The position numbers were made by a program, and so were the translations under genes. The notes under the pieces are model-generated. The model was not told the DNA's origin. It saw only the letters and a program-made list of their open reading frames with translations, and made no database searches. Below are positions 1 through 64,000 of a stretch of DNA of 64,000 nucleotides, one piece after another. The stretch is from Methylococcales bacterium (GTDB lineage: Bacteria; Pseudomonadota; Gammaproteobacteria; Methylococcales; Methylomonadaceae): the NCBI GenBank assembly GCA_030949405.1, contig JAUZSN010000002.1, positions 2,466,553 to 2,530,552 on the forward strand, read 5' to 3'. How positions within the stretch are numbered: the first letter of the stretch is position 1; every line of letters begins with the position of its first letter.

Positions 1-428
1 TACGAGTTGTAACCAGCGAATTAAAAGGAATTGTTATTCCTGAGTCCTTAGTCCCTCTGGCTATTGATGAATTTCCCGTATTATTTGTCGCCGCCGCCTG
101 TGCTAAAGGACAAACCATATTAACTGGGGCTGAAGAGTTACGCGTTAAAGAATGTGATCGGATTCAAGTCATGGCGGATGGTTTACATACATTAGGCGTT
201 GACGCACAAGTTACGGAGGATGGCATGATTATTAATGGTGGAAAAATCGGAGGCGGTCAGGTTATTTCACATGGCGATCACCGTATTGCAATGGCCTTTT
301 CTATCGCAGGATTAAAAGCAACCGCACCGATTACCATTGAAAATTGCGCCAATGTTAACACCTCATTTCCAGAATTTCGGGAATTAGCCACCTCTTTAGG
401 GCTACAATTGACGAGCAATCATAAATGA
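1..428 (+). CDS. aroA: 3-phosphoshikimate 1-carboxyvinyltransferase (EPSP synthase), C-terminal part
   Basis: Catalyses the sixth shikimate-pathway step, transfer of enolpyruvate from PEP to shikimate 3-phosphate in the cytoplasm. The open frame begins before the window; codons run from position 3 and encode about 141 residues of the C-terminal domain. Visible family motifs are the IDEFP stretch near the start, EELRVKECDRI (the ELRVKESDR motif) and GDHRIAM. The gene ends in a TGA that overlaps the cmk ATG by four bases, so the two genes are translationally coupled. The aroA-cmk-rpsA order is common in proteobacteria, although aroA directly next to cmk is more typical of non-enteric gammaproteobacteria. 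Only the 5' part is missing. Confidence 0.95.
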   Translation, partial: RVVTSELKGIVIPESLVPLAIDEFPVLFVAAACAKGQTILTGAEELRVKECDRIQVMADGLHTLGVDAQVTEDGMIINGGKIGGGQVISHGDHRIAMAFSIAGLKATAPITIENCANVNTSFPEFRELATSLGLQLTSNHK

Positions 429-1078
429 TCCCTGTTTTAACCATAGATGGGCCGAGTGGTGCTGGAAAAGGAACCGTAAGTCGGGCTATCGCCAAACAAC
501 TCGGTTGGCATTATTTGGATAGCGGATCAATTTATCGTGCCTTAGGTATTGCCTGTTTACAACAGAACGTTGACCTAAACAATATCGAAGCGGTTACCCA
601 TCTAGCTGAAACCCTTAATCTAGCGTTTGAGTGTTGTGATGAATTAAAAGTCAAACTTAACAACGTCGATATTACGGCCAAATTAGGCTTAGAAAAAACC
701 GCGCATACCGCCTCTATTGTTGCTGCTATTCCTAAAGTTAGAACGATATTATTAGCAAAACAACAAGCGTTTCAACAACGACCAGGTTTAGTTGCTGATG
801 GCCGTGACATGGGAACCGTGGTTTTTGTAACCGCAAAAAATAAAGTCTATTTAACCGCCAGTGCTGAAACAAGAGCAAAACGACGTTATAAACAGTTGAT
901 TGAAAAAGGAATAGATGCTAATCTTGCTCGTATAACTGATGAGATACAAGCACGAGATAAACGGGATACAGAACGTAAAACCGCACCTTTAGTTAAAGCT
1001 GAAAATGCGTTGTATATCGACTCTTCTGACTTATCAATTACTGAAGTCATCGACAAAATACTAAATTTTATCCATTAA
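425..1078 (+). CDS. cmk: cytidylate kinase
   Basis: Phosphorylates CMP and dCMP with ATP in pyrimidine nucleotide recycling. The 217-residue protein has the P-loop GPSGAGKGT at residues 9-17, the LDSGSIYRA substrate segment near residue 31-40, and DGRDMGTVVF in the CMP-binding region, all typical of bacterial Cmk; length matches the family (about 225). The ATG overlaps the end of aroA (ATGA). The next gene is rpsA, the usual neighbour of cmk. A small terminator-like hairpin follows it, so rpsA probably also has its own promoter. Confidence 0.97.
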   Translation: MIPVLTIDGPSGAGKGTVSRAIAKQLGWHYLDSGSIYRALGIACLQQNVDLNNIEAVTHLAETLNLAFECCDELKVKLNNVDITAKLGLEKTAHTASIVAAIPKVRTILLAKQQAFQQRPGLVADGRDMGTVVFVTAKNKVYLTASAETRAKRRYKQLIEKGIDANLARITDEIQARDKRDTERKTAPLVKAENALYIDSSDLSITEVIDKILNFIH

Positions 1079-1094
1079 TGTAATGGATTTCATG

Positions 1095-1118
1095 GCTGTT
1101 AAATAACAGCTTTTTATT
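1095..1118 (+). terminator. weak rho-independent terminator between cmk and rpsA
   Basis: A 6-bp stem (GCTGTT / AACAGC, 4-nt loop) is followed directly by TTTTTATT. The stem is short, so readthrough into rpsA is likely; it could also be part of the rpsA leader, which is known in E. coli to be autoregulated. Confidence 0.5.
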
Positions 1119-1172
1119 AACTACTAGAAAAAATAGCTTGTTTGAGCGTTAGCAAGCATAGGAATGAAGACA

Positions 1173-2834
1173 ATGAGCGAAAGCTTTGCTGAATTATTTG
1201 AAGAAAGTTTAGCCCAGACGGAAATGCGTCCGGGTGCAATGTTACTGGGGACCGTCCTCGACATCGAAAATGAATATGTCATCGTAAGTACGCAGGCAAA
1301 ATCAGAGGGTGTGATTCCTAAATGGCAATTTTTAAATCCTGATGGCGACCTAGAAGTTGAAATCGGTGATGAAGTTGAAGTTGCTTTAGATTTATTTGAA
1401 GACGGTTTGGGTTCAACATTACTTTCTCGTGATAAAGCGAAGAAAAATAAAGCGTGGGTTGAGTTAGAAAAAGCGTTTGAAGATGAAGAAACAATTACAG
1501 GACGTATTAACGGTAAAGTCCGTGGTGGTTTTACGGTTGCCGTCGGGGCTTTACGTGCCTTCTTGCCAGGTTCACTTGTTGATATTCGTCCTATTCGTGA
1601 TACGACCTTCCTAGAAGGACGCGATCTTGAGTTCAAAGTCATCAAAATTGACCAAAAACGTAACAATGTTGTTCTATCTCGTCGTGCTGTTGTCGAAAAA
1701 GAATACAGTGCTGAACGTGAAGAGTTAATGAAAACGCTGGAAGATGGCGCAATCGTTGCGGGTATCGTTAAAAACTTAACAGACTACGGTGCCTTTATCG
1801 ACCTAGGTGGTATTGATGGTTTATTACATATTACCGACATGGCATGGCGTAGAGTTCGTCACCCATCAGAATGTGTTGAAATTGGTCAAGAAGTTCAAGT
1901 TAAAGTTTTAAAATTTGATAAAGAAAAAACGCGTGTTTCATTAGGTATGAAACAAATGGGTGAAGATCCTTGGCAAAATATTGCTCGCCGTTACCCAGCA
2001 GGCCAACGTGTCTTTGGTAAAGTTAATAACTTGACCGATTACGGTTGTTTTGTTGAAATTGAAGAAGGCGTTGAAGGCTTAGTTCACGTCTCTGAAATGG
2101 ATTGGACGAACAAAAATGTTAATCCAGCTAAAGTAGTTCAATTAGGTGACGAAGTTGAAGTCATGATTTTAGAAATTGATGAAGAACGTCGTCGTATTTC
2201 TTTAGGCATGAAACAATGTAAAGTTAATCCTTGGGAAGAATTTGCAGCCACGCATAATAAAGGCGAAAAAATCAGCGGTAAAATTAAATCTATTACTGAT
2301 TTTGGTATATTCATTGGTTTGGAAGGCGGCATTGACGGCTTGGTTCACATGTCTGATATTTCATGGAAAGAACATGATGAAGAAGCCATTCGTGACTACA
2401 AAAAAGGCGATGAAGTTGAAACCATCATCCTTGCAGTAGACCCAGAAAGAGAGCGTATTTCATTAGGCGTTAAACAACTAGAACAAGACCCATTCCAAAA
2501 TTATATTGCAGCCAATGAAAAAGGCAGTTTAATTACAGGAATCGTTAAAGAAGTGGATGCTAAAGGCGCGGTTATTACCTTAGCAGATAATATTGAAGGC
2601 TATTTACGCGCTTCTGAAATTCAACGCAACCGTGTAGAAGATGCGCGTACGTTATTGAAAGAAGGCGATCAAATCGAAGCTAAATTTGTTGGCGTAGATA
2701 AGAAAAGTAAATCAATTTCTCTTTCTATCAAAGCAAAAGATAACGATGTAGAATCCAGCGCACTTAAAGATTACTCTAAACAATCGGCAGGGACTGCGAC
2801 GTTGGGTGATATTTTTAAACAAATGGATAAATAA
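1173..2834 (+). CDS. rpsA: 30S ribosomal protein S1
   Basis: RNA-binding ribosomal protein that brings mRNA to the 30S subunit. The 553-residue product starts [13 protein letters not shown], nearly the same as the E. coli N-terminus, and carries six S1 (OB-fold) repeats, four of them with the [13 protein letters not shown]-type pattern. A longer frame starts at an ATG at 1164, but the ATG at 1173 was chosen because TAGGA lies 9 bases upstream of it and the protein then matches S1 exactly at its N-terminus. Length agrees with the E. coli protein (557). It lies between cmk and ihfB, the standard gammaproteobacterial order. Confidence 0.97.
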
Positions 2835-2920
2835 AACTGTAATCACTTTTAATTTTTAGAGACCTATTAATCTCTTCTAATCAAAATAGTGCTTATAAAA
2901 TTATTCAATTGCTATACCTA

Positions 2921-2966
2921 AATCAGCTGTCAAATTTATACAATATGACAGCTGATTTTCTTTTTC
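2921..2966 (+). terminator. rho-independent terminator after rpsA
   Basis: Perfect 12-bp inverted repeat (AATCAGCTGTCA at 2921-2932 with TGACAGCTGATT at 2946-2957) followed by TTCTTTTTC. It ends the rpsA transcript just upstream of the ihfB ribosome-binding site, so ihfB probably relies on readthrough or a promoter nearby. Confidence 0.8.
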
Positions 2967-2978
2967 ACAGGGTAAAAA

Positions 2979-3284
2979 GTGACAAAATCAGAATTAATTG
3001 AAACACTTGCTAAACAACAACCTAATTTAGCAACTAAAGATGTTGAACTGGTTGTTAAATGTATTATTGAACAAATGAGTCAATCACTATCAAGTGGCGA
3101 TAGAATTGAAATTAGAGGCTTTGGTAGTTTTTCACTCCATTACCGCCCACCTCGTATGGGTCGAAACCCAAAAACTGGCGGTGCAGTGGCCTTATCGCTC
3201 AAGTATGTTCCTCACTTTAAACCAGGAAAGGAACTACGTGAACGTGTGGATGAATCACGTGAAAAATTTCCCATTCTCAAATAA
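2979..3284 (+). CDS. ihfB: integration host factor subunit beta
   Basis: DNA-bending nucleoid protein that pairs with IhfA. The 101-residue product has the HU/IHF fold throughout, the FGSF core segment at about residues 48-51 and the DNA-intercalating loop RNPKTG at residues 62-67. The start is GTG at 2979 with AGGG about 7 bases upstream. Placement after rpsA distinguishes IhfB from HU and IhfA. No partner gene is in the window. Confidence 0.95.
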
Positions 3285-3389
3285 AATAAAGGGTTAACGC
3301 ACTCTAACTCAATAAAATAAACATTTGCCTTCCTTCATTTTTGGTTTACTGTCTAAATTAGATAGTTACCCGTAAGAACCTTTTTCACG

Positions 3390-3440
3390 TTAACCCGTTT
3401 TAAAAATAAAGCGTAAATAACTTTTGTGTTAACGGGTTAA
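3390..3440. repeat. inverted repeat in the ihfB / DUF2231 intergenic region
   Basis: The 305-bp stretch 3285-3589 has no gene. It holds a 10-bp inverted repeat, TTAACCCGTT at 3390-3399 and AACGGGTTAA at 3431-3440, separated by 31 bases and without a T-run. It could be a loose terminator hairpin for ihfB or an operator; nothing in the sequence decides between them. Confidence 0.45.
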
Positions 3441-3589
3441 ATGAAGGATACCAAACTTTTGAATAGTTTTTAGTTTAAAACTTAAATTGATTGCGTTAAT
3501 TTTATAATTTTTAATCGCATAATAGACGCTATTGACGATAGCGGCTATTAAGCTTTATCACTTTTTTAAATTTTTCTACTGAATGCACA

Positions 3590-4210
3590 ATGAATGTCAA
3601 TAATTTTTTATCCTTTCAACTACATGGTGGTTCAGACCATGAGGGTATCGCGGGAAATATTGAAGTTTTGTTAAGTTTTCTTGAAAGTCTTTCTGGAAAA
3701 TCATTAACCGAAATCTTCACACTCATTGTGCCTGGAATTTCTGAGATGAATAATATTCATCCTCTGTTTGTTCATTTTCCAATCGCACTGTTAATTAGTT
3801 TTTTTCTTGTTGATCTTCTTGGTTCACTGTTAAAAAAGACACACTGGCGTGATATTGCAGGTGGATTACTTTACTTAGGAACCCTAAGTGCTTTATTTAC
3901 CGTCATAGCAGGTTTTTTTGCGGCTGAATCAGTCGGACATGCCGAAGACGTTCATGAAATTATGACTCGGCATCAAATACTGGGTCTATCCGTACTGACT
4001 TTAGCAACGATTTTATCAGGATGGCGCTTGCTTGCACATGGAAAAATTAAAGGTGAAATTAATATTTTTTATCTTATTATCTCCGCTATTTTATCCGTTT
4101 TAATTGTATTAGGGGCGGATTTAGGGGGATTGATGGTTTATAAATATGGGGTTTCAGTCGAAGCCGCTAATATTGGTAAAGAAGCAATTTTCCATGAACA
4201 TACTCATTAA
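3590..4210 (+). CDS. DUF2231-type integral membrane protein
   Basis: Function is unknown. The 206-residue protein has the HPLFVHFPIALL segment at about residues 57-68 that marks DUF2231 membrane proteins, and four predicted membrane helices between roughly residues 60 and 185, with a histidine-containing loop (VGHAEDVHEI) between helices 2 and 3 and a His-rich C-terminus (HEHTH). It lies 100 bp upstream of a multicopper oxidase on the same strand; a shared role in periplasmic redox or metal chemistry is possible but only inferred from position. The family call is moderately sure. Confidence 0.75.
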   Translation: MNVNNFLSFQLHGGSDHEGIAGNIEVLLSFLESLSGKSLTEIFTLIVPGISEMNNIHPLFVHFPIALLISFFLVDLLGSLLKKTHWRDIAGGLLYLGTLSALFTVIAGFFAAESVGHAEDVHEIMTRHQILGLSVLTLATILSGWRLLAHGKIKGEINIFYLIISAILSVLIVLGADLGGLMVYKYGVSVEAANIGKEAIFHEHTH

Positions 4211-4310
4211 AACCTTCCATTTCATTATTCTTTAAAATAGAGAGTTGCCAGCAAAGATAAATAAGCGTAATGTTTAGTATATTACTAACTACTTATTTAA
4301 TAGCTAGATC

Positions 4311-5881
4311 ATGACAACTTATAGCACTCAAAGAAGACAGTTTTTAAAGTATTCAAGTTTAGGCATTGCATCTGCTGCATTCCCCGCCTTATTATTAGCC
4401 AATACACAAGCCCCTAAAGGCACGATTAATACCCATTTTAAAGCCGATGTCGAGCTAGAATTTACAGCAAAGAATGATTTTGTTCAGATTTTAAATCATG
4501 GAAAAAAAAACGGCCGTTCAAAAATATTCGGCCAAAGTTTTAACAGGCGATCCCAAAACACTTTTAAATTTAAAAAACAATTACTTAGGCCCTATCATTA
4601 ATTTACAACAAGGCCAAAAAGTTCGTGTTTTTTTTAATAACCTGTTAGATGAGCCGTCTATTATTCATTGGCATGGTTTGCATGTTCCTCAAAAAAAGTG
4701 ACGGCCACCCCATGTATGCGATTCAATCAGGGCAACAATTTGTTTATGAATTTGAAGTCTTAAATCGTGCCGGCACTAATTTTTATCATTCCCATACTCA
4801 CGGCGAAACAGGACGACAAGTTTATAACGGACTCTCTGGACTGATTAGAGTAACCGATGAAATTGAAAAAAAATTAGAATTACCCACAGGGGAATATGAT
4901 TTACCCTTCGTTATTCAAGATCGATCTTTTGATTCGGAGAATCAACTCGCCTATGTTAGACGAATGCCTGAACGAATGATGGGGTTTTTAGGCGACATCA
5001 TCATGGTGAATGGAAAACCTAATATTGAATTTTCCGTTAAATCGCGTGCGTATCGTTTACGGGCGTTAAATGGTTCTAATGCTCGTATTTATAAATTAGC
5101 GTGGGATGATGGCTCACCGATAACGGTTATAGGAACGGATGGCGGCTTATTAGAAAAACCTGAAATACGTCCCTATGTCATGCTTGCACCCGCTGAACGT
5201 TTAGATTTATGGATTGATTTTAGTGGGCGCGAATTAGGGTCAGAGCTTAAACTCTATAGTCTTCCTTATGAAGGCGTGATGTCAATGATGTATGCTCGGA
5301 TGGGATCACGGGGAATTGAAACCGGCTCTAAATTCAAAATAGCCCGCTTTAAAGTCACCGAAATTGTTAATGATTCGCCTAAATTACCCACGCAATTAGC
5401 CCCGATTAAACGTTTTAGTGAGCATGATGTTAATAATGCCAATAATCCGTTACCGATTGCTTTATCAATGGGGCGCATGTCGGCACTCATTAATGGTCGC
5501 TCCTTTTCTATGGATAGGGTGACCAAAATGGAACAAGTTGAACTCGGATCGCATAAAAAAATAAAAATATTTCATGAGCATTCATCCGGCGGAGGAATGG
5601 GGATGATGGGCGGAATGATGTCAATGGCACACCCTATTCATTTACATGGTCAGCAATATCAAATTTTATCTCGAACTTATAAGGGAGACGATGAAACTGA
5701 CTATGCAACCGTAAACAAAGGCTTTATTGATAACGGCTGGAAAGATACCGTGTTGGTCATGCCCGGTGAAGAAGTTGAAATTATTAAACCTTTTGAAGAT
5801 TATAAAGGTTTTTTTCTCTATCATTGCCACATTTTGGAACATGAAGACCTTGGAATGATGCGTCAATTTTATGTTGGATAA
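4311..5881 (+). pseudogene. Tat-exported multicopper oxidase, two frameshifts
   Basis: Laccase/CueO-like three-domain multicopper oxidase, expected in the periplasm. The first frame begins with a twin-arginine signal (RRQFLK). Copper motifs are all present across three frames: HWHGLHVP, HSHTHGE, HPIHLHGQ and the C-terminal HCHILEHEDLGMM, with a Met-rich insert (GGGMGMMGGMM) before the last two. The frame is lost first at a run of nine A (4502-4510) and again at a run of seven A near 4691-4697; removing one A from each restores a continuous protein of about 520 residues. The runs may be sequencing errors, real inactivation, or slippage sites. The intact copper motifs argue that any decay is recent. 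Confidence 0.85.
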
Positions 5882-5963
5882 TTTAGTTATAAACTAGGAT
5901 CAACTATTAATGCGGGCGGAGGCATTCAATTGAGCGTAACAACGATGAGATTTAATTAACGTC

Positions 5964-6905
5964 ATGACAACACTTTATTATAATGATGCTATTTTTTTAC
6001 AGCATGATACGGGGGTAGGTCATCCTGAAACAGCCGCTCGCTTAACCGCTATTAATAACGCATTGACTGGGGATGAATTTAAAAACTTACGCTTTTTAAA
6101 GGCACCTCACCGCGAGGATACTCAAAAAAATATTCAGTTGATTCATACCCCCGCGTTATTAGCTCATATTTTAAAGACGGTTCCCAAACATGATTATGCC
6201 GTATTAGATGAGGGGGACACTGTTATTTCGCCCGACTCCGCTAAAGCCGCCTTCCGCGCCATTGATTGCGTCTGCGATGCGGTTGATCATCTTTTAAATC
6301 AAAAGGCGACAAATGCTTTTTGTGCTATTCGTCCCCCAGGGCATCATGCAATGCCCTCTCAGGCGATGGGGTTTTGTCTTTTCAATACCGTCGCCATCGC
6401 GGCTGAATATGCGCGTCAACACCCTTCTATTAAAAAAGTGGCCATTGTCGATTTTGATGTTCATCATGGCAATGGCACACAAGCTGCGTTTGAAAATAAT
6501 CCAAATGTTTTTTACGCCTCTAGCCATGAAATGCCCAATTTTCCAGGGACAGGTACCCCTACCCATAAAGGCAAGGGGACTATTATTAACGTTCCTTTAC
6601 AGGCAGGTGAAACGGGTGAGAGCGTGCGTAAAAAATATAGCACGCTTATTTTTCCCGCTTTAAACGCATTTAAACCTGACTTATTATTAATTTCAGCAGG
6701 TTTTGATGCCCATAAGAATGACCCCCTTTCATCCATTGAATTAGATGAAAATGATTATCATTGGCTAATGCAACACTTAGTTAAAACGGCTGAGACCTTT
6801 TGTGAGGGCCGCATTATCTCTGTCTTAGAAGGAGGCTATAATCTTGAAGCATTAGCTCAAAGTGTGGCTTCCCATTTAACCCCCTTACTTCAAGCGTCAT
6901 CCTAG
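5964..6905 (+). CDS. histone deacetylase family hydrolase (class II-like)
   Basis: Zinc-dependent deacetylase/amidohydrolase of the HDAC superfamily; bacterial members act on acetylpolyamines or other acetyl-amides, and the substrate here is unknown. In 313 residues it shows RPPGHHA with the His pair at 127-128, the zinc ligands Asp165 and His167 in VDFDVHHGNGT, Asp248 in SAGFDAH, and the C-terminal LEGGYN. It has no signal peptide. Its last 9 bases overlap convergently with the hemerythrin gene on the other strand. Confidence 0.92.
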   Translation: MTTLYYNDAIFLQHDTGVGHPETAARLTAINNALTGDEFKNLRFLKAPHREDTQKNIQLIHTPALLAHILKTVPKHDYAVLDEGDTVISPDSAKAAFRAIDCVCDAVDHLLNQKATNAFCAIRPPGHHAMPSQAMGFCLFNTVAIAAEYARQHPSIKKVAIVDFDVHHGNGTQAAFENNPNVFYASSHEMPNFPGTGTPTHKGKGTIINVPLQAGETGESVRKKYSTLIFPALNAFKPDLLLISAGFDAHKNDPLSSIELDENDYHWLMQHLVKTAETFCEGRIISVLEGGYNLEALAQSVASHLTPLLQASS

Positions 6906-7415
6906 GTGCCGTAACGCCGCCATTTTCTTACCTGCTTGTTCCTTTTCAGCACTTGATAAGAGATCCGCTACTCTGGGTAGAAAATCTTCCTCCTCACGAT
7001 TTAAATGTTCACGCTGTTTTCGTTCAAATTCAAGGGCATTTTTTTGTAACGCACTGTAATCACTAATTTGTTCGGGGTTTCCTAAATTTTCAGCCAATAC
7101 TTGCCATTCATATTCTATTTCTTCATGATCTTGAGTAAGTAAATCCATCATCCCATCATAAAACTCCGAATGGTTTTTAAGCAAGGGAAACAAGGCCTCT
7201 TCTTCATCTAAATGGTGTAAACGATTAGCATGAAAATAAAAGCAATGTAAATCAATACAGCGATTCGCTAATGATTTATTCATCGTTTGATCTTTCATGT
7301 CATCCATCAAGGCTAAAAGAACCTCCCCTTTTTCAAGTAAGGTTTGATGGTAAATTTTAATAACGGCTAAACCATCAGAAAAATGAGTGGCAGGGTCTGT
7401 AAATTGAAATTTCAT
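6897..7415 (-). CDS. hemerythrin-like HHE cation-binding protein
   Basis: Four-helix di-iron protein of the hemerythrin HHE family, with possible roles in O2/NO sensing, iron storage or oxidative-stress repair. In 172 residues the metal-ligand pattern is visible: His23, the HHLDEEEALFP segment (His67/68 and Glu72), DHEE at 96-99 and EHLNREEEDFLP with His137 and Glu141. It lies 15 bp downstream of ylqF on the same strand, so the two are probably cotranscribed. It differs from oxygen-carrying bacteriohemerythrins, being closer to the single-domain HHE group. Confidence 0.85.
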   Translation of the reverse strand: MKFQFTDPATHFSDGLAVIKIYHQTLLEKGEVLLALMDDMKDQTMNKSLANRCIDLHCFYFHANRLHHLDEEEALFPLLKNHSEFYDGMMDLLTQDHEEIEYEWQVLAENLGNPEQISDYSALQKNALEFERKQREHLNREEEDFLPRVADLLSSAEKEQAGKKMAALRHLG

Positions 7416-7430
7416 AAATTAACTAGTGGA

Positions 7431-8354
7431 TTAAGTTTTAGAACGTTGTCGTGAAGTCCGTTTTTTCTTTTGTTTTTTAGCCGCTTTTTGCTCCCTAATA
7501 ACCGCTAATTCAACCATTTCTTTAGCAACCATCTCAGGGGTTTCATAGGTAATTCTACCGAGGATACCCGCCCGTAATTCGGCCAATAAAATTTTAGCGG
7601 TTTTATCATAATCAATTTGCTTACCCGTCCGAAAACACCCCCGTCTAGTCGCAATTGCATCCATTAATTCTGACTCGGTTGCGGGTAACGTTTCTAAATT
7701 ATAACGCTCTTGAACCCGCTCTGGGTAAGCCTTTAATAAATACTCGGCTGCAAAAAAAGCCACATCATCATGCTGTAACGCCGTATCTTTAATAGCCCCT
7801 GTGATGGCTAGACGATACCCACTATTTTTATTTTCAACATTAGGCCACATCATCCCTGGCGTATCAAATAAAACAACGCCATTTTTTAGATCAATTCGTT
7901 GCTGATATTTGGTCACCGCCGGTTCATTACCCGTTTTGGCAATCATACGATTCGCTAATAAATTAATTAAGGTGGATTTTCCTACATTGGGAATCCCCAT
8001 AATAAGCACTTGAATGGCTTTTCCCTTCGCCTTTAAAGGCAACATTTTCTGACAAAGCACGGGAATTTGTCGTGCTTTTTCGGGGTAATCACGACTAATC
8101 GCTAAGGTTTTAACGCCCCGCTGTTGTTCAAAATACTGCTGCCAGCATTCGGTTATTTTTTCATCGGCTAAATCACTTTTACTCAATAATTTGATACACG
8201 GCTTATCCCCCCGTAATTCAGCAAGCTTAGGGTTTTCACTACTAAAAGGTAAACGTGCATCAATAATTTCAATAATTAAATCAATATGCGATAACGTTTT
8301 TTTTATTTCTTTCCCAGCCTTGTACATGTGGCCTGGATACCATTGAATTTGCAT
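7431..8354 (-). CDS. ylqF: ribosome biogenesis GTPase YlqF/RbgA
   Basis: Circularly permuted GTPase that acts late in 50S assembly. The 307-residue protein opens with IQWYPGHMYKAGKEI, the family signature. The permuted order of GTP motifs is visible: the NKxD-type motif SKSD at 58-61 comes first, then the P-loop GIPNVGKST at 120-128 and DTPG at 164-167. The C-terminal tail is Lys/Arg-rich. It is a single intact frame and is probably the first gene of a two-gene unit with the hemerythrin-like gene. Confidence 0.95.
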   Translation of the reverse strand: MQIQWYPGHMYKAGKEIKKTLSHIDLIIEIIDARLPFSSENPKLAELRGDKPCIKLLSKSDLADEKITECWQQYFEQQRGVKTLAISRDYPEKARQIPVLCQKMLPLKAKGKAIQVLIMGIPNVGKSTLINLLANRMIAKTGNEPAVTKYQQRIDLKNGVVLFDTPGMMWPNVENKNSGYRLAITGAIKDTALQHDDVAFFAAEYLLKAYPERVQERYNLETLPATESELMDAIATRRGCFRTGKQIDYDKTAKILLAELRAGILGRITYETPEMVAKEMVELAVIREQKAAKKQKKKRTSRQRSKT

Positions 8355-8750
8355 TATATTTGAACGATAGGTGATAAAAATTAAAACTCGGTTATCACAC
8401 TATTCTATGAGTCATACACTAATATAACAAGCTCAATGTTTCGCCTACCCCTTTAAAATAAGCTGAAAATAAATCCTAAGTCGATATTATACGTTTCAAT
8501 GTTAACCCATTAAAATGTTGATTAAACCTAAAAATACCCGAAGGGGAGATATATCGCCCCTTAGTATTCCTTTAATATAGGGTTGCATTGGCCTATAATT
8601 CAATGATATTTTACAAGGTTAAATACGCTAGAACTTAAATTAAAACAGACTCAGTAAAGGGATACAACCCCTCTTTTATACTTTGAAAAACCTGAAATTT
8701 TTTATTTAAGAGACTTAGCGTATAAAAACTGATCTCACCATAATTAAAAC
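8355..8750. other. intergenic region with a short hairpin at 8541-8562
   Basis: This 396-bp stretch separates ylqF from the divergent surface-sugar operon and must hold both promoters. No gene or tRNA is visible. The only clear structure is AAGGGG (8541-8546) pairing with CCCCTT (8557-8562), with an inner GAT/ATC pair after one mismatch. No confident -35/-10 pair was found. Confidence 0.5.
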
Positions 8751-10958
8751 ATGACAAATAACCGACAAATAGAATGGATATTGTTTATTGCAATCATCTT
8801 ATTTTTTTACCCCTACTTAAGCTTAGGCTTTACAACAAATGATGATGCCTTTAACCAAGTTTATCATAGCTGGGTAGAATTTAAAGATGGGGCATTTAAA
8901 CAAGGACGCATCCAATTTTTCCTTTTTCATTGGTTAGTAATTAAACTTTCTTTTTTAGTCGAAAATTTATTTTTCATTAAATTAATCGCTACTCTCTCTA
9001 TTATTGGTAATATTCTCTACCTTGCCTTTTTTTTAGAAAAGCTCACCGCACAAAAATATTACAGCTACATTTTTGTGATTGTCTTTGTGACTTTCTTGCA
9101 AGATTCGTGGGATCATTTTTTACTCACCTCCTCCCCGCTCATCTATACCGTGGGGTTTTCATTATTTTTAGCCTCATTGCACCTCTATATTTTTTGCAAA
9201 GCCAGTCCATTAAAATTAATGGTGAGTGCCAGTTTATTTGTGTTGACCTTACAAGTCAGTGAAATGTTTGTCTTATTTTGTGTGTTTTACCCTCTATTTT
9301 CACGACTTTACTTAAATAAAGGTCTGTTTTATAACTTAAAATACCACTTTATTTTTTCAGGCATTTACCTAACTATCTATCTTGTCTTTAGATTAACTTA
9401 TGGGTCGGTCTATGTGGGTAACAGTGTCGGTAATAATGGTTTTTCTATCCTAGATTCCATTCAGACTTTATTGATTTATAGTTTATATACCTTTCCGAGT
9501 GCTTTATTTTTCACTCATACGGCAACAGGATTAGGGGACATGAATAATGTCTTAAATTATCCCTTTGACTTTGATTTAGCCGCCAATCCATTATCCAAAT
9601 TTAAATATAATGTTAAAGTCTTAGTCGTTAATATTGAAGAAATTAATATTGTTTGGATTGTTAAATATTTATTATTTGTGGGGGTTGTTTTTGAAAGTTT
9701 AAAAAATATAAAGTACGTTAATAAAAAAACACTCAATTTATTAATTATTTTTGCGGTCTTACTGTTATTTATCCCCAACGCCTTACACTCACTGGTGAGT
9801 AAATATCAACAATGGGCGATTATAGGCAATAGCAAAGGCTATGTCGGGACGTACATGTCCTATTTTGGAATGGCCTTATTGTTAACACTTTTTTTAGTTT
9901 ATTTAAAACAATTAGAATGGTTTAACCGCCCTACCCTACCCAGTCGAATTCGACTGATAGTTGCACTCGTTTTTCTATTTTTCATTTCTACATTTGTGTC
10001 GATTTCAAATGAAGCGATTTTTAATCTCAAAAAACAATCCCATTATCGCTGGGAATTAATGGATAAATTCTTTAAAACGGACGCCTTTCAAAATCTTGAG
10101 AACGGAACCGCTATTTATGCCTTAGGGTTAACCGATTCTATCGGCTCCGTTGATAAATACAAACCCCTTGCGGATGAGCGTTCTGATTACTGGGATCGCT
10201 ATGTCTTAATGAAAACAGGGATGGATATTAAAATTTACGAGGGCTATCCTCAAACCATAACCGATAAAACCTATATTTTAAAAATTATTAAACCCAAAAA
10301 TAATTACGATACCTTTGGTGTTTTTGCAAAACTGGAGTCTAACTCAAAACTCATTAATAATTTTTATTTAGTAGCCGTTGCACGGGATACCAATATTTTA
10401 ACGTACGAATCGTTTGAAGGCTTTAAGTCGTTTCCTTTTCGATTAAAAGGCAAAGAAGATAGTCTGTACGTGGAAGAAAAAAATGTAAGTATTAACAGTA
10501 TGTGGGTCACCCATGAAGTCCGCAATAAAAATGCTAACCTTGTTTACGCTAAACCCATGCAAAAAGGCCAAATTTATACCGATCGTTTTGAATATACATT
10601 TTCAACGGGATTTTATTCAGGGGAAGCGAGTGGGGTCGATATTTGGAATTGGAGCGATAAACAAAGCCAACTTATTATTGATAATAAAGCCAAAGAGCCT
10701 ATTATTGTTAATTTAAAATTTGTCATTTCGACTAAACAAGACAACGTGTCTAAAATTAGCGTTTATAATGATGAAAAGAATCAACATATTATTATAGGCA
10801 ATCGAGGGGACGAGGAATTTGTACTTGCGTTTAAACTACACCCTGGGGAAAACACCATCCACTTTATTTCAGAAGCCTCTTCCATTGCACTGCCGAGTGT
10901 GACGGCAAGGCCCTTATATTTCTATGTTAAAAATATGGTTATGACCGAGGTTCGTTAA
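8751..10958 (+). CDS. polytopic membrane protein, GT-C glycosyltransferase-like
   Basis: The exact family is not recognised. The 735-residue protein has about eleven membrane helices in residues 1-420 and a roughly 300-residue soluble C-terminal part rich in beta-strand-like segments. An acidic pair lies in the first external loop (TTNDDAFNQVYH, residues 27-38), where GT-C lipid-linked sugar transferases carry their catalytic acid, so a polyprenyl-phosphate-sugar-dependent transferase is a reasonable guess. Its stop codon abuts the ATG of the flavoenzyme gene with no gap. That coupling and the downstream heptose-type enzymes support a role in surface polysaccharide or lipopolysaccharide modification. 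It could also be a polymerase or flippase-like protein. Confidence 0.55.
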   Translation: MTNNRQIEWILFIAIILFFYPYLSLGFTTNDDAFNQVYHSWVEFKDGAFKQGRIQFFLFHWLVIKLSFLVENLFFIKLIATLSIIGNILYLAFFLEKLTAQKYYSYIFVIVFVTFLQDSWDHFLLTSSPLIYTVGFSLFLASLHLYIFCKASPLKLMVSASLFVLTLQVSEMFVLFCVFYPLFSRLYLNKGLFYNLKYHFIFSGIYLTIYLVFRLTYGSVYVGNSVGNNGFSILDSIQTLLIYSLYTFPSALFFTHTATGLGDMNNVLNYPFDFDLAANPLSKFKYNVKVLVVNIEEINIVWIVKYLLFVGVVFESLKNIKYVNKKTLNLLIIFAVLLLFIPNALHSLVSKYQQWAIIGNSKGYVGTYMSYFGMALLLTLFLVYLKQLEWFNRPTLPSRIRLIVALVFLFFISTFVSISNEAIFNLKKQSHYRWELMDKFFKTDAFQNLENGTAIYALGLTDSIGSVDKYKPLADERSDYWDRYVLMKTGMDIKIYEGYPQTITDKTYILKIIKPKNNYDTFGVFAKLESNSKLINNFYLVAVARDTNILTYESFEGFKSFPFRLKGKEDSLYVEEKNVSINSMWVTHEVRNKNANLVYAKPMQKGQIYTDRFEYTFSTGFYSGEASGVDIWNWSDKQSQLIIDNKAKEPIIVNLKFVISTKQDNVSKISVYNDEKNQHIIIGNRGDEEFVLAFKLHPGENTIHFISEASSIALPSVTARPLYFYVKNMVMTEVR

Positions 10959-12119
10959 ATGACAGCACAAATTGATTACCTCATTGTTGGCGCAGGGATT
11001 ATCGGAATGACGATTGCCCATGATTTAATAAACCGTAATAAACAACTCACGATTGTAATTATTGAAAAAGAATCACAGGTCGCCGTTCATGCAAGTGGGC
11101 GCAATAGCGGCGTATTACACGCAGGATTTTATTACACAGCGGATAGTCTAAAAGCCAAACTAACCGCCGAGGGTAATAAAAAAATGAAAGCGTTTTGCCA
11201 TGACAATGCTATTTTTGTGAATGAAACTCAAAAATATGTCGTGGCTAATAATCAGCAAGAACTTGATTGGCTTTATGAATTGGATAAACGCGCTAAAGTG
11301 AACGGCGTAATAACGAAATTAGTCAATGCCGACGAGATTGACCCTAATATTAAAACCTATCAAAAAGCCCTGTACTCCCCCTCAACAGCCTCAGTAAATC
11401 CTAAAGAAGTGTGTTATGCCTTAAGAGATAAATTAATCGCCTCTGGGGTTAGGTTTATATTTAATCAACCCTTTGAAACCGTTAATTTTGACTACCATTA
11501 TCTTATTAATTGTGCGGGGAGTTATGCGGATAAAATTGCCAAAGCTCATGGGGTTGGCCAACATTACACCATGCTGCCGTTCAAGGGTCTCTATTTAAAA
11601 TATTTTGGGGATGATAAACCCATTTCAACCAATGTTTACCCTGTTCCCAATATGAAAAACCCTTTTTTAGGGGTTCATTATACCATGACCGCTAACAATG
11701 AAATTAAAATAGGCCCAACCGCTATTCCTGTATTTTGGCGTGAAAATTATCAGGGCTTGGAAGGCTTTAAACTCACTGAATTTTTAGAGATTTTTTATTA
11801 TTCAACTAAGCTTTTTATTTTAAATAAATTTAATTTTCGTGAATTAGCCATCAACGAAATTAAAAATTATCGTAAGAAAAACTTAATCGAAAAAGCCCAA
11901 CAGATGCTACACCACATAGGGGATGATTTTAGACCCCTTCCCGCAGGCATTAGAGCCCAGTTATTAGATACCCAACAAAATGAATTAGTCATGGATTTTA
12001 TCGTCGAACATACGGATCATTCAACTCATATCCTCAATGCCGTAAGCCCTGCGTTTACCTGTTCATTTGCCTTTGCAGAGCATGTGGTCGATCAACTATT
12101 AAATAACGAGTCACCATAA
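10959..12119 (+). CDS. FAD-dependent oxidoreductase, L-2-hydroxyglutarate oxidase (LhgO) family
   Basis: DAO-fold flavoenzyme of 386 residues. The dinucleotide motif VGAGIIGM starts at residue 10, followed by the IIEKES segment after beta-2 and the HASGRNSGVLHAGFYY segment that typifies LhgO/YgaF proteins; a C-terminal SPAFTCSFAFAEHV segment is also family-like. LhgO oxidises L-2-hydroxyglutarate to 2-oxoglutarate and passes electrons to quinones. The gene is wedged without spacing between a membrane glycosyltransferase-like gene and hddC (its TAA overlaps the hddC ATG), so the real substrate may be a sugar or sugar-derived hydroxyacid. Family membership is firm; the substrate is open. Confidence 0.8.
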   Translation: MTAQIDYLIVGAGIIGMTIAHDLINRNKQLTIVIIEKESQVAVHASGRNSGVLHAGFYYTADSLKAKLTAEGNKKMKAFCHDNAIFVNETQKYVVANNQQELDWLYELDKRAKVNGVITKLVNADEIDPNIKTYQKALYSPSTASVNPKEVCYALRDKLIASGVRFIFNQPFETVNFDYHYLINCAGSYADKIAKAHGVGQHYTMLPFKGLYLKYFGDDKPISTNVYPVPNMKNPFLGVHYTMTANNEIKIGPTAIPVFWRENYQGLEGFKLTEFLEIFYYSTKLFILNKFNFRELAINEIKNYRKKNLIEKAQQMLHHIGDDFRPLPAGIRAQLLDTQQNELVMDFIVEHTDHSTHILNAVSPAFTCSFAFAEHVVDQLLNNESP

Positions 12120-12808
12120 TGGAAGCCATTATATTAGCAGGCGGCTTTGGCACACGGTTACAAACCGTCGTTAAAGACGTTCCTAAACCGATGGCTGAAA
12201 TCAATGGCTATCCTTTTCTAAAATATTTATTAGATGCACTGATAACACAAGGCGTAACGAGCGTTATTTTATCAGTCGGTTACAAAAAAGAATGCATCAA
12301 AACTTATTTTAACGATCGCTATCAAACGTTAAAGATTCGTTATGCCAGTGAAGAAACCCCTTTAGGGACAGGCGGGGCGATTATTCAAGCGTTATCCATG
12401 ACAACCCATGAATCTGTTTATGTCTTAAATGGCGATACTTTTTTTGAGGTTGATTTAAACGCGATGCAAACACTGCATTTAAACACACAAGCAGACATCA
12501 CCGTAGCCACGAAAGTTATGCATGATTTTGACCGTTATGGCACGCTCACTATTAAAAAAGGGAGAGTCACGGCCTTTGAAGAAAAAAAATATCAAACGGA
12601 CGGTTATATTAACGGCGGTATTTATTTAATCCATAAAAATTTATTTAATCGCTTTAAAATAGCGTCTAAATTCTCCTTTGAAGCGGATTTTTTAGAACAA
12701 AACTTAGCACAGTTATCTGTCCATGCCTTTGAAAGTGAAGGTTATTTTATTGACATTGGTATTCCTGACGATTATTACCATGCAAGCACCGTGTTTCATG
12801 GAAAATAA
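12119..12808 (+). CDS. hddC: sugar-1-phosphate nucleotidyltransferase, HddC-like
   Basis: Small nucleotidyltransferase of 229 residues, resembling D-glycero-alpha-D-manno-heptose 1-phosphate guanylyltransferase, which makes GDP-heptose for surface glycans. It begins MEAIILAGGFGTRL, the pyrophosphorylase signature, followed by VPKPMAEI and the metal-binding NGDTFFE near residue 104-110, and ends with GYFIDIGIPDDYYHA, typical of this group. It overlaps the lhgO-like gene by one base and the gmhB-like gene by eleven. Related mannose- or glucose-1-phosphate enzymes are possible, but short length and the gmhB neighbour favour heptose. Confidence 0.8.
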   Translation: MEAIILAGGFGTRLQTVVKDVPKPMAEINGYPFLKYLLDALITQGVTSVILSVGYKKECIKTYFNDRYQTLKIRYASEETPLGTGGAIIQALSMTTHESVYVLNGDTFFEVDLNAMQTLHLNTQADITVATKVMHDFDRYGTLTIKKGRVTAFEEKKYQTDGYINGGIYLIHKNLFNRFKIASKFSFEADFLEQNLAQLSVHAFESEGYFIDIGIPDDYYHASTVFHGK

Positions 12809-13364
12809 AGCCTTATTCTTAGACCGTGATGGCATTATCAATATTGATAGTGCTTATGTCCATCAGCCTAAAGATTTTATTTTTGTTGAGGGTATTTTTG
12901 ACTTATGCCATCATTTTGTCAATCAAGGCTATCGCTTATTTATTATTACCAACCAAGCAGGCATTGGTCGGGGGTATTATACTGAAAAAGAATTTGATGA
13001 CTTAATGCGCTGGGTGAGTGCTGAGTTTTCAAAACAAGGGCTAACGATTGAGAAAAGTTATTATTGTCCACACCACCCTATTGCAGGGATTGGCGATTAT
13101 AAACAAACCTGTGGATGTAGAAAACCTGAAGCAGGCATGATATTAAGCGCGGCTGAAGAATTTAACTTAAACCTGAATCAATCCTTATTAATTGGGGATA
13201 AAATGAGCGATATTAACGCAGGTAAAAAAGCAGGGCTTGAAAAAAGTTATTTAATTAAAAGTCGTTACCAAGAAAAGTATGATTTTATTTCAGTCGAAGC
13301 CATGTATCACTATTTTAGCCATCAAAAGATAGAAGCCATGCCTCACCCAGCGACGAGGCTGTAA
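12798..13364 (+). CDS. gmhB: HAD-family heptose bisphosphate phosphatase, GmhB-like
   Basis: HAD phosphatase that removes the 7-phosphate from D-glycero-D-manno-heptose 1,7-bisphosphate in ADP- or GDP-heptose synthesis. Translated from the ATG at 12798 it gives 188 residues beginning MENKALFLDRDGIIN (DxD nucleophile motif), with TNQAGIGRG, the zinc-binding CPHHP...CGCRKPEAGM segment and LIGDKMSDINAG, as in GmhB (191 in E. coli). A longer frame from 12723 adds an unrelated hydrophobic stretch that overlaps hddC, so the internal start is preferred. gmhA and the heptokinase are not in the window. Confidence 0.88.
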   Translation: MENKALFLDRDGIINIDSAYVHQPKDFIFVEGIFDLCHHFVNQGYRLFIITNQAGIGRGYYTEKEFDDLMRWVSAEFSKQGLTIEKSYYCPHHPIAGIGDYKQTCGCRKPEAGMILSAAEEFNLNLNQSLLIGDKMSDINAGKKAGLEKSYLIKSRYQEKYDFISVEAMYHYFSHQKIEAMPHPATRL

Positions 13365-13380
13365 CCGATAGCGACGTAAA

Positions 13381-13857
13381 TTAACAACAAACGCCTTCTA
13401 ATGCTTTAACAATAACCTGTTGTCTAATTTGGTGACGATCCCCTTTAAATAAATAGTGTTTAACAAGGGGATCAGTCGTTTTAGTTTGCCATGCAATAAA
13501 CACAGTTCCGACAGGTTTTTCTTCACTGCCGCCATCAGGGCCTGCAACCCCTGTTACCGAAATAGCCCAATCAACAGGACTGTACTTTAAAACCCCCGCC
13601 ACCATTTCTAAGGCCGTCTCCTCACTTACCGCCCCCGATTGATTTAAAGTCGTTTCACTCACCCCTAACATATCAATTTTAGCGCGATTACTATAAGTAA
13701 TAAAGCCTCGGTCAAACCAATGTGAACTGCCCGCTATTTCCGTTATAACCTGAGAAATTCCGCCTCCCGTACAGGACTCAGCGACCGCTAAGGTTAGCGT
13801 TTGTTGTTGTAATTTTTTACCCAATTCCGCCGCTAAGATAATTAATTTCTGATCCAT
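13381..13857 (-). CDS. pncC: nicotinamide-nucleotide amidase (CinA C-terminal family)
   Basis: Deamidates nicotinamide mononucleotide to nicotinate mononucleotide in the pyridine nucleotide salvage cycle. The 158-residue product beginning MDQKLIILAAELGKKL has the family motifs AESCTGG, the ITYSNRAKIDMLGV stretch, VTGVAGPDGG and KPVGTVFIAW. The frame is open upstream to 13950, but that extension overlaps mutS and has no family similarity; the ATG at 13857 gives the usual length (165 in E. coli). It is divergent from mutS with 36 bp between the starts. Confidence 0.92.
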   Translation of the reverse strand: MDQKLIILAAELGKKLQQQTLTLAVAESCTGGGISQVITEIAGSSHWFDRGFITYSNRAKIDMLGVSETTLNQSGAVSEETALEMVAGVLKYSPVDWAISVTGVAGPDGGSEEKPVGTVFIAWQTKTTDPLVKHYLFKGDRHQIRQQVIVKALEGVCC

Positions 13858-13893
13858 AGTGTTTATCAGCCCTTGTTTAGTTAAAATAGTCGA

Positions 13894-16458
13894 ATGACAA
13901 CACAAAAAAAATCCACGCAACCTACGCCGATGATGCAACAGTACCTGCACATCAAATCACAGCACCCCGATACGCTGGTATTTTACCGTATGGGCGATTT
14001 TTACGAACTTTTTTTTGATGATGCCAAAACAGCCTCACAACTATTAGACATTACCTTAACCAGTCGAGGAAAAAATGCAGGAATGTCCATTCCTATGGCA
14101 GGCATTCCTTACCATGCGGCTGAAAATTACATTGCTCGTTTATTAAAACAAAATCAATCGGTCGCCATGTGCGAACAAATTGGGGATCCTGCCACCTCAA
14201 AAGGCCCTGTTGAACGTAAAGTCGTCCGAATTATTACCCCCGCCACCGTAACCGATGAAGCGTTATTAGAAGAACGGCACGATAACTTATTAGTCGCGCT
14301 TTATGAGGAAAAAAATCATTATGGGCTGGCTTGTTTAGATATTTCCAGTGGTCGTTTTATTTTGCAAGAGGTTAACTCAAACGAGCAACTTCATACCGAA
14401 CTTGAACGACTGAACCCAGCGGAATTATTAATCAGTGAAGACTGGCAACCCCCCAGCCTTATCAATGAGCAACGAGGCTTATGTAAACGTCCTCCGTGGC
14501 ATTTTGAGGTTGAAACCGCAAGACAGCGACTGCTTCGACAATTCAACGTTCAAGACTTAAAAGGCTTTGGATGTGAAACCATGTCGCTTGCCATTGCCGC
14601 CAGTGGTTGCTTATTGCAATATTTAAAAGATACGCAACAAAATGCGCTCCCCCACTTACAAGGGATTAAAGTTGAAAATAATCATCATTACATCGAACTC
14701 GATGCGGCAAGTCGGCGTAATTTAGAATTAGATCGTCATCCATCAGGGCAATTAAACTATACCTTACTAGGAGTTTTAGATAAAACCAGCACTTCGATGG
14801 GAAGTCGTTGCCTTAGACGCTGGATTAATCGTCCGTTACGCGATCATGATATTTTAAATGCCCGTTATCAGTGCATTGACAGTTTACTTGAGCAATCTCG
14901 TTATCAGGTATTACAAGAAACCCTTCGACAAATCGGGGATATTGAACGTATTAGTTCGCGTATTGCCCTTAAATCCGCCCGTCCTCGTGACTTAGTTACG
15001 TTACGACAAACCTTATCGGTATTACCTGAAATACAGCACCAATTAAAGCAACTGGAGAATCCGCATTTAAACGGATTAGCCCAAAAAATAGGCGAACATC
15101 CTGTCCTTTTACATTTATTACAACAAGCGATTATTGAAAATCCGCCTGTATTAATTCGGGATGGCGGGGTTATTGCGCGTCATTATAATCATGCGTTAGA
15201 TGAACTTAGAAACCTAAGTCAAAATGCAGATCAGTTTTTAATTGATATGGAAGTCCGCGAACGTAAAGCGACAGGGATTACGAACTTAAGGGTTAATTAT
15301 AATCGTGTGCATGGATTTTACATTGAGATTTCACGGCTTCACAGTGATAAAGTTCCCGATCATTACAGACGAAAACAAACCTTAAAAAGTGCTGAACGTT
15401 ATATTACCGAAGAATTAAAATCATTTGAGGATCAAGTTTTAAGTGCGCGAGGGCAATCCTTAAGTTTTGAAAAAACGTTATATGATGAATTATTAGATAT
15501 TATCGCCCATGATTTAGCGGCATTACAACAATGTGCTATCGCCTTAGCGGAATTAGACGTTGTGACCTGTTTTGCTGAACGGGCGGATAATTTAGGGTTA
15601 AACCGACCTGAATTAAAAATAAATACAGGGCTTGTTATTGAAGCGGGGCGGCATATTGTCGTTGAACAGGTGTCTAAAAATCCTTTTGTTGCTAATGACG
15701 TTCATTTTTCACCACAACGACGGATGCTGATTATTACAGGCCCGAATATGGGGGGGAAATCAACGTATATGCGTCAAACGGCTTTAATTGTATTGTTAAT
15801 TCATATTGGCTGTTATGTTCCTGCAAAATCAGCGAATTGTGGTGTGGTTGATAAAATTTTCACACGGATTGGCGCATCGGATGATTTAGCCAGTGGTCGT
15901 TCAACGTTTATGGTTGAAATGTCGGAAACGGCTAATATTTTACATAATGCGACGGCCAATAGTTTAATTTTGATGGATGAAATTGGACGAGGAACGAGTA
16001 CGTTTGATGGTTTATCCTTAGCATGGGCGGCGGCTGAACATTTGGCTAAAGTGACGAAAGCGTTTACTCTTTTTGCAACGCATTATTTTGAATTAACGAC
16101 CTTAGCGGATGAGCATAAAACTATTTATAATTTACATTTAGACGCTAAGGAGCATGGGGATAAAATTATTTTTTTACATGCGGTAAAAGAGGGGGCGGCG
16201 AATCAAAGTTATGGTTTACACGTTGCGGCATTAGCGGGGGTTCCTCGCTCGGTTATTGAGCAGGCAAAATTGAAGTTACAGCATTTAGAAAATAATGCCT
16301 ATCAAGAGCAGCAAATAGAAATAGATGATGGGCAAGTTGATTTATTTTCAGCGCAGGCGCATCATCCTGTTTTAAGTCTTTTGGCGAAGATTGACCCTGA
16401 TGAGATTACGCCTAGAAAAGCGTTGGATTTACTTTATAGGTTTAAAAATTTAGCTTAA
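13894..16458 (+). CDS. mutS: DNA mismatch repair protein MutS
   Basis: Recognises base mismatches and small loops and recruits MutL. The 854-residue protein has the mismatch-binding N-terminal motif [11 protein letters not shown], the lever/clamp region in the middle, and an ABC-type ATPase with Walker [10 protein letters not shown] near residue 615-623, the signature [13 protein letters not shown], Walker [14 protein letters not shown] and a C-terminal helix-turn-helix. The frame is intact and full length (853 in E. coli). That matters here because loss of MutS would have been a simple explanation for the homopolymer indels seen in several other genes of the window. Confidence 0.98.
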
Positions 16459-16486
16459 ACCAGTCGCTCCAGAAGCTTATTTTACG

Positions 16487-16510
16487 GGTATCCCAACTTA
16501 AGATGGAACA
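16487..16510 (+). repeat. diverged IS terminal-repeat-like sequence
   Basis: GTATCCCAACTTAAGATGG with flanking bases resembles the inner end (GGCTACCAACTTAAGACGG) of the 1.7 kb DUF6399-type element found four times in this window. No transposase follows, so this is either a solo remnant or a chance match. A similar sequence in the same orientation lies at 20820. Confidence 0.4.
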
Positions 16511-16551
16511 ATTTTAATTCCTTAGTTTTTTCAAAGTGGAAAAATACAGCA

Positions 16552-16857
16552 TTAAACTATATCTTCTTCAAAATAAATTGCTTTCAAAACCACATCATTA
16601 AATGAATTTAATTCTTCAATAAATTCAAGATCACTCTTTAATAAAGAAATAAGTCTAAATCTATCAAAGAGTAAGTGCGTTCTAATTTTAGCTTCTTCGC
16701 TAAAATCTCTATTTATATTACGTGCATCATAAGGGATAAATAATGTATTAATGGCTTTATCAAGCCCTGCAATACTATTGTGTATTTTTAAAGGTTTGTC
16801 TTGTTTTTCTAACCAGTTTTTACCTGTTGCACACTGAGCTAAAAAGACTTGTATATA
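16552..16857 (-). pseudogene. 3' fragment of an unrecognised gene, cut by an IS66-like element
   Basis: Reading from the IS junction on the minus strand gives about 100 uninterrupted residues, including FLAQCATGKNWLEKQDKPL, IHNSIAGLDKAINTLFIPYD and a charged C-terminus ending FEEDIV before a TAA at 16552-16554. There is no start codon because the 5' part has been replaced by the element beginning at 16858. The family is not recognised. Codon use looks like a real gene: no stops, and a hydrophobic/charged alternation. The missing part is not in this window. Confidence 0.5.
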
Positions 16858-17951
16858 GTATCTACTTTAAATCTCAGGGTAAAGATAAAATTTCTAAAAT
16901 AGATTTGACAACATATCATAAAAGAACGAACATTTACATACTTTGAATATCCACGACCGACAGGCTGAAACTAACGCCATTTATCAAGCGATCGCTCAAA
17001 TGGAAAGTAGCGAAGCGCAGGATATTGTCAAAAAAATATTCAATCTTATTGAACGCTTAGCCAGTGATAAATTGTCTTTAGAAACTGAATTACAGCAACT
17101 TCGTGACGAGGTTAATCGCTTGAAAGGTGAGCAGGGAAAGCCTGATATCAAACCCAATAAAAATAATAAGGGTGATGATATTTCATCCGAAGACGAACGT
17201 AAAAAAGCACAAGTTGACGCGCAAAAAGAAACTAATAACGACACTGAAAATACGGACTCGGATAAGAAAAAACGCCGCCGTAAACCCAAGATCCCACGAG
17301 TTAAAATCGACCAAACGCTAAAATGCCTACTCGACAAAACTGGCTTGCCTAGCGACTTAGTATCTAAAGGCTTTTTCGTAGCTTAATTCCCATGCTTAAG
17401 TCTCAGGAAAAAAGCGAACTTTATCGCAGCGGTATTCTCAACAGTGATTACGGGCAGATTGATGATACCAGTGCGCGAGTCAACGGTGATAACCACTATT
17501 GTCAGGTGGTCTGCAATGACTTGTTTACCGCTTATTTCACCACCAAACACAAAAACCGTTTATCGGTTCTGGACGTGCTGACCGATTATGCGCCACGCCA
17601 TTATATCTACAATCAACAAGCTCAATCCTTGCTTGACGAGTTCAAGTTAGCTGATAAAGCGCGGGCAAAAGTTGATGCTCAAATACCTGTCAATACAGTG
17701 ATGAATCAAGAAGACAAGCGCGTGCGCGAGACATAAGCTTCCAGACTCGAAATGAGAAAGGCACGAAAATCAAAGACAGTTTTATGAGTCTTGCTGAAAC
17801 GGCTAAAAAACTAGCCGTGAGTTTTTATGATTATGTTTATGACCGAGTTAGTGGTGAATTCAAAATGCCGTCTATGGCGAATCTTATCGCTCAAAAAGCG
17901 CAAAGTTTGCAGGTCTGATATTTGTTTTACCCTGAAATTTAAAGTAGATAC
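16858..17951 (+). mobile_element. internally deleted IS66-like element
   Basis: Both terminal repeats (GTATCTACTTTAAATCTCAGG at the left, its inverted counterpart with one difference at the right) match the complete element at 49433-51266, but this copy is only 1094 bp against 1834. Three internal gaps account for the loss. The flanks (TGTATATA left, AGGAAATT right) show no target duplication and belong to two different genes, so a deletion or recombination between insertions has joined unrelated DNA. Confidence 0.9.
16943..17919 (+). pseudogene. IS66-like transposase remnant
   Basis: Begins at TTG 16943, like the complete copy, and matches it for about 143 residues including the coiled-coil N-terminus and the Lys/Arg-rich segment (KKKRRRKPKIPR). 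It is then broken by three deletions: after SKGF, after the ATGCTTAAG segment near 17399, and after VNTVMN near 17705. The last part, ending ...QKAQSLQV, is again identical in sequence to the full transposase. The catalytic middle (DDAPQFK, the IHDARHYKK segment) is lost, so the product cannot transpose by itself. Confidence 0.9.
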
Positions 17952-18918
17952 AGGAAATTTTTATTATTTTGGAAAAACAAAATATTTTGAAAATGACCTT
18001 TATAGAGAAAATGAGGCTTATTTTTCCTCTCTTAAAATAATTGCTTATGGAGCAATTAGGCATTTAAGCAGGTCTTCTATATATGAAACAGGGAATTTAG
18101 ATACTACGGCTAGTTTATTTGATGAGAACGCAAAATTAATTGATGCAGAGGAATGGTTTTTACGAAAAGACTATGCTGCTCTTATGGAGTCTTCTGTTCA
18201 AGAACAAACCCAGAAGCAATTAAAATTAGTTAAAGAAATTTTGCAAAAGGTTTTACCCGATGTAAAAGAGATTGAAATTTCACCTCCAAATGAAGATAAC
18301 TTTAATCCAAAGTTAATTTTTAGAACCTTTATGGGAGACATGAGATTAGGTGAATTAAGTTTAGGTTATCAATCTATGATTACTTGGATAGTTGATTTTT
18401 CAGCTCATTTATTTGAACGTTACCCTAATAGTTCCGATCCAATAGCCGAACCTGCGGTAGTGTTAATTGATGAAATCGACTTACATTTACACCCTAAATG
18501 GCAACGTGAAATTATGGGTTATTTAACTAAGCGTTTCACTAATACTCAATTTATTGTCACAGCACACAGCCCTTTAATTGTTCAAGCCGCCGAAAATGCT
18601 AATATTGTTGTATTAGAGCGAGATGGTGACGAAGTTAAAATTAAACCTCAAAAAGATGTAATACAAGGCTGGCGTGTTGATCAGTTATTAGCCAGTGATT
18701 TATTTGGAGAGATTAGCTCGCGTTCGGAAGAATATGAAAAAAATATGACTGAACGTAGAAAAATTTTATCAAAAGCTAAATTAACACCAAAAGATAAAAA
18801 TAGACTCGAAGAATTAAAAGTTGAAATGGGAAGTATTCCTACTGCGGAAACCCCTGAAGATATAGGTGCAATGGAGATTATCCGTCGAGCTGCAAAATTA
18901 TTGGAAGCCAAACAATGA
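17952..18918 (+). pseudogene. PtuA-like AAA ATPase, 5' end lost (Septu-type)
   Basis: About 320 C-terminal residues of an SMC/OLD-like ATPase remain. Visible parts are the ABC-type signature region (LSLGYQSMITWIVDF), Walker B VVLIDEIDLHLHPKWQ and the H-loop VTAHSPLIV, followed by the VIQGWRVDQLLASDLFG segment typical of ATPases paired with TIGR02646 (PtuB-like) HNH nucleases. Walker A and the N-terminal half were removed by the IS66-like element ending at 17951; an open frame that runs in from the IS is a chimera. The TGA overlaps the ATG of the next gene (ATGA), as expected for a ptuAB pair. It is almost certainly non-functional. Confidence 0.8.
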
Positions 18919-19334
18919 TAGCTATTCAGCGGTGTGAAGAACCCGAAAAATTAAAAACAAGCGGGAAACAAGAAACCAAGGCTTTATGTTTGGCTTATCA
19001 AGCAGGAAAACATGAGTTTAAATCAAAAGATTTTAAAAGTAGTATTTATGCTCACAAAACTGTTAAAGAAGCTTTGGAGAAAATGCAATATTACAAATGT
19101 TGTTTTTGTGAATAAAAATTTCGCCATGTTTCGTATGGAGATGTCGAGCATTTTCGAGCTAAAGCAGGTTATAAACAAAATAGGCAAAATAAACTTAATA
19201 AATCTGGTTATTACTGGTTGGCTTACGATTGGGATAATTTATTCTTAAGTTGTTCGAGTTGTAATCAAGAATATAAAAAAAATTTATTTCCTTTACATTT
19301 TCCTGAAAAAAGAGCAAAAAATCATAACTATAAT

Positions 19335-20452
19335 AGACTTGTTCTTCTAAATAAAATATATTAAAATCAATTGCTTATATATACTTGATAACATTCACAA
19401 TCAGTTGATACAGCCTAATAAATAAACTTTAAATTAAATTATTAAAAATAATAAATAAGCTTTATAATAAATTTCTATAAAAAATAAAAATCAAAGTATA
19501 ACATGAAAATAAAAGAAATTTTACCAAGAATTTATGATGATAGACAGTTAAGAGCTTTAACAGGATTAAAAACAGAACATTTTATTTTACTATTATCTCT
19601 ATTTGAAAAGACCCTTATTGAAGATCAAAAAGAAAAACATGAAAATAAAGAAAGAAAATACGGTAGTGGTTTAGATAGCACATTAAAAACACCCGCAGAC
19701 AAATTATTATTTATATTAAATTATATGAAGTGCTATTCTACTTTCGATCACTTAGGGTTTTCTTTTAATATGAATAAATCATGCGCCCATACTCATGTAT
19801 ACAAATTATTTCCAATTTTAATAAAGACGTTAGATATATTTAATGTTTTACCTGCAACAAGTTTTTCAACCCCTGAAGAAATGCAGCAGGCTTTTGGCGG
19901 AGTTCAAACATTGATAATAGATGCTACAGAGCTTGCTGTACAACGCCCTAGTGACTATGAAGAACAAAATGAATTTTACAGTGGTAAAAAAACAGCATAC
20001 AATTAAAAATACCACTATAGCTTCTTTAGGTCATTTAATTTTATATATTGGGGTTAATTTTCCAGGTAAAAATCATGATTATGGAATGTTTAAAAAAGAA
20101 TTTAATCCAGAATTAAATTGGTTTAGTAATTTTAATATATTTATTGATTTAGGTTATTTGGGGTTTAATAATGAATATAAAACTAATTCGGTAAATATTC
20201 CTCATAAAAAACCAAATAAATCTAAGCATAATCCAAACCCAACATTAACAGAAAATCAAAAAAAAGAAAACAAAGAGATGAGTCGTGAAAGAGTCATTGT
20301 TGAGCATGTAATCGGTGGAATGAAAAGATATAGATGCCTAGTTGACAAGTTTAGAAATAAAAAAGAAGGTGTAAAAGATTTATTTTCTTTTTTAGCGGCT
20401 ATCCTATGGAATTTTAACATGATATATTAACTTCTTCTTAAAGAACAAGTCT
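19335..20452 (+). mobile_element. IS5-like element, copy 1
   Basis: 1118 bp bounded by inverted ends AGACTTGTTCTT and AAGAACAAGTCT. AAT lies directly outside both ends (19332-19334 and 20453-20455), consistent with a 3-bp target duplication, and removing the element plus one AAT rejoins the ptuB-like frame. A leader of about 168 bp precedes the transposase. A second copy lies at 62998 and a 10-bp end at 21397. Confidence 0.88.
19503..20430 (+). pseudogene. IS5-like (DDE_4-type) transposase in two frames
   Basis: The N-terminal frame (19503-20006) carries the helix-turn-helix region (NYMKCYSTFDHLGFSFNM) and the first catalytic Asp in LIIDATELAVQRP. The second frame, entered at a run of seven A (19986-19992), carries HTIKNTTIASLGHL, GKNHDYGMFK, a FIDLGYLG segment with the second Asp, and SRERVIVEHVIGGMKRYR with the catalytic Glu. 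One fewer or two more A would fuse the frames. The other copy has eight A at this site. Slippage on the A-run could make the full protein, as known for some IS elements, or both copies may be inactive. Confidence 0.8.
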
Positions 20453-20819
20453 AATATTTTGGATGAAACACCATTATTAATTAATCCTGCATATATAAAT
20501 CCAGAAGACTATATTAGCTTTCGTGAAGAAATGCCCTATGCGATTGATAATAATTTTATGGAAAAAATACAATTGAAATATTAGCGTTAGATAGAGAAAA
20601 GTTGAATGAATATCGTTTAGAAAAATATGAGGAAATTCAAGAGCTAAATCAATTTGTTCAGATAGCTAAACAATACCCTAATGATTTTGAATTACAAAAC
20701 CTCGCAAAACAAGCACAATTAAAAATTGATAATGCTGTGACACCACAGGCTGAATATTCAGCCATGATAAAAGCCGCGCTTAATAAAAATCATTCCTGAG
20801 ACTTTACCTTTAAAAAAAC

Positions 20820-20846
20820 GGCTGTCAACTTAAGATGGGAAAATAA
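20820..20846 (+). repeat. diverged IS terminal-repeat-like sequence
   Basis: GGCTGTCAACTTAAGATGGG followed by AAAATAA matches the inner end of the DUF6399-type element (GGCTACCAACTTAAGACGGG, ACAAAATAA) with few differences. No transposase is attached. It lies just after the ptuB-like stop and in the same orientation as the one at 16487, so the Septu remnant sits between two such sequences. Confidence 0.5.
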
Positions 20847-20964
20847 CTGATGATGGGTATTAATTTAAGTAAAACTGTTAATTTTAAGTTTACATCGACC
20901 CCATTTTTTTTGCAAACAGAGTTTGGAAACAAGTCAAAAATAATATTTTTTAAGAATTGTTTAT

Positions 20965-20973
20965 TGTTATAAT
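20965..20973 (+). promoter_or_regulatory. possible extended -10 promoter of dndC
   Basis: TGTTATAAT (extended -10, TGnTATAAT) lies 36 bases upstream of the dndC ATG. The -35 region is only a T-rich stretch, so the call rests on the extended -10 alone. Confidence 0.4.
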
Positions 20974-21009
20974 AAAAGGTTTTTATATTGTAAAATTGAC
21001 TTTAGCTTT

Positions 21010-21396
21010 ATGGAAGATTCTAATTATCTTGATTTACCGACAGCAAACAAGCAATTAACAGACTCTCTTGAGAAGTTTGCTGAAATTGTTGCAGAAATTC
21101 GTCAAGAATATCTTGTGACTGAACAAAATTATCCTTGGATAATTGGTTTTTCAGGCGGTAAAGATAGCACTTTAGTTACTCATGCTGTTTTTGAAATGTT
21201 ACTTTCAATCGCCCCTTTAAAACGTACTCGTGATGTTCATATTGTTTCTAATGATACCTTGGTAGAAAGTCCGTTAGTTATTACGCATTTACAAACAACC
21301 TTAGCCGTTATTGAATAAGCAGGACGTAATTTACGGCTACCCGTTACAACAATTATTACTCAACCTGAGCTTGAGCAGTCTTTTTGGGTTAATATT
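21010..21396 (+). pseudogene. dndC: DndC-like DNA phosphorothioation sulfurtransferase, 5' fragment
   Basis: DndC is a PAPS-reductase-like protein that, with DndA/IscS, DndD and DndE, puts sulfur into the DNA backbone. The fragment has the PP-loop IIGFSGGKDSTLV near residue 44-56 and HIVSNDTLVESPLV, both typical of DndC. An in-frame TAA after LAVIE (21316-21318) interrupts it, yet the same frame continues with AGRNLRLPV and ELEQSFWVN, matching the family, until an IS end at 21397. About 130 of more than 400 residues remain. dndB, dndD and dndE are not visible. It is inactive. Confidence 0.82.
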
Positions 21397-21406
21397 AGAC
21401 TTGTTC
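21397..21406 (+). repeat. 10-bp remnant of an IS5-like end
   Basis: AGACTTGTTC is identical to the terminus of the IS5-like element and sits exactly between dndC and the DUF6399-type element. It is preceded by ATT, the complement of the AAT found outside other ends of this element. At only 10 bp it would be weak alone; its position at a junction makes it credible. Confidence 0.55.
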
Positions 21407-21416
21407 GGCTACCAAT

Positions 21417-22583
21417 TTAAGACGGGACATCCAGCAATTTCAAAGGGTTAGAAAACACACGCTTTCGACTATTTCTAGGAAGCGGTAACTCGCCCATTTC
21501 ATTCAGTAGCCATGAAAACAAGTCTGGAAACTCGGTATCAAATAAACGCATGGCGGCGGTTGTGCCATCCTCACGTTTGATTCCGTAGTTATGAATGACC
21601 GTCAACGCGTTTAATCGCTTTTTATTCAAACCTCGCCCATTGCGATACATTTGCGATAAACAGCCATTTCGCCCTTCCACCGCAGATGAACTGCGTTGAA
21701 ACTGCCTTGCCATATGCTCCGCCAATGTTAGCCATCGCTGCATTTCACTGATTGATAACTTTGCACTAAATGGGTCTGATTTGAGCTTATCAGACGCGGT
21801 TTCCCAAGCTTTTCGATAGTTTTCCTTTGACCTGCGGCTTTTAGTTTGTTCCATTTTCTGATGCCAATAAACAACGGGTAATAATGTTGTGGTCAACCAA
21901 TATTCGGTATCCGCATCAAGCCCCAAATTTTGCAAGGTTTCGCGTACCCAAAGCCACCAAAAACTGATGGATACCGCTAACGGTTTTATTTGATTACGAA
22001 ACTTTTTCATCACGCCTTTATGATCGTTAATCCCTTGTTTTTCCGCTATTTTTTCAAAGGCTCGCGCTCTTAACTCTAGCAACTTCTCAACCTGTTCCGC
22101 ATCGTTTCTACGACTATCATTGAGTGAAAAAGGATGAACTTCATCCGCAATCCCTTGTAAGTTTTCGTGATAATCTGTTTGTATTTTTTTGGCTTCTTCA
22201 AGCTCTTTTTCAGCCGTTATCCGTGTTGTTTTAAGTCCAATAATTTTCTGCATCGTTGCCGTTTTAGAAACAGTAGACTCTGCGGTTTGCGCTGCTTGCC
22301 GCTGTTTTTCAGCCCTTGCTGCACGCCTGCCGATTTTCGCGCCTAACCAGCGACTCATATCTTGTTGAGCATGAAAAATATCTGCCCCCGATTCGCACTT
22401 AAACCCCGTCACTGCCATTTTTATCAACGCCTTAGCGCGATCACTAATCGCATGATTAACCTCAATGCCTAATGATTCTAATCGTGGCGAAACCTTTTTA
22501 TACCAAGTATCGTAGCACCTATCATCGCTAATATCTTCCAACAAAAGATAGCCAGAACGTAAGTCCATTAAAACTAAAATCAT
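21417..22583 (-). CDS. transposase, C-terminal ORF (DUF6399-like), copy 1
   Basis: 388 residues starting inside the RNase H-like core (MILVLMDLRSGYLLLED), with DRAKALIKMA carrying the presumed second catalytic Asp, a long charged helical insert, and SSAVEGRNGCLSQMYRNGRG with the presumed catalytic Glu. The ATG overlaps the upstream ORF by ATGA. The natural protein is probably a fusion of both ORFs: with one more T in the run near 22600 they join as DETFFGNFMILVL. DUF6399 assignment is from memory of annotated relatives, so moderate. Confidence 0.75.
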   Translation of the reverse strand: MILVLMDLRSGYLLLEDISDDRCYDTWYKKVSPRLESLGIEVNHAISDRAKALIKMAVTGFKCESGADIFHAQQDMSRWLGAKIGRRAARAEKQRQAAQTAESTVSKTATMQKIIGLKTTRITAEKELEEAKKIQTDYHENLQGIADEVHPFSLNDSRRNDAEQVEKLLELRARAFEKIAEKQGINDHKGVMKKFRNQIKPLAVSISFWWLWVRETLQNLGLDADTEYWLTTTLLPVVYWHQKMEQTKSRRSKENYRKAWETASDKLKSDPFSAKLSISEMQRWLTLAEHMARQFQRSSSAVEGRNGCLSQMYRNGRGLNKKRLNALTVIHNYGIKREDGTTAAMRLFDTEFPDLFSWLLNEMGELPLPRNSRKRVFSNPLKLLDVPS

Positions 22584-22918
22584 AAAGTTGCCGAAAAAGT
22601 CTCATCCAGCCCAGCAACAACTTTACGTGTTTGTTTTTTCACACTTTTTTCGCATTCTTGCTGAAACTGCGGCAATAAGACTTCCATTTTATTGATTTGA
22701 GTCCGCAGTGCGTCGGGTGATACGCCCACATGGGTGTCAATCCGTATCATTTTAAAAAACAGCGATAAAGTCTCTGCACCTACGCCTGCCTTTAATCCAA
22801 AGACATACAAGGCGGAAAACACCATTAATCTTTGCCAAGAACTACCTGCCTCGGTTTCCCATAATGATGATTCAGGATGTCGATTTCGCTTTGTTTGCGC
22901 TTGACGATGACGATGCAC
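22580..22918 (-). CDS. transposase, middle ORF, copy 1
   Basis: 112 residues from MHRHRQAQTKRN to GLDETFSATL. The GLDET motif carries the presumed first catalytic Asp. The frame is open upstream without an ATG and encodes a helix-turn-helix (TVRNLASIVGRSKSSVHRHR); the only nearby ATG, near 23045, is in another frame (MTKKTEQHRK). The 3' end shifts at five T, in the same way as copies 2 and 4. Confidence 0.7.
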   Translation of the reverse strand: MHRHRQAQTKRNRHPESSLWETEAGSSWQRLMVFSALYVFGLKAGVGAETLSLFFKMIRIDTHVGVSPDALRTQINKMEVLLPQFQQECEKSVKKQTRKVVAGLDETFSATL

Positions 22919-23125
22919 ACTGCTTTTTGAGCGACCAACAATTGAAGCTAAGTTACGAACAGTTTGCTTGCCTGTTGTTGTAATTTCAGCGATAATTGCG
23001 TGACTAGCTGCGCGTATTTTCTGTGTTGTTCTGTTTTTTTAGTCATTAACCTATGATACAAGAATATCGCAGTTAGTTCTTTATTTTGTCCCGTCTTAAG
23101 TTGGTAGCCACAATGGGCTACCAAT

Positions 23126-24292
23126 TTAAGACGGGACATCCAGCAATTTCAAAGGGTTAGAAAACACACGCTTTCGACTATTTCTAGGAAGCGGTAACTC
23201 GCCCATTTCATTCAGTAGCCATGAAAACAAGTCTGGAAACTCGGTATCAAATAAACGCATGGCGGCGGTTGTGCCATCCTCACGTTTGATTCCGTAGTTA
23301 TGAATGACCGTCAACGCGTTTAATCGCTTTTTATTCAAACCTCGCCCATTGCGATACATTTGCGATAAACAGCCATTTCGCCCTTCCACCGCAGATGAAC
23401 TGCGTTGAAACTGCCTTGCCATATGCTCCGCCAATGTTAGCCATCGCTGCATTTCACTGATTGATAACTTTGCACTAAATGGGTCTGATTTGAGCTTATC
23501 AGACGCGGTTTCCCAAGCTTTTCGATAGTTTTCCTTTGACCTGCGGCTTTTAGTTTGTTCCATTTTCTGATGCCAATAAACAACGGGTAATAATGTTGTG
23601 GTCAACCAATATTCGGTATCCGCATCAAGCCCCAAATTTTGCAAGGTTTCGCGTACCCAAAGCCACCAAAAACTGATGGATACCGCTAACGGTTTTATTT
23701 GATTACGAAACTTTTTCATCACGCCTTTATGATCGTTAATCCCTTGTTTTTCCGCTATTTTTTCAAAGGCTCGCGCTCTTAACTCTAGCAACTTCTCAAC
23801 CTGTTCCGCATCGTTTCTACGACTATCATTGAGTGAAAAAGGATGAACTTCATCCGCAATCCCTTGTAAGTTTTCGTGATAATCTGTTTGTATTTTTTTG
23901 GCTTCTTCAAGCTCTTTTTCAGCCGTTATCCGTGTTGTTTTAAGTCCAATAATTTTCTGCATCGTTGCCGTTTTAGAAACAGTAGACTCTGCGGTTTGCG
24001 CTGCTTGCCGCTGTTTTTCAGCCCTTGCTGCACGCCTGCCGATTTTCGCGCCTAACCAGCGACTCATATCTTGTTGAGCATGAAAAATATCTGCCCCCGA
24101 TTCGCACTTAAACCCCGTCACTGCCATTTTTATCAACGCCTTAGCGCGATCACTAATCGCATGATTAACCTCAATGCCTAATGATTCTAATCGTGGCGAA
24201 ACCTTTTTATACCAAGTATCGTAGCACCTATCATCGCTAATATCTTCCAACAAAAGATAGCCAGAACGTAAGTCCATTAAAACTAAAATCAT
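23126..24292 (-). CDS. transposase, C-terminal ORF, copy 2
   Basis: The 388 residues are identical to those in copies 1 and 4, so this part is under no visible decay in the tandem pair. It lacks the first catalytic Asp, which lies in the upstream ORF. Confidence 0.75.
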   Translation of the reverse strand: MILVLMDLRSGYLLLEDISDDRCYDTWYKKVSPRLESLGIEVNHAISDRAKALIKMAVTGFKCESGADIFHAQQDMSRWLGAKIGRRAARAEKQRQAAQTAESTVSKTATMQKIIGLKTTRITAEKELEEAKKIQTDYHENLQGIADEVHPFSLNDSRRNDAEQVEKLLELRARAFEKIAEKQGINDHKGVMKKFRNQIKPLAVSISFWWLWVRETLQNLGLDADTEYWLTTTLLPVVYWHQKMEQTKSRRSKENYRKAWETASDKLKSDPFSAKLSISEMQRWLTLAEHMARQFQRSSSAVEGRNGCLSQMYRNGRGLNKKRLNALTVIHNYGIKREDGTTAAMRLFDTEFPDLFSWLLNEMGELPLPRNSRKRVFSNPLKLLDVPS

Positions 24293-24331
24293 AAGGTTGC
24301 CGAAAAAGTCTCATCCAGCCCAGCAACAACT

Positions 24332-24628
24332 TTACGTGTTTGTTTTTTCACACTTTTTTCGCATTCTTGCTGAAACTGCAGGCAATAAGACTTCCATTTT
24401 ATTGATTTGAGTCCGCAGTGCGTCGGGTGATACGCCCACATGGGTGTCAATCCGTATCATTTTAAAAAACAGCGATAAAGTCTCTGCACCTACGCCTGCC
24501 TTTAATCCAAAGACATACAAGGCGGAAAACACCATTAATCTTTGCCAAGAACTACCTGCCTCGGTTTCCCATAATGATGATTCAGGATGTCGATTTCGCT
24601 TTGTTTGCGCTTGACGATGACGATGCAC
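24332..24628 (-). CDS. transposase, middle ORF, copy 2 (extra frameshift)
   Basis: 98 residues. Matches copy 1 up to MEVLLP, then an inserted A changes the frame and the ORF ends ...KCEKTNT, losing GLDET. This copy therefore carries one lesion more than the others and cannot make the catalytic core even with frameshifting at the T-run. Confidence 0.7.
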   Translation of the reverse strand: MHRHRQAQTKRNRHPESSLWETEAGSSWQRLMVFSALYVFGLKAGVGAETLSLFFKMIRIDTHVGVSPDALRTQINKMEVLLPAVSARMRKKCEKTNT

Positions 24629-24820
24629 ACTGCTTTTTGAGCGACCAACAATTGAAGCTAAGTTACGAACAGTTTGCTTGCCTGTTGTTGTAATTTCAGC
24701 GATAATTGCGTGACTAGCTGCGCGTATTTTCTGTGTTGTTCTGTTTTTTTAGTCATTAACCTATGATACAAGAATATCGCAGTTAGTTCTTTATTTTGTC
24801 CCGTCTTAAGTTGGTAGCCA

Positions 24821-25045
24821 TTTATTTCACTCAATGATTTAAGTTTGGATGTAGAAAATCCTAGACTGCCTATTTCATTCAGAAAAATAGAAAGAAACAA
24901 AGAAAGTATCATTAATTGGTTGCTTGAAGATGCTTCAATTATTGAATTAATGTTAGCGATTGCTCAAAATGATTTTTTCATAGGAGAAGCTCTATTAGCA
25001 ATAGAAAGCAACACACCCGAAAAATATATTATTGGCAGCTCGTAG
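24821..25045 (+). pseudogene. ParB/sulfiredoxin-like N-terminal domain, 5' end lost
   Basis: Reads FISLNDLSLDVENPRLP, the opening strand-turn of ParB-like nuclease domains, then IIELMLAIAQNDFFIGEALLAIES, matching the helix and the GE-P-like turn of that fold, and stops after about 75 residues. The 5' codons were removed by IS copy 2. The first 90 bp recur with three substitutions at 25888-25977, so two related genes once stood here. Proteins with this domain occur in partition, phosphorothioation and other defence systems; which applies is unknown. Confidence 0.55.
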
Positions 25046-25155
25046 GTTAGCTAGAACAATAGTAAACCCCAGCAAAACACCAAATTCAAATACTGGCTTA
25101 CGTTTTTTATATCGTAAACAACTAACCATCTCAAAATAAAAAGTAGGTACATATT

Positions 25156-25380
25156 ATGATTGCATTACGTCAACTTCATTCATTAGAACAAGATACCCTC
25201 ACTATAAAAATTCCCCCCGAATTTAAACAATACCATCAAGCTGAAATAATTATATTACCCATAGAAGAAAAACAAACTAAAAATAACGATACCGAAACCT
25301 TTATCAAACAATTTGCAGGCGCAATTACTGATTTTCCTGAAATTGAAACCGAAGGATTACCCGAAGAAAGAGATTTTTAA
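25156..25380 (+). CDS. VapB-like antitoxin
   Basis: 74-residue protein encoded directly before a PIN-domain toxin, with the stop TAA touching the toxin ATG. It has the small-antitoxin layout: an N-terminal strand-helix part (LTIKIPPEFKQYHQAEIIILP, AbrB/MazE- or DUF2281-like) and an acidic C-terminal tail (FPEIETEGLPEERDF) of the kind that fills the toxin active site. AGTAGG lies about 8 bases before the ATG. The antitoxin usually also binds the promoter and represses the pair. The exact antitoxin family is unsure. Confidence 0.75.
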   Translation: MIALRQLHSLEQDTLTIKIPPEFKQYHQAEIIILPIEEKQTKNNDTETFIKQFAGAITDFPEIETEGLPEERDF

Positions 25381-25779
25381 ATGCGTTATTTACTGGATAC
25401 CAACATCTGCATCGCCTTTTTTAAAAATCATCCTACCGTTATTGAAAAAATTAGAACAATCGGTATAGAAAACCTACTGCTTTGTTCACCTGTAAAAGCA
25501 GAACTATGGTACGGAGCGTGTAAAAGTGAACGAACAACAGCCAATAAAATAATATTACAAGAATTCTTTACACAGTTTTCAAGCCTAGCATTTAATGATG
25601 AGGTTATTGAACAATACGGAGAAATTCGTGCTTTTCTAGCAAAATCTGGAAATATAATCGGTGCAAATGATTTACTCATTGCAGCAATTGCGACAACACA
25701 TCAAACAACTTTAGTCACACATAATGTCAGAGAGTTTAAACGTGTACCTAATTTAATCATAGATGACTGGCTGGCTTGA
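25381..25779 (+). CDS. vapC: PIN-domain ribonuclease toxin, VapC family
   Basis: 132-residue PIN domain. The acidic catalytic residues are visible: Asp in YLLDTN (residue 6), Glu in VKAELWYGA (about residue 41), Asp in GANDLLIAAIA (about residue 99) and the C-terminal VTHNVREF segment. VapC proteins cut initiator tRNA or rRNA. The pair is complete, making it one of the few intact accessory modules in this IS-rich region, and it lies between two broken ParB-like genes. Confidence 0.9.
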   Translation: MRYLLDTNICIAFFKNHPTVIEKIRTIGIENLLLCSPVKAELWYGACKSERTTANKIILQEFFTQFSSLAFNDEVIEQYGEIRAFLAKSGNIIGANDLLIAAIATTHQTTLVTHNVREFKRVPNLIIDDWLA

Positions 25780-25782
25780 TTT

Positions 25783-25812
25783 CTCGTTCCCAACGAAGAC
25801 GTTGGGAACGAG
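25783..25812. terminator. perfect 13-bp hairpin after vapC
   Basis: CTCGTTCCCAACG and CGTTGGGAACGAG are exact complements with a 4-nt loop. GGTAAAAAC follows, without a T-run on the plus strand. It may end the vapBC transcript, or be a copy of a dispersed palindromic repeat, since CGTTCCCA-type palindromes are common in related genomes. Confidence 0.6.
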
Positions 25813-25870
25813 GTAAAAACAGTTTTACGATAAAAAGTCATGAATATCTATTTTTAGGAGTTAAGCATCA

Positions 25871-25979
25871 ATGAATAATAATATAAAATTTATTTCACTC
25901 AATGATTTAAGTTTAGATAGAGAAAATCCTAGACTGCCTATTTCATTCAGAAAAATAGAAAGAAACAAAGAAAGTATGT
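25871..25979 (+). pseudogene. ParB-like gene, 5' fragment
   Basis: Starts MNNNIKFISLNDLSLDREN with the upstream sequence TTTTTAGGAG as a ribosome-binding site, and is cut after 36 residues (KIERNKES) by an IS66-like end at 25978. It is about 97% identical in DNA to the start of the fragment at 24821 and supplies the N-terminus that fragment lacks. Confidence 0.55.
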
Positions 25980-26012
25980 ATCTACTTTAAATCTCAGGGT
26001 AAAGATAAAATT
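25978..26012 (+). repeat. solo left end of the IS66-like element
   Basis: 35 bases identical to the left terminus of the complete IS66-like element (through ...GATAAAATT) and then, without a gap, the start of a DUF6399-type element. The rest of the IS66-like copy is missing. Confidence 0.85.
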
Positions 26013-26203
26013 GGCTACCAACTTAAGACGGGACAAAATAAAGAACTAACTGCGATATTCTTGTATCATAGGTTAATGACTAAAAAAACAGAACAACACA
26101 GAAAATACGCGCAGCTAGTCACGCAATTATCGCTGAAATTACAACAACAGGCAAGCAAACTGTTCGTAACTTAGCTTCAATTGTTGGTCGCTCAAAAAGC
26201 AGT

Positions 26204-26482
26204 GTGCATCGTCATCGTCAAGCGCAAACAAAGCGAAATCGACATCCTGAATCATCATTATGGGAAACCGAGGCAGGTAGTTCTTGGCAAAGATTAATGG
26301 TGTTTTCCGCCTTGTATGTCTTTGGATTAAAGGCAGGCGTAGGTGCAGAGACTTTATCGCTGTTTTTTAAAATGATACGGATTGACACCCATGTGGGCGT
26401 ATCACCCGACGCACTGCGGACTCAAATCAATAAAATGGAAGTCTTATTGCCGCAGTTTCAGCAAGAATGCGAAAAAGTGTGA
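26204..26482 (+). CDS. transposase, first ORF, copy 3
   Basis: 92 residues from MHRHRQ to QECEKV, shorter than in copy 1 because one A is missing; the frame upstream without an ATG carries the helix-turn-helix. Confidence 0.65.
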   Translation: MHRHRQAQTKRNRHPESSLWETEAGSSWQRLMVFSALYVFGLKAGVGAETLSLFFKMIRIDTHVGVSPDALRTQINKMEVLLPQFQQECEKV

Positions 26483-27075
26483 AAAAACAAACACGTAAAG
26501 TTGTTGCTGGGCTGGATGAGACTTTTTTCGGCAACTTTATGATTTTAGTTTTAATGGACTTACGTTCTGGCTATCTTTTGTTGGAAGATATTAGCGATGA
26601 TAGGTGCTACGATACTTGGTATAAAAAGGTTTCGCCACGATTAGAATCATTAGGCATTGAGGTTAATCATGCGATTAGTGATCGCGCTAAGGCGTTGATA
26701 AAAATGGCAGTGACGGGGTTTAAGTGCGAATCGGGGGCAGATATTTTTCATGCTCAACAAGATATGAGTCGCTGGTTAGGCGCGAAAATCGGCAGGCGTG
26801 CAGCAAGGGCTGAAAAACAGCGGCAAGCAGCGCAAACCGCAGAGTCTACTGTTTCTAAAACGGCAACGATGCAGAAAATTATTGGACTTAAAACAACACG
26901 GATAACGGCTGAAAAAGAGCTTGAAGAAGCCAAAAAAATACAAACAGATTATCACGAAAACTTACAAGGGATTGCGGATGAAGTTCATCCTTTTTCACTC
27001 AATGATAGTCGTAGAAACGATGCGGAACAGGTTGAGAAGTTGCTAGAGTTAAGAGCGCGAGCCTTTGAAAAATAG
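26467..27075 (+). CDS. transposase, middle ORF, copy 3
   Basis: 202 residues. This is the only copy in which the first catalytic block and the RNase H core are in one frame (GLDETFFGNFMILVLMDLRSG), showing the ancestral arrangement. It stops early after RARAFEK because of a missing A. Confidence 0.7.
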   Translation: MRKSVKKQTRKVVAGLDETFFGNFMILVLMDLRSGYLLLEDISDDRCYDTWYKKVSPRLESLGIEVNHAISDRAKALIKMAVTGFKCESGADIFHAQQDMSRWLGAKIGRRAARAEKQRQAAQTAESTVSKTATMQKIIGLKTTRITAEKELEEAKKIQTDYHENLQGIADEVHPFSLNDSRRNDAEQVEKLLELRARAFEK

Positions 27076-27107
27076 CGGAAAAACAAGGGATTAACGATCA
27101 TAAAGGC

Positions 27108-27704
27108 GTGATGAAAAAGTTTCGTAATCAAATAAAACCGTTAGCGGTATCCATCAGTTTTTGGTGGCTTTGGGTACGCGAAACCTTGCAAAATTTGGGG
27201 CTTGATGCGGATACCGAATATTGGTTGACCACAACATTATTACCCGTTGTTTATTGGCATCAGAAAATGGAACAAACTAAAAGCCGCAGGTCAAAGGAAA
27301 ACTATCGAAAAGCTTGGGAAACCGCGTCTGATAAGCTCAAATCAGACCCATTTAGTGCAAAGTTATCAATCAGTGAAATGCAGCGATGGCTAACATTGGC
27401 GGAGCATATGGCAAGGCAGTTTCAACGCAGTTCATCTGCGGTGGAAGGGCGAAATGGCTGTTTATCGCAAATGTATCGCAATGGGCGAGGTTTGAATAAA
27501 AAGCGATTAAACGCGTTGACGGTCATTCATAACTACGGAATCAAACGTGAGGATGGCACAACCGCCGCCATGCGTTTATTTGATACCGAGTTTCCAGACT
27601 TGTTTTCATGGCTACTGAATGAAATGGGCGAGTTACCGCTTCCTAGAAATAGTCGAAAGCGTGTGTTTTCTAACCCTTTGAAATTGCTGGATGTCCCGTC
27701 TTAA
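27108..27704 (+). CDS. transposase, C-terminal ORF, copy 3
   Basis: 198 residues carrying the presumed catalytic Glu (SSAVEGRNGCLSQ) and ending KLLDVPS as in the other copies. It is separated from the middle ORF by a single-base deletion, so no full transposase is made from this copy. Confidence 0.7.
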   Translation: MMKKFRNQIKPLAVSISFWWLWVRETLQNLGLDADTEYWLTTTLLPVVYWHQKMEQTKSRRSKENYRKAWETASDKLKSDPFSAKLSISEMQRWLTLAEHMARQFQRSSSAVEGRNGCLSQMYRNGRGLNKKRLNALTVIHNYGIKREDGTTAAMRLFDTEFPDLFSWLLNEMGELPLPRNSRKRVFSNPLKLLDVPS

Positions 27705-27714
27705 ATTGGTAGCC

Positions 27715-28467
27715 TCTATCCGCAATCGACTCTGATAAGCCCTCTGCTCTAATGGCTTCTTTTAAAATCCGTTCGCGTACAGCAATCATTTCATCGTTAA
27801 TGAACATGTGCATGTGTATAAACGCGGGCGTATCACCTGTATAGTTATTAACCCCATTAAAGGCCGCTACCATAAATTCCGTTTGTTTTTTAACCAGCGA
27901 TTCTTTAGATTTACCAAGAAAAAACGTCTCCAGCCACGGCTCTTCAAACATGACCTCATAAAAGCGTTGATGGACTTTATATATAACGGCTTCCCCTCCA
28001 ATATCCGTTAATAATTCCAAATCATCATCACGATGACTCTGATTATTAATAGCCTGCGAGTCTTTTATCGAAACCATCGCCTGTTCCATAATATCGCTAA
28101 CCTCATCAAACACTTCATTCCACGCCTGTTCTAATGTCTCGTCATAAGCGGGTCCTAAATGTTGTGCGAGTGCTTTCAATAAGGCTTGTTTCATTAGTGG
28201 AAAATGTTTAATTTCAGCCCCATACTCTACTAAATGACGCTCCCCTGTTTTAGAAACGGAGTCTTTAATTTTTTCTAAATGCTTAACATGTTTAAGCATC
28301 GCTAACATATTGATAAATTTTCGGTTTAAAAAAACGACATTACCCGAAAAAATAGTTTTTAATTGTATATCCAGAATAAATAATTCTTTATAAAACAATC
28401 GTGACAAGGTATTCATCTCATCGGTCAATTGGTCAATGCAGTTTTTAACGATTAAGCGATTGTTCAT
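27715..28467 (-). pseudogene. two-domain globin (single-domain globin + truncated globin), 3' end cut by an IS
   Basis: From the ATG at 28467 it encodes about 250 residues. Residues 5-130 resemble Vitreoscilla/flavohemoglobin-type globins, with GERHLVEYGAEIKHFP where the proximal His is expected (His78). Residues 150-250 resemble a truncated hemoglobin (DIGGEAVIYKVHQRFYEVM, QTEFMVAAFNG, AFIHMHMF with His218/220). Flavohemoglobins carry a reductase after the globin; here a second globin follows. IS copy 3 ends the gene after SIADR, near the expected end of the truncated globin, and adds about ten IS-encoded residues, so the product could still fold. Likely roles are O2 or NO binding or detoxification. 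Confidence 0.75.
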
Positions 28468-28494
28468 AATAAAAAAGGGGGGGTAAAAAATAGC

Positions 28495-28539
28495 AAAAAA
28501 AAACCAAGTAGGGCGAAGTGTTATTCGCACTCTACTTGG
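28495..28539 (-). terminator. rho-independent terminator of acnB
   Basis: On the minus strand an imperfect stem closed by CCAAGTAG / CTACTTGG with an inner GCGAA/TTCGC pair is followed by nine T. It lies 20 bases after the acnB stop and before the globin gene. Confidence 0.85.
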
Positions 28540-28558
28540 CTTGTCAGGTTTCAAATAC

Positions 28559-31111
28559 TTAGTCTAGTTTCGCTTGATATTCCTTCATTTTATCAAAATT
28601 CAAATAACGATAGGTATCCGCTTCGCTCTCTTTAATTTGACTGACATGGTGCATATATTCATCAAAGGTTGGAATTTTTCCCATAATTGAACACACTGCC
28701 GCCAGCTCTGCCGAGGCTAAATAAACATTCGCATTATTCCCTAAACGATTAGGAAAATTTCGTGTCGAGGTGGAAACAACGGTTGCATTCTCCGCAACCC
28801 GCGCTTGATTTCCCATACATAAGGAACATCCCGGCATTTCCATACGCGCCCCTGCTTGTCCAAAAATACTGTAATAACCTTCTTCCGTTAATTGGCGTTG
28901 ATCCATTTTTGTAGGCGGCGAAACCCAAAGCTGAGTCGGTAAATGGCCTGCATGTTTATCTAATAATTTACCTGCGGCACGAAAATGACCAATATTCGTC
29001 ATACACGAGCCTAAAAAGACTTCATCTATTTTTGTATTCGCTAATTCAGATAAGGGTTTAACATCATCTGGATCATTCGGACAGGCCAATAAAGGCTCAG
29101 TAATGGTATTTAAATCAATTTCAATAATTTCAAAATAATCGGCATTGGCATCAGGCTCCATGAGTTCAGGATTAGCTAACCAATCTTCCATTGCTTTAAT
29201 GCGTCGCTCAATGGTTCGCTTATCGCCATAACCGGTTGCTATCATCCAGTTTAGCAGAGTGATATTCGAGGTAATATATTCGATTACAGGTTCTTTTCCT
29301 AAACGAATAGTACAGCCCCCTGCGGAACGTTCTGCTGACGAATCAGAAAGCTCAAAAGCCTGTTCTACTTTTAAATCAGGCAAGCCTTCAATTTCTAAAA
29401 TTCGCCCTGAAAAGACGTTTTTCTTACCTTTCTTTTCAACCGTTAATAAGCCTTTTTGAATCGCTGCATAAGGAATCGCATTGACCAAATCACGTAAGGT
29501 AATGCCTGGTTGCATTTCACCTGAAAAACGAATTAATACCGATTCTGGCATATCTAAAGGCATGACACCTGTCGCCGCCGCAAAAGCGACCAGACCAGAA
29601 CCCGCGGGAAATGAAATTCCCAGTGGAAAGCGGGTGTGTGAATCTCCACCTGTCCCGACGGTATCGGGTAATAACATGCGGTTTAACCATGAATGAATAA
29701 TACCATCGGCAGGTCGTAAAGCCAGCCCGCCCCGATTCATGATGAAGTCAGGTAAACTATGCTGCATAGCCACATCAATCGGTTTCGGGTAAGCCGCCGT
29801 ATGACAGAAGGACTGTAAAACTAAATCGGCTGAAAACCCTAAACAAGCAAGATCTTTTAATTCATCACGCGTCATCGGCCCTGTAGTATCTTGAGAACCG
29901 ACCGTGGTCATTTTAGGTTCACAATAGCTATTCGGAGAAACGCCATCCACCCCACACGCTTTTCCTACAATTTTTTGGGCTAATGTAAAGCCTTTTCCCT
30001 TACTGTCCACTGTTGTCGGGCGACAAAAAACACGTGAAGGCTCAAGCTTTAAAGCCTGACGAGCTTTATCAGTTAAACCGCGTCCAATAATAAGTGGAAT
30101 ACGTCCACCTGCACGAACTTCATCTAAAATAACATCGGTTTTTAATGAAAACTCACAGAGTAATTCATCGCTACCCTGTCTTTTTACTAAACCTTGATAA
30201 GGGTAAATATCAATCACATCGCCCATTGCGATTTGACTGACATCACACTCAAAAGGTAACGCGCCTGAATCTTCCATCGTATTAAAGAAAATAGGGGCAA
30301 TTTTTCCACCAATACACACCCCACCACCGCGTTTATTAGGGATATTAGGAATATCGTTTCCTGTGTACCATAACACGGAGTTGGTTGCCGATTTTCGTGA
30401 TGAGCCTGTCCCTACCACATCCCCTACATAAGCTACGGGAAAGCCTTTTTCTTTTAACGTTTCAATTTGAGCTGCGGCGTCCATAATGCCTTCTCTTGGA
30501 ATTTTTAACATGGCTTGAGCATGTAGCGGGATGTCAGGACGTGACCACGCATCGGGGGCGGGGGATAAATCGTCCGTATTGGTTTCCCCTGTTACTTTAA
30601 AAACAGTAACGGTTAGTTTTTCTAAGACTTTAGGTTTACGTGTAAACCATTCCGCCTCGGCCCATGCGTTTAAAACCTGTTGAGCATAGCTATTTCCCGC
30701 GTTTGCTTTTTGTTCAACATCATGAAAGGCATCAAAAACTAATAAACTATGGGATAAGGCTTTTGTTGCAATAGCCGCTAAATTATCATCCTCTAATAAT
30801 GCAATTAAGGGCGCAATGTTATAGCCCCCCAACATGGTTCCTAATAACTCGGTTGCTTTTTCTGCATTAATAATCGGTGAGTGGGTTTCACGGTTAGCAA
30901 CGGCGGTTAAAAATCCTGCTTTAACATAAGCCGCTTCATCAACGCCCGCTGGAACACGATTCACTAATAAATCTAAAATAAACGCGTCTTCATTCGCTGG
31001 AGGTTGTTTGATGAGTTCAACTAACTCTACAACCTGTTCAGACGTTAGTGGTAAAGGAACCAGTCCTTTAGCAGCACGTTCAGCAACGTGTTTACGGTAT
31101 TGCTCAAGCAT
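28559..31111 (-). CDS. acnB: aconitate hydratase B
   Basis: Interconverts citrate and isocitrate in the TCA cycle through a [4Fe-4S] cluster. The 850-residue protein has the AcnB-specific N-terminal HEAT-like domain ([16 protein letters not shown]...), the swivel domain with [17 protein letters not shown] and, in the C-terminal half, the cluster cysteines in [12 protein letters not shown] plus an earlier [12 protein letters not shown]. Length compares with 865 in E. coli. The frame is intact. AAGGA lies about 10 bases upstream of the ATG. In other bacteria apo-AcnB also binds mRNA; nothing here tests that. Confidence 0.97.
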
Positions 31112-31683
31112 TTCTTTATTTTCCTTGCGAGTAAGGGAGTTATGGGATAATGTTTTATAGCTTCAATCCTTTAGTAAAAATGCGATGCGTCGCATCTCGA
31201 CTGTTTTAGGATTAAACTAAATGTTTTAGATGAAAAATTCGTTATTGATAGCGCGCAGGATCTTTGACCCGATGCGTCCTCAAAACCTGTTTTACGTAAA
31301 CGGCAGGCAATCTCAGGCATGACCGTGTGTATTCGCTAAAAACAGGAAATGATTTGTTGGTGATTCGCCCCTAAAGCAAGCCCTTACTGAATAACGTGAG
31401 CTTTCGTTAATTTAATTAATGGGGTCTGAATTTTAATAGAATGACCTTCGATCTCTAGCTTTCGTTGTTACTTTACTCTATAAGGGGTATTGTTTTCAAC
31501 GTGGCTAAATTTGAGACAGGGATAATTTCCCCTCCGTAAAGATGTATTCGGTGTCGCAATAGACACATTTTTGAGTAACCTGTTAAGCAAATAAACACTG
31601 TAGGCAAGCCTACAGTGTTTATTTCACCTTATAGAGAATAAAAAATCTAGGCTAGGCGCAGATAATTTATCACTAAATAAGAA
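31112..31683. other. 572-bp intergenic region upstream of acnB
   Basis: No gene, tRNA or IS is visible. It holds the acnB leader (minus strand) with a small palindrome GATGCG-T-CGCATC at 31184-31196 followed on the minus strand by GCATTTTT, a possible attenuator, and a CCTG...CAGG pairing near 31286-31307. The half near cpoB contains the terminator listed separately. Its length is unusual for this compact neighbourhood. Confidence 0.5.
31593..31620. terminator. perfect 13-bp hairpin downstream of cpoB
   Basis: AAACACTGTAGGC and GCCTACAGTGTTT pair exactly around a 2-nt loop; T-rich sequence (TATTT) follows on the plus strand and ATTTGCTT on the minus strand. It probably terminates the pal-cpoB transcript. 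Confidence 0.7.
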
Positions 31684-32445
31684 TTATAAGCCTGCTTGAC
31701 CCGCTTTACGAATCGCTAATTTAGCGGCATTTGATTTAGGGTAAGTCAAAATAACATAGTCTAAATACTCTTTAGCTTTTGCCTTGTTTTTTAAGCTTAA
31801 CTGAACAAACCCAAGTTTTAACAACGCATCAGGAACTTTATTGCTTTTAGGGTAGGTTAAAACCACTTTATCAAAGGCTTGCATTGCATCATCTTTCTTA
31901 CCTTTCAGTAAATAGGCTTCACCTAACCAATATTGAGCATTATCCGCAAGTGAACCTGTAGGGTAATCTTTGATGATATTTTGAAAGTCAATCATCGCTA
32001 AATCAACACTGCCCGATCTTAACGTTGCATACGCCGTTTGATAACGTTGTTGCTCACTTCCTGATGCTGCGGGTGCCACAGCTATAGCCGCTTTAGCAGC
32101 AACTGGAATATTAGAAATGATGATAGGCGCGACAGGCTTACTTGCTTTGACCGCTAATGTATTTAATCGCGCATCAACATTCGTGTTCACCGCACTTTGA
32201 ACTTGTTGTAATCCACTAATAGCCACAGCTTGTTGATTAACGGTTGCTTGAAGATTTGCAATAGTTACTTGTAATTTATCTAAACGCGCGATAAGTTGAT
32301 TCGCCGCTGTATCGGTTGCCGTCGCAGGTTGTAGCATAGCCGCACGATAAGCCACTGAGCTATCTAAAACAGGCGGTAGAGCTGCATAAGCTGTACTTAC
32401 ACTTGCACAGGCGGTTAATAGAAGGGTAATGGGTGATAGTTTCAT
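31684..32445 (-). CDS. cpoB: Tol-Pal system protein CpoB (YbgF)
   Basis: Periplasmic protein that coordinates peptidoglycan synthesis with outer-membrane constriction. The 253-residue precursor has an N-terminal signal (MKLSPITLLLTACASVSTAYA), a Gln/Ala-rich coiled coil around residues 45-100 (trimerisation region) and a C-terminal TPR domain with YPTGSLADNAQYWLGEAYLLKG and similar repeats. It is 12 bp downstream of pal, the standard order. Confidence 0.93.
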   Translation of the reverse strand: MKLSPITLLLTACASVSTAYAALPPVLDSSVAYRAAMLQPATATDTAANQLIARLDKLQVTIANLQATVNQQAVAISGLQQVQSAVNTNVDARLNTLAVKASKPVAPIIISNIPVAAKAAIAVAPAASGSEQQRYQTAYATLRSGSVDLAMIDFQNIIKDYPTGSLADNAQYWLGEAYLLKGKKDDAMQAFDKVVLTYPKSNKVPDALLKLGFVQLSLKNKAKAKEYLDYVILTYPKSNAAKLAIRKAGQAGL

Positions 32446-32457
32446 GAGTTAGTTCCT

Positions 32458-33021
32458 CTAATAGATTAAATTAACACGACGATTAAGACGCCATGCGGAT
32501 TCGTTATGACCAAATGAAGCAGGTTTTTCTTCGCCATAACTAACAAATTCTAGCTGACCTCTAAAAACGCCGCCTGCTTCCATTATTCTTGCAACTGATT
32601 TTGCTCTTTCTTCGCCTAAGGCAATATTATATTCACGCGACCCACGCTCATCGGCATGACCTTCTAAGACAATAATTTTATTAGGGTTTGCACGTAAATA
32701 GTCGCTGTATTTATTTATAATAGGGATAAATTGAGATTGAACTTCACTACTGTCAAACATAAAGTAAATAGTCTCTGGTGCGAATGTTGCCGCATTATCA
32801 CCCATTGTGTGTTTTGGACTCTGAGTTTCTTGTAATGAAGAGCCATATTTTGCTGTTCCAGAATCACTAACCGCGTTATTCCCATAAGCATTATAGCTCT
32901 CTATTGAAGCATCGGGAACCCCATTATCAATAAATCCTGGGTCTGTATTATTTGTAGAGCTACAAGCGGATAAAATGGTTGCCATTAAAGCTAAGGTGAT
33001 CGCTGTTTTTTTTATCCTCAT
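32458..33021 (-). CDS. pal: peptidoglycan-associated lipoprotein Pal
   Basis: Outer-membrane lipoprotein that ties the membrane to peptidoglycan and binds TolB. The 187-residue precursor has a lipobox LSAC with the lipid-modified Cys at 20, a Ser/Asn-rich linker, and an OmpA-like C-terminal domain with FDSSEVQSQF and GHADERGSREYNIALGEERA. Relative to most genomes it is unusually far (402 bp) from tolB. Confidence 0.95.
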   Translation of the reverse strand: MRIKKTAITLALMATILSACSSTNNTDPGFIDNGVPDASIESYNAYGNNAVSDSGTAKYGSSLQETQSPKHTMGDNAATFAPETIYFMFDSSEVQSQFIPIINKYSDYLRANPNKIIVLEGHADERGSREYNIALGEERAKSVARIMEAGGVFRGQLEFVSYGEEKPASFGHNESAWRLNRRVNLIY

Positions 33022-33423
33022 CTTTCTATTTCCACTCTATAGTTTGAAATATGGTTAATTATAATGTCCGTTTTATTTGTTAACAACAAATAAAGCGGTC
33101 ATCGTTAGGGTCTAAAGTCTATTTTTTAAGTGACATTAACGACCTAAAAAAGTCTATTCTCAATTTTATGCACGCCCTTAGCGATAAAAATTCACCGCTA
33201 AGGGCTGCTGAGTATGCGTTAAAAAAAAATTTGAATTCAGTTGAATTTCTTCTCCTAAGTATAGTAAATATTAAACGTAGAGTCGTAAAGATTAGAAAAT
33301 AAACAGGTATCTGCTTAGTTTAAAATAAAAAATACCGCTTAAAAATGAATAAATTCAACTTGTTGAGCATCAAATATTTAAATCCAACTCAAAGGCATAC
33401 AGTGCCGATTTTTATCTTTTATC
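33022..33423. other. 402-bp gap between tolB and pal with a 10-bp hairpin
   Basis: No coding potential is seen. GCCCTTAGCG at 33174-33183 and CGCTAAGGGC at 33196-33205 form a perfect 10-bp stem with a 12-nt loop but no adjoining T-run on the minus strand. It may end the tolB transcript, giving pal-cpoB its own promoter in the remaining A+T-rich sequence. Confidence 0.5.
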
Positions 33424-34704
33424 CTAGGGATCCCATGCAGGTTCACGTACTTCTGGGTTTTTAAACGCCAGTGTTTGATTAATTCTACCATCAATTGAAA
33501 CCGCCGATAAAACCCCTCGCCCTCCTTGCCGCGTTGCATATAAAACCATCGCACCGTTACTTGAAAAACTAGGCGACTCATCTAAACTACCCGAAGTTAA
33601 GGTTTTAACTGACCCCGTTCTAAGATTCATCACTGCAATTTTATAATTTTCCCCATTTGCATGAACCATTGCAATACTACGACCATCCGGTGAGAAACTA
33701 GCACTCGCATTATAACTCCCTTTAAACGTTAGGCGTGTTGACTTCCCACCCTGATAACCTATTTTATAAAGTTGGGGTTTCCCCCCTGCTTGATTCGAGG
33801 TAAAGACCAGTGTTCGCCCATCAGGCGACCAAGTAGGTTCGGTATTAATCCCCGTATTATGTGTTAGTTGAGTTAATTGCTTGCTCGCTAAATTTAAAAT
33901 ATAAATATTAGGCGAGCCTGCTTTAGATAAGGTCAGGGCTAATTGATTACCATCAGGCGACCACGCAGGCGCACCATTAATGCCAGGAAAGGAGGTTACT
34001 TTGATACGCTCTCCTGTGGTTAAAATCTGTACAAAAATGGCCGCACGATGATTTTCAAATGAAACATACGCTATTTTATTGCCATCAGGTGACCATGCAG
34101 GCGACATGATCGGTTCTGTTGATGACACAATCGTTTGCGTGTTGTAGCCATCAACATCTGCAATATGTAAACGATAAGACCGCTTATTAAGGTTATTATC
34201 ACTGCTCACAAAAGCAATTTTTGTACCAAATACACCTTTATTTCCTGTGAGCTTTTCATAGACTAAATCGCTTATTTGATGGGCCGCACGCCGTAATCCT
34301 TTTCGTTTTGCAATAATTTTATAATCCATAATTTGCTCATTTTTAGAAACATCGAGCAATTGAAATAAAATTTTATAGCTCTTATTGATCGGTTGAATAT
34401 GACCCACCAATAAATATTCTTGTCCTAAAATCTGCCAATTTCGCATCAGCACTTGGCTGGCTGAGGTCGGTTGCGTCAACATATCTTGTTCGGCCAAGGT
34501 TTTAAAATAACCACTGCGATTTAAATCATCATTAATAATCGCAGCTATATTTTCAGGTAAGGTCGTCCTTGAACCAAAAGGCGAAACGGCAATAGGAACT
34601 TTAGTTTCAAAGGCCTTGGTAATATCAATATTTAATTCAGCCTGAATAAACGGTGAATAAATTCCCCATAAAACGATAAAGCCAAAAAGTTGTAAATGTT
34701 TCAT
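33424..34704 (-). CDS. tolB: Tol-Pal system protein TolB
   Basis: Periplasmic beta-propeller that links Pal to TolA. The 426-residue precursor has a signal peptide (MKHLQLFGFIVLWGIYSPFIQA), an N-terminal alpha/beta domain (residues about 25-160) and a six-bladed propeller with repeated PxWSPDG motifs (PAWSPDGNKIAYVS and related). Length matches the family (430). It lies 28 bp downstream of tolA. The frame is intact. Confidence 0.97.
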   Translation of the reverse strand: MKHLQLFGFIVLWGIYSPFIQAELNIDITKAFETKVPIAVSPFGSRTTLPENIAAIINDDLNRSGYFKTLAEQDMLTQPTSASQVLMRNWQILGQEYLLVGHIQPINKSYKILFQLLDVSKNEQIMDYKIIAKRKGLRRAAHQISDLVYEKLTGNKGVFGTKIAFVSSDNNLNKRSYRLHIADVDGYNTQTIVSSTEPIMSPAWSPDGNKIAYVSFENHRAAIFVQILTTGERIKVTSFPGINGAPAWSPDGNQLALTLSKAGSPNIYILNLASKQLTQLTHNTGINTEPTWSPDGRTLVFTSNQAGGKPQLYKIGYQGGKSTRLTFKGSYNASASFSPDGRSIAMVHANGENYKIAVMNLRTGSVKTLTSGSLDESPSFSSNGAMVLYATRQGGRGVLSAVSIDGRINQTLAFKNPEVREPAWDP

Positions 34705-34732
34705 TGAGCGATTTCCTTAATTGGGGTGAACT

Positions 34733-36175
34733 TTACTCAGGTCTAAAGGTAAAGGTAAATGATTTAAATTGTTCTTCAAATAACGCTTTATCACTTGGAA
34801 TCGGCAGGGGACTGGCTTTATGAACCGCATTTAAAGCTGAGCGATCAAAAAAGGAATCACCGCTACTTTTTTCAATCGTGGCTTGAGTCACTTTCCCTGT
34901 TGAGATTAATTTAACACGAATCACACAAGCTAATCCTTGAGACATTGAGATAGGACGAACCCAGCCTGCTTTTAACACTCGTTGAAGATTGCGAGTGAAT
35001 TTTGAAATGTCTTGTTCAATTTTTACCTGCCTCGCTGCGGCTATTTGCTGTGTTTGCCTTTGAGCATCTTCTGTCGCCGCACTGGCCTCTTTATTTTCTG
35101 CTTGTTGGTATTTTTCACGCTTTATTTTTTCTTGAGCAGATTTTTCACGAGCGGTTTTTTTTGCCAATTCCTTACGTTTATCTTCCCTCTTGTTTGTTTC
35201 TGAAGAAGACCCTCGACTGGCCATATCCGCCGCAATGGATTCTTTAAGACGTTTTTTTTCTTCGGTTTTATTGGCTGACTGTTTTATCTTAGCTAAACGT
35301 GCTGCAGCTTGCTTTTTTTGCTGTTTAACGTTGGCTAAACGTGTGGCCTCTTTTTTTTCAGCGTCTTTTTTAACTTGTGCTTGCTTTTTAATTCGTAGGG
35401 CTTGTTGTTTTTGTTGTTCAGCAAGGTCTGCTTGTTCCCTAATCTTTTGTTGCTTACGCTTTTCTACTTGCTCCTGTTGTTTTTTTTCAGCTAACACCTG
35501 TTGATGTTTTGCCTCCGCCAGTTGCAAATCAGCGGCTTGCTTTTCTTTTTCAGCGAGCAAGGCCACTTCTTTTTTAATCACTTCCAATGTTTCTTCTAAG
35601 GCTTTTTTTTCTTCTTCTTGCTGTTTTAATGCCGCACGTTCTTTAATCTCTTCTTCACGGGCTATTTGCTCTACTTTAATTTGCTGGGCTTCTTCATACT
35701 CAGCTAATAAATCATTTTCAATTTCTTGCTGACGTTCCATTTCCTGCTGTGCAAGACGTATTTTTTCAGCAGCTTCCGCTTGTTGTTGCGCAAATATATT
35801 TTCTTCATCACGTGCGGCTAATCGAGCGTTCTCTTCTTTTTGGCGTTGTTGTGTTTCTAATTCGGCTAAGCGTATTAACGCTTGTTTGGCCTCTTCTGCT
35901 TTTTGTTTTGCCTGTTCTTCCTCTATTTTTTTAGAGTTAACAACGGGTAACGGAATAAAAACAGGTTCATTTTTTTGCGTTTCAATTTCTGGTTGCTGAT
36001 TAAAGGCTTCAATTTGTTGTTCAATTTCAGCCTCATCAAACATCACCGCCTGTATAGGGGCAATAGGCTCTGTTGTGCCTATTTCAGGTTCTAAATTAAA
36101 ACGAATAGCGAGAAAAAATATCAACACTAAATGAAAAATAAAGGCCACTAAAAACTCGAAACGATATTTCATCAC
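34733..36175 (-). CDS. tolA: Tol-Pal system protein TolA
   Basis: Inner-membrane protein that reaches across the periplasm to TolB and Pal, powered by TolQR. The 480-residue product has one N-terminal membrane helix (about residues 8-26), a very long Lys/Glu/Gln/Ala-rich helical domain (about 70-385) and a C-terminal TonB/TolA domain with LACVIRVKLISTGKVTQA and SALNAVHKASPLPIP. The central rod is somewhat longer than in E. coli (421 in total). Its repetitive codons produce long spurious open frames on the other strand. Confidence 0.93.
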   Translation of the reverse strand: MMKYRFEFLVAFIFHLVLIFFLAIRFNLEPEIGTTEPIAPIQAVMFDEAEIEQQIEAFNQQPEIETQKNEPVFIPLPVVNSKKIEEEQAKQKAEEAKQALIRLAELETQQRQKEENARLAARDEENIFAQQQAEAAEKIRLAQQEMERQQEIENDLLAEYEEAQQIKVEQIAREEEIKERAALKQQEEEKKALEETLEVIKKEVALLAEKEKQAADLQLAEAKHQQVLAEKKQQEQVEKRKQQKIREQADLAEQQKQQALRIKKQAQVKKDAEKKEATRLANVKQQKKQAAARLAKIKQSANKTEEKKRLKESIAADMASRGSSSETNKREDKRKELAKKTAREKSAQEKIKREKYQQAENKEASAATEDAQRQTQQIAAARQVKIEQDISKFTRNLQRVLKAGWVRPISMSQGLACVIRVKLISTGKVTQATIEKSSGDSFFDRSALNAVHKASPLPIPSDKALFEEQFKSFTFTFRPE

Positions 36176-36176
36176 C

Positions 36177-36599
36177 TTACTCTTCAGGCGAGGTCATTAA
36201 CCCTATATGTGCAATCCCTGATTGTTTTAAGGCACTCATAATTCGAACAACACGACCATAATTTACGCCTTTATCGCCACGAATATAAATTTGTAATTGG
36301 GTATTATCATTATAAAGGGTCACTGTTTTTGAAATTAAAGCGTCATCGGTGAGTAAAATAGCTTTGGCCCCATTTTCACTTAAATAATACTGGCCCTCTT
36401 TTTTTATCGTAATAATAACGCTAGGGCTGGCTTTTTGTTCAATCGGATTGCCTTTAGTAATAGGTAGATCAATTTCAACCCCTTGCTGTTGCAGAGGGGC
36501 GGTTGCCATAAAAATGACCAGCAAAACAAGCATGACATCAATGTAGGGGACAACATTGATTTCGGACATCGGTTTTCTTCGGGGATGACGTGTACTCAT
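36177..36599 (-). CDS. tolR: biopolymer transport protein TolR
   Basis: ExbD/TolR-family inner-membrane protein forming the proton channel with TolQ. In 140 residues: a short cytoplasmic start with MSEINVVPYIDVMLVLLVIFMA, whose Asp in the single membrane helix is the conserved proton-carrying residue, then a periplasmic domain ending SALKQSGIAHIGLMT. It overlaps tolQ by four bases and ends one base before tolA, so the three are one operon. Confidence 0.95.
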   Translation of the reverse strand: MSTRHPRRKPMSEINVVPYIDVMLVLLVIFMATAPLQQQGVEIDLPITKGNPIEQKASPSVIITIKKEGQYYLSENGAKAILLTDDALISKTVTLYNDNTQLQIYIRGDKGVNYGRVVRIMSALKQSGIAHIGLMTSPEE

Positions 36600-37273
36600 T
36601 TGTTATGCGCCAATCGTTGTAATAAAATAATAAATTCGTCAATAAACATTTCATGACGACTGGCTAGACGATCAACCCGCGTGGAAAACTGGTTGTACGC
36701 AATAACCGCAGGAATCGCGGCAAATAATCCGATAGCGGTGGCAATTAAGGCTTCAGCAATCCCTGGGGCAACCTGAGTTAAGGTCGCTTGTTGAACATTA
36801 ACTAATGAACGAAAGGCGTTCATGATTCCCCAAACAGTGCCAAATAAGCCAACATAAGGACTTGTAGACCCCACGGTTGCTAGAAAAGGTAAGGCTTCAT
36901 CCAGTCGATCTAGTTCGCGTGTTAATTCGATTCGCATCGCTCTTTGCGCACTTTCCACTAAAACAACAGGTTCAACATCCCCTTTTTGACGCATTCGAGA
37001 AAACTCTTTATAGCCGCTCAGAAAAATTTTCTCAATCCCTTCGGATTCAAACTCGTTAGCCGTTAATTTTTTATAAAGCTCGGTGAGTTCTATGCCTGAC
37101 CAAAATTCTTTTTCAAACTCATCGGTAATACGAATAACTTTTTTTAACTCACGACGTTTAGAGATAATAAACATCCATGAAATAACAGAGGCGACTAATA
37201 AAATCAGCATGACAAGTTGGACAACAAGACTTGCCTCTTTAATTAGATGAAGAATGGAAAGGTCAATATTCAT
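36596..37273 (-). CDS. tolQ: Tol-Pal system proton channel protein TolQ
   Basis: MotA/TolQ/ExbB family protein with three membrane helices. From the ATG at 37273 it gives 225 residues starting MNIDLSILHLIKEAS; an upstream in-frame ATG at 37360 adds unrelated residues and is not used. Visible are helix 1 (LVMLILLVASVISW), ATVGSTSPYVGLFGTVWGI, and IAEALIATAIGLFAAIPAV containing the conserved channel Thr residues. Length matches TolQ (230). Confidence 0.95.
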   Translation of the reverse strand: MNIDLSILHLIKEASLVVQLVMLILLVASVISWMFIISKRRELKKVIRITDEFEKEFWSGIELTELYKKLTANEFESEGIEKIFLSGYKEFSRMRQKGDVEPVVLVESAQRAMRIELTRELDRLDEALPFLATVGSTSPYVGLFGTVWGIMNAFRSLVNVQQATLTQVAPGIAEALIATAIGLFAAIPAVIAYNQFSTRVDRLASRHEMFIDEFIILLQRLAHNK

Positions 37274-37439
37274 AAGTTTATTATTATTTTTTGCGTTAAA
37301 ACTCTGTACACGACAAAATTTCACAGGGATGAGGTCGATTATTATTGCGATGCGATACACTGCATCGTCGGTATTTATTCATTAAACCTTACGTTATGTC
37401 CTAAAACTCTGAGACACACGGTCTCACGCCGTTACCTTT

Positions 37440-37835
37440 TTATTGAAATTCTGCTAACAATGTCTGTGGAAGAGCTTTGGGGCGCATTGTTTTTGCATCC
37501 AAACAAACGACGGTAATCGTTGCTTTCGATAAGAGGGTGTCCCCACGATGTATGGACTGGTCAAAAATAAGACTGGCTTTTTTGAGACAACTAATTTTTG
37601 AATGCACCTCAATCAGATCATTAAAAAAAGTCAGACTTAAATAATCAATCGTTAGTGAACGAATAGCAAAAATAATGCCTTCATTAATTTTCAATTGATC
37701 TTGTTCAAAACCTTTTTCCCGTAACATTTCAGTTCGGCCACGTTCAAAAAACTTTAAGTAATTTGCATGATAAACCACCCCCCCCGCATCCGTATCTTCA
37801 TAATAAATTCGGACAGGCCACGTAAATACAGTCAT
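37440..37835 (-). CDS. ybgC: acyl-CoA thioesterase YbgC
   Basis: Hot-dog-fold thioesterase acting on acyl-CoA/ACP, linked to phospholipid metabolism and regularly the first gene of the tol-pal cluster. From the ATG at 37835 it is 131 residues and begins MTVFTWPVRIYYEDTDAGGVVYHANYL, with the catalytic Asp in YYEDTDAGG. The frame extends upstream to 37886 with no family similarity. The 166-bp gap to tolQ contains a small CGATGC/GCATCG hairpin at 37348-37367. Confidence 0.93.
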   Translation of the reverse strand: MTVFTWPVRIYYEDTDAGGVVYHANYLKFFERGRTEMLREKGFEQDQLKINEGIIFAIRSLTIDYLSLTFFNDLIEVHSKISCLKKASLIFDQSIHRGDTLLSKATITVVCLDAKTMRPKALPQTLLAEFQ

Positions 37836-37893
37836 AGTAAAATCACTTTTGTTAATTGGGAAAAAAAATACTTTTTTTTGTTTCAAGGTTCGT

Positions 37894-38640
37894 TTATTCG
37901 TCTGGAATTTGTTCTAAAATTTCATCACTAATATGAGCATTAGAATAAACCTCTTGCACATCATCCAAATCTTCTAACCGATCAATGAGACGTAACATTT
38001 TTTCAGCCGTCGCCAGATCCAGCTCCGTTTCATTTTTAGCTTGCATCGTGACTTCTGAGTTTTCAGGCTCAAAACCTGCGGCAATCAGAGCTTCTTTAAT
38101 CGTAAGATACTCTTCAGAGGCGGTCATGACTTCAATACTCTCATCATGCGTAATAATATCGTCGGCCCCCGCATCCATCGCCGCTTCCATTAAATCATCT
38201 TCATCAACATCCTTGCTGTAGCTAATAATACCTACTTTATTAAACATATACGCAACAGAACCATCTGTGCCTAAGTTTCCGCCTGCTTTAGCAAACCCAT
38301 GACGTACTTCCGCAACGGTTCGATTACGGTTATCGGTTAAACAATCGACAATAACCGCTATTCCACCTGGCCCATAACCTTCATAACGAACCTCTTCATA
38401 ATTAACGCCTTCGAGGGTTCCCGTTGCTTTTTTTATGGTATTTTCAATGGTATCACGCTTCATATTAGCACCCAGTGCTTTATCAATGATTGCGCGTAAA
38501 CTCGGATTATTTGCAGGGTCGGCCCCTGCCTTTGCGGCCACTGAAATTTCACGGATTATTTTGGTAAAAATTTTCCCACGTTTTGCATCTTGCGCGCCTT
38601 TACGGTGTTTTATATTCGCCCATTTACTGTGTCCTGCCAT
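37894..38640 (-). CDS. yebC: YebC/PmpR family protein
   Basis: The 248-residue protein begins [23 protein letters not shown], the invariant YebC start, and shows [21 protein letters not shown] and [11 protein letters not shown]. Members were described as transcriptional regulators (PmpR) and more recently as factors that help ribosomes through proline-rich stretches. It stands between ybgC and serB on the same strand, in place of the ruvABC genes often next to it. Confidence 0.95.
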
Positions 38641-38726
38641 GGTTTTTCTCTGTAGTTAATGCTTTCAAAAGCGGTTTTAAGATAGAAGGATTTTAACATT
38701 TTGAGCCGAGCTTATCGACTAAACGC

Positions 38727-39368
38727 TTATGAAATAAATTTTAAAATAGCGGTTATATTTTTATCAGTAACATAAAAATCAGCTTGTTGCTCAACAATTT
38801 CTCGCCTCATCACGCCCCCAAAACCAATCACTTTAACCCCCACGTGTTGGGCCTCTAAATCTGTTTTACCATCCCCAATGAGTACCATATTTTCAGGATC
38901 TGCATTAATTTGTTGGCAAATTTCGGCTTTACCGCCTGTTCTAGCAAGAGGCGATTGCTGATTAAAGGTTTGATAACGACCATCTTCATGAAAAGAAACG
39001 TCCACGGCATGAACATGGTCTTCAGAAACATTGAGATGGGCGGCTAAAGGTAAAATTGCTTGGCGTAAACCTCCACTAATAATATGAATTTGTTTCCCTT
39101 GTTCGTGTAAAGTTTTGAACACCTCTTCAACGCCATCAACCATTTCACTGATATAAAGGTCGGCTAACGATTTAATTGCCGCTTGATTCGGTTTAATTAA
39201 ATCTAATCGTTTTTGATAAATATCCTCTAAAGGCAATTCACCATTCATCGCTGCATTGGTTAATTTTGCCATTTCTAAGCCTAAATTAACGGCTTTGGCG
39301 CACTCGTCTATTCCTTCGATACGACTTAAGGTACTATCACAATCAAAGCATATTATTTTAAAATTCAT
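38727..39368 (-). CDS. serB: phosphoserine phosphatase-like HAD hydrolase
   Basis: Would release L-serine from phosphoserine in the last step of serine synthesis. The 213-residue HAD protein has the nucleophile motif FDCDSTLS (Asp9, Asp11), an alpha-helical cap with the conserved Glu region (RIEGIDECAK), the SGG motif 2 (HIISGGLRQ), a Lys in KAEIC and IGDGKTDLEA as motif 4. It lacks the N-terminal ACT-like domain of E. coli SerB, as in many short homologues. A related HAD activity cannot be ruled out. Confidence 0.85.
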   Translation of the reverse strand: MNFKIICFDCDSTLSRIEGIDECAKAVNLGLEMAKLTNAAMNGELPLEDIYQKRLDLIKPNQAAIKSLADLYISEMVDGVEEVFKTLHEQGKQIHIISGGLRQAILPLAAHLNVSEDHVHAVDVSFHEDGRYQTFNQQSPLARTGGKAEICQQINADPENMVLIGDGKTDLEAQHVGVKVIGFGGVMRREIVEQQADFYVTDKNITAILKFIS

Positions 39369-39494
39369 ATTTTTTATTTGAGGGTTAGGGTTTTGTTACG
39401 ATATTATTTCACGTCAGGGCTTTTATTGACAAACCTTTAGCTGTAATTTTTTATGCTTCAACACGGCCTTATCTGTCACTGTTATTTCAGCCCT

Positions 39495-40703
39495 TTATTC
39501 ATTAAAAAAATGATTAGGCCACTGTTCAATTTCGCCTAATTCATTAATATTTAAATCCGTTACGCTGGATTCTTTGTCATTATTACGACAAACATAAAGT
39601 TTTAAATCATCAACAGAATAACTTTTTTCGGCAACACGACCTTGAAAGCGCCGTAATAAATGCTCACTATGACTTTCAATAATGACTTGAATATTACGCT
39701 GTTTAGAAACATTCAAAATAATATCAGCCAAACCACTGTGAATGGATGGGTGTAAATAAATTTCAGGTTGGTCGATTAAAACCGTACTCTCTTCAGGAAC
39801 ATAATAAAGCAAGACGAGGACGGGAAGGACTTGGGAAACACTTAACCCCACATCGGTTAAAAAAAACTCGGTGCTATTATTGGTTTTTTTAACCAAAGGA
39901 CGGTATAAATTAGAATGAGGGGCCATTTCTTTAATCGAAAATTGATCGACTAATCCTAATTTCTTTAACCAATACGAAATAATGACGGAAAAGGGTTCTA
40001 ATTTATCGTTTAATAGCCTCATTTCATTACAAATAGTGGCCGATAAAATAGCCTCCATACACCACTCCCCTCGAAATCCAACACCCACAGGGTTAGAGGA
40101 AAACCATTGATATTCTCTCTTTACCGGTTCACGTAACGCACTTAAATAGTAAATTCCGTCCATCATCTGTTCATACTCAAATTCAAAGACTCTTAAAAAA
40201 TTAGAGACTAAATCTATTTGGGATTCATTCGGAAAAAGATGGGTTTTAACAGGGTGTAAAACCTGCTTGATAAATTTTTCATTTTGTATGAAATCAAAAT
40301 GCCCCCGTGAATTTAAATTTAATTCAAACGACGTATGCGTGGTTTTATACCCTAATGAGCGGAGTTGAAGTTGTTGTTGAGCTAAATTAACGCTTGCTTG
40401 CGTTTGAATATACGTTGAATGATTCGTCGGTTTCCAATCAATAACCCAGCTTAGTGGTAATTGAGCCTGATGTTGATAAATAAGATTTTCGTACGTTCCT
40501 AAATCAACGAAGGTGGGGGCATGATTTAAATTTAAAACCACCCCGCTACCCGTTGCCTCTTTAGTTTGTTTCAACATCAATAAGAATTGAATTAAACTAC
40601 TTTTTCCTGAGTTATTTGCACCGAATAAAGCCGTTACTTGAGAAAAGTGTATATCAAGTTCCTTCCATGCTTTAAAATTTTTAAGTTGTAACTGTTTTAA
40701 CAT
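39495..40703 (-). CDS. AAA ATPase with DUF3696 C-terminus (OLD-like)
   Basis: 402-residue predicted ATPase. Walker A FGANNSGKSSL lies at about residues 28-38, a weak ABC signature in TDVGLSVSQVLPVL, Walker B VLIDQPEIYLHP, and the H-loop IIESHSEHLLRR. The C-terminus INELGEIEQWPNHFF is the DUF3696 signature. Such ATPases resemble the ATPase part of OLD-family and other anti-phage proteins but have no nuclease domain; the function is unknown. Its ATG begins 2 bases after the stop of the Hcp-like gene, with AAAGGG as ribosome-binding site inside that gene, so the two are cotranscribed and translationally linked. Confidence 0.82.
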   Translation of the reverse strand: MLKQLQLKNFKAWKELDIHFSQVTALFGANNSGKSSLIQFLLMLKQTKEATGSGVVLNLNHAPTFVDLGTYENLIYQHQAQLPLSWVIDWKPTNHSTYIQTQASVNLAQQQLQLRSLGYKTTHTSFELNLNSRGHFDFIQNEKFIKQVLHPVKTHLFPNESQIDLVSNFLRVFEFEYEQMMDGIYYLSALREPVKREYQWFSSNPVGVGFRGEWCMEAILSATICNEMRLLNDKLEPFSVIISYWLKKLGLVDQFSIKEMAPHSNLYRPLVKKTNNSTEFFLTDVGLSVSQVLPVLVLLYYVPEESTVLIDQPEIYLHPSIHSGLADIILNVSKQRNIQVIIESHSEHLLRRFQGRVAEKSYSVDDLKLYVCRNNDKESSVTDLNINELGEIEQWPNHFFNE

Positions 40704-40705
40704 AA

Positions 40706-42352
40706 CTATTGCCCTTTTAACATCGCTTTAATATCTGCCTCAACGGTATCAATTCCTTTTAAAGCAAATGCGTCACTTAATTTCTCCAAAATATCCTGAT
40801 TAAAAAAAGGCGGGAGTGTCGGGCCTAAACGTATATTTTTCACCCCTAATTCTAATAAAGCTAAAAATATGATAATGGTTTGTTGTTCATACCATGCAAT
40901 ATTAAACGATACGGGCATTTTATTTAACTCCGTTAGCCCTAGTTCCGTTTGCAAGCTTTGTAGAAAACTAATAATGGCATAAAAATCATTCGTTTGTCCT
41001 GCATCTAATAAGCGGGGAATGCCCTTAATTTCACCTAAGTCTAATTGATTAAAACGATATTTAGTTTCCCCAGCCGTTAGTATTAACCAATCGTGAGGCA
41101 ATGCTTCGACTAATTCAGTGTAATAACGACGCTCTTTATGACGACCATCACATCCCGCAATAACGATAATACGCTTAATTTCGCTTGCTTGAATAGCGGT
41201 CGCAATCTCTTTTTTCAGAGCTAATAAACTGTGTAAACCATACCCTGTTATCACGGTTGTATCCGTTAATAGGGTTGGTGGGGGATTTTGTTTTGCTTGC
41301 TCAATAAGCGTTGCAAAATTTTTAGTTTGATCGGGCTTTCTATCATCAATATGGGGAATAGCATCCCATCCGACCATGCCCGTGGTAAAGAGTTTTTCTT
41401 GATAAGTTTTTTTAGCTTGTTGCAGGCTATTCGTGGTGACAATTAACGCACCGTTAAATTTAGTAAATTGATTTTTTTGATCTTGCCACGCGCCGCCATA
41501 ATTACCGACTAAATTAAAAAAGCGTTTGAATTTTGGATACGCATGGGCCACAAGGGCTTCACCATGGGTATAAACATCCACGCCTGTTCCCGCCGTTTGT
41601 TCTAATAACTCTTCAATATCTTGTAAATCATGCCCTGAAATTAAAATAGCAGGGTTATTCCAAACATCGGTATGAACTTTAGTCGGGACAGGGTGGCCAA
41701 AGGTTTCGGTATTCGCTTGATTTAATAACGCCATAGCCTCCAGCCCTAATTTTCCACAATGCAAATTCATAGCTAAGGTCTCATCAACCGTATGCTCATT
41801 GATCGAAAAATTTAAAGCCTGATGAACAAAATCATATAAATCTTGATTTTTATAACCGAGTACCGATGAATGCTCAATTAATGAGGCCAGACCTTTCACA
41901 CTATAGACTAAACTTTCACGTAAGCCATGATAAGCTTCATTTTCTTTGAGTAACGTAGGGACACTTAAGGTGTTACCTTGTTCAATAAAAGTCGCTTCAT
42001 CAATACGCTCATAGTCCCATAACGCTTCGTCAGGAATCGTTTCATCAGTGGGGAGGGTTAGTTGCTTGCTTAATACCTTCCGTCGTTGAACAGTTTCACT
42101 AATTAAACGTACAAATTCCGCCGAATCAAAATTAACGTTGGTTACCGTTGCATATAAAGCTTGTGCTGTAAAAGAGTCAATTCGTGTCGTTTTAATGTCT
42201 ACTTGATGGGCTTTGATGACATAAAAAGATAACCCTTTTAAAACATAAACTAATAAATCTTGCAAACTTGCAACGGGGGCTTTTTTACCGCAAATACCCG
42301 TGGTATCACAGGCTTTATTTTTTTTAGCTTCTTGACAATGGTAGCAAAACAT
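40706..42352 (-). CDS. hybrid cluster protein (Hcp) homologue lacking three hybrid-cluster cysteines
   Basis: 548 residues, full length for the class I Hcp/prismane family, whose members reduce hydroxylamine or NO and can S-nitrosylate. The N-terminal cluster motif is complete: Cys3, Cys6, Cys15, Cys21 (C-x2-C-x8-C-x5-C). Of the hybrid-cluster ligands, His241 (SGHDL), Glu265 (YTHGEAL), Cys401 (AGCDG) and Glu489 (AWYEQQ) remain. The cysteine normally in TTNC is Ser309 (TTNSL), that in LTAGC is Glu429 (LTAGETKYRF) and that in DAGQC is Thr454 (DAGQTND). The surrounding sequence is well conserved and the codons read cleanly, so this is not random decay. The hybrid Fe-S-O cluster probably cannot form. 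Followed after 2 bp by a DUF3696 ATPase. The function is unknown and annotation as hydroxylamine reductase would mislead. Confidence 0.9.
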   Translation of the reverse strand: MFCYHCQEAKKNKACDTTGICGKKAPVASLQDLLVYVLKGLSFYVIKAHQVDIKTTRIDSFTAQALYATVTNVNFDSAEFVRLISETVQRRKVLSKQLTLPTDETIPDEALWDYERIDEATFIEQGNTLSVPTLLKENEAYHGLRESLVYSVKGLASLIEHSSVLGYKNQDLYDFVHQALNFSINEHTVDETLAMNLHCGKLGLEAMALLNQANTETFGHPVPTKVHTDVWNNPAILISGHDLQDIEELLEQTAGTGVDVYTHGEALVAHAYPKFKRFFNLVGNYGGAWQDQKNQFTKFNGALIVTTNSLQQAKKTYQEKLFTTGMVGWDAIPHIDDRKPDQTKNFATLIEQAKQNPPPTLLTDTTVITGYGLHSLLALKKEIATAIQASEIKRIIVIAGCDGRHKERRYYTELVEALPHDWLILTAGETKYRFNQLDLGEIKGIPRLLDAGQTNDFYAIISFLQSLQTELGLTELNKMPVSFNIAWYEQQTIIIFLALLELGVKNIRLGPTLPPFFNQDILEKLSDAFALKGIDTVEADIKAMLKGQ

Positions 42353-42569
42353 TTTTGTCCTTTGATGGTAGTGTAAGGTTTAGGCATAGAATACCAATAG
42401 AAGGTTATCTATAAATAAAATTTCTTTCCTTAGTAGCCTTACTGCATTAATAAGTTCAAATGAATCCCTTACTATACAATCTAGTTTACACGTTATTCTT
42501 AAAAAAATAGTGCGAAGTAAAATAACTTAAGCTATTCAACCCCGAATCGTTTAAAAGTAAAAGGACAAC

Positions 42570-43211
42570 TTAACAAACCCCATCCCATTGTAAAAAGTTT
42601 TCTAATAGCTGTAAGCCTACGGTTTGACTTTTTTCAGGGTGAAACTGAACCGCAAAAACATTTTTTTGGGTCAAGGCACAAGCAAACGCGTGTGGATAGT
42701 CTGTGGTTGCTGCGATAACGCTGTCATCGTCAGGTAATGCATAATAACTATGCACAAAATAAAACCGACTGTTATCAGGAATATTATTCCATAAAGGATG
42801 GGGCTGTTGCGTCACTTGATTCCAACCCATGTGCGGAATTTTTAAAACCGCCCCTTTTGTATCGGTTAATTTTTTAGGAAAGTGAATGATTTTTCCTTTG
42901 AAAAAATCTAAACACTCAACTCCATTATTTTCATCACTAACAGATAATAAAGCCTGCATTCCTAAACAAATTCCCAGCAACGGTTTTGTTTTTATAACCT
43001 CTTGAATAACGGTTGATAAATTAGAGTCATTCAATGCCTGCATACACTCTCTTATCGCCCCTACCCCTGGTAAAACAACCCGATCCGCCGCTAAAATACG
43101 CGCGGCATCATCCGTAACAATAACCTCGGTATTGGCTGAAACGTGCTGTAAGGCTTTGGAAATAGAGTGTAAATTTCCCATTCTATAATCAATAACCGCA
43201 ACGGTGGGCAT
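42570..43211 (-). CDS. hisH: imidazole glycerol phosphate synthase, glutaminase subunit HisH
   Basis: Class I glutamine amidotransferase that feeds ammonia to HisF in histidine synthesis. In 213 residues: [21 protein letters not shown], the oxyanion segment LPGVGAI, the nucleophile in GICLGMQALL and the catalytic His/Glu in VQFHPEKSQ. The ATG overlaps the stop of hisB, so hisB-hisH are coupled. hisA and hisF are outside the window. Confidence 0.95.
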   Translation of the reverse strand: MPTVAVIDYRMGNLHSISKALQHVSANTEVIVTDDAARILAADRVVLPGVGAIRECMQALNDSNLSTVIQEVIKTKPLLGICLGMQALLSVSDENNGVECLDFFKGKIIHFPKKLTDTKGAVLKIPHMGWNQVTQQPHPLWNNIPDNSRFYFVHSYYALPDDDSVIAATTDYPHAFACALTQKNVFAVQFHPEKSQTVGLQLLENFLQWDGVC

Positions 43212-43804
43212 TATAAACTTCCCTTAGTTGATGGAATAATCCCTTCCATGCGAGGGTCAACGGTAATCGCCATCCGAACGGCCCGCCCAAAAGCTTTAAA
43301 TACCGTCTCCGCGATATGATGGGCATTACGGCCTTTTAAATTATCGATATGTAACGAAACCCCTGCATTATTAACAAAGCCTTGAAAAAATTCACGAAAT
43401 AAATCGACATCAAAATTACCAATCAATTCACGTGGAAAATCAACTTCATAATATAATCCCGATCGCCCTGAAAAATCAATAACAACACGTGATAAGGCTT
43501 CATCCAAAGGGACATACGCATGTCCATAACGATAGAGGCCTTTTTTATCGCCTAATGCTTCGGCAAATGCTTTTCCTAACGTGATTCCTATATCTTCAAC
43601 TGTATGGTGTGCATCAATATCTAAATCGCCTTTACAATTGATTTTTAAATCAATAAGTCCATGCCGAGCGACTTGATCTAACATGTGGTCAAGAAAAGGA
43701 ACGCCTGTGAAAAACGAGGACTTTCCTGTGCCATCAAGATCAATCGAGAGTTTAATTTTTGTTTCAAGTGTATTTCGTTCAACTTGCGCGGTACGATGAG
43801 TCAT
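43211..43804 (-). CDS. hisB: imidazoleglycerol-phosphate dehydratase HisB
   Basis: Mn-dependent dehydratase of histidine synthesis. From the ATG at 43804 it encodes 197 residues beginning [17 protein letters not shown], the monofunctional form without the phosphatase domain of the enterobacterial HisB. Metal-binding motifs [21 protein letters not shown] and [13 protein letters not shown] are complete. The frame is open to 43906 but the extra residues do not match the family. Confidence 0.96.
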
Positions 43805-43830
43805 TATTAATTTAAGATAAGTTAGGTCAC

Positions 43831-43861
43831 TTCGTAGCGTAAGCCATGCCAACGCTACGAA
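43831..43861. terminator. 10-bp hairpin between hisB and the DUF934 gene
   Basis: TTCGTAGCGT and ACGCTACGAA pair around an 11-nt loop. No T-run adjoins on the minus strand. It probably separates the cysI-DUF934 transcript from hisBH, or is a dispersed palindrome. Confidence 0.5.
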
Positions 43862-43868
43862 ATAAAAG

Positions 43869-44321
43869 TTAGTCGGTTGAGGCTTGATATTTAATTGAAA
43901 AATCATTCAAGGTGGATAAGGCCACCACTAAATCTTCCTCATTTTCCATTTGAAACGCATTAACGCCTACTCGGGATAAATAAAAGGCTTGGTCAGCCAT
44001 ATAACGGCCTACCGCTCGAATTTCTCCTTGATAATTTAAATCTTTTCTCAATATTCTAGCATGAGAAAAGCCACGCCCATCGGTGAAAGCCGAAAAATTA
44101 AGTTCAATTAAAGCGAAGGTATCCACATCTTCTGCAAGCCTAAGAATATCCACGTCAGAATCAACCCGCACACCCACCTTACCTGAATGTTTCTTTAATA
44201 ACGGTTTTTCTTTGCACCAGCGGTTTAATGAAACGGTAATATCCCCTTCAACTAACGCATCATCATCTGAAATATAAGACCATTGGCTCGCGACGAGTTG
44301 TTTGTCTTTAATGATTTGCAT
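43869..44321 (-). CDS. DUF934 protein, sulfite-reduction accessory
   Basis: 150-residue protein of the DUF934 family, with [10 protein letters not shown] near the middle and the conserved [14 protein letters not shown] segment. Members are nearly always encoded next to siroheme sulfite reductases and are thought to assist assimilatory sulfite reduction; biochemical proof is thin. The gene begins inside the 3' end of the hemoprotein gene (14-bp overlap). Confidence 0.88.
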
Positions 44322-45963
44322 ATACTTTCTCCTTAAATGGGTTCATACCAATACGATTAACGGTACTTAAAAAACTTTCTTCTTCACTTTCCCGTAAGTT
44401 AAGATAAACCCCTAAAATAGTAGAGACGGCTGTAGCCACTTCATTTTTAGCCAGCGAGCGACCTAAACGCGTACCAATCGCTGCTTCATTTTCAGACGAA
44501 CCACCTAAGGTAAATTGATACCATTCCACGCCTTTTTTATCAACCCCTAAAATGCCAATATGTCCCACACTTTGATGTGCGCAACCATTTTGACACCCTG
44601 AGATATTAACTTTCAAATCGCCTAAGTTATGGATGTAATCCATATCATCTAAAACATCGTTAATTTCTTTCGTGATTCCAATTGAACCTGCATTTGCCAA
44701 CGCGCAAAAATCTAAACCTGGGCAGCAAATAATGTCGGTTACCGTTCCAATATTAGGCGTTGCTAATTGTAAGGGAACTAGTTTTTGCCAAAGCACATAC
44801 AAATCGGCTTGTTTGACATCCGCTAACACTAAATTTTGTCGGTGGGTGGTTCTAATTTCACCCAAACTATAGCTATCTGCCAAATCAGCCACCGCATCTA
44901 ATTGGCTATCCGTAATATCTCCCGGTGGGGAGTCAGGGGCTTTTAATGAGACAAAAACGGCTTTATAACCTGCGACTCGATGGGCTACCGTATTATGCTT
45001 AACCCACGTTGCAAAGGCTTTATCTTGTTCTAATAAAGGATTGAAACTTTCATCCTTGCTCGCAATTTCATCATAAGTAGGCGGCGCAAATTGAGCGATC
45101 ATCGTCTCATACGTTTCACTTGAAACTTCCATCCCCTCTCTAATTTTTAGCCATTCCGTCTCGACCTGTTCCCGCACTTTTTCAATACCCGCTTCTCGAA
45201 CTAAAATTTTAATCCGCGCTCGGTATTTATTATCACGACGACCATTAAGATTATAAACGCGTAAAATAGCGTCTAAATACGACAGTAGATCTTTCTTTTC
45301 TAAAAACGGTCTAATTTCAGTTCCAATAACAGGGGTCCGTCCTAACCCGCCGCCGACTAAAATTCTAAAACCGATTTCACCCGCTTCATTTTTAACTAAA
45401 TGAACGCCAATATCGTGAAATTGCGTCGCGGCGCGATCTTGTTCGGTCGCGCTCACGGCAATTTTAAATTTACGCGGCAAATACGCAAATTCAGGATGTA
45501 AAATTGTCCATTTGCGAATAATTTCACAATAAGGGCGAGGATCTTCGAGTTCATCTGTACAGACTCCCGCTAAATGATCCGCCGTTGTATTTCTTAAGCA
45601 GTTTCCACTTGTTTGAATCGCGTGCATTTGTACACTGGCTAATTCTTCTAAAATATCAGGAATTTGTTCCAGTTTTGGCCAGTTAAATTGAATGTTCTGA
45701 CGGGTCGTAATATGAGCGTAGCCCTTATCATAATCCCGTGCAATACTGGCTAATTTACGAAATTGTGTTGATGAAAGCAAGCCATAAGGCCCTGCAATTC
45801 GTAACATAGGGGCATGTGTTTGAATATAGATGCCATTCATTAGGCGCAAAGCGCGAAACTCATCTTCGCCTATTTCTCCTTTTAAATAACGTTGTGTTTG
45901 CCCTCTAAACTGAGTAACCCGTTCGTTAATAAGTGTTTGATCGTCGTCGTTATACTGGTACAT
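44308..45963 (-). CDS. siroheme sulfite (nitrite) reductase, hemoprotein subunit
   Basis: 551-residue siroheme/[4Fe-4S] reductase of the CysI/NirA type. Two ferredoxin-like halves are visible; the N-terminal one has GIYIQTHAPMLRI and TTRQNIQFNWPKLE. Cluster and siroheme cysteines lie in CCPGLDFC (C-x5-C) and SGCQNGC (C-x3-C). The DUF934 partner and the absence of nitrate-assimilation genes favour sulfite as substrate. It probably uses ferredoxin or a separate flavoprotein, as no cysJ is present. Divergent from nhaD. Confidence 0.9.
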   Translation of the reverse strand: MYQYNDDDQTLINERVTQFRGQTQRYLKGEIGEDEFRALRLMNGIYIQTHAPMLRIAGPYGLLSSTQFRKLASIARDYDKGYAHITTRQNIQFNWPKLEQIPDILEELASVQMHAIQTSGNCLRNTTADHLAGVCTDELEDPRPYCEIIRKWTILHPEFAYLPRKFKIAVSATEQDRAATQFHDIGVHLVKNEAGEIGFRILVGGGLGRTPVIGTEIRPFLEKKDLLSYLDAILRVYNLNGRRDNKYRARIKILVREAGIEKVREQVETEWLKIREGMEVSSETYETMIAQFAPPTYDEIASKDESFNPLLEQDKAFATWVKHNTVAHRVAGYKAVFVSLKAPDSPPGDITDSQLDAVADLADSYSLGEIRTTHRQNLVLADVKQADLYVLWQKLVPLQLATPNIGTVTDIICCPGLDFCALANAGSIGITKEINDVLDDMDYIHNLGDLKVNISGCQNGCAHQSVGHIGILGVDKKGVEWYQFTLGGSSENEAAIGTRLGRSLAKNEVATAVSTILGVYLNLRESEEESFLSTVNRIGMNPFKEKVYANH

Positions 45964-46104
45964 GAATTGATAGTGTGCTTATTCAAGCAATTAAAGACAG
46001 AAAGGATAATAATATACTGCGAGCCATTAAATGACAAAGCTTATTATATAATGTTACCATTTACGGTTAAATTTTTTCCCCTTTATTAATCTACTTTATT
46101 CAGT

Positions 46105-46110
46105 AGGAGG
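46105..46110 (+). promoter_or_regulatory. ribosome-binding site that fixes the nhaD TTG start
   Basis: AGGAGG is a perfect anti-16S match 5 bases before TTG at 46116. No in-frame ATG is near, so this site decides the start. Confidence 0.8.
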
Positions 46111-46115
46111 TTATT

Positions 46116-47513
46116 TTGTTACGCTTATTTTTGATCTTTGCATCATTGTTTTTATTACCTGAACTTGGTATGGCTGAGGAATTAGTCACTGCCGTTATTG
46201 AAGAAAAAGAGGGGGCTAATATTTTAGGTCTCACAGGAACCGAACGGGGTATTTATACAGTATTAGTTTTCATCATCGCGTATGGTTTTGTGATGGCAGA
46301 AGAGTTTACAGGGTTAAGTAAATCTAAACCCGTCATCTTAGCGGCTGCCATTATTTGGGCTCATGCCGCTGTATTAGCTACCTCAATAGGTGTCCCTGTT
46401 GAAGAGCTGCATGAAGAAATTGAATTTGATTTAAAAGAATATGCTGCATTAATGCTGTTCTTGCTAGTTGCAATGACTTATATCAACGCCATGGCAGAAC
46501 GAAATGTGTTTGAAGCGTTGCGTTCTTGGATGATTAGAAAAGAATTTAATTATAAACAACTGTTTTGGATTACAGGGGTTATTACCTTTTTCTTATCCGC
46601 CGTTGCTGATAACTTAACGTCTGCTTTATTAGTGGGCGCTGTTGTAACCGCCGTCGGTGCAAATAGCCCTAAATTTATTGCGATTGGTTTTGTGAATTTA
46701 GTGGTTGCTGCTAATGCAGGCGGTGCTTTTAGTCCTTTTGGTGATATTACCACCTTAATGGTATGGCAAGCAGGCTACGCAGAATTCTTTGATTTCTTTA
46801 ATTTATTTATTCCCTCGGTTGTTAACTATATTATTCCAGCTTTTTTCATGTATTTAGCGGTTCCTGATGAAAAACCGCTCGCAACGAACGAAGAAGCCGT
46901 TGTTATGAAACAAGGTGCAATTACTATTTGTATTTTATTTGCCTTAACCATTGCAACCGCCGTTTGTTTTAAACAGTTCTTACATTTACCGCCTTTCATG
47001 GGAATGATGGCAGGGCTTTCAATTTTAATGATTTACGGGTATAAAATTAATTTAATTGAAAAAGAAGCAGAAGAAGTTAATCCTTTTGATATCTTCAATA
47101 AAATTCGTGATGCCGAGTGGGATACGTTATTCTTTTTCTTTGGTGTTGTGTTCTCTGTGGGCGGTTTAGCCTATATTGGTTATTTAGAATTATTATCCGT
47201 TGCGATGTATGATGGCTTAGGTGCAACCGCCGCTAATATTTTAGTGGGTGGATTATCTGCGATTGTTGATAATATTCCTGTGATGTTCGCCGTTTTAAAT
47301 ATGGGTCTGGATATGGACTTATACCAATGGTTATTAGTTACATTAACCGCAGGTGTGGGGGGGTCAATGCTCTCTGTTGGTTCTGCGGCAGGGGTTGCCT
47401 TAATGGGACAATCCAATCATAAATATACTTTTTTCACGCACATGAAATGGACTCCTGTGATTGCCTTAGGCTATTTTGCGAGTATTCTTACGCATTATTT
47501 GGTTAACGGTTAA
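46116..47513 (+). CDS. nhaD: NhaD-type Na+/H+ antiporter
   Basis: Exports Na+ or Li+ in exchange for protons. The 465-residue protein has an N-terminal signal-like helix, about twelve further membrane helices and the NhaD/arsenite-permease-like motifs SAVADNLTSALLVGA and NAGGAFSPFGDITTLMVW in one half and SAIVDNIPVMFAVL in the other, the paired Asp-Asn motifs expected of ion-binding re-entrant hairpins. The start is TTG at 46116 with a strong ribosome-binding site. NhaD is typical of marine and halophilic gammaproteobacteria, so a saline habitat is plausible. Confidence 0.93.
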   Translation: MLRLFLIFASLFLLPELGMAEELVTAVIEEKEGANILGLTGTERGIYTVLVFIIAYGFVMAEEFTGLSKSKPVILAAAIIWAHAAVLATSIGVPVEELHEEIEFDLKEYAALMLFLLVAMTYINAMAERNVFEALRSWMIRKEFNYKQLFWITGVITFFLSAVADNLTSALLVGAVVTAVGANSPKFIAIGFVNLVVAANAGGAFSPFGDITTLMVWQAGYAEFFDFFNLFIPSVVNYIIPAFFMYLAVPDEKPLATNEEAVVMKQGAITICILFALTIATAVCFKQFLHLPPFMGMMAGLSILMIYGYKINLIEKEAEEVNPFDIFNKIRDAEWDTLFFFFGVVFSVGGLAYIGYLELLSVAMYDGLGATAANILVGGLSAIVDNIPVMFAVLNMGLDMDLYQWLLVTLTAGVGGSMLSVGSAAGVALMGQSNHKYTFFTHMKWTPVIALGYFASILTHYLVNG

Positions 47514-47536
47514 ACGTTAACCTTCATTATCGTTTA

Positions 47537-47578
47537 GGTTGCATGTTAGGTCTATGAAAATAAACCTAACATGCAACC
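47537..47578. terminator. perfect 15-bp hairpin after nhaD
   Basis: GGTTGCATGTTAGGT (47537-47551) and ACCTAACATGCAACC (47564-47578) pair exactly around 12 bases. There is no T-run. It may act as the nhaD terminator or be a dispersed palindromic repeat. Confidence 0.6.
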
Positions 47579-47604
47579 CAACCTATAATATCAAAACTAA
47601 ATTC

Positions 47605-48959
47605 ATGAAAACTCAAAATAGCTGGTCTGCTGCTTTTTCTATTTATTTTCAACCGCGTGTCTTGGGAATGATTTTTTTAGGGTTTTCCGCAGGACTGCCT
47701 TTTTTATTAGTTTTTTCTACCCTCTCCGCATGGTTACGTGACGAAGGCACCGCGCGGTCTGTTATTGGTTTTTTTTAGTTGGGTGGGTTTAACGTATTCG
47801 ATTAAAGTTTTTTGGGCCCCGGGCCCCCATTATTGATCGCCTACCTTTACCGTTATTAACAAAATGGTTAGGACGACGACGTAGCTGGATGTTAATCGCA
47901 CAATTAGGCATTGCCGCAGGATTAGTCGGCATGGCGTATTGTGATACGCAAACCCAGTTACAGCAGATTGCTTTATTTGCTGTGATGGTTGCCTTTAGTT
48001 CCGCAACGCAGGATATCGTTATTGATGCTTATCGTATCGAAGCGGTGATTCCAGAATATCAAGGTGCAATGGCCGCCACCTATGTCTTCGGTTATCGTGT
48101 CGCACTCTTAGTTGCAGGTGCAGGCGCACTTTATATTGCTGAATTTATGAGCTGGAAAATTGCTTATTTAGTCATGGCAGCCACCATGTTAGTTGGACTC
48201 ATTTCAACCCTGTTAATTAAAGAGCCTGAGTCCGTTAAAAATAATAACACGGAAGCCATTGAGGCCAAATTAGAACAAAGTTTAGGCATTGAAAAAAATC
48301 ACTCGCCTTTATCACGCCTAACCGCATGGTTTGCAGAAGCAGTCGTTTGCCCCTTTGTTGAATTTTTTACCCGTAATGGTAAATTAGGTTTCTCCATTTT
48401 AGCGTTAATTGCGGTTTATAAAATGAGTGACATCACCATGGGCGTAATGGCAAACCCATTTTATTTAGATTTAGGGTTTAGTAAAAAAGAAATTGCCGAT
48501 GTTAGTAAAGTATTCGGTTTTTTTATGACTATTTTTGGGGCATCATTAGGCGGTATTTTAGTCGTTCGCTATGGACTCATGAAACCCCTTTTATTAGGGG
48601 CTATTTTAGTAGCATTGACTAATTTACTGTTTGCTTTATTAGCCGTTAGCCAAACGAATTTAAGTTTATTAGCCATGGTTATTAGTGCAGATAATCTCAG
48701 TGGAGGGATTGCAACTTCTGTTTTTATTGCCTATTTATCCAGTATGACCCATAGTGCTTATACGGCAACTCAATATGCCCTATTTAGTTCATTAATGACC
48801 TTACCTGCTAAATTTTTAGGGGGATTTTCAGGTGTTATTGTTGATGGCTATGGCTATCAATATTTTTTTATTTATGCGTCAATATTGGGTTTACCTGCTA
48901 TCTTGCTGGTTACATTTTTAATATATCATCAAAATCATAGTAATCATGCGTCAAATTAA
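47605..48959 (+). pseudogene. ampG: AmpG-like muropeptide MFS transporter, frameshifted
   Basis: Major-facilitator permease resembling AmpG, which imports GlcNAc-anhydroMurNAc muropeptides for cell-wall recycling. The start MKTQNSWSAAFSIYFQPRVLGMIFLGFSAGLPFLLV... and, after repair, SWVGLTYSIKVFWAP, IIDRLPLP and GRRRSWMLIAQLG match the family. Two lesions break it: a run of eight T (47769-47776; seven restore the frame) and a 7-bp tandem duplication GGGCCCC at 47814-47827. The remainder (47829-48959) is open through all later helices. It could be genuine inactivation or assembly error. Confidence 0.82.
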
Positions 48960-49432
48960 CGTCATAAAATGAACCTATTTTCTTCAAAAAACAAAACCAA
49001 AGCCTCGCCATTTCAAAAAAGTTTATTATTTAAAATTCCAGCCGTTTTTGTTATTCTACTATTGCTCACCGCATCACTACTTTTTATGATCCTGAATACC
49101 GTGGGCAAAGAACTTCTACAAGAAGAAATGAATGAAGAAGTTCGACTAACAGGAATAAGGATTATTAATCGTTTAGATGAACAAATTAGCCATGCAGAAG
49201 TATTGGCTATTTCTTTAGCAAAAATTTCTGAAAAACTACCCACAGACAGTACGTTACACCAACAATTACTCCCCAATTTAATTAATTATAATAATGCCCA
49301 AGATTTTATTGCCGGTGGGGGTATTTGGCCAGAAGCCTATTTATTTGAAAAAAATACAGAACGACATAGTTTTTTTTGGGGACAAAATAAACAAGGAACG
49401 TTAGAATACTATAATGATTATAATGAGCCTGA

Positions 49433-51266
49433 GTATCTACTTTAAATTTCAGGGTAAAACAAATATCAGACCTGCAAACTTTGCGCTTTTTGAGCGATAA
49501 GATTCGCCATAGACGGCATTTTGAATTCACCACTAACTCGGTCATAAACATAATCATAAAAACTCACGGCTAGTTTTTTAGCCGTTTCAGCAAGACTCAT
49601 AAAACTGTCTTTGATTTTCGTGCCTTTCTCATTTCGAGTCTGGAAGCTTATGTCTCGCGCACGCGCTTGTCTTCTTGCGCCGAGTTCGGCTGCATTATTA
49701 TGTAATGGTAATTTCGGAAGTTCCAAAACTCGCAATAATTCGGTCTTTTTCGCCAGTGTTTTGGCGATGCGATCATTGAGGTCTTCATAATCGCTTGTGG
49801 TTGCAAACAATTCATTAAATCGCGTTAACAACCATGCCTTTTTATCGGGGCAGGGATTTTTTTGATAGTTAAGCAACTCCTTATAATACTCCCAATAGAG
49901 CCCTCGAAAATCGGCTAATGCTTGCTGATGTATTTCCAGAATTGGACGGAGTTTTTTGTAGTGGCGAGCATCGTGAATCCAGCATAACCCCAAATGTTCC
50001 GTCAGTAATTTGAATTGCGGCGCATCGTCTGCAAGCAAGGTTTCAATAACAGGAAAATCCGTTTGTTGCTGATAATAGGCAATGGCGCAAGCTTCGGTGA
50101 CATGCGTTGCCTGTCTTACGCCTAAGGTATTTAAGATCGCTAAGTGCAACTTAAATTGCGCTTCATTCATCACTGTATTGACAGGTATTTGAGCATCAAC
50201 TTTTACCCGCGCTTTATCAGCTAACTTGAACTCGTCAAGCAAGGATTGAGCCTGTTGATTGTAGATATAATGGCGTGGCGCATAATCGGTCAGCACGTCC
50301 AGAACCGATAAACGGTTTTTGTGTTTGGTGGTGAAATAAGCGGTAAACAAGTCGTTGCAGACCACCTGACAATAGTGGTTATCACCGTTGACTCGCGCAC
50401 TGGTATCATCAATCTGCCCGTAATCACTGTTGAGAATACCGCTGCGATAAAGTTCGCTTTTTTCCTGATGCGCCCAGTCATAACCGTCTGTCCATTGCTG
50501 AGAAACATAAGTCGGCGACACTACAATGCCAATATTTTCAAAAAAACCGACCATGGGTTTTTCGGTCACGCCCATCATCTTAAGCATGGGAATCAAGCTA
50601 CGAATTCCAATACCAAATTCGCCCTGACCTCGATCGCCTTCAGGCAATTGGGCGCGGTAATACTTATTTTCAGAAGGTGAATAAAAAATCTCACGGAGAT
50701 ACTTAATATTATTGGTTTTGATGACAATATCTTGAATCACCACTTCCGCAAAGCCTTTAGATACTAAGTCGCTAGGCAAGCCAGTTTTGTCGAGTAGGCA
50801 TTTTAGCGTTTGGTCGATTTTAACTCGTGGGATCTTGGGTTTACGGCGGCGTTTTTTCTTATCCGAGTCCGTATTTTCAGTGTCGTTATTAGTTTCTTTT
50901 TGCGCGTCAACTTGTGCTTTTTTACGTTCGTCTTCGGATGAAATATCATCACCCTTATTATTTTTATTGGGTTTGATATCAGGCTTTCCCTGCTCACCTT
51001 TCAAGCGATTAACCTCGTCACGAAGTTGCTGTAATTCAGTTTCTAAAGACAATTTATCACTGGCTAAGCGTTCAATAAGATTGAATATTTTTTTGACAAT
51101 ATCCTGCGCTTCGCTACTTTCCATTTGAGCGATCGCTTGATAAATGGCGTTAGTTTCAGCCTGTCGGTCGTGGATATTCAAAGTATGTAAATGTTCGTTC
51201 TTTTATGATATGTTGTCAAATCTATTTTAGAAATTTTATCTTTACCCTGAGATTTAAAGTAGATAC
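49433..51266 (-). mobile_element. complete IS66-like element with 8-bp target duplication
   Basis: 1834 bp with inverted ends GTATCTACTTTAAATTTCAGG and, from the other side, GTATCTACTTTAAATCTCAGG. GAGCCTGA lies directly outside both ends (49425-49432 and 51267-51274), an exact 8-bp duplication as expected of the IS66 family. It has one large transposase gene and no tnpA/tnpB, like the single-ORF subgroup. Confidence 0.95.
49466..51181 (-). CDS. IS66-family transposase
   Basis: 571 residues from a TTG start (MNIHDRQAETN). An N-terminal coiled coil (LSLETELQQLRDEVNRLKG), an acidic/basic linker with KKKRRRKPKIPR, then the DDE domain: QIDDTSARVNGDNHYC, LLADDAPQFKLLTEHLGLCWIHDARHYKK and LHNNAAELGARRQARARD, which hold the D, D and E of IS66 transposases. 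It is intact and is probably the source of the deleted copy at 16858. Confidence 0.92.
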   Translation of the reverse strand: MNIHDRQAETNAIYQAIAQMESSEAQDIVKKIFNLIERLASDKLSLETELQQLRDEVNRLKGEQGKPDIKPNKNNKGDDISSEDERKKAQVDAQKETNNDTENTDSDKKKRRRKPKIPRVKIDQTLKCLLDKTGLPSDLVSKGFAEVVIQDIVIKTNNIKYLREIFYSPSENKYYRAQLPEGDRGQGEFGIGIRSLIPMLKMMGVTEKPMVGFFENIGIVVSPTYVSQQWTDGYDWAHQEKSELYRSGILNSDYGQIDDTSARVNGDNHYCQVVCNDLFTAYFTTKHKNRLSVLDVLTDYAPRHYIYNQQAQSLLDEFKLADKARVKVDAQIPVNTVMNEAQFKLHLAILNTLGVRQATHVTEACAIAYYQQQTDFPVIETLLADDAPQFKLLTEHLGLCWIHDARHYKKLRPILEIHQQALADFRGLYWEYYKELLNYQKNPCPDKKAWLLTRFNELFATTSDYEDLNDRIAKTLAKKTELLRVLELPKLPLHNNAAELGARRQARARDISFQTRNEKGTKIKDSFMSLAETAKKLAVSFYDYVYDRVSGEFKMPSMANLIAQKAQSLQV

Positions 51267-52884
51267 GAGCCTGAAACGAAAGGCTATCATCATGAAGAAT
51301 GGTATGTTCCTGCTAAATATATAAATGCTGATGCGGTCTTTTGGTCAAAATCTTATGTAGATCCCTATTCAAATCAGCCGATGGTTACCGTCACCGCGCC
51401 TATGTATAAGGGTAGTGTTTTTTATGGTGTTAGTACGATTGATTTGAAATTAAACGGTTTAAAAAGTTTATTAGAAAACTCAACCAAAGCTTTACAGGGT
51501 TACGCATTTGCGCTTGATCGAAATGGGAAATTTTTATCATTTCCAAAAGAAAAATTAGTGACACGACAGGTTTCAGGAAAACTAGACTATCTTTATTTAA
51601 CGGAATTCATTCAAACTCATTCCGAATTTACAGAAATAGCAACGGCTATTCAAAATTTAAAAAAACCAGAGGCCAGTTTAGCCCATCAACAACTTAGCCA
51701 AAAAATTGCGGATGAAAGCTATCAAATTAATCTTGATGAAGCGGCGGTTATTACAGATATTATTACCACTGAGAAAAATACGCCTTTAATTTTAAAGCCC
51801 ACGCAGTTTATTTTAGACAATGATTATTTTCTCAATAGTCCAGTATTGGTTTCTATTGTTACGATGCCAGAAACGCATTGGAAAATTATTTTAGTCTCTC
51901 CATTGGATAAAATTGCTCAAGCAAGACATTTACTTTACTCACAATTAAGCGTTGTGATGATCGCTTATTTTACCTTTTTAACCCTGTTTATTTTAGGGTA
52001 CTTAAATCGTGTTTTAATTCGGCCTTTAAGGAAAATATCAACCAGTAAAGAGGGTAAAAATATTTTTTTGAATGCCTCTAATGCCAGTGAAATTCAACAA
52101 TTAGCCGATCTATTTAATCAGCGTAGTCAACAATTAACAGAGGTGAGTCGCGCAAAATCTGAATTTTTATCGAATATGAGTCATGAATTTCGGACACCGC
52201 TCAATGCCATTATGGGGTTTTCTCAATTACTAGAAACCAATCCACATTCAACCTTAACAAAGTCCCAGTTAGATTATGTGCATTATATTTATACGGCTAG
52301 TGAACATTTAAACACGTTGATTTCTAATATTTTAGAGTTTTTCAAAAATGGAAGCGGGAAAAATTGAAGCGAAAATGGACACGGTTTGTTTATCTTCCTC
52401 CATTGAACAATGTATTCATACGGCTCAAGGGGCTTTTAAGGATTCAAACGTTCGTTTTATTAACCAGATACCTGAAGAAACTTTTTTTGTTGAAGCCAAT
52501 AAACGTTTAATTTATCAAGTCCTCTTAAATTTATTTTCTAATGCCATTAAATATAACCGCCCAGAAGGCACGGTTACCGTAAAAGCAAGCATCATCAATG
52601 AGCATATTGTTAAGATTTTTGTAACCGATACGGGCTATGGTATTAATGAAGCGGATATGAAAAAACTTTTTCAACCCTTTGAACGCTTATCGGCTAAAAA
52701 TACGACGATTCCAGGAAATGGAATTGGGTTGAGTTTTTGTGAAAAACTCATGGCCTTGATGGAAGGCCGTATTGGTGTTGATACGGTGGTTGATGAAGGG
52801 TCTACTTTTTGGATTGAGTTAAAAAAATCATTGCCCCCCGTAGAGTCGGCTTAACCAACCCTACGAAGGTAGTAATATAAAAAA

Positions 52885-53703
52885 TTAATCACGCAACAAT
52901 TCATTCAATCCTGTTTTACTGCGTGTTTTTTCATCAACCTGTTTAATGATAACCGCACAATATAAACTATGTGAGCCATCTTTAGACGGTAAATTACCCG
53001 AAACGACAACCGACCCCGCAGGAATACGCCCGTAGGTTATTTCACCTGTCATACGGTTAAATATTTTTGTACTTTGCCCAATGTACACGCCCATTGAAAT
53101 AACGGAACCTTCTTCAACAATAACGCCTTCAACAACCTCTGAGCGCGCACCAATGAAACAGTTATCTTCAATGATTGTCGGCCCCGCTTGTAATGGCTCT
53201 AAAACCCCGCCAATACCCACACCGCCTGATAGATGAACATTTTTACCAATTTGAGCACACGAACCGACCGTTACCCAGGTATCAACCATCGTTCCACTAT
53301 CAACATAAGCGCCTATATTCACATACGAAGGCATCAAAACTGTATTAGGGGCAATATAACACCCATGACGGGCATTGGCATTCGGGACAACACGAACCCC
53401 TGCTTTTGCAAAATCATCGGGCGTATACGCGCCAAATTTAGTTTCAACTTTATCGTAATAACGATTTGCACCGCCTTCCATAACACGATTTTCATTAATT
53501 CTAAAAGAAAGCAAAACCGCTTTTTTTAACCATTGGTTAACAACCCATTCGCCCTCAATTTTCTCAGCTACACGCGCTTGACCGTTATCTAATAAATTAA
53601 TAGCGTCTTCAATAGCGTCACGTAATTCGGCACCAACACTCGCTGGGGTAATTTCTGCACGGTTTTCAAAGGAATCATTAATGATTTTTTCTAATTCTGT
53701 CAT
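52885..53703 (-). CDS. dapD: 2,3,4,5-tetrahydropyridine-2,6-dicarboxylate N-succinyltransferase
   Basis: Left-handed beta-helix acyltransferase of the succinylase branch of lysine/diaminopimelate synthesis. In 272 residues: N-terminal helical domain, hexapeptide-repeat region with [38 protein letters not shown] and [17 protein letters not shown], and the C-terminal [10 protein letters not shown]-type end ([12 protein letters not shown]). Length matches E. coli (274). It converges with the broken sensor kinase. Confidence 0.96.
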
Positions 53704-53775
53704 AAGTTTTCTTAAGTGATAAAAGTTGGGAAATTTAATTATAGTACTGCGTCATCGTTAATAACCTTACGTCTT

Positions 53776-54552
53776 TTAACGATTACAATTAGGTCGAGTT
53801 CCTGCCGATTGTTGGTAGAGTTGTACGGCTTTCAATAAATGATTATTTAAATCTTGTATCCGTGTTGCATAAGCGGGATGAGTTGACATAAATTCGGGGG
53901 TTTGCTGTCCCTGACTAGCCCGACTCATTTTTTCCCATAAATTAACACTTTCTCTAGGATCAAACCCTGCTTTGGCCATTAAGTCCATCCCCATAATATC
54001 GGCTTCACTTTCATGCGTCCGACTATAGGGTAATAAAACGCCATATTGCGCGCCTAAACCTAATGCACTCAAACCGAGCTGACCTAAAGTAGACTGCGGA
54101 GCTATCGCACCAAGGATGTTTAATCCTTGTTTAAGCGCGCTTTCCTGTGAAATACGCTCATTACTATGCTTTGCTAAAACATGTCCAATTTCATGACCAA
54201 TAACCGCCGCAAGCTGATCTTGATTATCAACCATTTGTATAAGACCGGTATAAACCCCAATTTTATTACCTGGTAAAGCAAACGCATTTAAGGTCTTATC
54301 TTCAAAAACCACCACTTCCCAACGTCCACCAACCTGTTGAACCAAGGCACTTGCAATACAGTTTACAAATTGAGTGTAGTTCGCATTTCGACTAATAGGT
54401 TGTTTAGCCTTTAATTCCTCAAAGGCTTGTTCTCCCATTTGATTCAATTCAGCATCGGGCATAAACGCTATTTGCGTTCGTCCTGTAGGACTCGTTGCGC
54501 AAGCTGTTAAGAGACAGCCAGCTAATAAAGGAAGTAATTTTTTTATAAACAT
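53776..54552 (-). CDS. M48-family zinc metalloprotease lipoprotein (LoiP/BepA-like)
   Basis: 258-residue periplasmic lipoprotein with lipobox LTAC (Cys18), the zinc-binding HEIGH at residues 120-124 and the third ligand in ESEADIMGMDLM, followed by AGFDPRESVNLWEKM and FMSTHPAYATRI. Members degrade or help assemble outer-membrane proteins. It lacks the TPR domain of BepA, so YggG/LoiP is the closest type. Stands alone, downstream of the rnr cluster on the same strand. Confidence 0.9.
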   Translation of the reverse strand: MFIKKLLPLLAGCLLTACATSPTGRTQIAFMPDAELNQMGEQAFEELKAKQPISRNANYTQFVNCIASALVQQVGGRWEVVVFEDKTLNAFALPGNKIGVYTGLIQMVDNQDQLAAVIGHEIGHVLAKHSNERISQESALKQGLNILGAIAPQSTLGQLGLSALGLGAQYGVLLPYSRTHESEADIMGMDLMAKAGFDPRESVNLWEKMSRASQGQQTPEFMSTHPAYATRIQDLNNHLLKAVQLYQQSAGTRPNCNR

Positions 54553-54673
54553 AGCAGATGTCCTTTCTAGGAAAAAAGTAAAAGTGACCCTATTTTAACG
54601 TAACTTCTATTAAAGCCGTTAAAATTTTTCAAGAATTATTTTTAGATAATCGCTTCTTTTTTAATCAACTACG

Positions 54674-55936
54674 TTAATCAATGGTTTCGATCCAACTGCA
54701 ACGCTCTTTGACAATTTCAGCCGTATCCGCATTACCAATACCCCGTGCAATTAAACCAATCACTCGGTCATCAGTATCATAGCCTATATGGGCATCCAAA
54801 GGGTTAGCGACTTTTCCAAGACCAAAAATATCAAATACATTGGCCACATTAATATTAATATTAGTGACTTCAAAACATAAGCGTGAGTCTAAATATTTGT
54901 CCACAAATTGAGGTGGAATTGCATAACTTAATAAATCATTAGGGTCGCTAAAAGCAATAATTGGAGTTTTTGATAACATACGTTCTGAATACAGTTTTCC
55001 CTTGGGCTGACAATACGCCGACTTTTGATTATTAACTTCAGGCAAGCTTCGTCCTAACTGTAACATCGGCAATTGATTTGACATCATGTAAAGGGGCAAC
55101 TGTTTATGCTGTAATGCCAAGGCAATCATTTTTTGTTTTTCTGATATTTTCTGGGATTTATCTTTACTGCCTAAAATTTCAGCAATTTTTTGTAAGCCGT
55201 CAATGATAATTCGACTTCCTAGGCTATGAGAGACAAAAGCATAATGATCGTTAAGAATGCTCTCTATGGAGGATAAACTTTCGGACCAACAAGCCTTTGA
55301 GGATCCTTCGGGTAAATCGTCCCAATGACCACTGGCCATCCAACAAAATGACTGAATAAACGCCGTAAGAATATCTTCTCTACTTTCACCTAAATAGATA
55401 ATAGGGTCAGGGGCGGTATCATTCGTAAACTTTTTCATTATGTCGTTAAGTTTAGTGCGACGAAATGAATATTCCCCTGAATTATCATAGGCGAGTATTT
55501 CTTTATGTTTGGCGGTAATCACTGACCACGTTAACTCATAAAACAATAACTCGCGCTGTTTTGATTTATCTAAAAAACGCTGAACTCTTAAATTCCCTAA
55601 TTTTTTATTTTGATTACTCGGTGAGGTTAGTTCGATATTCTTATGTTGTTTTGAGGTCACCGATAAATCAAGTTCTTTTGCTAATTTTTCCGCAAACTCG
55701 GTGGCATAACCCGGTGAATGATCGCCAACGCCATGGATCATTAAGAGTTTAGTTTTTCCATTACGTGAATGATATAAGTTGGGTTTTAAGCCTTCAAATG
55801 CAGCCCCCCAAATTTCACAGAGTCTATCATCCTCGGCGGCTTGTTTTTCTAAGAAAGCTTCCGCCACACCTTTACCTAAACTAGCGCAACCAGATAACCC
55901 CATAAAAACCAATAATATTAGCGTCTTTTTTATCAT
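54674..55936 (-). CDS. lipoprotein with alpha/beta-hydrolase fold
   Basis: 420 residues with lipobox LSGC (Cys17). The strand-turn LLMIHGVGDHSPGYA fits the oxyanion-hole region of an alpha/beta hydrolase, and FVSHSLGSRIIIDGL is a nucleophile elbow (S-H-S-L-G), so an esterase or lipase-like activity is likely. The substrate is unknown. It lies 7 bp downstream of the 274-residue unknown protein and is probably the last gene of the rnr operon. Confidence 0.7.
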   Translation of the reverse strand: MIKKTLILLVFMGLSGCASLGKGVAEAFLEKQAAEDDRLCEIWGAAFEGLKPNLYHSRNGKTKLLMIHGVGDHSPGYATEFAEKLAKELDLSVTSKQHKNIELTSPSNQNKKLGNLRVQRFLDKSKQRELLFYELTWSVITAKHKEILAYDNSGEYSFRRTKLNDIMKKFTNDTAPDPIIYLGESREDILTAFIQSFCWMASGHWDDLPEGSSKACWSESLSSIESILNDHYAFVSHSLGSRIIIDGLQKIAEILGSKDKSQKISEKQKMIALALQHKQLPLYMMSNQLPMLQLGRSLPEVNNQKSAYCQPKGKLYSERMLSKTPIIAFSDPNDLLSYAIPPQFVDKYLDSRLCFEVTNININVANVFDIFGLGKVANPLDAHIGYDTDDRVIGLIARGIGNADTAEIVKERCSWIETID

Positions 55937-55943
55937 TAAATGC

Positions 55944-56768
55944 TTACTTTTTTTGTTTAGTGAATAGATTTATTCGACTAAAAAATTTACTCGAATGGGT
56001 GTCTTGAGTAGCAACCTCTTGTTCCTCAACATTAATTTCCTCAAGCCATTGTGCTTGTTGCATTTGTAATGCTTCTGCTTTTTTCTGAATTCGTAATTTA
56101 TCTTGATTATTAATATCTAAACGAATGAAATCACTGTCTTTTCTTAACATAAAACGAATGACTTCATCTAATAATTCATCGTTAATTTCATCAGGATCAA
56201 AAGCTTTACTGTAAACATTAAAATCTTCATGATTATTAATTAATAATTTAATTTTTGAATGATTCGTATCCGCTTCAAAACGAAACCGAACAGGAATTTT
56301 TCGAGTAATCGTAAATTGAGCCGCATCAACCCCATTTTTATTTACAAATTGGTTCCAATCAAAGGCTATATTTTTTGAATGTAAAAAAGCCACTTCACTT
56401 TCTATTCGACTACGCCCTTCCAGTCCATAATCAAATGAGCCTTTACCAACACAAACAAACGTAACATTAATCTGTTTAATTTTATCAAAATCAGAAAACC
56501 CGCTATAACCATCGGTATTTATTTGATAATCTTGTTGAGTCAATCCACCTATTTCTGGAAATTTTTGACTGTAATCCTCAATTTCAATGGCTTTTTCAAG
56601 ATAGCCTAAATGCCCTATAATTTCTTTTAAAAAGGTAAATGTTTTTTGCATTTTTGGTAGAATCAGCTCTTGATACGCTTGATCTTGTTGCTGTTGTACT
56701 GTTGTCTCTGCAAATTCCGTTTCTTGCTTAAGATTAGCCTCATTTCTTAATTGGTTAATAATGCTCAT
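55944..56768 (-). CDS. conserved protein of unknown function in the rnr-rlmB operon
   Basis: 274 residues with no recognised domain. The N-terminus is Gln/Glu-rich and likely helical (FAETTVQQQQDQAYQELIL), the middle is a beta-rich soluble part (TFVCVGKGSFDYGLEGR), and the C-terminus is charged and helical. No signal peptide or membrane helix. Its ATG overlaps the rlmB stop by four bases, so it is translated with rlmB. Confidence 0.6.
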   Translation of the reverse strand: MSIINQLRNEANLKQETEFAETTVQQQQDQAYQELILPKMQKTFTFLKEIIGHLGYLEKAIEIEDYSQKFPEIGGLTQQDYQINTDGYSGFSDFDKIKQINVTFVCVGKGSFDYGLEGRSRIESEVAFLHSKNIAFDWNQFVNKNGVDAAQFTITRKIPVRFRFEADTNHSKIKLLINNHEDFNVYSKAFDPDEINDELLDEVIRFMLRKDSDFIRLDINNQDKLRIQKKAEALQMQQAQWLEEINVEEQEVATQDTHSSKFFSRINLFTKQKK

Positions 56769-57511
56769 GCGTTAATGCCTCGCTGCCTTAAGACCTCATA
56801 AATCATAATTCCTGCGGCAACGGATACATTAAGGCTTTCAACATGCCCAACCATAGGAATTTTTACTAATAAATCACAATGTTCTTGAGTTAAACGACGC
56901 ATCCCAGAGCCTTCTGTTCCCATCACTAAAGCAAGAGAAATATTTAAATTAGCCTCAAAAATTGTCTCTGTCGCCTCGCCTGTTGAACCGACAATCCATA
57001 TATTTTCAGTTTTTAACCAGCGTAAACAACGCGCAAGATTGGTCACTTGATAGACGGGGATGGTTTCTGCAGCCCCTGAAGCGACTTTACAGACCGTTGA
57101 AGTAATTCCACTGGCATTATCTTTCGTTATAATGATGCCATTGACTCCCGCAGCATCCGCACTACGAAGACAAGCCCCTAAATTATGAGGATCTTGAATT
57201 TGATCTAAAACTAAGAAAAAAGGCAGTCCATCAAGCACTCTAACATCATCTTTTAATTGGGCCTCCGTTTTCAAAGCGGGGAGCTGAACATTAGCAACAA
57301 TGCCTTGATGGCTTTTACCGTCTGCAAAGCCATCTAACTTTTTACGGTTGCTGGTTTCTATGACAATATTATGCTGTCCAAGCTGCTCTAGTAATGCTCC
57401 GAGACGTTTATCTTGACGTTCTCTATCGACCCAAACCTGAATGATTTTATCGGGTGAATAATCTAATGCAGCTTGTACCGCATGAATACCAAAAAGTTTA
57501 TTTAATTTCAT
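56765..57511 (-). CDS. rlmB: 23S rRNA (guanosine-2'-O-)-methyltransferase RlmB
   Basis: SPOUT methyltransferase that methylates G2251 of 23S rRNA. In 248 residues: N-terminal substrate-binding domain (LFGIHAVQAAL), then the knotted domain with LDQIQDPHNLGACLRSADAAG, VMGTEGSGMRRL and IPMVGHVESLNVSVAAGI, the three SpoU motifs. It overlaps rnr by 14 bp, the usual rnr-rlmB arrangement. Confidence 0.96.
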   Translation of the reverse strand: MKLNKLFGIHAVQAALDYSPDKIIQVWVDRERQDKRLGALLEQLGQHNIVIETSNRKKLDGFADGKSHQGIVANVQLPALKTEAQLKDDVRVLDGLPFFLVLDQIQDPHNLGACLRSADAAGVNGIIITKDNASGITSTVCKVASGAAETIPVYQVTNLARCLRWLKTENIWIVGSTGEATETIFEANLNISLALVMGTEGSGMRRLTQEHCDLLVKIPMVGHVESLNVSVAAGIMIYEVLRQRGINA

Positions 57512-59747
57512 TTTTAGCGTACTTTTTCTTATGTTTTTTACGACGGGTTGTTTTTTTAGCTTTTTGAATCAATTCAAAATCAATTTTCTTTTCATCTAAA
57601 TTAACGCGAACTACCTTAATTTGTACGGTATCCCCTAAACGATAACGAATTCCAGTACGCTCGCCTTTTAATTGATGAGACGTTGGGTCAAAATGAAAAA
57701 AGTCTTGGGGTAAATTCGTAATATGCACCAACCCTTCAACATAAACTTTCGTTAATTCAACAAAAAAACCAAAGCCTGTCACCGCTGAAATAATCCCTGA
57801 AAACTCATCGCCAATTTTGTCCATCATGTATTCACATTTAAGCCAACTATTGACATCACGAGTGGCTTCATCGGCTCGACGCTCATTTGCAGAACAATGC
57901 TCGCCAAGTATTGACATTTCAGGAAAGCTATAACTAAAGTTCTCAGGGCTTTGTTGATTAATACAATGTCGAATCGCACGATGAACCAGTAAATCAGGAT
58001 AACGGCGTATCGGTGAGGTAAAATGGGTATACGCCTCTAAAGCCAATCCAAAATGTCCTTTGGTTTCAGGACTGTATACGGCTTGGGACATAGAGCGTAA
58101 TAAAACGGTTTGAATTAAATGCGAATCCACACGGCCTTGAACCGATGTGAGTAATTCCATAAAATCTAAAGGTGTCGGCTTATCCTCGCCATTTAGATGC
58201 AATCCCATTTCCCCTAAAAAGGTTTTTAAGGTCAGTAGTTTTTCAGTGCTGGGCGCTTCATGAATCCTTAATAATCGCGGCATTTTTTTACGAATTAGAA
58301 ACCGTGCCGCCGCTCGGTTCGCACTAATCATAAATTCTTCAATTAATTTATGCGCATCATTACGTTCGATGGGAATAATATTTTCTATTTTACGATTTTC
58401 ACCAAAAACAATGCGGCTTTCTTGGGTATCAAAATCCATTGTTCCCCGTTGTTCACGCGCCACTCGCATGGCTTGATATAACGCATAGAGTTGCTGTAAA
58501 TCAGGGAGTAAGTCGGCGTACTTTTTAGCGAGTTTTTTATTGCCTTCAACCAGCAATTTAGCAACATCCGTATACGTCATGCGGGCATGTGAGCGCATAA
58601 CCGCTTCAAAAAATCGTGAACGAACAACCTGACCTTCTTCATTAATATAAAGCTCGCAGACCATGCATAATCTATCGACATCAGGGTTTAATGAGCATAA
58701 CCCATTCGATAAAACTTCAGGTAGCATCGGAATGACTTGCTCTGGGAAGTAAACCGAGGTACTTCTGTTTTTTGCCTCATTATCCACTGCGGTCCCTACT
58801 TGAACATAATGGGATACATCGGCAATAGCCACTAATAGCTTCCAGCCTTTGGGGGTTTTTTTGCAATAAACCGCATCATCAAAATCACGTGCATCTTCAC
58901 CATCTATCGTAACCAACGGTGTTTCACGTAAATCGACGCGTCCTTCTTTCGCCTTGTCAGGCACATTATTTTTTAGGGGTTTTATTTCTTGTTGTAATTT
59001 TTCAGGCCATTGATAAGGTAAGTCGTGTGAACGAATAGCCACCTCAATCTCCATCCCAGGGGCCATGTGTTTACCCAAAATTTCAATAATTTTGCCTATG
59101 GGTTGATGGCGTTGTGTGGGTTGTTGAAGAATTTCAACCACCACTATTTGCCCTTTTTTTGCTTTTGCACGCCCCTCTTTAGGGATCAATATATCTTGGC
59201 AAATCTTTTTATTATCGGCACTAACAAAATAAAAGCCTTTTTCTTTTAAAAATCGTCCAACTATTTGGTGCGTATTGCGCTCTAAAACATCAACAACAGC
59301 CGCTTCTCGACGACCCTTTCGATCCATATTAGAGACATGAACTAACACCCGATCATTATGCATCAATGCACTCATCTCACGCGCGGATAAAAACAAATCC
59401 GTCGAGCCATCATCGGGCTTTAAAAAACCGAACCCATCGGGGTGACCTAAAACCCGACCTGCAATTAAATCTTGATTATTAACCTGACAATATTTCTGTC
59501 GACGATTAAAAAGCAACTGCCCATCACGCTCCATCGCTCGCAAACGGCGACGTAATGCTTCTCGATTATCCGCCGATTCTAGGCCAAATTTTTCAGCAAT
59601 TTGTTTCCGCCCTAAAGGCTTCCCTGTCTGTTCAAGTAACTCTAAAATTAATTCACGACTCGGAATAGGGGATTCATATTTTTCAGATTCACGCTGAGCA
59701 TAGGGATCCGTTTTTGTTTTAAAATTTATGGTTTCGTTTATGGTCAT
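57498..59747 (-). CDS. rnr: ribonuclease R
   Basis: 3'-5' exoribonuclease for structured RNA and rRNA quality control. The 749-residue protein has an N-terminal helix-turn-helix (LELLEQTGKPLGRKQIAEKFG), cold-shock domains, the RNB catalytic domain with IDGEDARDFDDAVYC (metal-binding Asp residues), HFTSPIRRYPDLLVHR, an S1 domain (GIISAVTGFGFFVEL) and a Lys/Arg-rich tail (KKTTRRKKHKKK). The frame is intact and of usual length. Confidence 0.96.
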   Translation of the reverse strand: MTINETINFKTKTDPYAQRESEKYESPIPSRELILELLEQTGKPLGRKQIAEKFGLESADNREALRRRLRAMERDGQLLFNRRQKYCQVNNQDLIAGRVLGHPDGFGFLKPDDGSTDLFLSAREMSALMHNDRVLVHVSNMDRKGRREAAVVDVLERNTHQIVGRFLKEKGFYFVSADNKKICQDILIPKEGRAKAKKGQIVVVEILQQPTQRHQPIGKIIEILGKHMAPGMEIEVAIRSHDLPYQWPEKLQQEIKPLKNNVPDKAKEGRVDLRETPLVTIDGEDARDFDDAVYCKKTPKGWKLLVAIADVSHYVQVGTAVDNEAKNRSTSVYFPEQVIPMLPEVLSNGLCSLNPDVDRLCMVCELYINEEGQVVRSRFFEAVMRSHARMTYTDVAKLLVEGNKKLAKKYADLLPDLQQLYALYQAMRVAREQRGTMDFDTQESRIVFGENRKIENIIPIERNDAHKLIEEFMISANRAAARFLIRKKMPRLLRIHEAPSTEKLLTLKTFLGEMGLHLNGEDKPTPLDFMELLTSVQGRVDSHLIQTVLLRSMSQAVYSPETKGHFGLALEAYTHFTSPIRRYPDLLVHRAIRHCINQQSPENFSYSFPEMSILGEHCSANERRADEATRDVNSWLKCEYMMDKIGDEFSGIISAVTGFGFFVELTKVYVEGLVHITNLPQDFFHFDPTSHQLKGERTGIRYRLGDTVQIKVVRVNLDEKKIDFELIQKAKKTTRRKKHKKKYAKNEIK

Positions 59748-59919
59748 TTATTAAGTTAACTCTTACAGTCAATAGGACATTTTATCGTTAGATACGCTTT
59801 CTGGAATCATAGCATTATTAAACTATTTTTACCTGAGTTTTAAGTGTTTTTATCGTTTTAGTTGCAGCAAAGTTAATTTTTTCCATTTGTTCGATAATCT
59901 CATGCGTTTGGCTACCAAT

Positions 59920-61086
59920 TTAAGACGGGACATCCAGCAATTTCAAAGGGTTAGAAAACACACGCTTTCGACTATTTCTAGGAAGCGGTAACTCGCCCAT
60001 TTCATTCAGTAGCCATGAAAACAAGTCTGGAAACTCGGTATCAAATAAACGCATGGCGGCGGTTGTGCCATCCTCACGTTTGATTCCGTAGTTATGAATG
60101 ACCGTCAACGCGTTTAATCGCTTTTTATTCAAACCTCGCCCATTGCGATACATTTGCGATAAACAGCCATTTCGCCCTTCCACCGCAGATGAACTGCGTT
60201 GAAACTGCCTTGCCATATGCTCCGCCAATGTTAGCCATCGCTGCATTTCACTGATTGATAACTTTGCACTAAATGGGTCTGATTTGAGCTTATCAGACGC
60301 GGTTTCCCAAGCTTTTCGATAGTTTTCCTTTGACCTGCGGCTTTTAGTTTGTTCCATTTTCTGATGCCAATAAACAACGGGTAATAATGTTGTGGTCAAC
60401 CAATATTCGGTATCCGCATCAAGCCCCAAATTTTGCAAGGTTTCGCGTACCCAAAGCCACCAAAAACTGATGGATACCGCTAACGGTTTTATTTGATTAC
60501 GAAACTTTTTCATCACGCCTTTATGATCGTTAATCCCTTGTTTTTCCGCTATTTTTTCAAAGGCTCGCGCTCTTAACTCTAGCAACTTCTCAACCTGTTC
60601 CGCATCGTTTCTACGACTATCATTGAGTGAAAAAGGATGAACTTCATCCGCAATCCCTTGTAAGTTTTCGTGATAATCTGTTTGTATTTTTTTGGCTTCT
60701 TCAAGCTCTTTTTCAGCCGTTATCCGTGTTGTTTTAAGTCCAATAATTTTCTGCATCGTTGCCGTTTTAGAAACAGTAGACTCTGCGGTTTGCGCCGCTT
60801 GCCGCTGTTTTTCAGCCCTTGCTGCACGCCTGCCGATTTTCGCGCCTAACCAGCGACTCATATCTTGTTGAGCATGAAAAATATCTGCCCCCGATTCGCA
60901 CTTAAACCCCGTCACTGCCATTTTTATCAACGCCTTAGCGCGATCACTAATCGCATGATTAACCTCAATGCCTAATGATTCTAATCGTGGCGAAACCTTT
61001 TTATACCAAGTATCGTAGCACCTATCATCGCTAATATCTTCCAACAAAAGATAGCCAGAACGTAAGTCCATTAAAACTAAAATCAT
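59920..61086 (-). CDS. transposase, C-terminal ORF, copy 4
   Basis: 388 residues identical to the products of copies 1 and 2, which points to very recent spread. Overlaps the middle ORF by ATGA. Confidence 0.75.
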   Translation of the reverse strand: MILVLMDLRSGYLLLEDISDDRCYDTWYKKVSPRLESLGIEVNHAISDRAKALIKMAVTGFKCESGADIFHAQQDMSRWLGAKIGRRAARAEKQRQAAQTAESTVSKTATMQKIIGLKTTRITAEKELEEAKKIQTDYHENLQGIADEVHPFSLNDSRRNDAEQVEKLLELRARAFEKIAEKQGINDHKGVMKKFRNQIKPLAVSISFWWLWVRETLQNLGLDADTEYWLTTTLLPVVYWHQKMEQTKSRRSKENYRKAWETASDKLKSDPFSAKLSISEMQRWLTLAEHMARQFQRSSSAVEGRNGCLSQMYRNGRGLNKKRLNALTVIHNYGIKREDGTTAAMRLFDTEFPDLFSWLLNEMGELPLPRNSRKRVFSNPLKLLDVPS

Positions 61087-61421
61087 AAAGTTGCCGAAAA
61101 AGTCTCATCCAGCCCAGCAACAACTTTACGTGTTTGTTTTTTCACACTTTTTTCGCATTCTTGCTGAAACTGCGGCAATAAGACTTCCATTTTATTGATT
61201 TGAGTCCGCAGTGCGTCGGGTGATACGCCCACATGGGTGTCAATCCGTATCATTTTAAAAAACAGCGATAAAGTCTCTGCACCTACGCCTGCCTTTAATC
61301 CAAAGACATACAAGGCGGAAAACACCATTAATCTTTGCCAAGAACTACCTGCCTCGGTTTCCCATAATGATGATTCAGGATGTCGATTTCGCTTTGTTTG
61401 CGCTTGACGATGACGATGCAC
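61083..61421 (-). CDS. transposase, middle ORF, copy 4
   Basis: 112 residues ending GLDETFSATL, with the same five-T run as copies 1 and 2. Three loci sharing this run argues that it was present in the copy that spread, rather than arising as independent sequencing errors. Confidence 0.7.
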   Translation of the reverse strand: MHRHRQAQTKRNRHPESSLWETEAGSSWQRLMVFSALYVFGLKAGVGAETLSLFFKMIRIDTHVGVSPDALRTQINKMEVLLPQFQQECEKSVKKQTRKVVAGLDETFSATL

Positions 61422-62997
61422 ACTGCTTTTTGAGCGACCAACAATTGAAGCTAAGTTACGAACAGTTTGCTTGCCTGTTGTTGTAATTTCAGCGATAATT
61501 GCGTGACTAGCTGCGCGTATTTTCTGTGTTGTTCTGTTTTTTTAGTCATTAACCTATGATACAAGAATATCGCAGTTAGTTCTTTATTTTGTCCCGTCTT
61601 AAGTTGGTAGCCATGCGTCACCGTTTTCGGCCATCAATTCCATTTTTTTACACGCGTCTGATAAAAATAAAGCCCCGAGGGTTGCTGATTCTCCCTTCAG
61701 TCCATGAGCCGTTATTTTTAATAACGAACGATCATCCTCTTTAATAAGTTGATAAAGAGTTTCTATCCTTTTTTCTATTTCTATGAGTGTTATGGATATA
61801 ATAGAATTAAAACGTTCAATACCCAACGACAATTTCAACTCATCCAGTACAGAAACAGCTAAAACTTCGATTGTCGTATTATTTTCTACACTGGGGTAAC
61901 CACTTATCAAGTGCCAATTGAATAAGATCGGCTCGAATAGGTTTGGTTAAATAATCATCCATGCCCACCTTATAAGCTTTATCACTGACACCATTCATAA
62001 CATTTGCCGTTAAGGCAATAATAGGGACTCTCTTTTTTTCCTGATTTTTTTCAAGCGCACGAATCGCTTGAGTCGCTTCATAACCATCCATGCCAGGCAT
62101 TTGCAAATCCATAAAGATAAGTTGATACTGACTGGATTGATACGCATCAACAGCCTCTTGACCATTATTAACACACGTCGCCATAAAACCAAAATATTCT
62201 AAAATTCCCATAATAACCATCTGATTAATCGCCGTATCTTCAACGATTAAAATATTTTCAGAACGGATATTAGTTTCTTGTTCTTCTTCTAACGCATCAA
62301 TAGGGTCTATGGTGTCTATCAAGATGCTGGGTTCATCAACAACGTTCACCAATTTTGAAACCATATTATATAAATCTGATGAACGGGACGGTTTACGTAA
62401 ATAGCCATCAATTCCCATCTGTTGTAAATTTTCGGTCTTAATATCCTTATCCAAGGATGACAATAAAAGTGTTTTTATTCCTTTTAGTTCAGGGTCTGAT
62501 TTAATTTTTTTAATCAATTCAATCCCATCCATTTCTGGCATTTGATGATCAATAATAGCAACATCATAAGCATTACTTTGTTGAGCGGCTTTTTTTGCTT
62601 CCTCTAAGGCTAAGGAACCTCTATTAACGGCGGTAAATGGCATTAACCAGTACTTAGCTAACCCACTCACTATTTTTAAATTAGTTGCATTATCATCAAC
62701 TAATAAAACCCGAAAATTTTCCAATTTATGATCATCGATTTGCCCCAGATTTTCACCGAAAGGAAAGGTTAAAGAAAACCAAAATTGACTCCCCTCACCT
62801 AGTTGACTTTTAATCCCAATTTCGCCCCCCATGGCTTCAACTAATTTTTTACAAATAGATAAGCCTAAGCCTGTTCCCATATATTTACGCGTATCGGAGG
62901 AATCGACTTGCACAAACGGTTCAAACAAAGTGGCTTGATCGCTATCTTCGATGCCTATTCCTGTATCATTGACTTCAAATCGACACTGCATTTCATT

Positions 62998-64000
62998 AGA
63001 CTTGTTCTTTAAGAAGAAGTTAATATATCATGTTAAAATTCCATAGGATAGCCGCTAAAAAAGAAAATAAATCTTTTACACCTTCTTTTTTATTTCTAAA
63101 CTTGTCAACTAGGCATCTATATCTTTTCATTCCACCGATTACATGCTCAACAATGACTCTTTCACGACTCATCTCTTTGTTTTCTTTTTTTTGATTTTCT
63201 GTTAATGTTGGGTTTGGATTATGCTTAGATTTATTTGGTTTTTTATGAGGAATATTTACCGAATTAGTTTTATATTCATTATTAAACCCCAAATAACCTA
63301 AATCAATAAATATATTAAAATTACTAAACCAATTTAATTCTGGATTAAATTCTTTTTTAAACATTCCATAATCATGATTTTTACCTGGAAAATTAACCCC
63401 AATATATAAAATTAAATGACCTAAAGAAGCTATAGTGGTATTTTTAATTGTATGCTGTTTTTTTTACCACTGTAAAATTCATTTTGTTCTTCATAGTCAC
63501 TAGGGCGTTGTACAGCACGCTCTGTAGCATCTATTATCAATGTTTGAACTCCGCCAAAAGCCTGCTGCATTTCTTCAGGGGTTGAAAAACTTGTTGCAGG
63601 TAAAACATTAAATATATCTAACGTCTTTATTAAAATTGGAAATAATTTGTATACATGAGTATGGGCGCATGATTTATTCATATTAAAAGAAAACCCTAAG
63701 TGATCGAAAGTAGAATAGCACTTCATATAATTTAATATAAATAATAATTTGTCTGCGGGTGTTTTTAATGTGCTATCTAAACCACTACCGTATTTTCTTT
63801 CTTTATTTTCATGTTTTTCTTTTTGATCTTCAATAAGGGTCTTTTCAAATAGAGATAATAGTAAAATAAAATGTTCTGTTTTTAATCCTGTTAAAGCTCT
63901 TAACTGTCTATCATCATAAATTCTTGGTAAAATTTCTTTTATTTTCATGTTATACTTTGATTTTTATTTTTTATAGAAATTTATTATAAAGCTTATTTAT
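62998..64000 (-). mobile_element. IS5-like element, copy 2 (runs off the window)
   Basis: Starts with AGACTTGTTCTTTAAG at 62998 and continues past the window end. Outside the end, on the minus strand, lies AAT, as beside copy 1. Inserted in the hybrid sensor kinase gene. Confidence 0.88.
63020..63948 (-). pseudogene. IS5-like transposase, copy 2, in two frames
   Basis: Nearly identical to the copy at 19503. Differs by Arg for Leu in DATERAVQRP, which is the more usual residue after the catalytic DATE, and by eight instead of seven A at the frame-change site (63456-63464). The first frame therefore ends ...KKNSIQLKIPL. The second frame supplies GHLILYIGVNFPGKNHDYG and the Glu-containing SRERVIVEHVIGG. 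Confidence 0.8.

Follow-up and report, generated by a model that had tools for sequence, protein, structure and literature searches.

The hybrid cluster is the defining feature of Hcp, and its ligands are His244, Glu268, Cys312, Cys406, Cys434, Cys459 and Glu494 in D. vulgaris numbering. In oxidised Hcp, Cys459, His244 and Glu268 hold one iron (PMC9311411), and the equivalents of the persulfido-Cys and Glu494 also hold one iron (PMC10210160). Two cysteines hold the [2Fe-2S] half of the CooS-V cluster (PMC9311411), and we infer by analogy that these are the equivalents of Cys312 and Cys434. The hcp-hcr genes of Methylobacter constitute an NO-reductase pair within a hypoxia/NO system (PMC6977074).

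An Hcp-like gene lacking hybrid-cluster cysteine ligands

The window, a 64,000-nucleotide stretch of a 2.98 Mb Methylococcales genome, carries an Hcp-like gene whose product, here called Hcp*, was compared with canonical Hcp by profile search, alignment and structure prediction. The features of the locus are listed below; residue counts refer to 41 distinct Hcp* sequences, the window protein included.

40706..42352, minus strand: Hcp-like gene without hybrid-cluster cysteines (hcp*), 548 residues from an ATG start, defined by open reading frame, profile and alignment
42281..42352, minus strand: cubane motif MFCYHCQEAKKNKACDTTGICGKK, residues 1-24, with the [4Fe-4S] site Cys3-x2-Cys6-x8-Cys15-x5-Cys21, from alignment
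41630..41632, minus strand: His241, equivalent to the D. vulgaris iron ligand His244; His in 37 of 41, otherwise Ser (2), Asn (1) or Gln (1)
41558..41560, minus strand: Glu265, equivalent to the D. vulgaris iron ligand Glu268; 41 of 41
41426..41428, minus strand: Ser309, at the position of D. vulgaris Cys312; 40 Ser, 1 Asn, 0 Cys
41150..41152, minus strand: Cys401, equivalent to the D. vulgaris persulfide cysteine Cys406; 23 Cys, 9 Thr, 5 Tyr, 3 Ala, 1 Gly
41066..41068, minus strand: Glu429, at the position of D. vulgaris Cys434; 35 Asp, 6 Glu, no other residue
40991..40993, minus strand: Thr454, at the position of D. vulgaris Cys459; 18 Ser, 14 Thr, 4 Ala, 2 Asn, 1 each of Gly, Val and Ile, 0 Cys
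40886..40888, minus strand: Glu489, equivalent to the D. vulgaris iron ligand Glu494; 41 of 41
39495..40703, minus strand: AAA_15/DUF3696 ATPase gene directly 3' of hcp* on the same strand, from family match and neighbourhood comparison

The window protein scores well above threshold in both NCBIfam equivalog models for 'hydroxylamine reductase' (NF003658, 661 bits against a cut-off of 367, covering residues 1-546; TIGR01703, 610 bits against 361). Over its full length it can be aligned with Methanothermococcus Hcp (8CNR) and D. vulgaris Hcp, at approximately 45% identity, and its AlphaFold model (pLDDT 91.6) adopts the class I Hcp fold, with TM-scores of 0.95 to 8CNR and 0.96 to 1E2U, compared with approximately 0.55 to CODHs. 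The full-length class I architecture proposed in an earlier note, made from the sequence alone, is thus borne out by profile, alignment and model. The low-confidence parts of the model carry no special meaning, since a canonical control (L026) predicted with the same sequences was equally uncertain in the N-terminal cubane segment and in the loop near residues 401-410.

The alignment with 8CNR and D. vulgaris Hcp places Ser309, Glu429 and Thr454 opposite the hybrid-cluster residues Cys312, Cys434 and Cys459, confirming the three replacements that the note had described. The N-terminal C-x2-C-x8-C-x5-C motif is retained as the note had stated (C3, C6, C15 and C21), also across the clade. His241, Glu265, Cys401 and Glu489 are likewise kept in the window protein; extended to the clade, this part of the note stands for the two glutamates and gives way at Cys401 and, to a lesser degree, at His241.

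An ordinary hybrid cluster almost certainly cannot form in Hcp*, as judged from its ligand positions, because three of the four cysteine ligands are gone in every member and only the cubane cysteines are conserved; on this point the note anticipated the clade-wide result. It follows, with good confidence, that Hcp* would lack ordinary Hcp activity. The cysteine-less genes therefore cast doubt on 'hydroxylamine reductase' annotations, and for Hcp* this automatic label is probably wrong.

Distribution of Hcp* and its residue constraint

Hcp* was found in 41 of 311 Methylococcales genomes, spanning six genera of one family, and about 20 of these 41 genomes also show a second, canonical Hcp. None of the 41 sequences carries Cys at position 309, 429 or 454, and in two trees the group forms one side of a fully supported branch. 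The recurrence that the earlier note had asked about is that of the cysteine-less clade as a whole: the Ser/Glu/Thr triplet itself is one local version of a broader pattern of Ser or Asn, then an acid, then a small non-Cys residue.

In the trees the sister of Hcp* is a canonical class I Hcp, L110, which has 48% identity and all cysteines and was found in one genome of the same genus. L110 already carries the equivalents of Q311 and E407, and since these are already present it may, on sequence grounds, represent a state before cysteine loss. This locus (L110/L152, the second Hcp of genome G002) lies on a contig that also carries gyrA.

A pattern-based scan of 84,980 species was conducted, and its best 80 loci were examined. 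Among these 80, cysteine-less sequences came only from Methylococcales records and from one record labelled simply Gammaproteobacteria, whose counterpart (G023) falls in the same family; the next-best matches among them were all canonical, with the full cysteine set. A literature search, with most subscription journals outside its reach, found no described cysteine-less Hcp subfamily. The names or sources of many carriers suggest marine or saline habitats (L003-L025: Methylobacter marinus, Methyloprofundus, and Bathymodiolus and sponge symbionts).

Selection on Hcp* was assessed by pairwise dN/dS, which lay between 0.07 and 0.12 in nine of ten pairs and was 0.21 in the closest pair. Values of about 0.1 indicate that Hcp* is maintained by selection, and this purifying selection is now strongest at the cubane segment. 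Within residues 1-24, 20 of 24 positions are invariant in Hcp*, compared with 11 of 24 in class I Hcp, with clade-specific invariants at H5, A9, K10, N12, D16 and I20, and the four cubane cysteines are present in every member with a complete N-terminus. At the hybrid-cluster motifs the comparison is reversed (40 of 103 positions invariant in Hcp* against 67 of 103 in canonical class I), so that the description of the surrounding motifs as 'nearly unchanged' fails at clade level, although the Hcp* set is less conserved overall. The weight of constraint has shifted away from the hybrid-cluster motifs and onto the N-terminal [4Fe-4S] segment, and it is strongest at the cubane rather than at the pocket.

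Clade-specific invariants also occur near the former ligands in sequence, for example Q311, Q312, H405 and E407, and beyond the cubane four no compensating cysteine is conserved elsewhere in the clade. The pocket is not strictly conserved: 4 of 41 members have no His241, and about half of Hcp* carries Gln at position 491 in place of the Lys of canonical Hcp. Cys401 is lost in 18 of 41, and these losses fall on separate parts of the tree. Such drift, at His241, Cys401 and Lys491, is not expected of a strictly conserved catalytic site.

Taken together, Hcp* is a vertically maintained, Methylococcales-specific class I Hcp paralogue that lacks the hybrid-cluster cysteine ligands and keeps the N-terminal [4Fe-4S] cysteines. 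A conserved branch of this kind offers a natural test of what the individual parts of the Hcp fold are needed for, and it informs how metal sites change in the HCP/CODH superfamily. It also bears on nitrogen metabolism as read from genomes: the sole Hcp found in a Bathymodiolus puteoserpentis symbiont genome is of the cysteine-less kind, and hcp-based nitrogen inferences therefore need checking. A Methyloprofundus study assigns hydroxylamine reductase to hcp when listing nitrogen genes, and it bases a conclusion on the high transcription of one of two hcp homologues (PMC8788690).

Gene neighbourhood of hcp*

Two arrangements of hcp* recur among its carriers. The first is metG-hcp*-rnfB, in which rnfB, a stand-alone RnfB/RsxB-type ferredoxin gene, mostly begins 9-16 bp after hcp*. 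Because metG and rnfB are also adjacent in many Methylococcales without hcp*, a partnership of hcp* with rnfB is uncertain: the neighbourhood may be accidental, and its value as proof of partnership is weakened. The second arrangement, hcp*-UPF0114-glutaredoxin-like, in some cases followed by the fumarase gene fumC, occurs in the Methyloprofundus group. At six loci of this group (L010, L011, L015, L018, L020 and L021) a UPF0114 membrane protein gene follows hcp* by 2-19 bp and is itself overlapped or abutted by the glutaredoxin-like gene, so that the three form a tight trio.

In the window species hcp* is distant from metG and rnfB alike, and the AAA ATPase gene comes next. This adjacency was found only in the window and at L004, so the ATPase is probably not functionally tied to hcp*, and it was rejected as a system component; its product is weakly similar to defence ATPases of the retron and MADS kinds. 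Nothing convincing or conserved was found in a search for NO/FNR/NsrR-type sites upstream of hcp* in the window genus. Near hcp*, the stretch 43869-45963 on the minus strand encodes a protein resembling siroheme nitrite/sulfite reductases, which reaches the cut-off of no curated NCBIfam model; its small partner gene matches no NCBIfam family, and the pair is upstream of hisBH-like genes.

The window genome contains a second Hcp (L002), a canonical class II protein with 39% identity and all ligands, whose gene adjoins one for an Hcr-like flavin/2Fe-2S reductase. The window gene is separate and encodes a different protein.

Possible states of the pocket and comparison with known systems

The explanation that we prefer, tentatively and with slightly less than even confidence, is that Hcp* is a paralogue with a working cubane, a carboxylate pocket and a non-canonical activity. 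The [4Fe-4S] cubane would be its working redox centre, receiving electrons from a ferredoxin, which in many relatives may be the stand-alone RnfB-like ferredoxin encoded beside hcp*; that this centre is the main redox site we hold with moderate confidence. Of the hybrid cluster in the former active site, the sulfur-rich half would be gone (Cys312 to Ser/Asn, Cys434 to Asp/Glu), and the oxygen-rich half would survive as a carboxylate pocket formed by Glu265, Glu489, the new Asp/Glu429 and usually His241. Such a pocket would most likely bind one metal ion or two, separate from any Fe-S cluster. Hcp* would then be neither a canonical hydroxylamine reductase nor a canonical NO reductase, and its most plausible use would be electron transfer to, or reduction of, a small oxidising molecule (O2, H2O2 or NO, for example).

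Read against the half-cluster division drawn by analogy with CooS-V, Hcp* would have lost both protein ligands of the sulfur-rich half, a pattern compatible with a carboxylate metal site. Glu265, Glu489 and the acidic residue at 429 are favourable, being residues that such a site would need. The acidic pocket is probably either empty or occupied by a non-sulfur metal; a di-metal enzyme is a possible, unproven form of it.

An empty pocket is the substance of the alternative that survives best, which we regard as a real possibility with a minority share of the probability. Here Hcp* would be a pseudo-enzyme with the cubane alone: its pocket would be free of metal, the carboxylates would stabilise the fold through hydrogen bonds and water, and through its [4Fe-4S] module the protein would partner another one in redox reactions or in NO/O2 sensing. 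The centring of conservation on the cubane segment, with its own clade-specific invariants, and the drift of Cys401, Lys491 and His241 speak for this explanation. The hybrid-cluster half of the model is also predicted with higher confidence than in the canonical control (residues 421-500, per-block pLDDT 90-98 against 79-89), a weak point because the models contain no cofactor. Position 429, however, went from Cys to an acid and then stayed Asp or Glu in all 41 sequences, and E265 and E489 are unchanged, whereas drift would be expected of buried carboxylates that served no purpose.

The constant acidity at 429 argues instead for the preferred carboxylate-pocket explanation, which also has a stricter form: D/E429, E265, E489 and His241 would hold two metals, reduced through the cubane. 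The retained ligands correspond to the oxygen-rich half of the known cluster (PMC9311411), and the acidic residue at 429 is absolute. Against this, the mapped ligands comprise three obligatory carboxylates only, with no obligatory His, and class I Hcp conserves the pocket motifs better. Three obligatory carboxylates are fewer ligands than known di-iron carboxylate sites usually employ. The His/Glu/Glu/Glu/Cys di-metal set suggested in the earlier note survives in its acidic part, with Glu265, Glu489 and an acid at 429 universal; as a fixed set it is absent family-wide, since only 23 of 41 have Cys401 and 4 of 41 have no His241. That the Hcp scaffold, in one aerobic methanotroph family, was turned from an Fe-S-O cluster enzyme into a [4Fe-4S]-fed enzyme with a carboxylate-bound metal or di-metal site is rather unlikely in this strict form; if true, it would be new chemistry for the HCP/CODH superfamily.

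A modified Fe-S-O cluster that still assembles, with Ser, Glu and Thr as oxygen ligands, we consider quite improbable. Metal sites in HCP/CODH proteins are plastic, as illustrated by the altered ligand set of CooS-V, which binds a [4Fe-3S-nO] cluster without a canonical Cys (PMC9311411), and CODH groups with Cys replaced by Asp or Glu exist (PMC6344411). In Hcp*, however, every member has lost all three cysteines and 18 of 41 have lost the fourth as well, which leaves the site of some members without any Cys, and no precedent for a cluster in such a site was found. An isolated mutation, a sequencing error or a decaying pseudogene, suggested by the missing ligands of an essential cofactor, is effectively ruled out by the identical losses in 41 distinct sequences without internal stops and by dN/dS of about 0.1; the note had reserved the case that related genomes would show Cys at the three sites, and all 41 are without it.

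Compared with class I Hcp (D. vulgaris 1E2U/1W9M; M. thermolithotrophicus 8CNR, PMC10210160), Hcp* is alike in fold, length, cubane motif, Glu265, Glu489 and, mostly, His241, at approximately 45% identity. It differs in the absence of three hybrid-cluster cysteines from every member, in the frequent loss of Cys401, in the change from Lys to Gln at 491 in about half of the members, and in its genomic neighbours. In class II Hcp with Hcr, represented by the canonical L002, all ligands are kept beside an Hcr-like reductase, and L002 with its neighbour resembles the Methylobacter hcp-hcr pair (PMC6977074). Hcp*, by contrast, has no Hcr neighbour and shows the class I cubane spacing instead of the class II spacing C-x2-C-x11-C-x6-C found in L002.

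CooS-V, which has a CODH fold and a [4Fe-3S-nO] cluster, provides a precedent for ligand changes that alter the cofactor and abolish the named activity (PMC9311411); it keeps most Cys ligands on a CODH scaffold, whereas Hcp* loses three or four on a scaffold like that of class I Hcp. Hcp* is not a Ni,Fe-CODH or a CooS-V protein, as indicated by its TM-score of approximately 0.55 against 0.95 to class I Hcp and by the absence of the C-cluster cysteines. CODH groups A-4, A-6, B-1 to B-3 and G-1 resemble Hcp* in natural replacements of Cys by Asp, Glu, Ser or Thr at the equivalent site; they carry one or two substitutions, and none of those listed combines the three losses of Hcp* (PMC6344411). 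To the site of non-heme di-metal carboxylate enzymes, Hcp* would contribute three obligatory acidic residues, with His not obligatory. Measured against the seven-ligand hybrid-cluster set, Hcp* has Cys at none of the positions of Cys312, Cys434 and Cys459 (0 of 41) and has lost the Cys406 position in 18 of 41: it is a member of the Hcp superfamily by descent and fold that lacks the full ligand set by which hybrid cluster proteins are defined.
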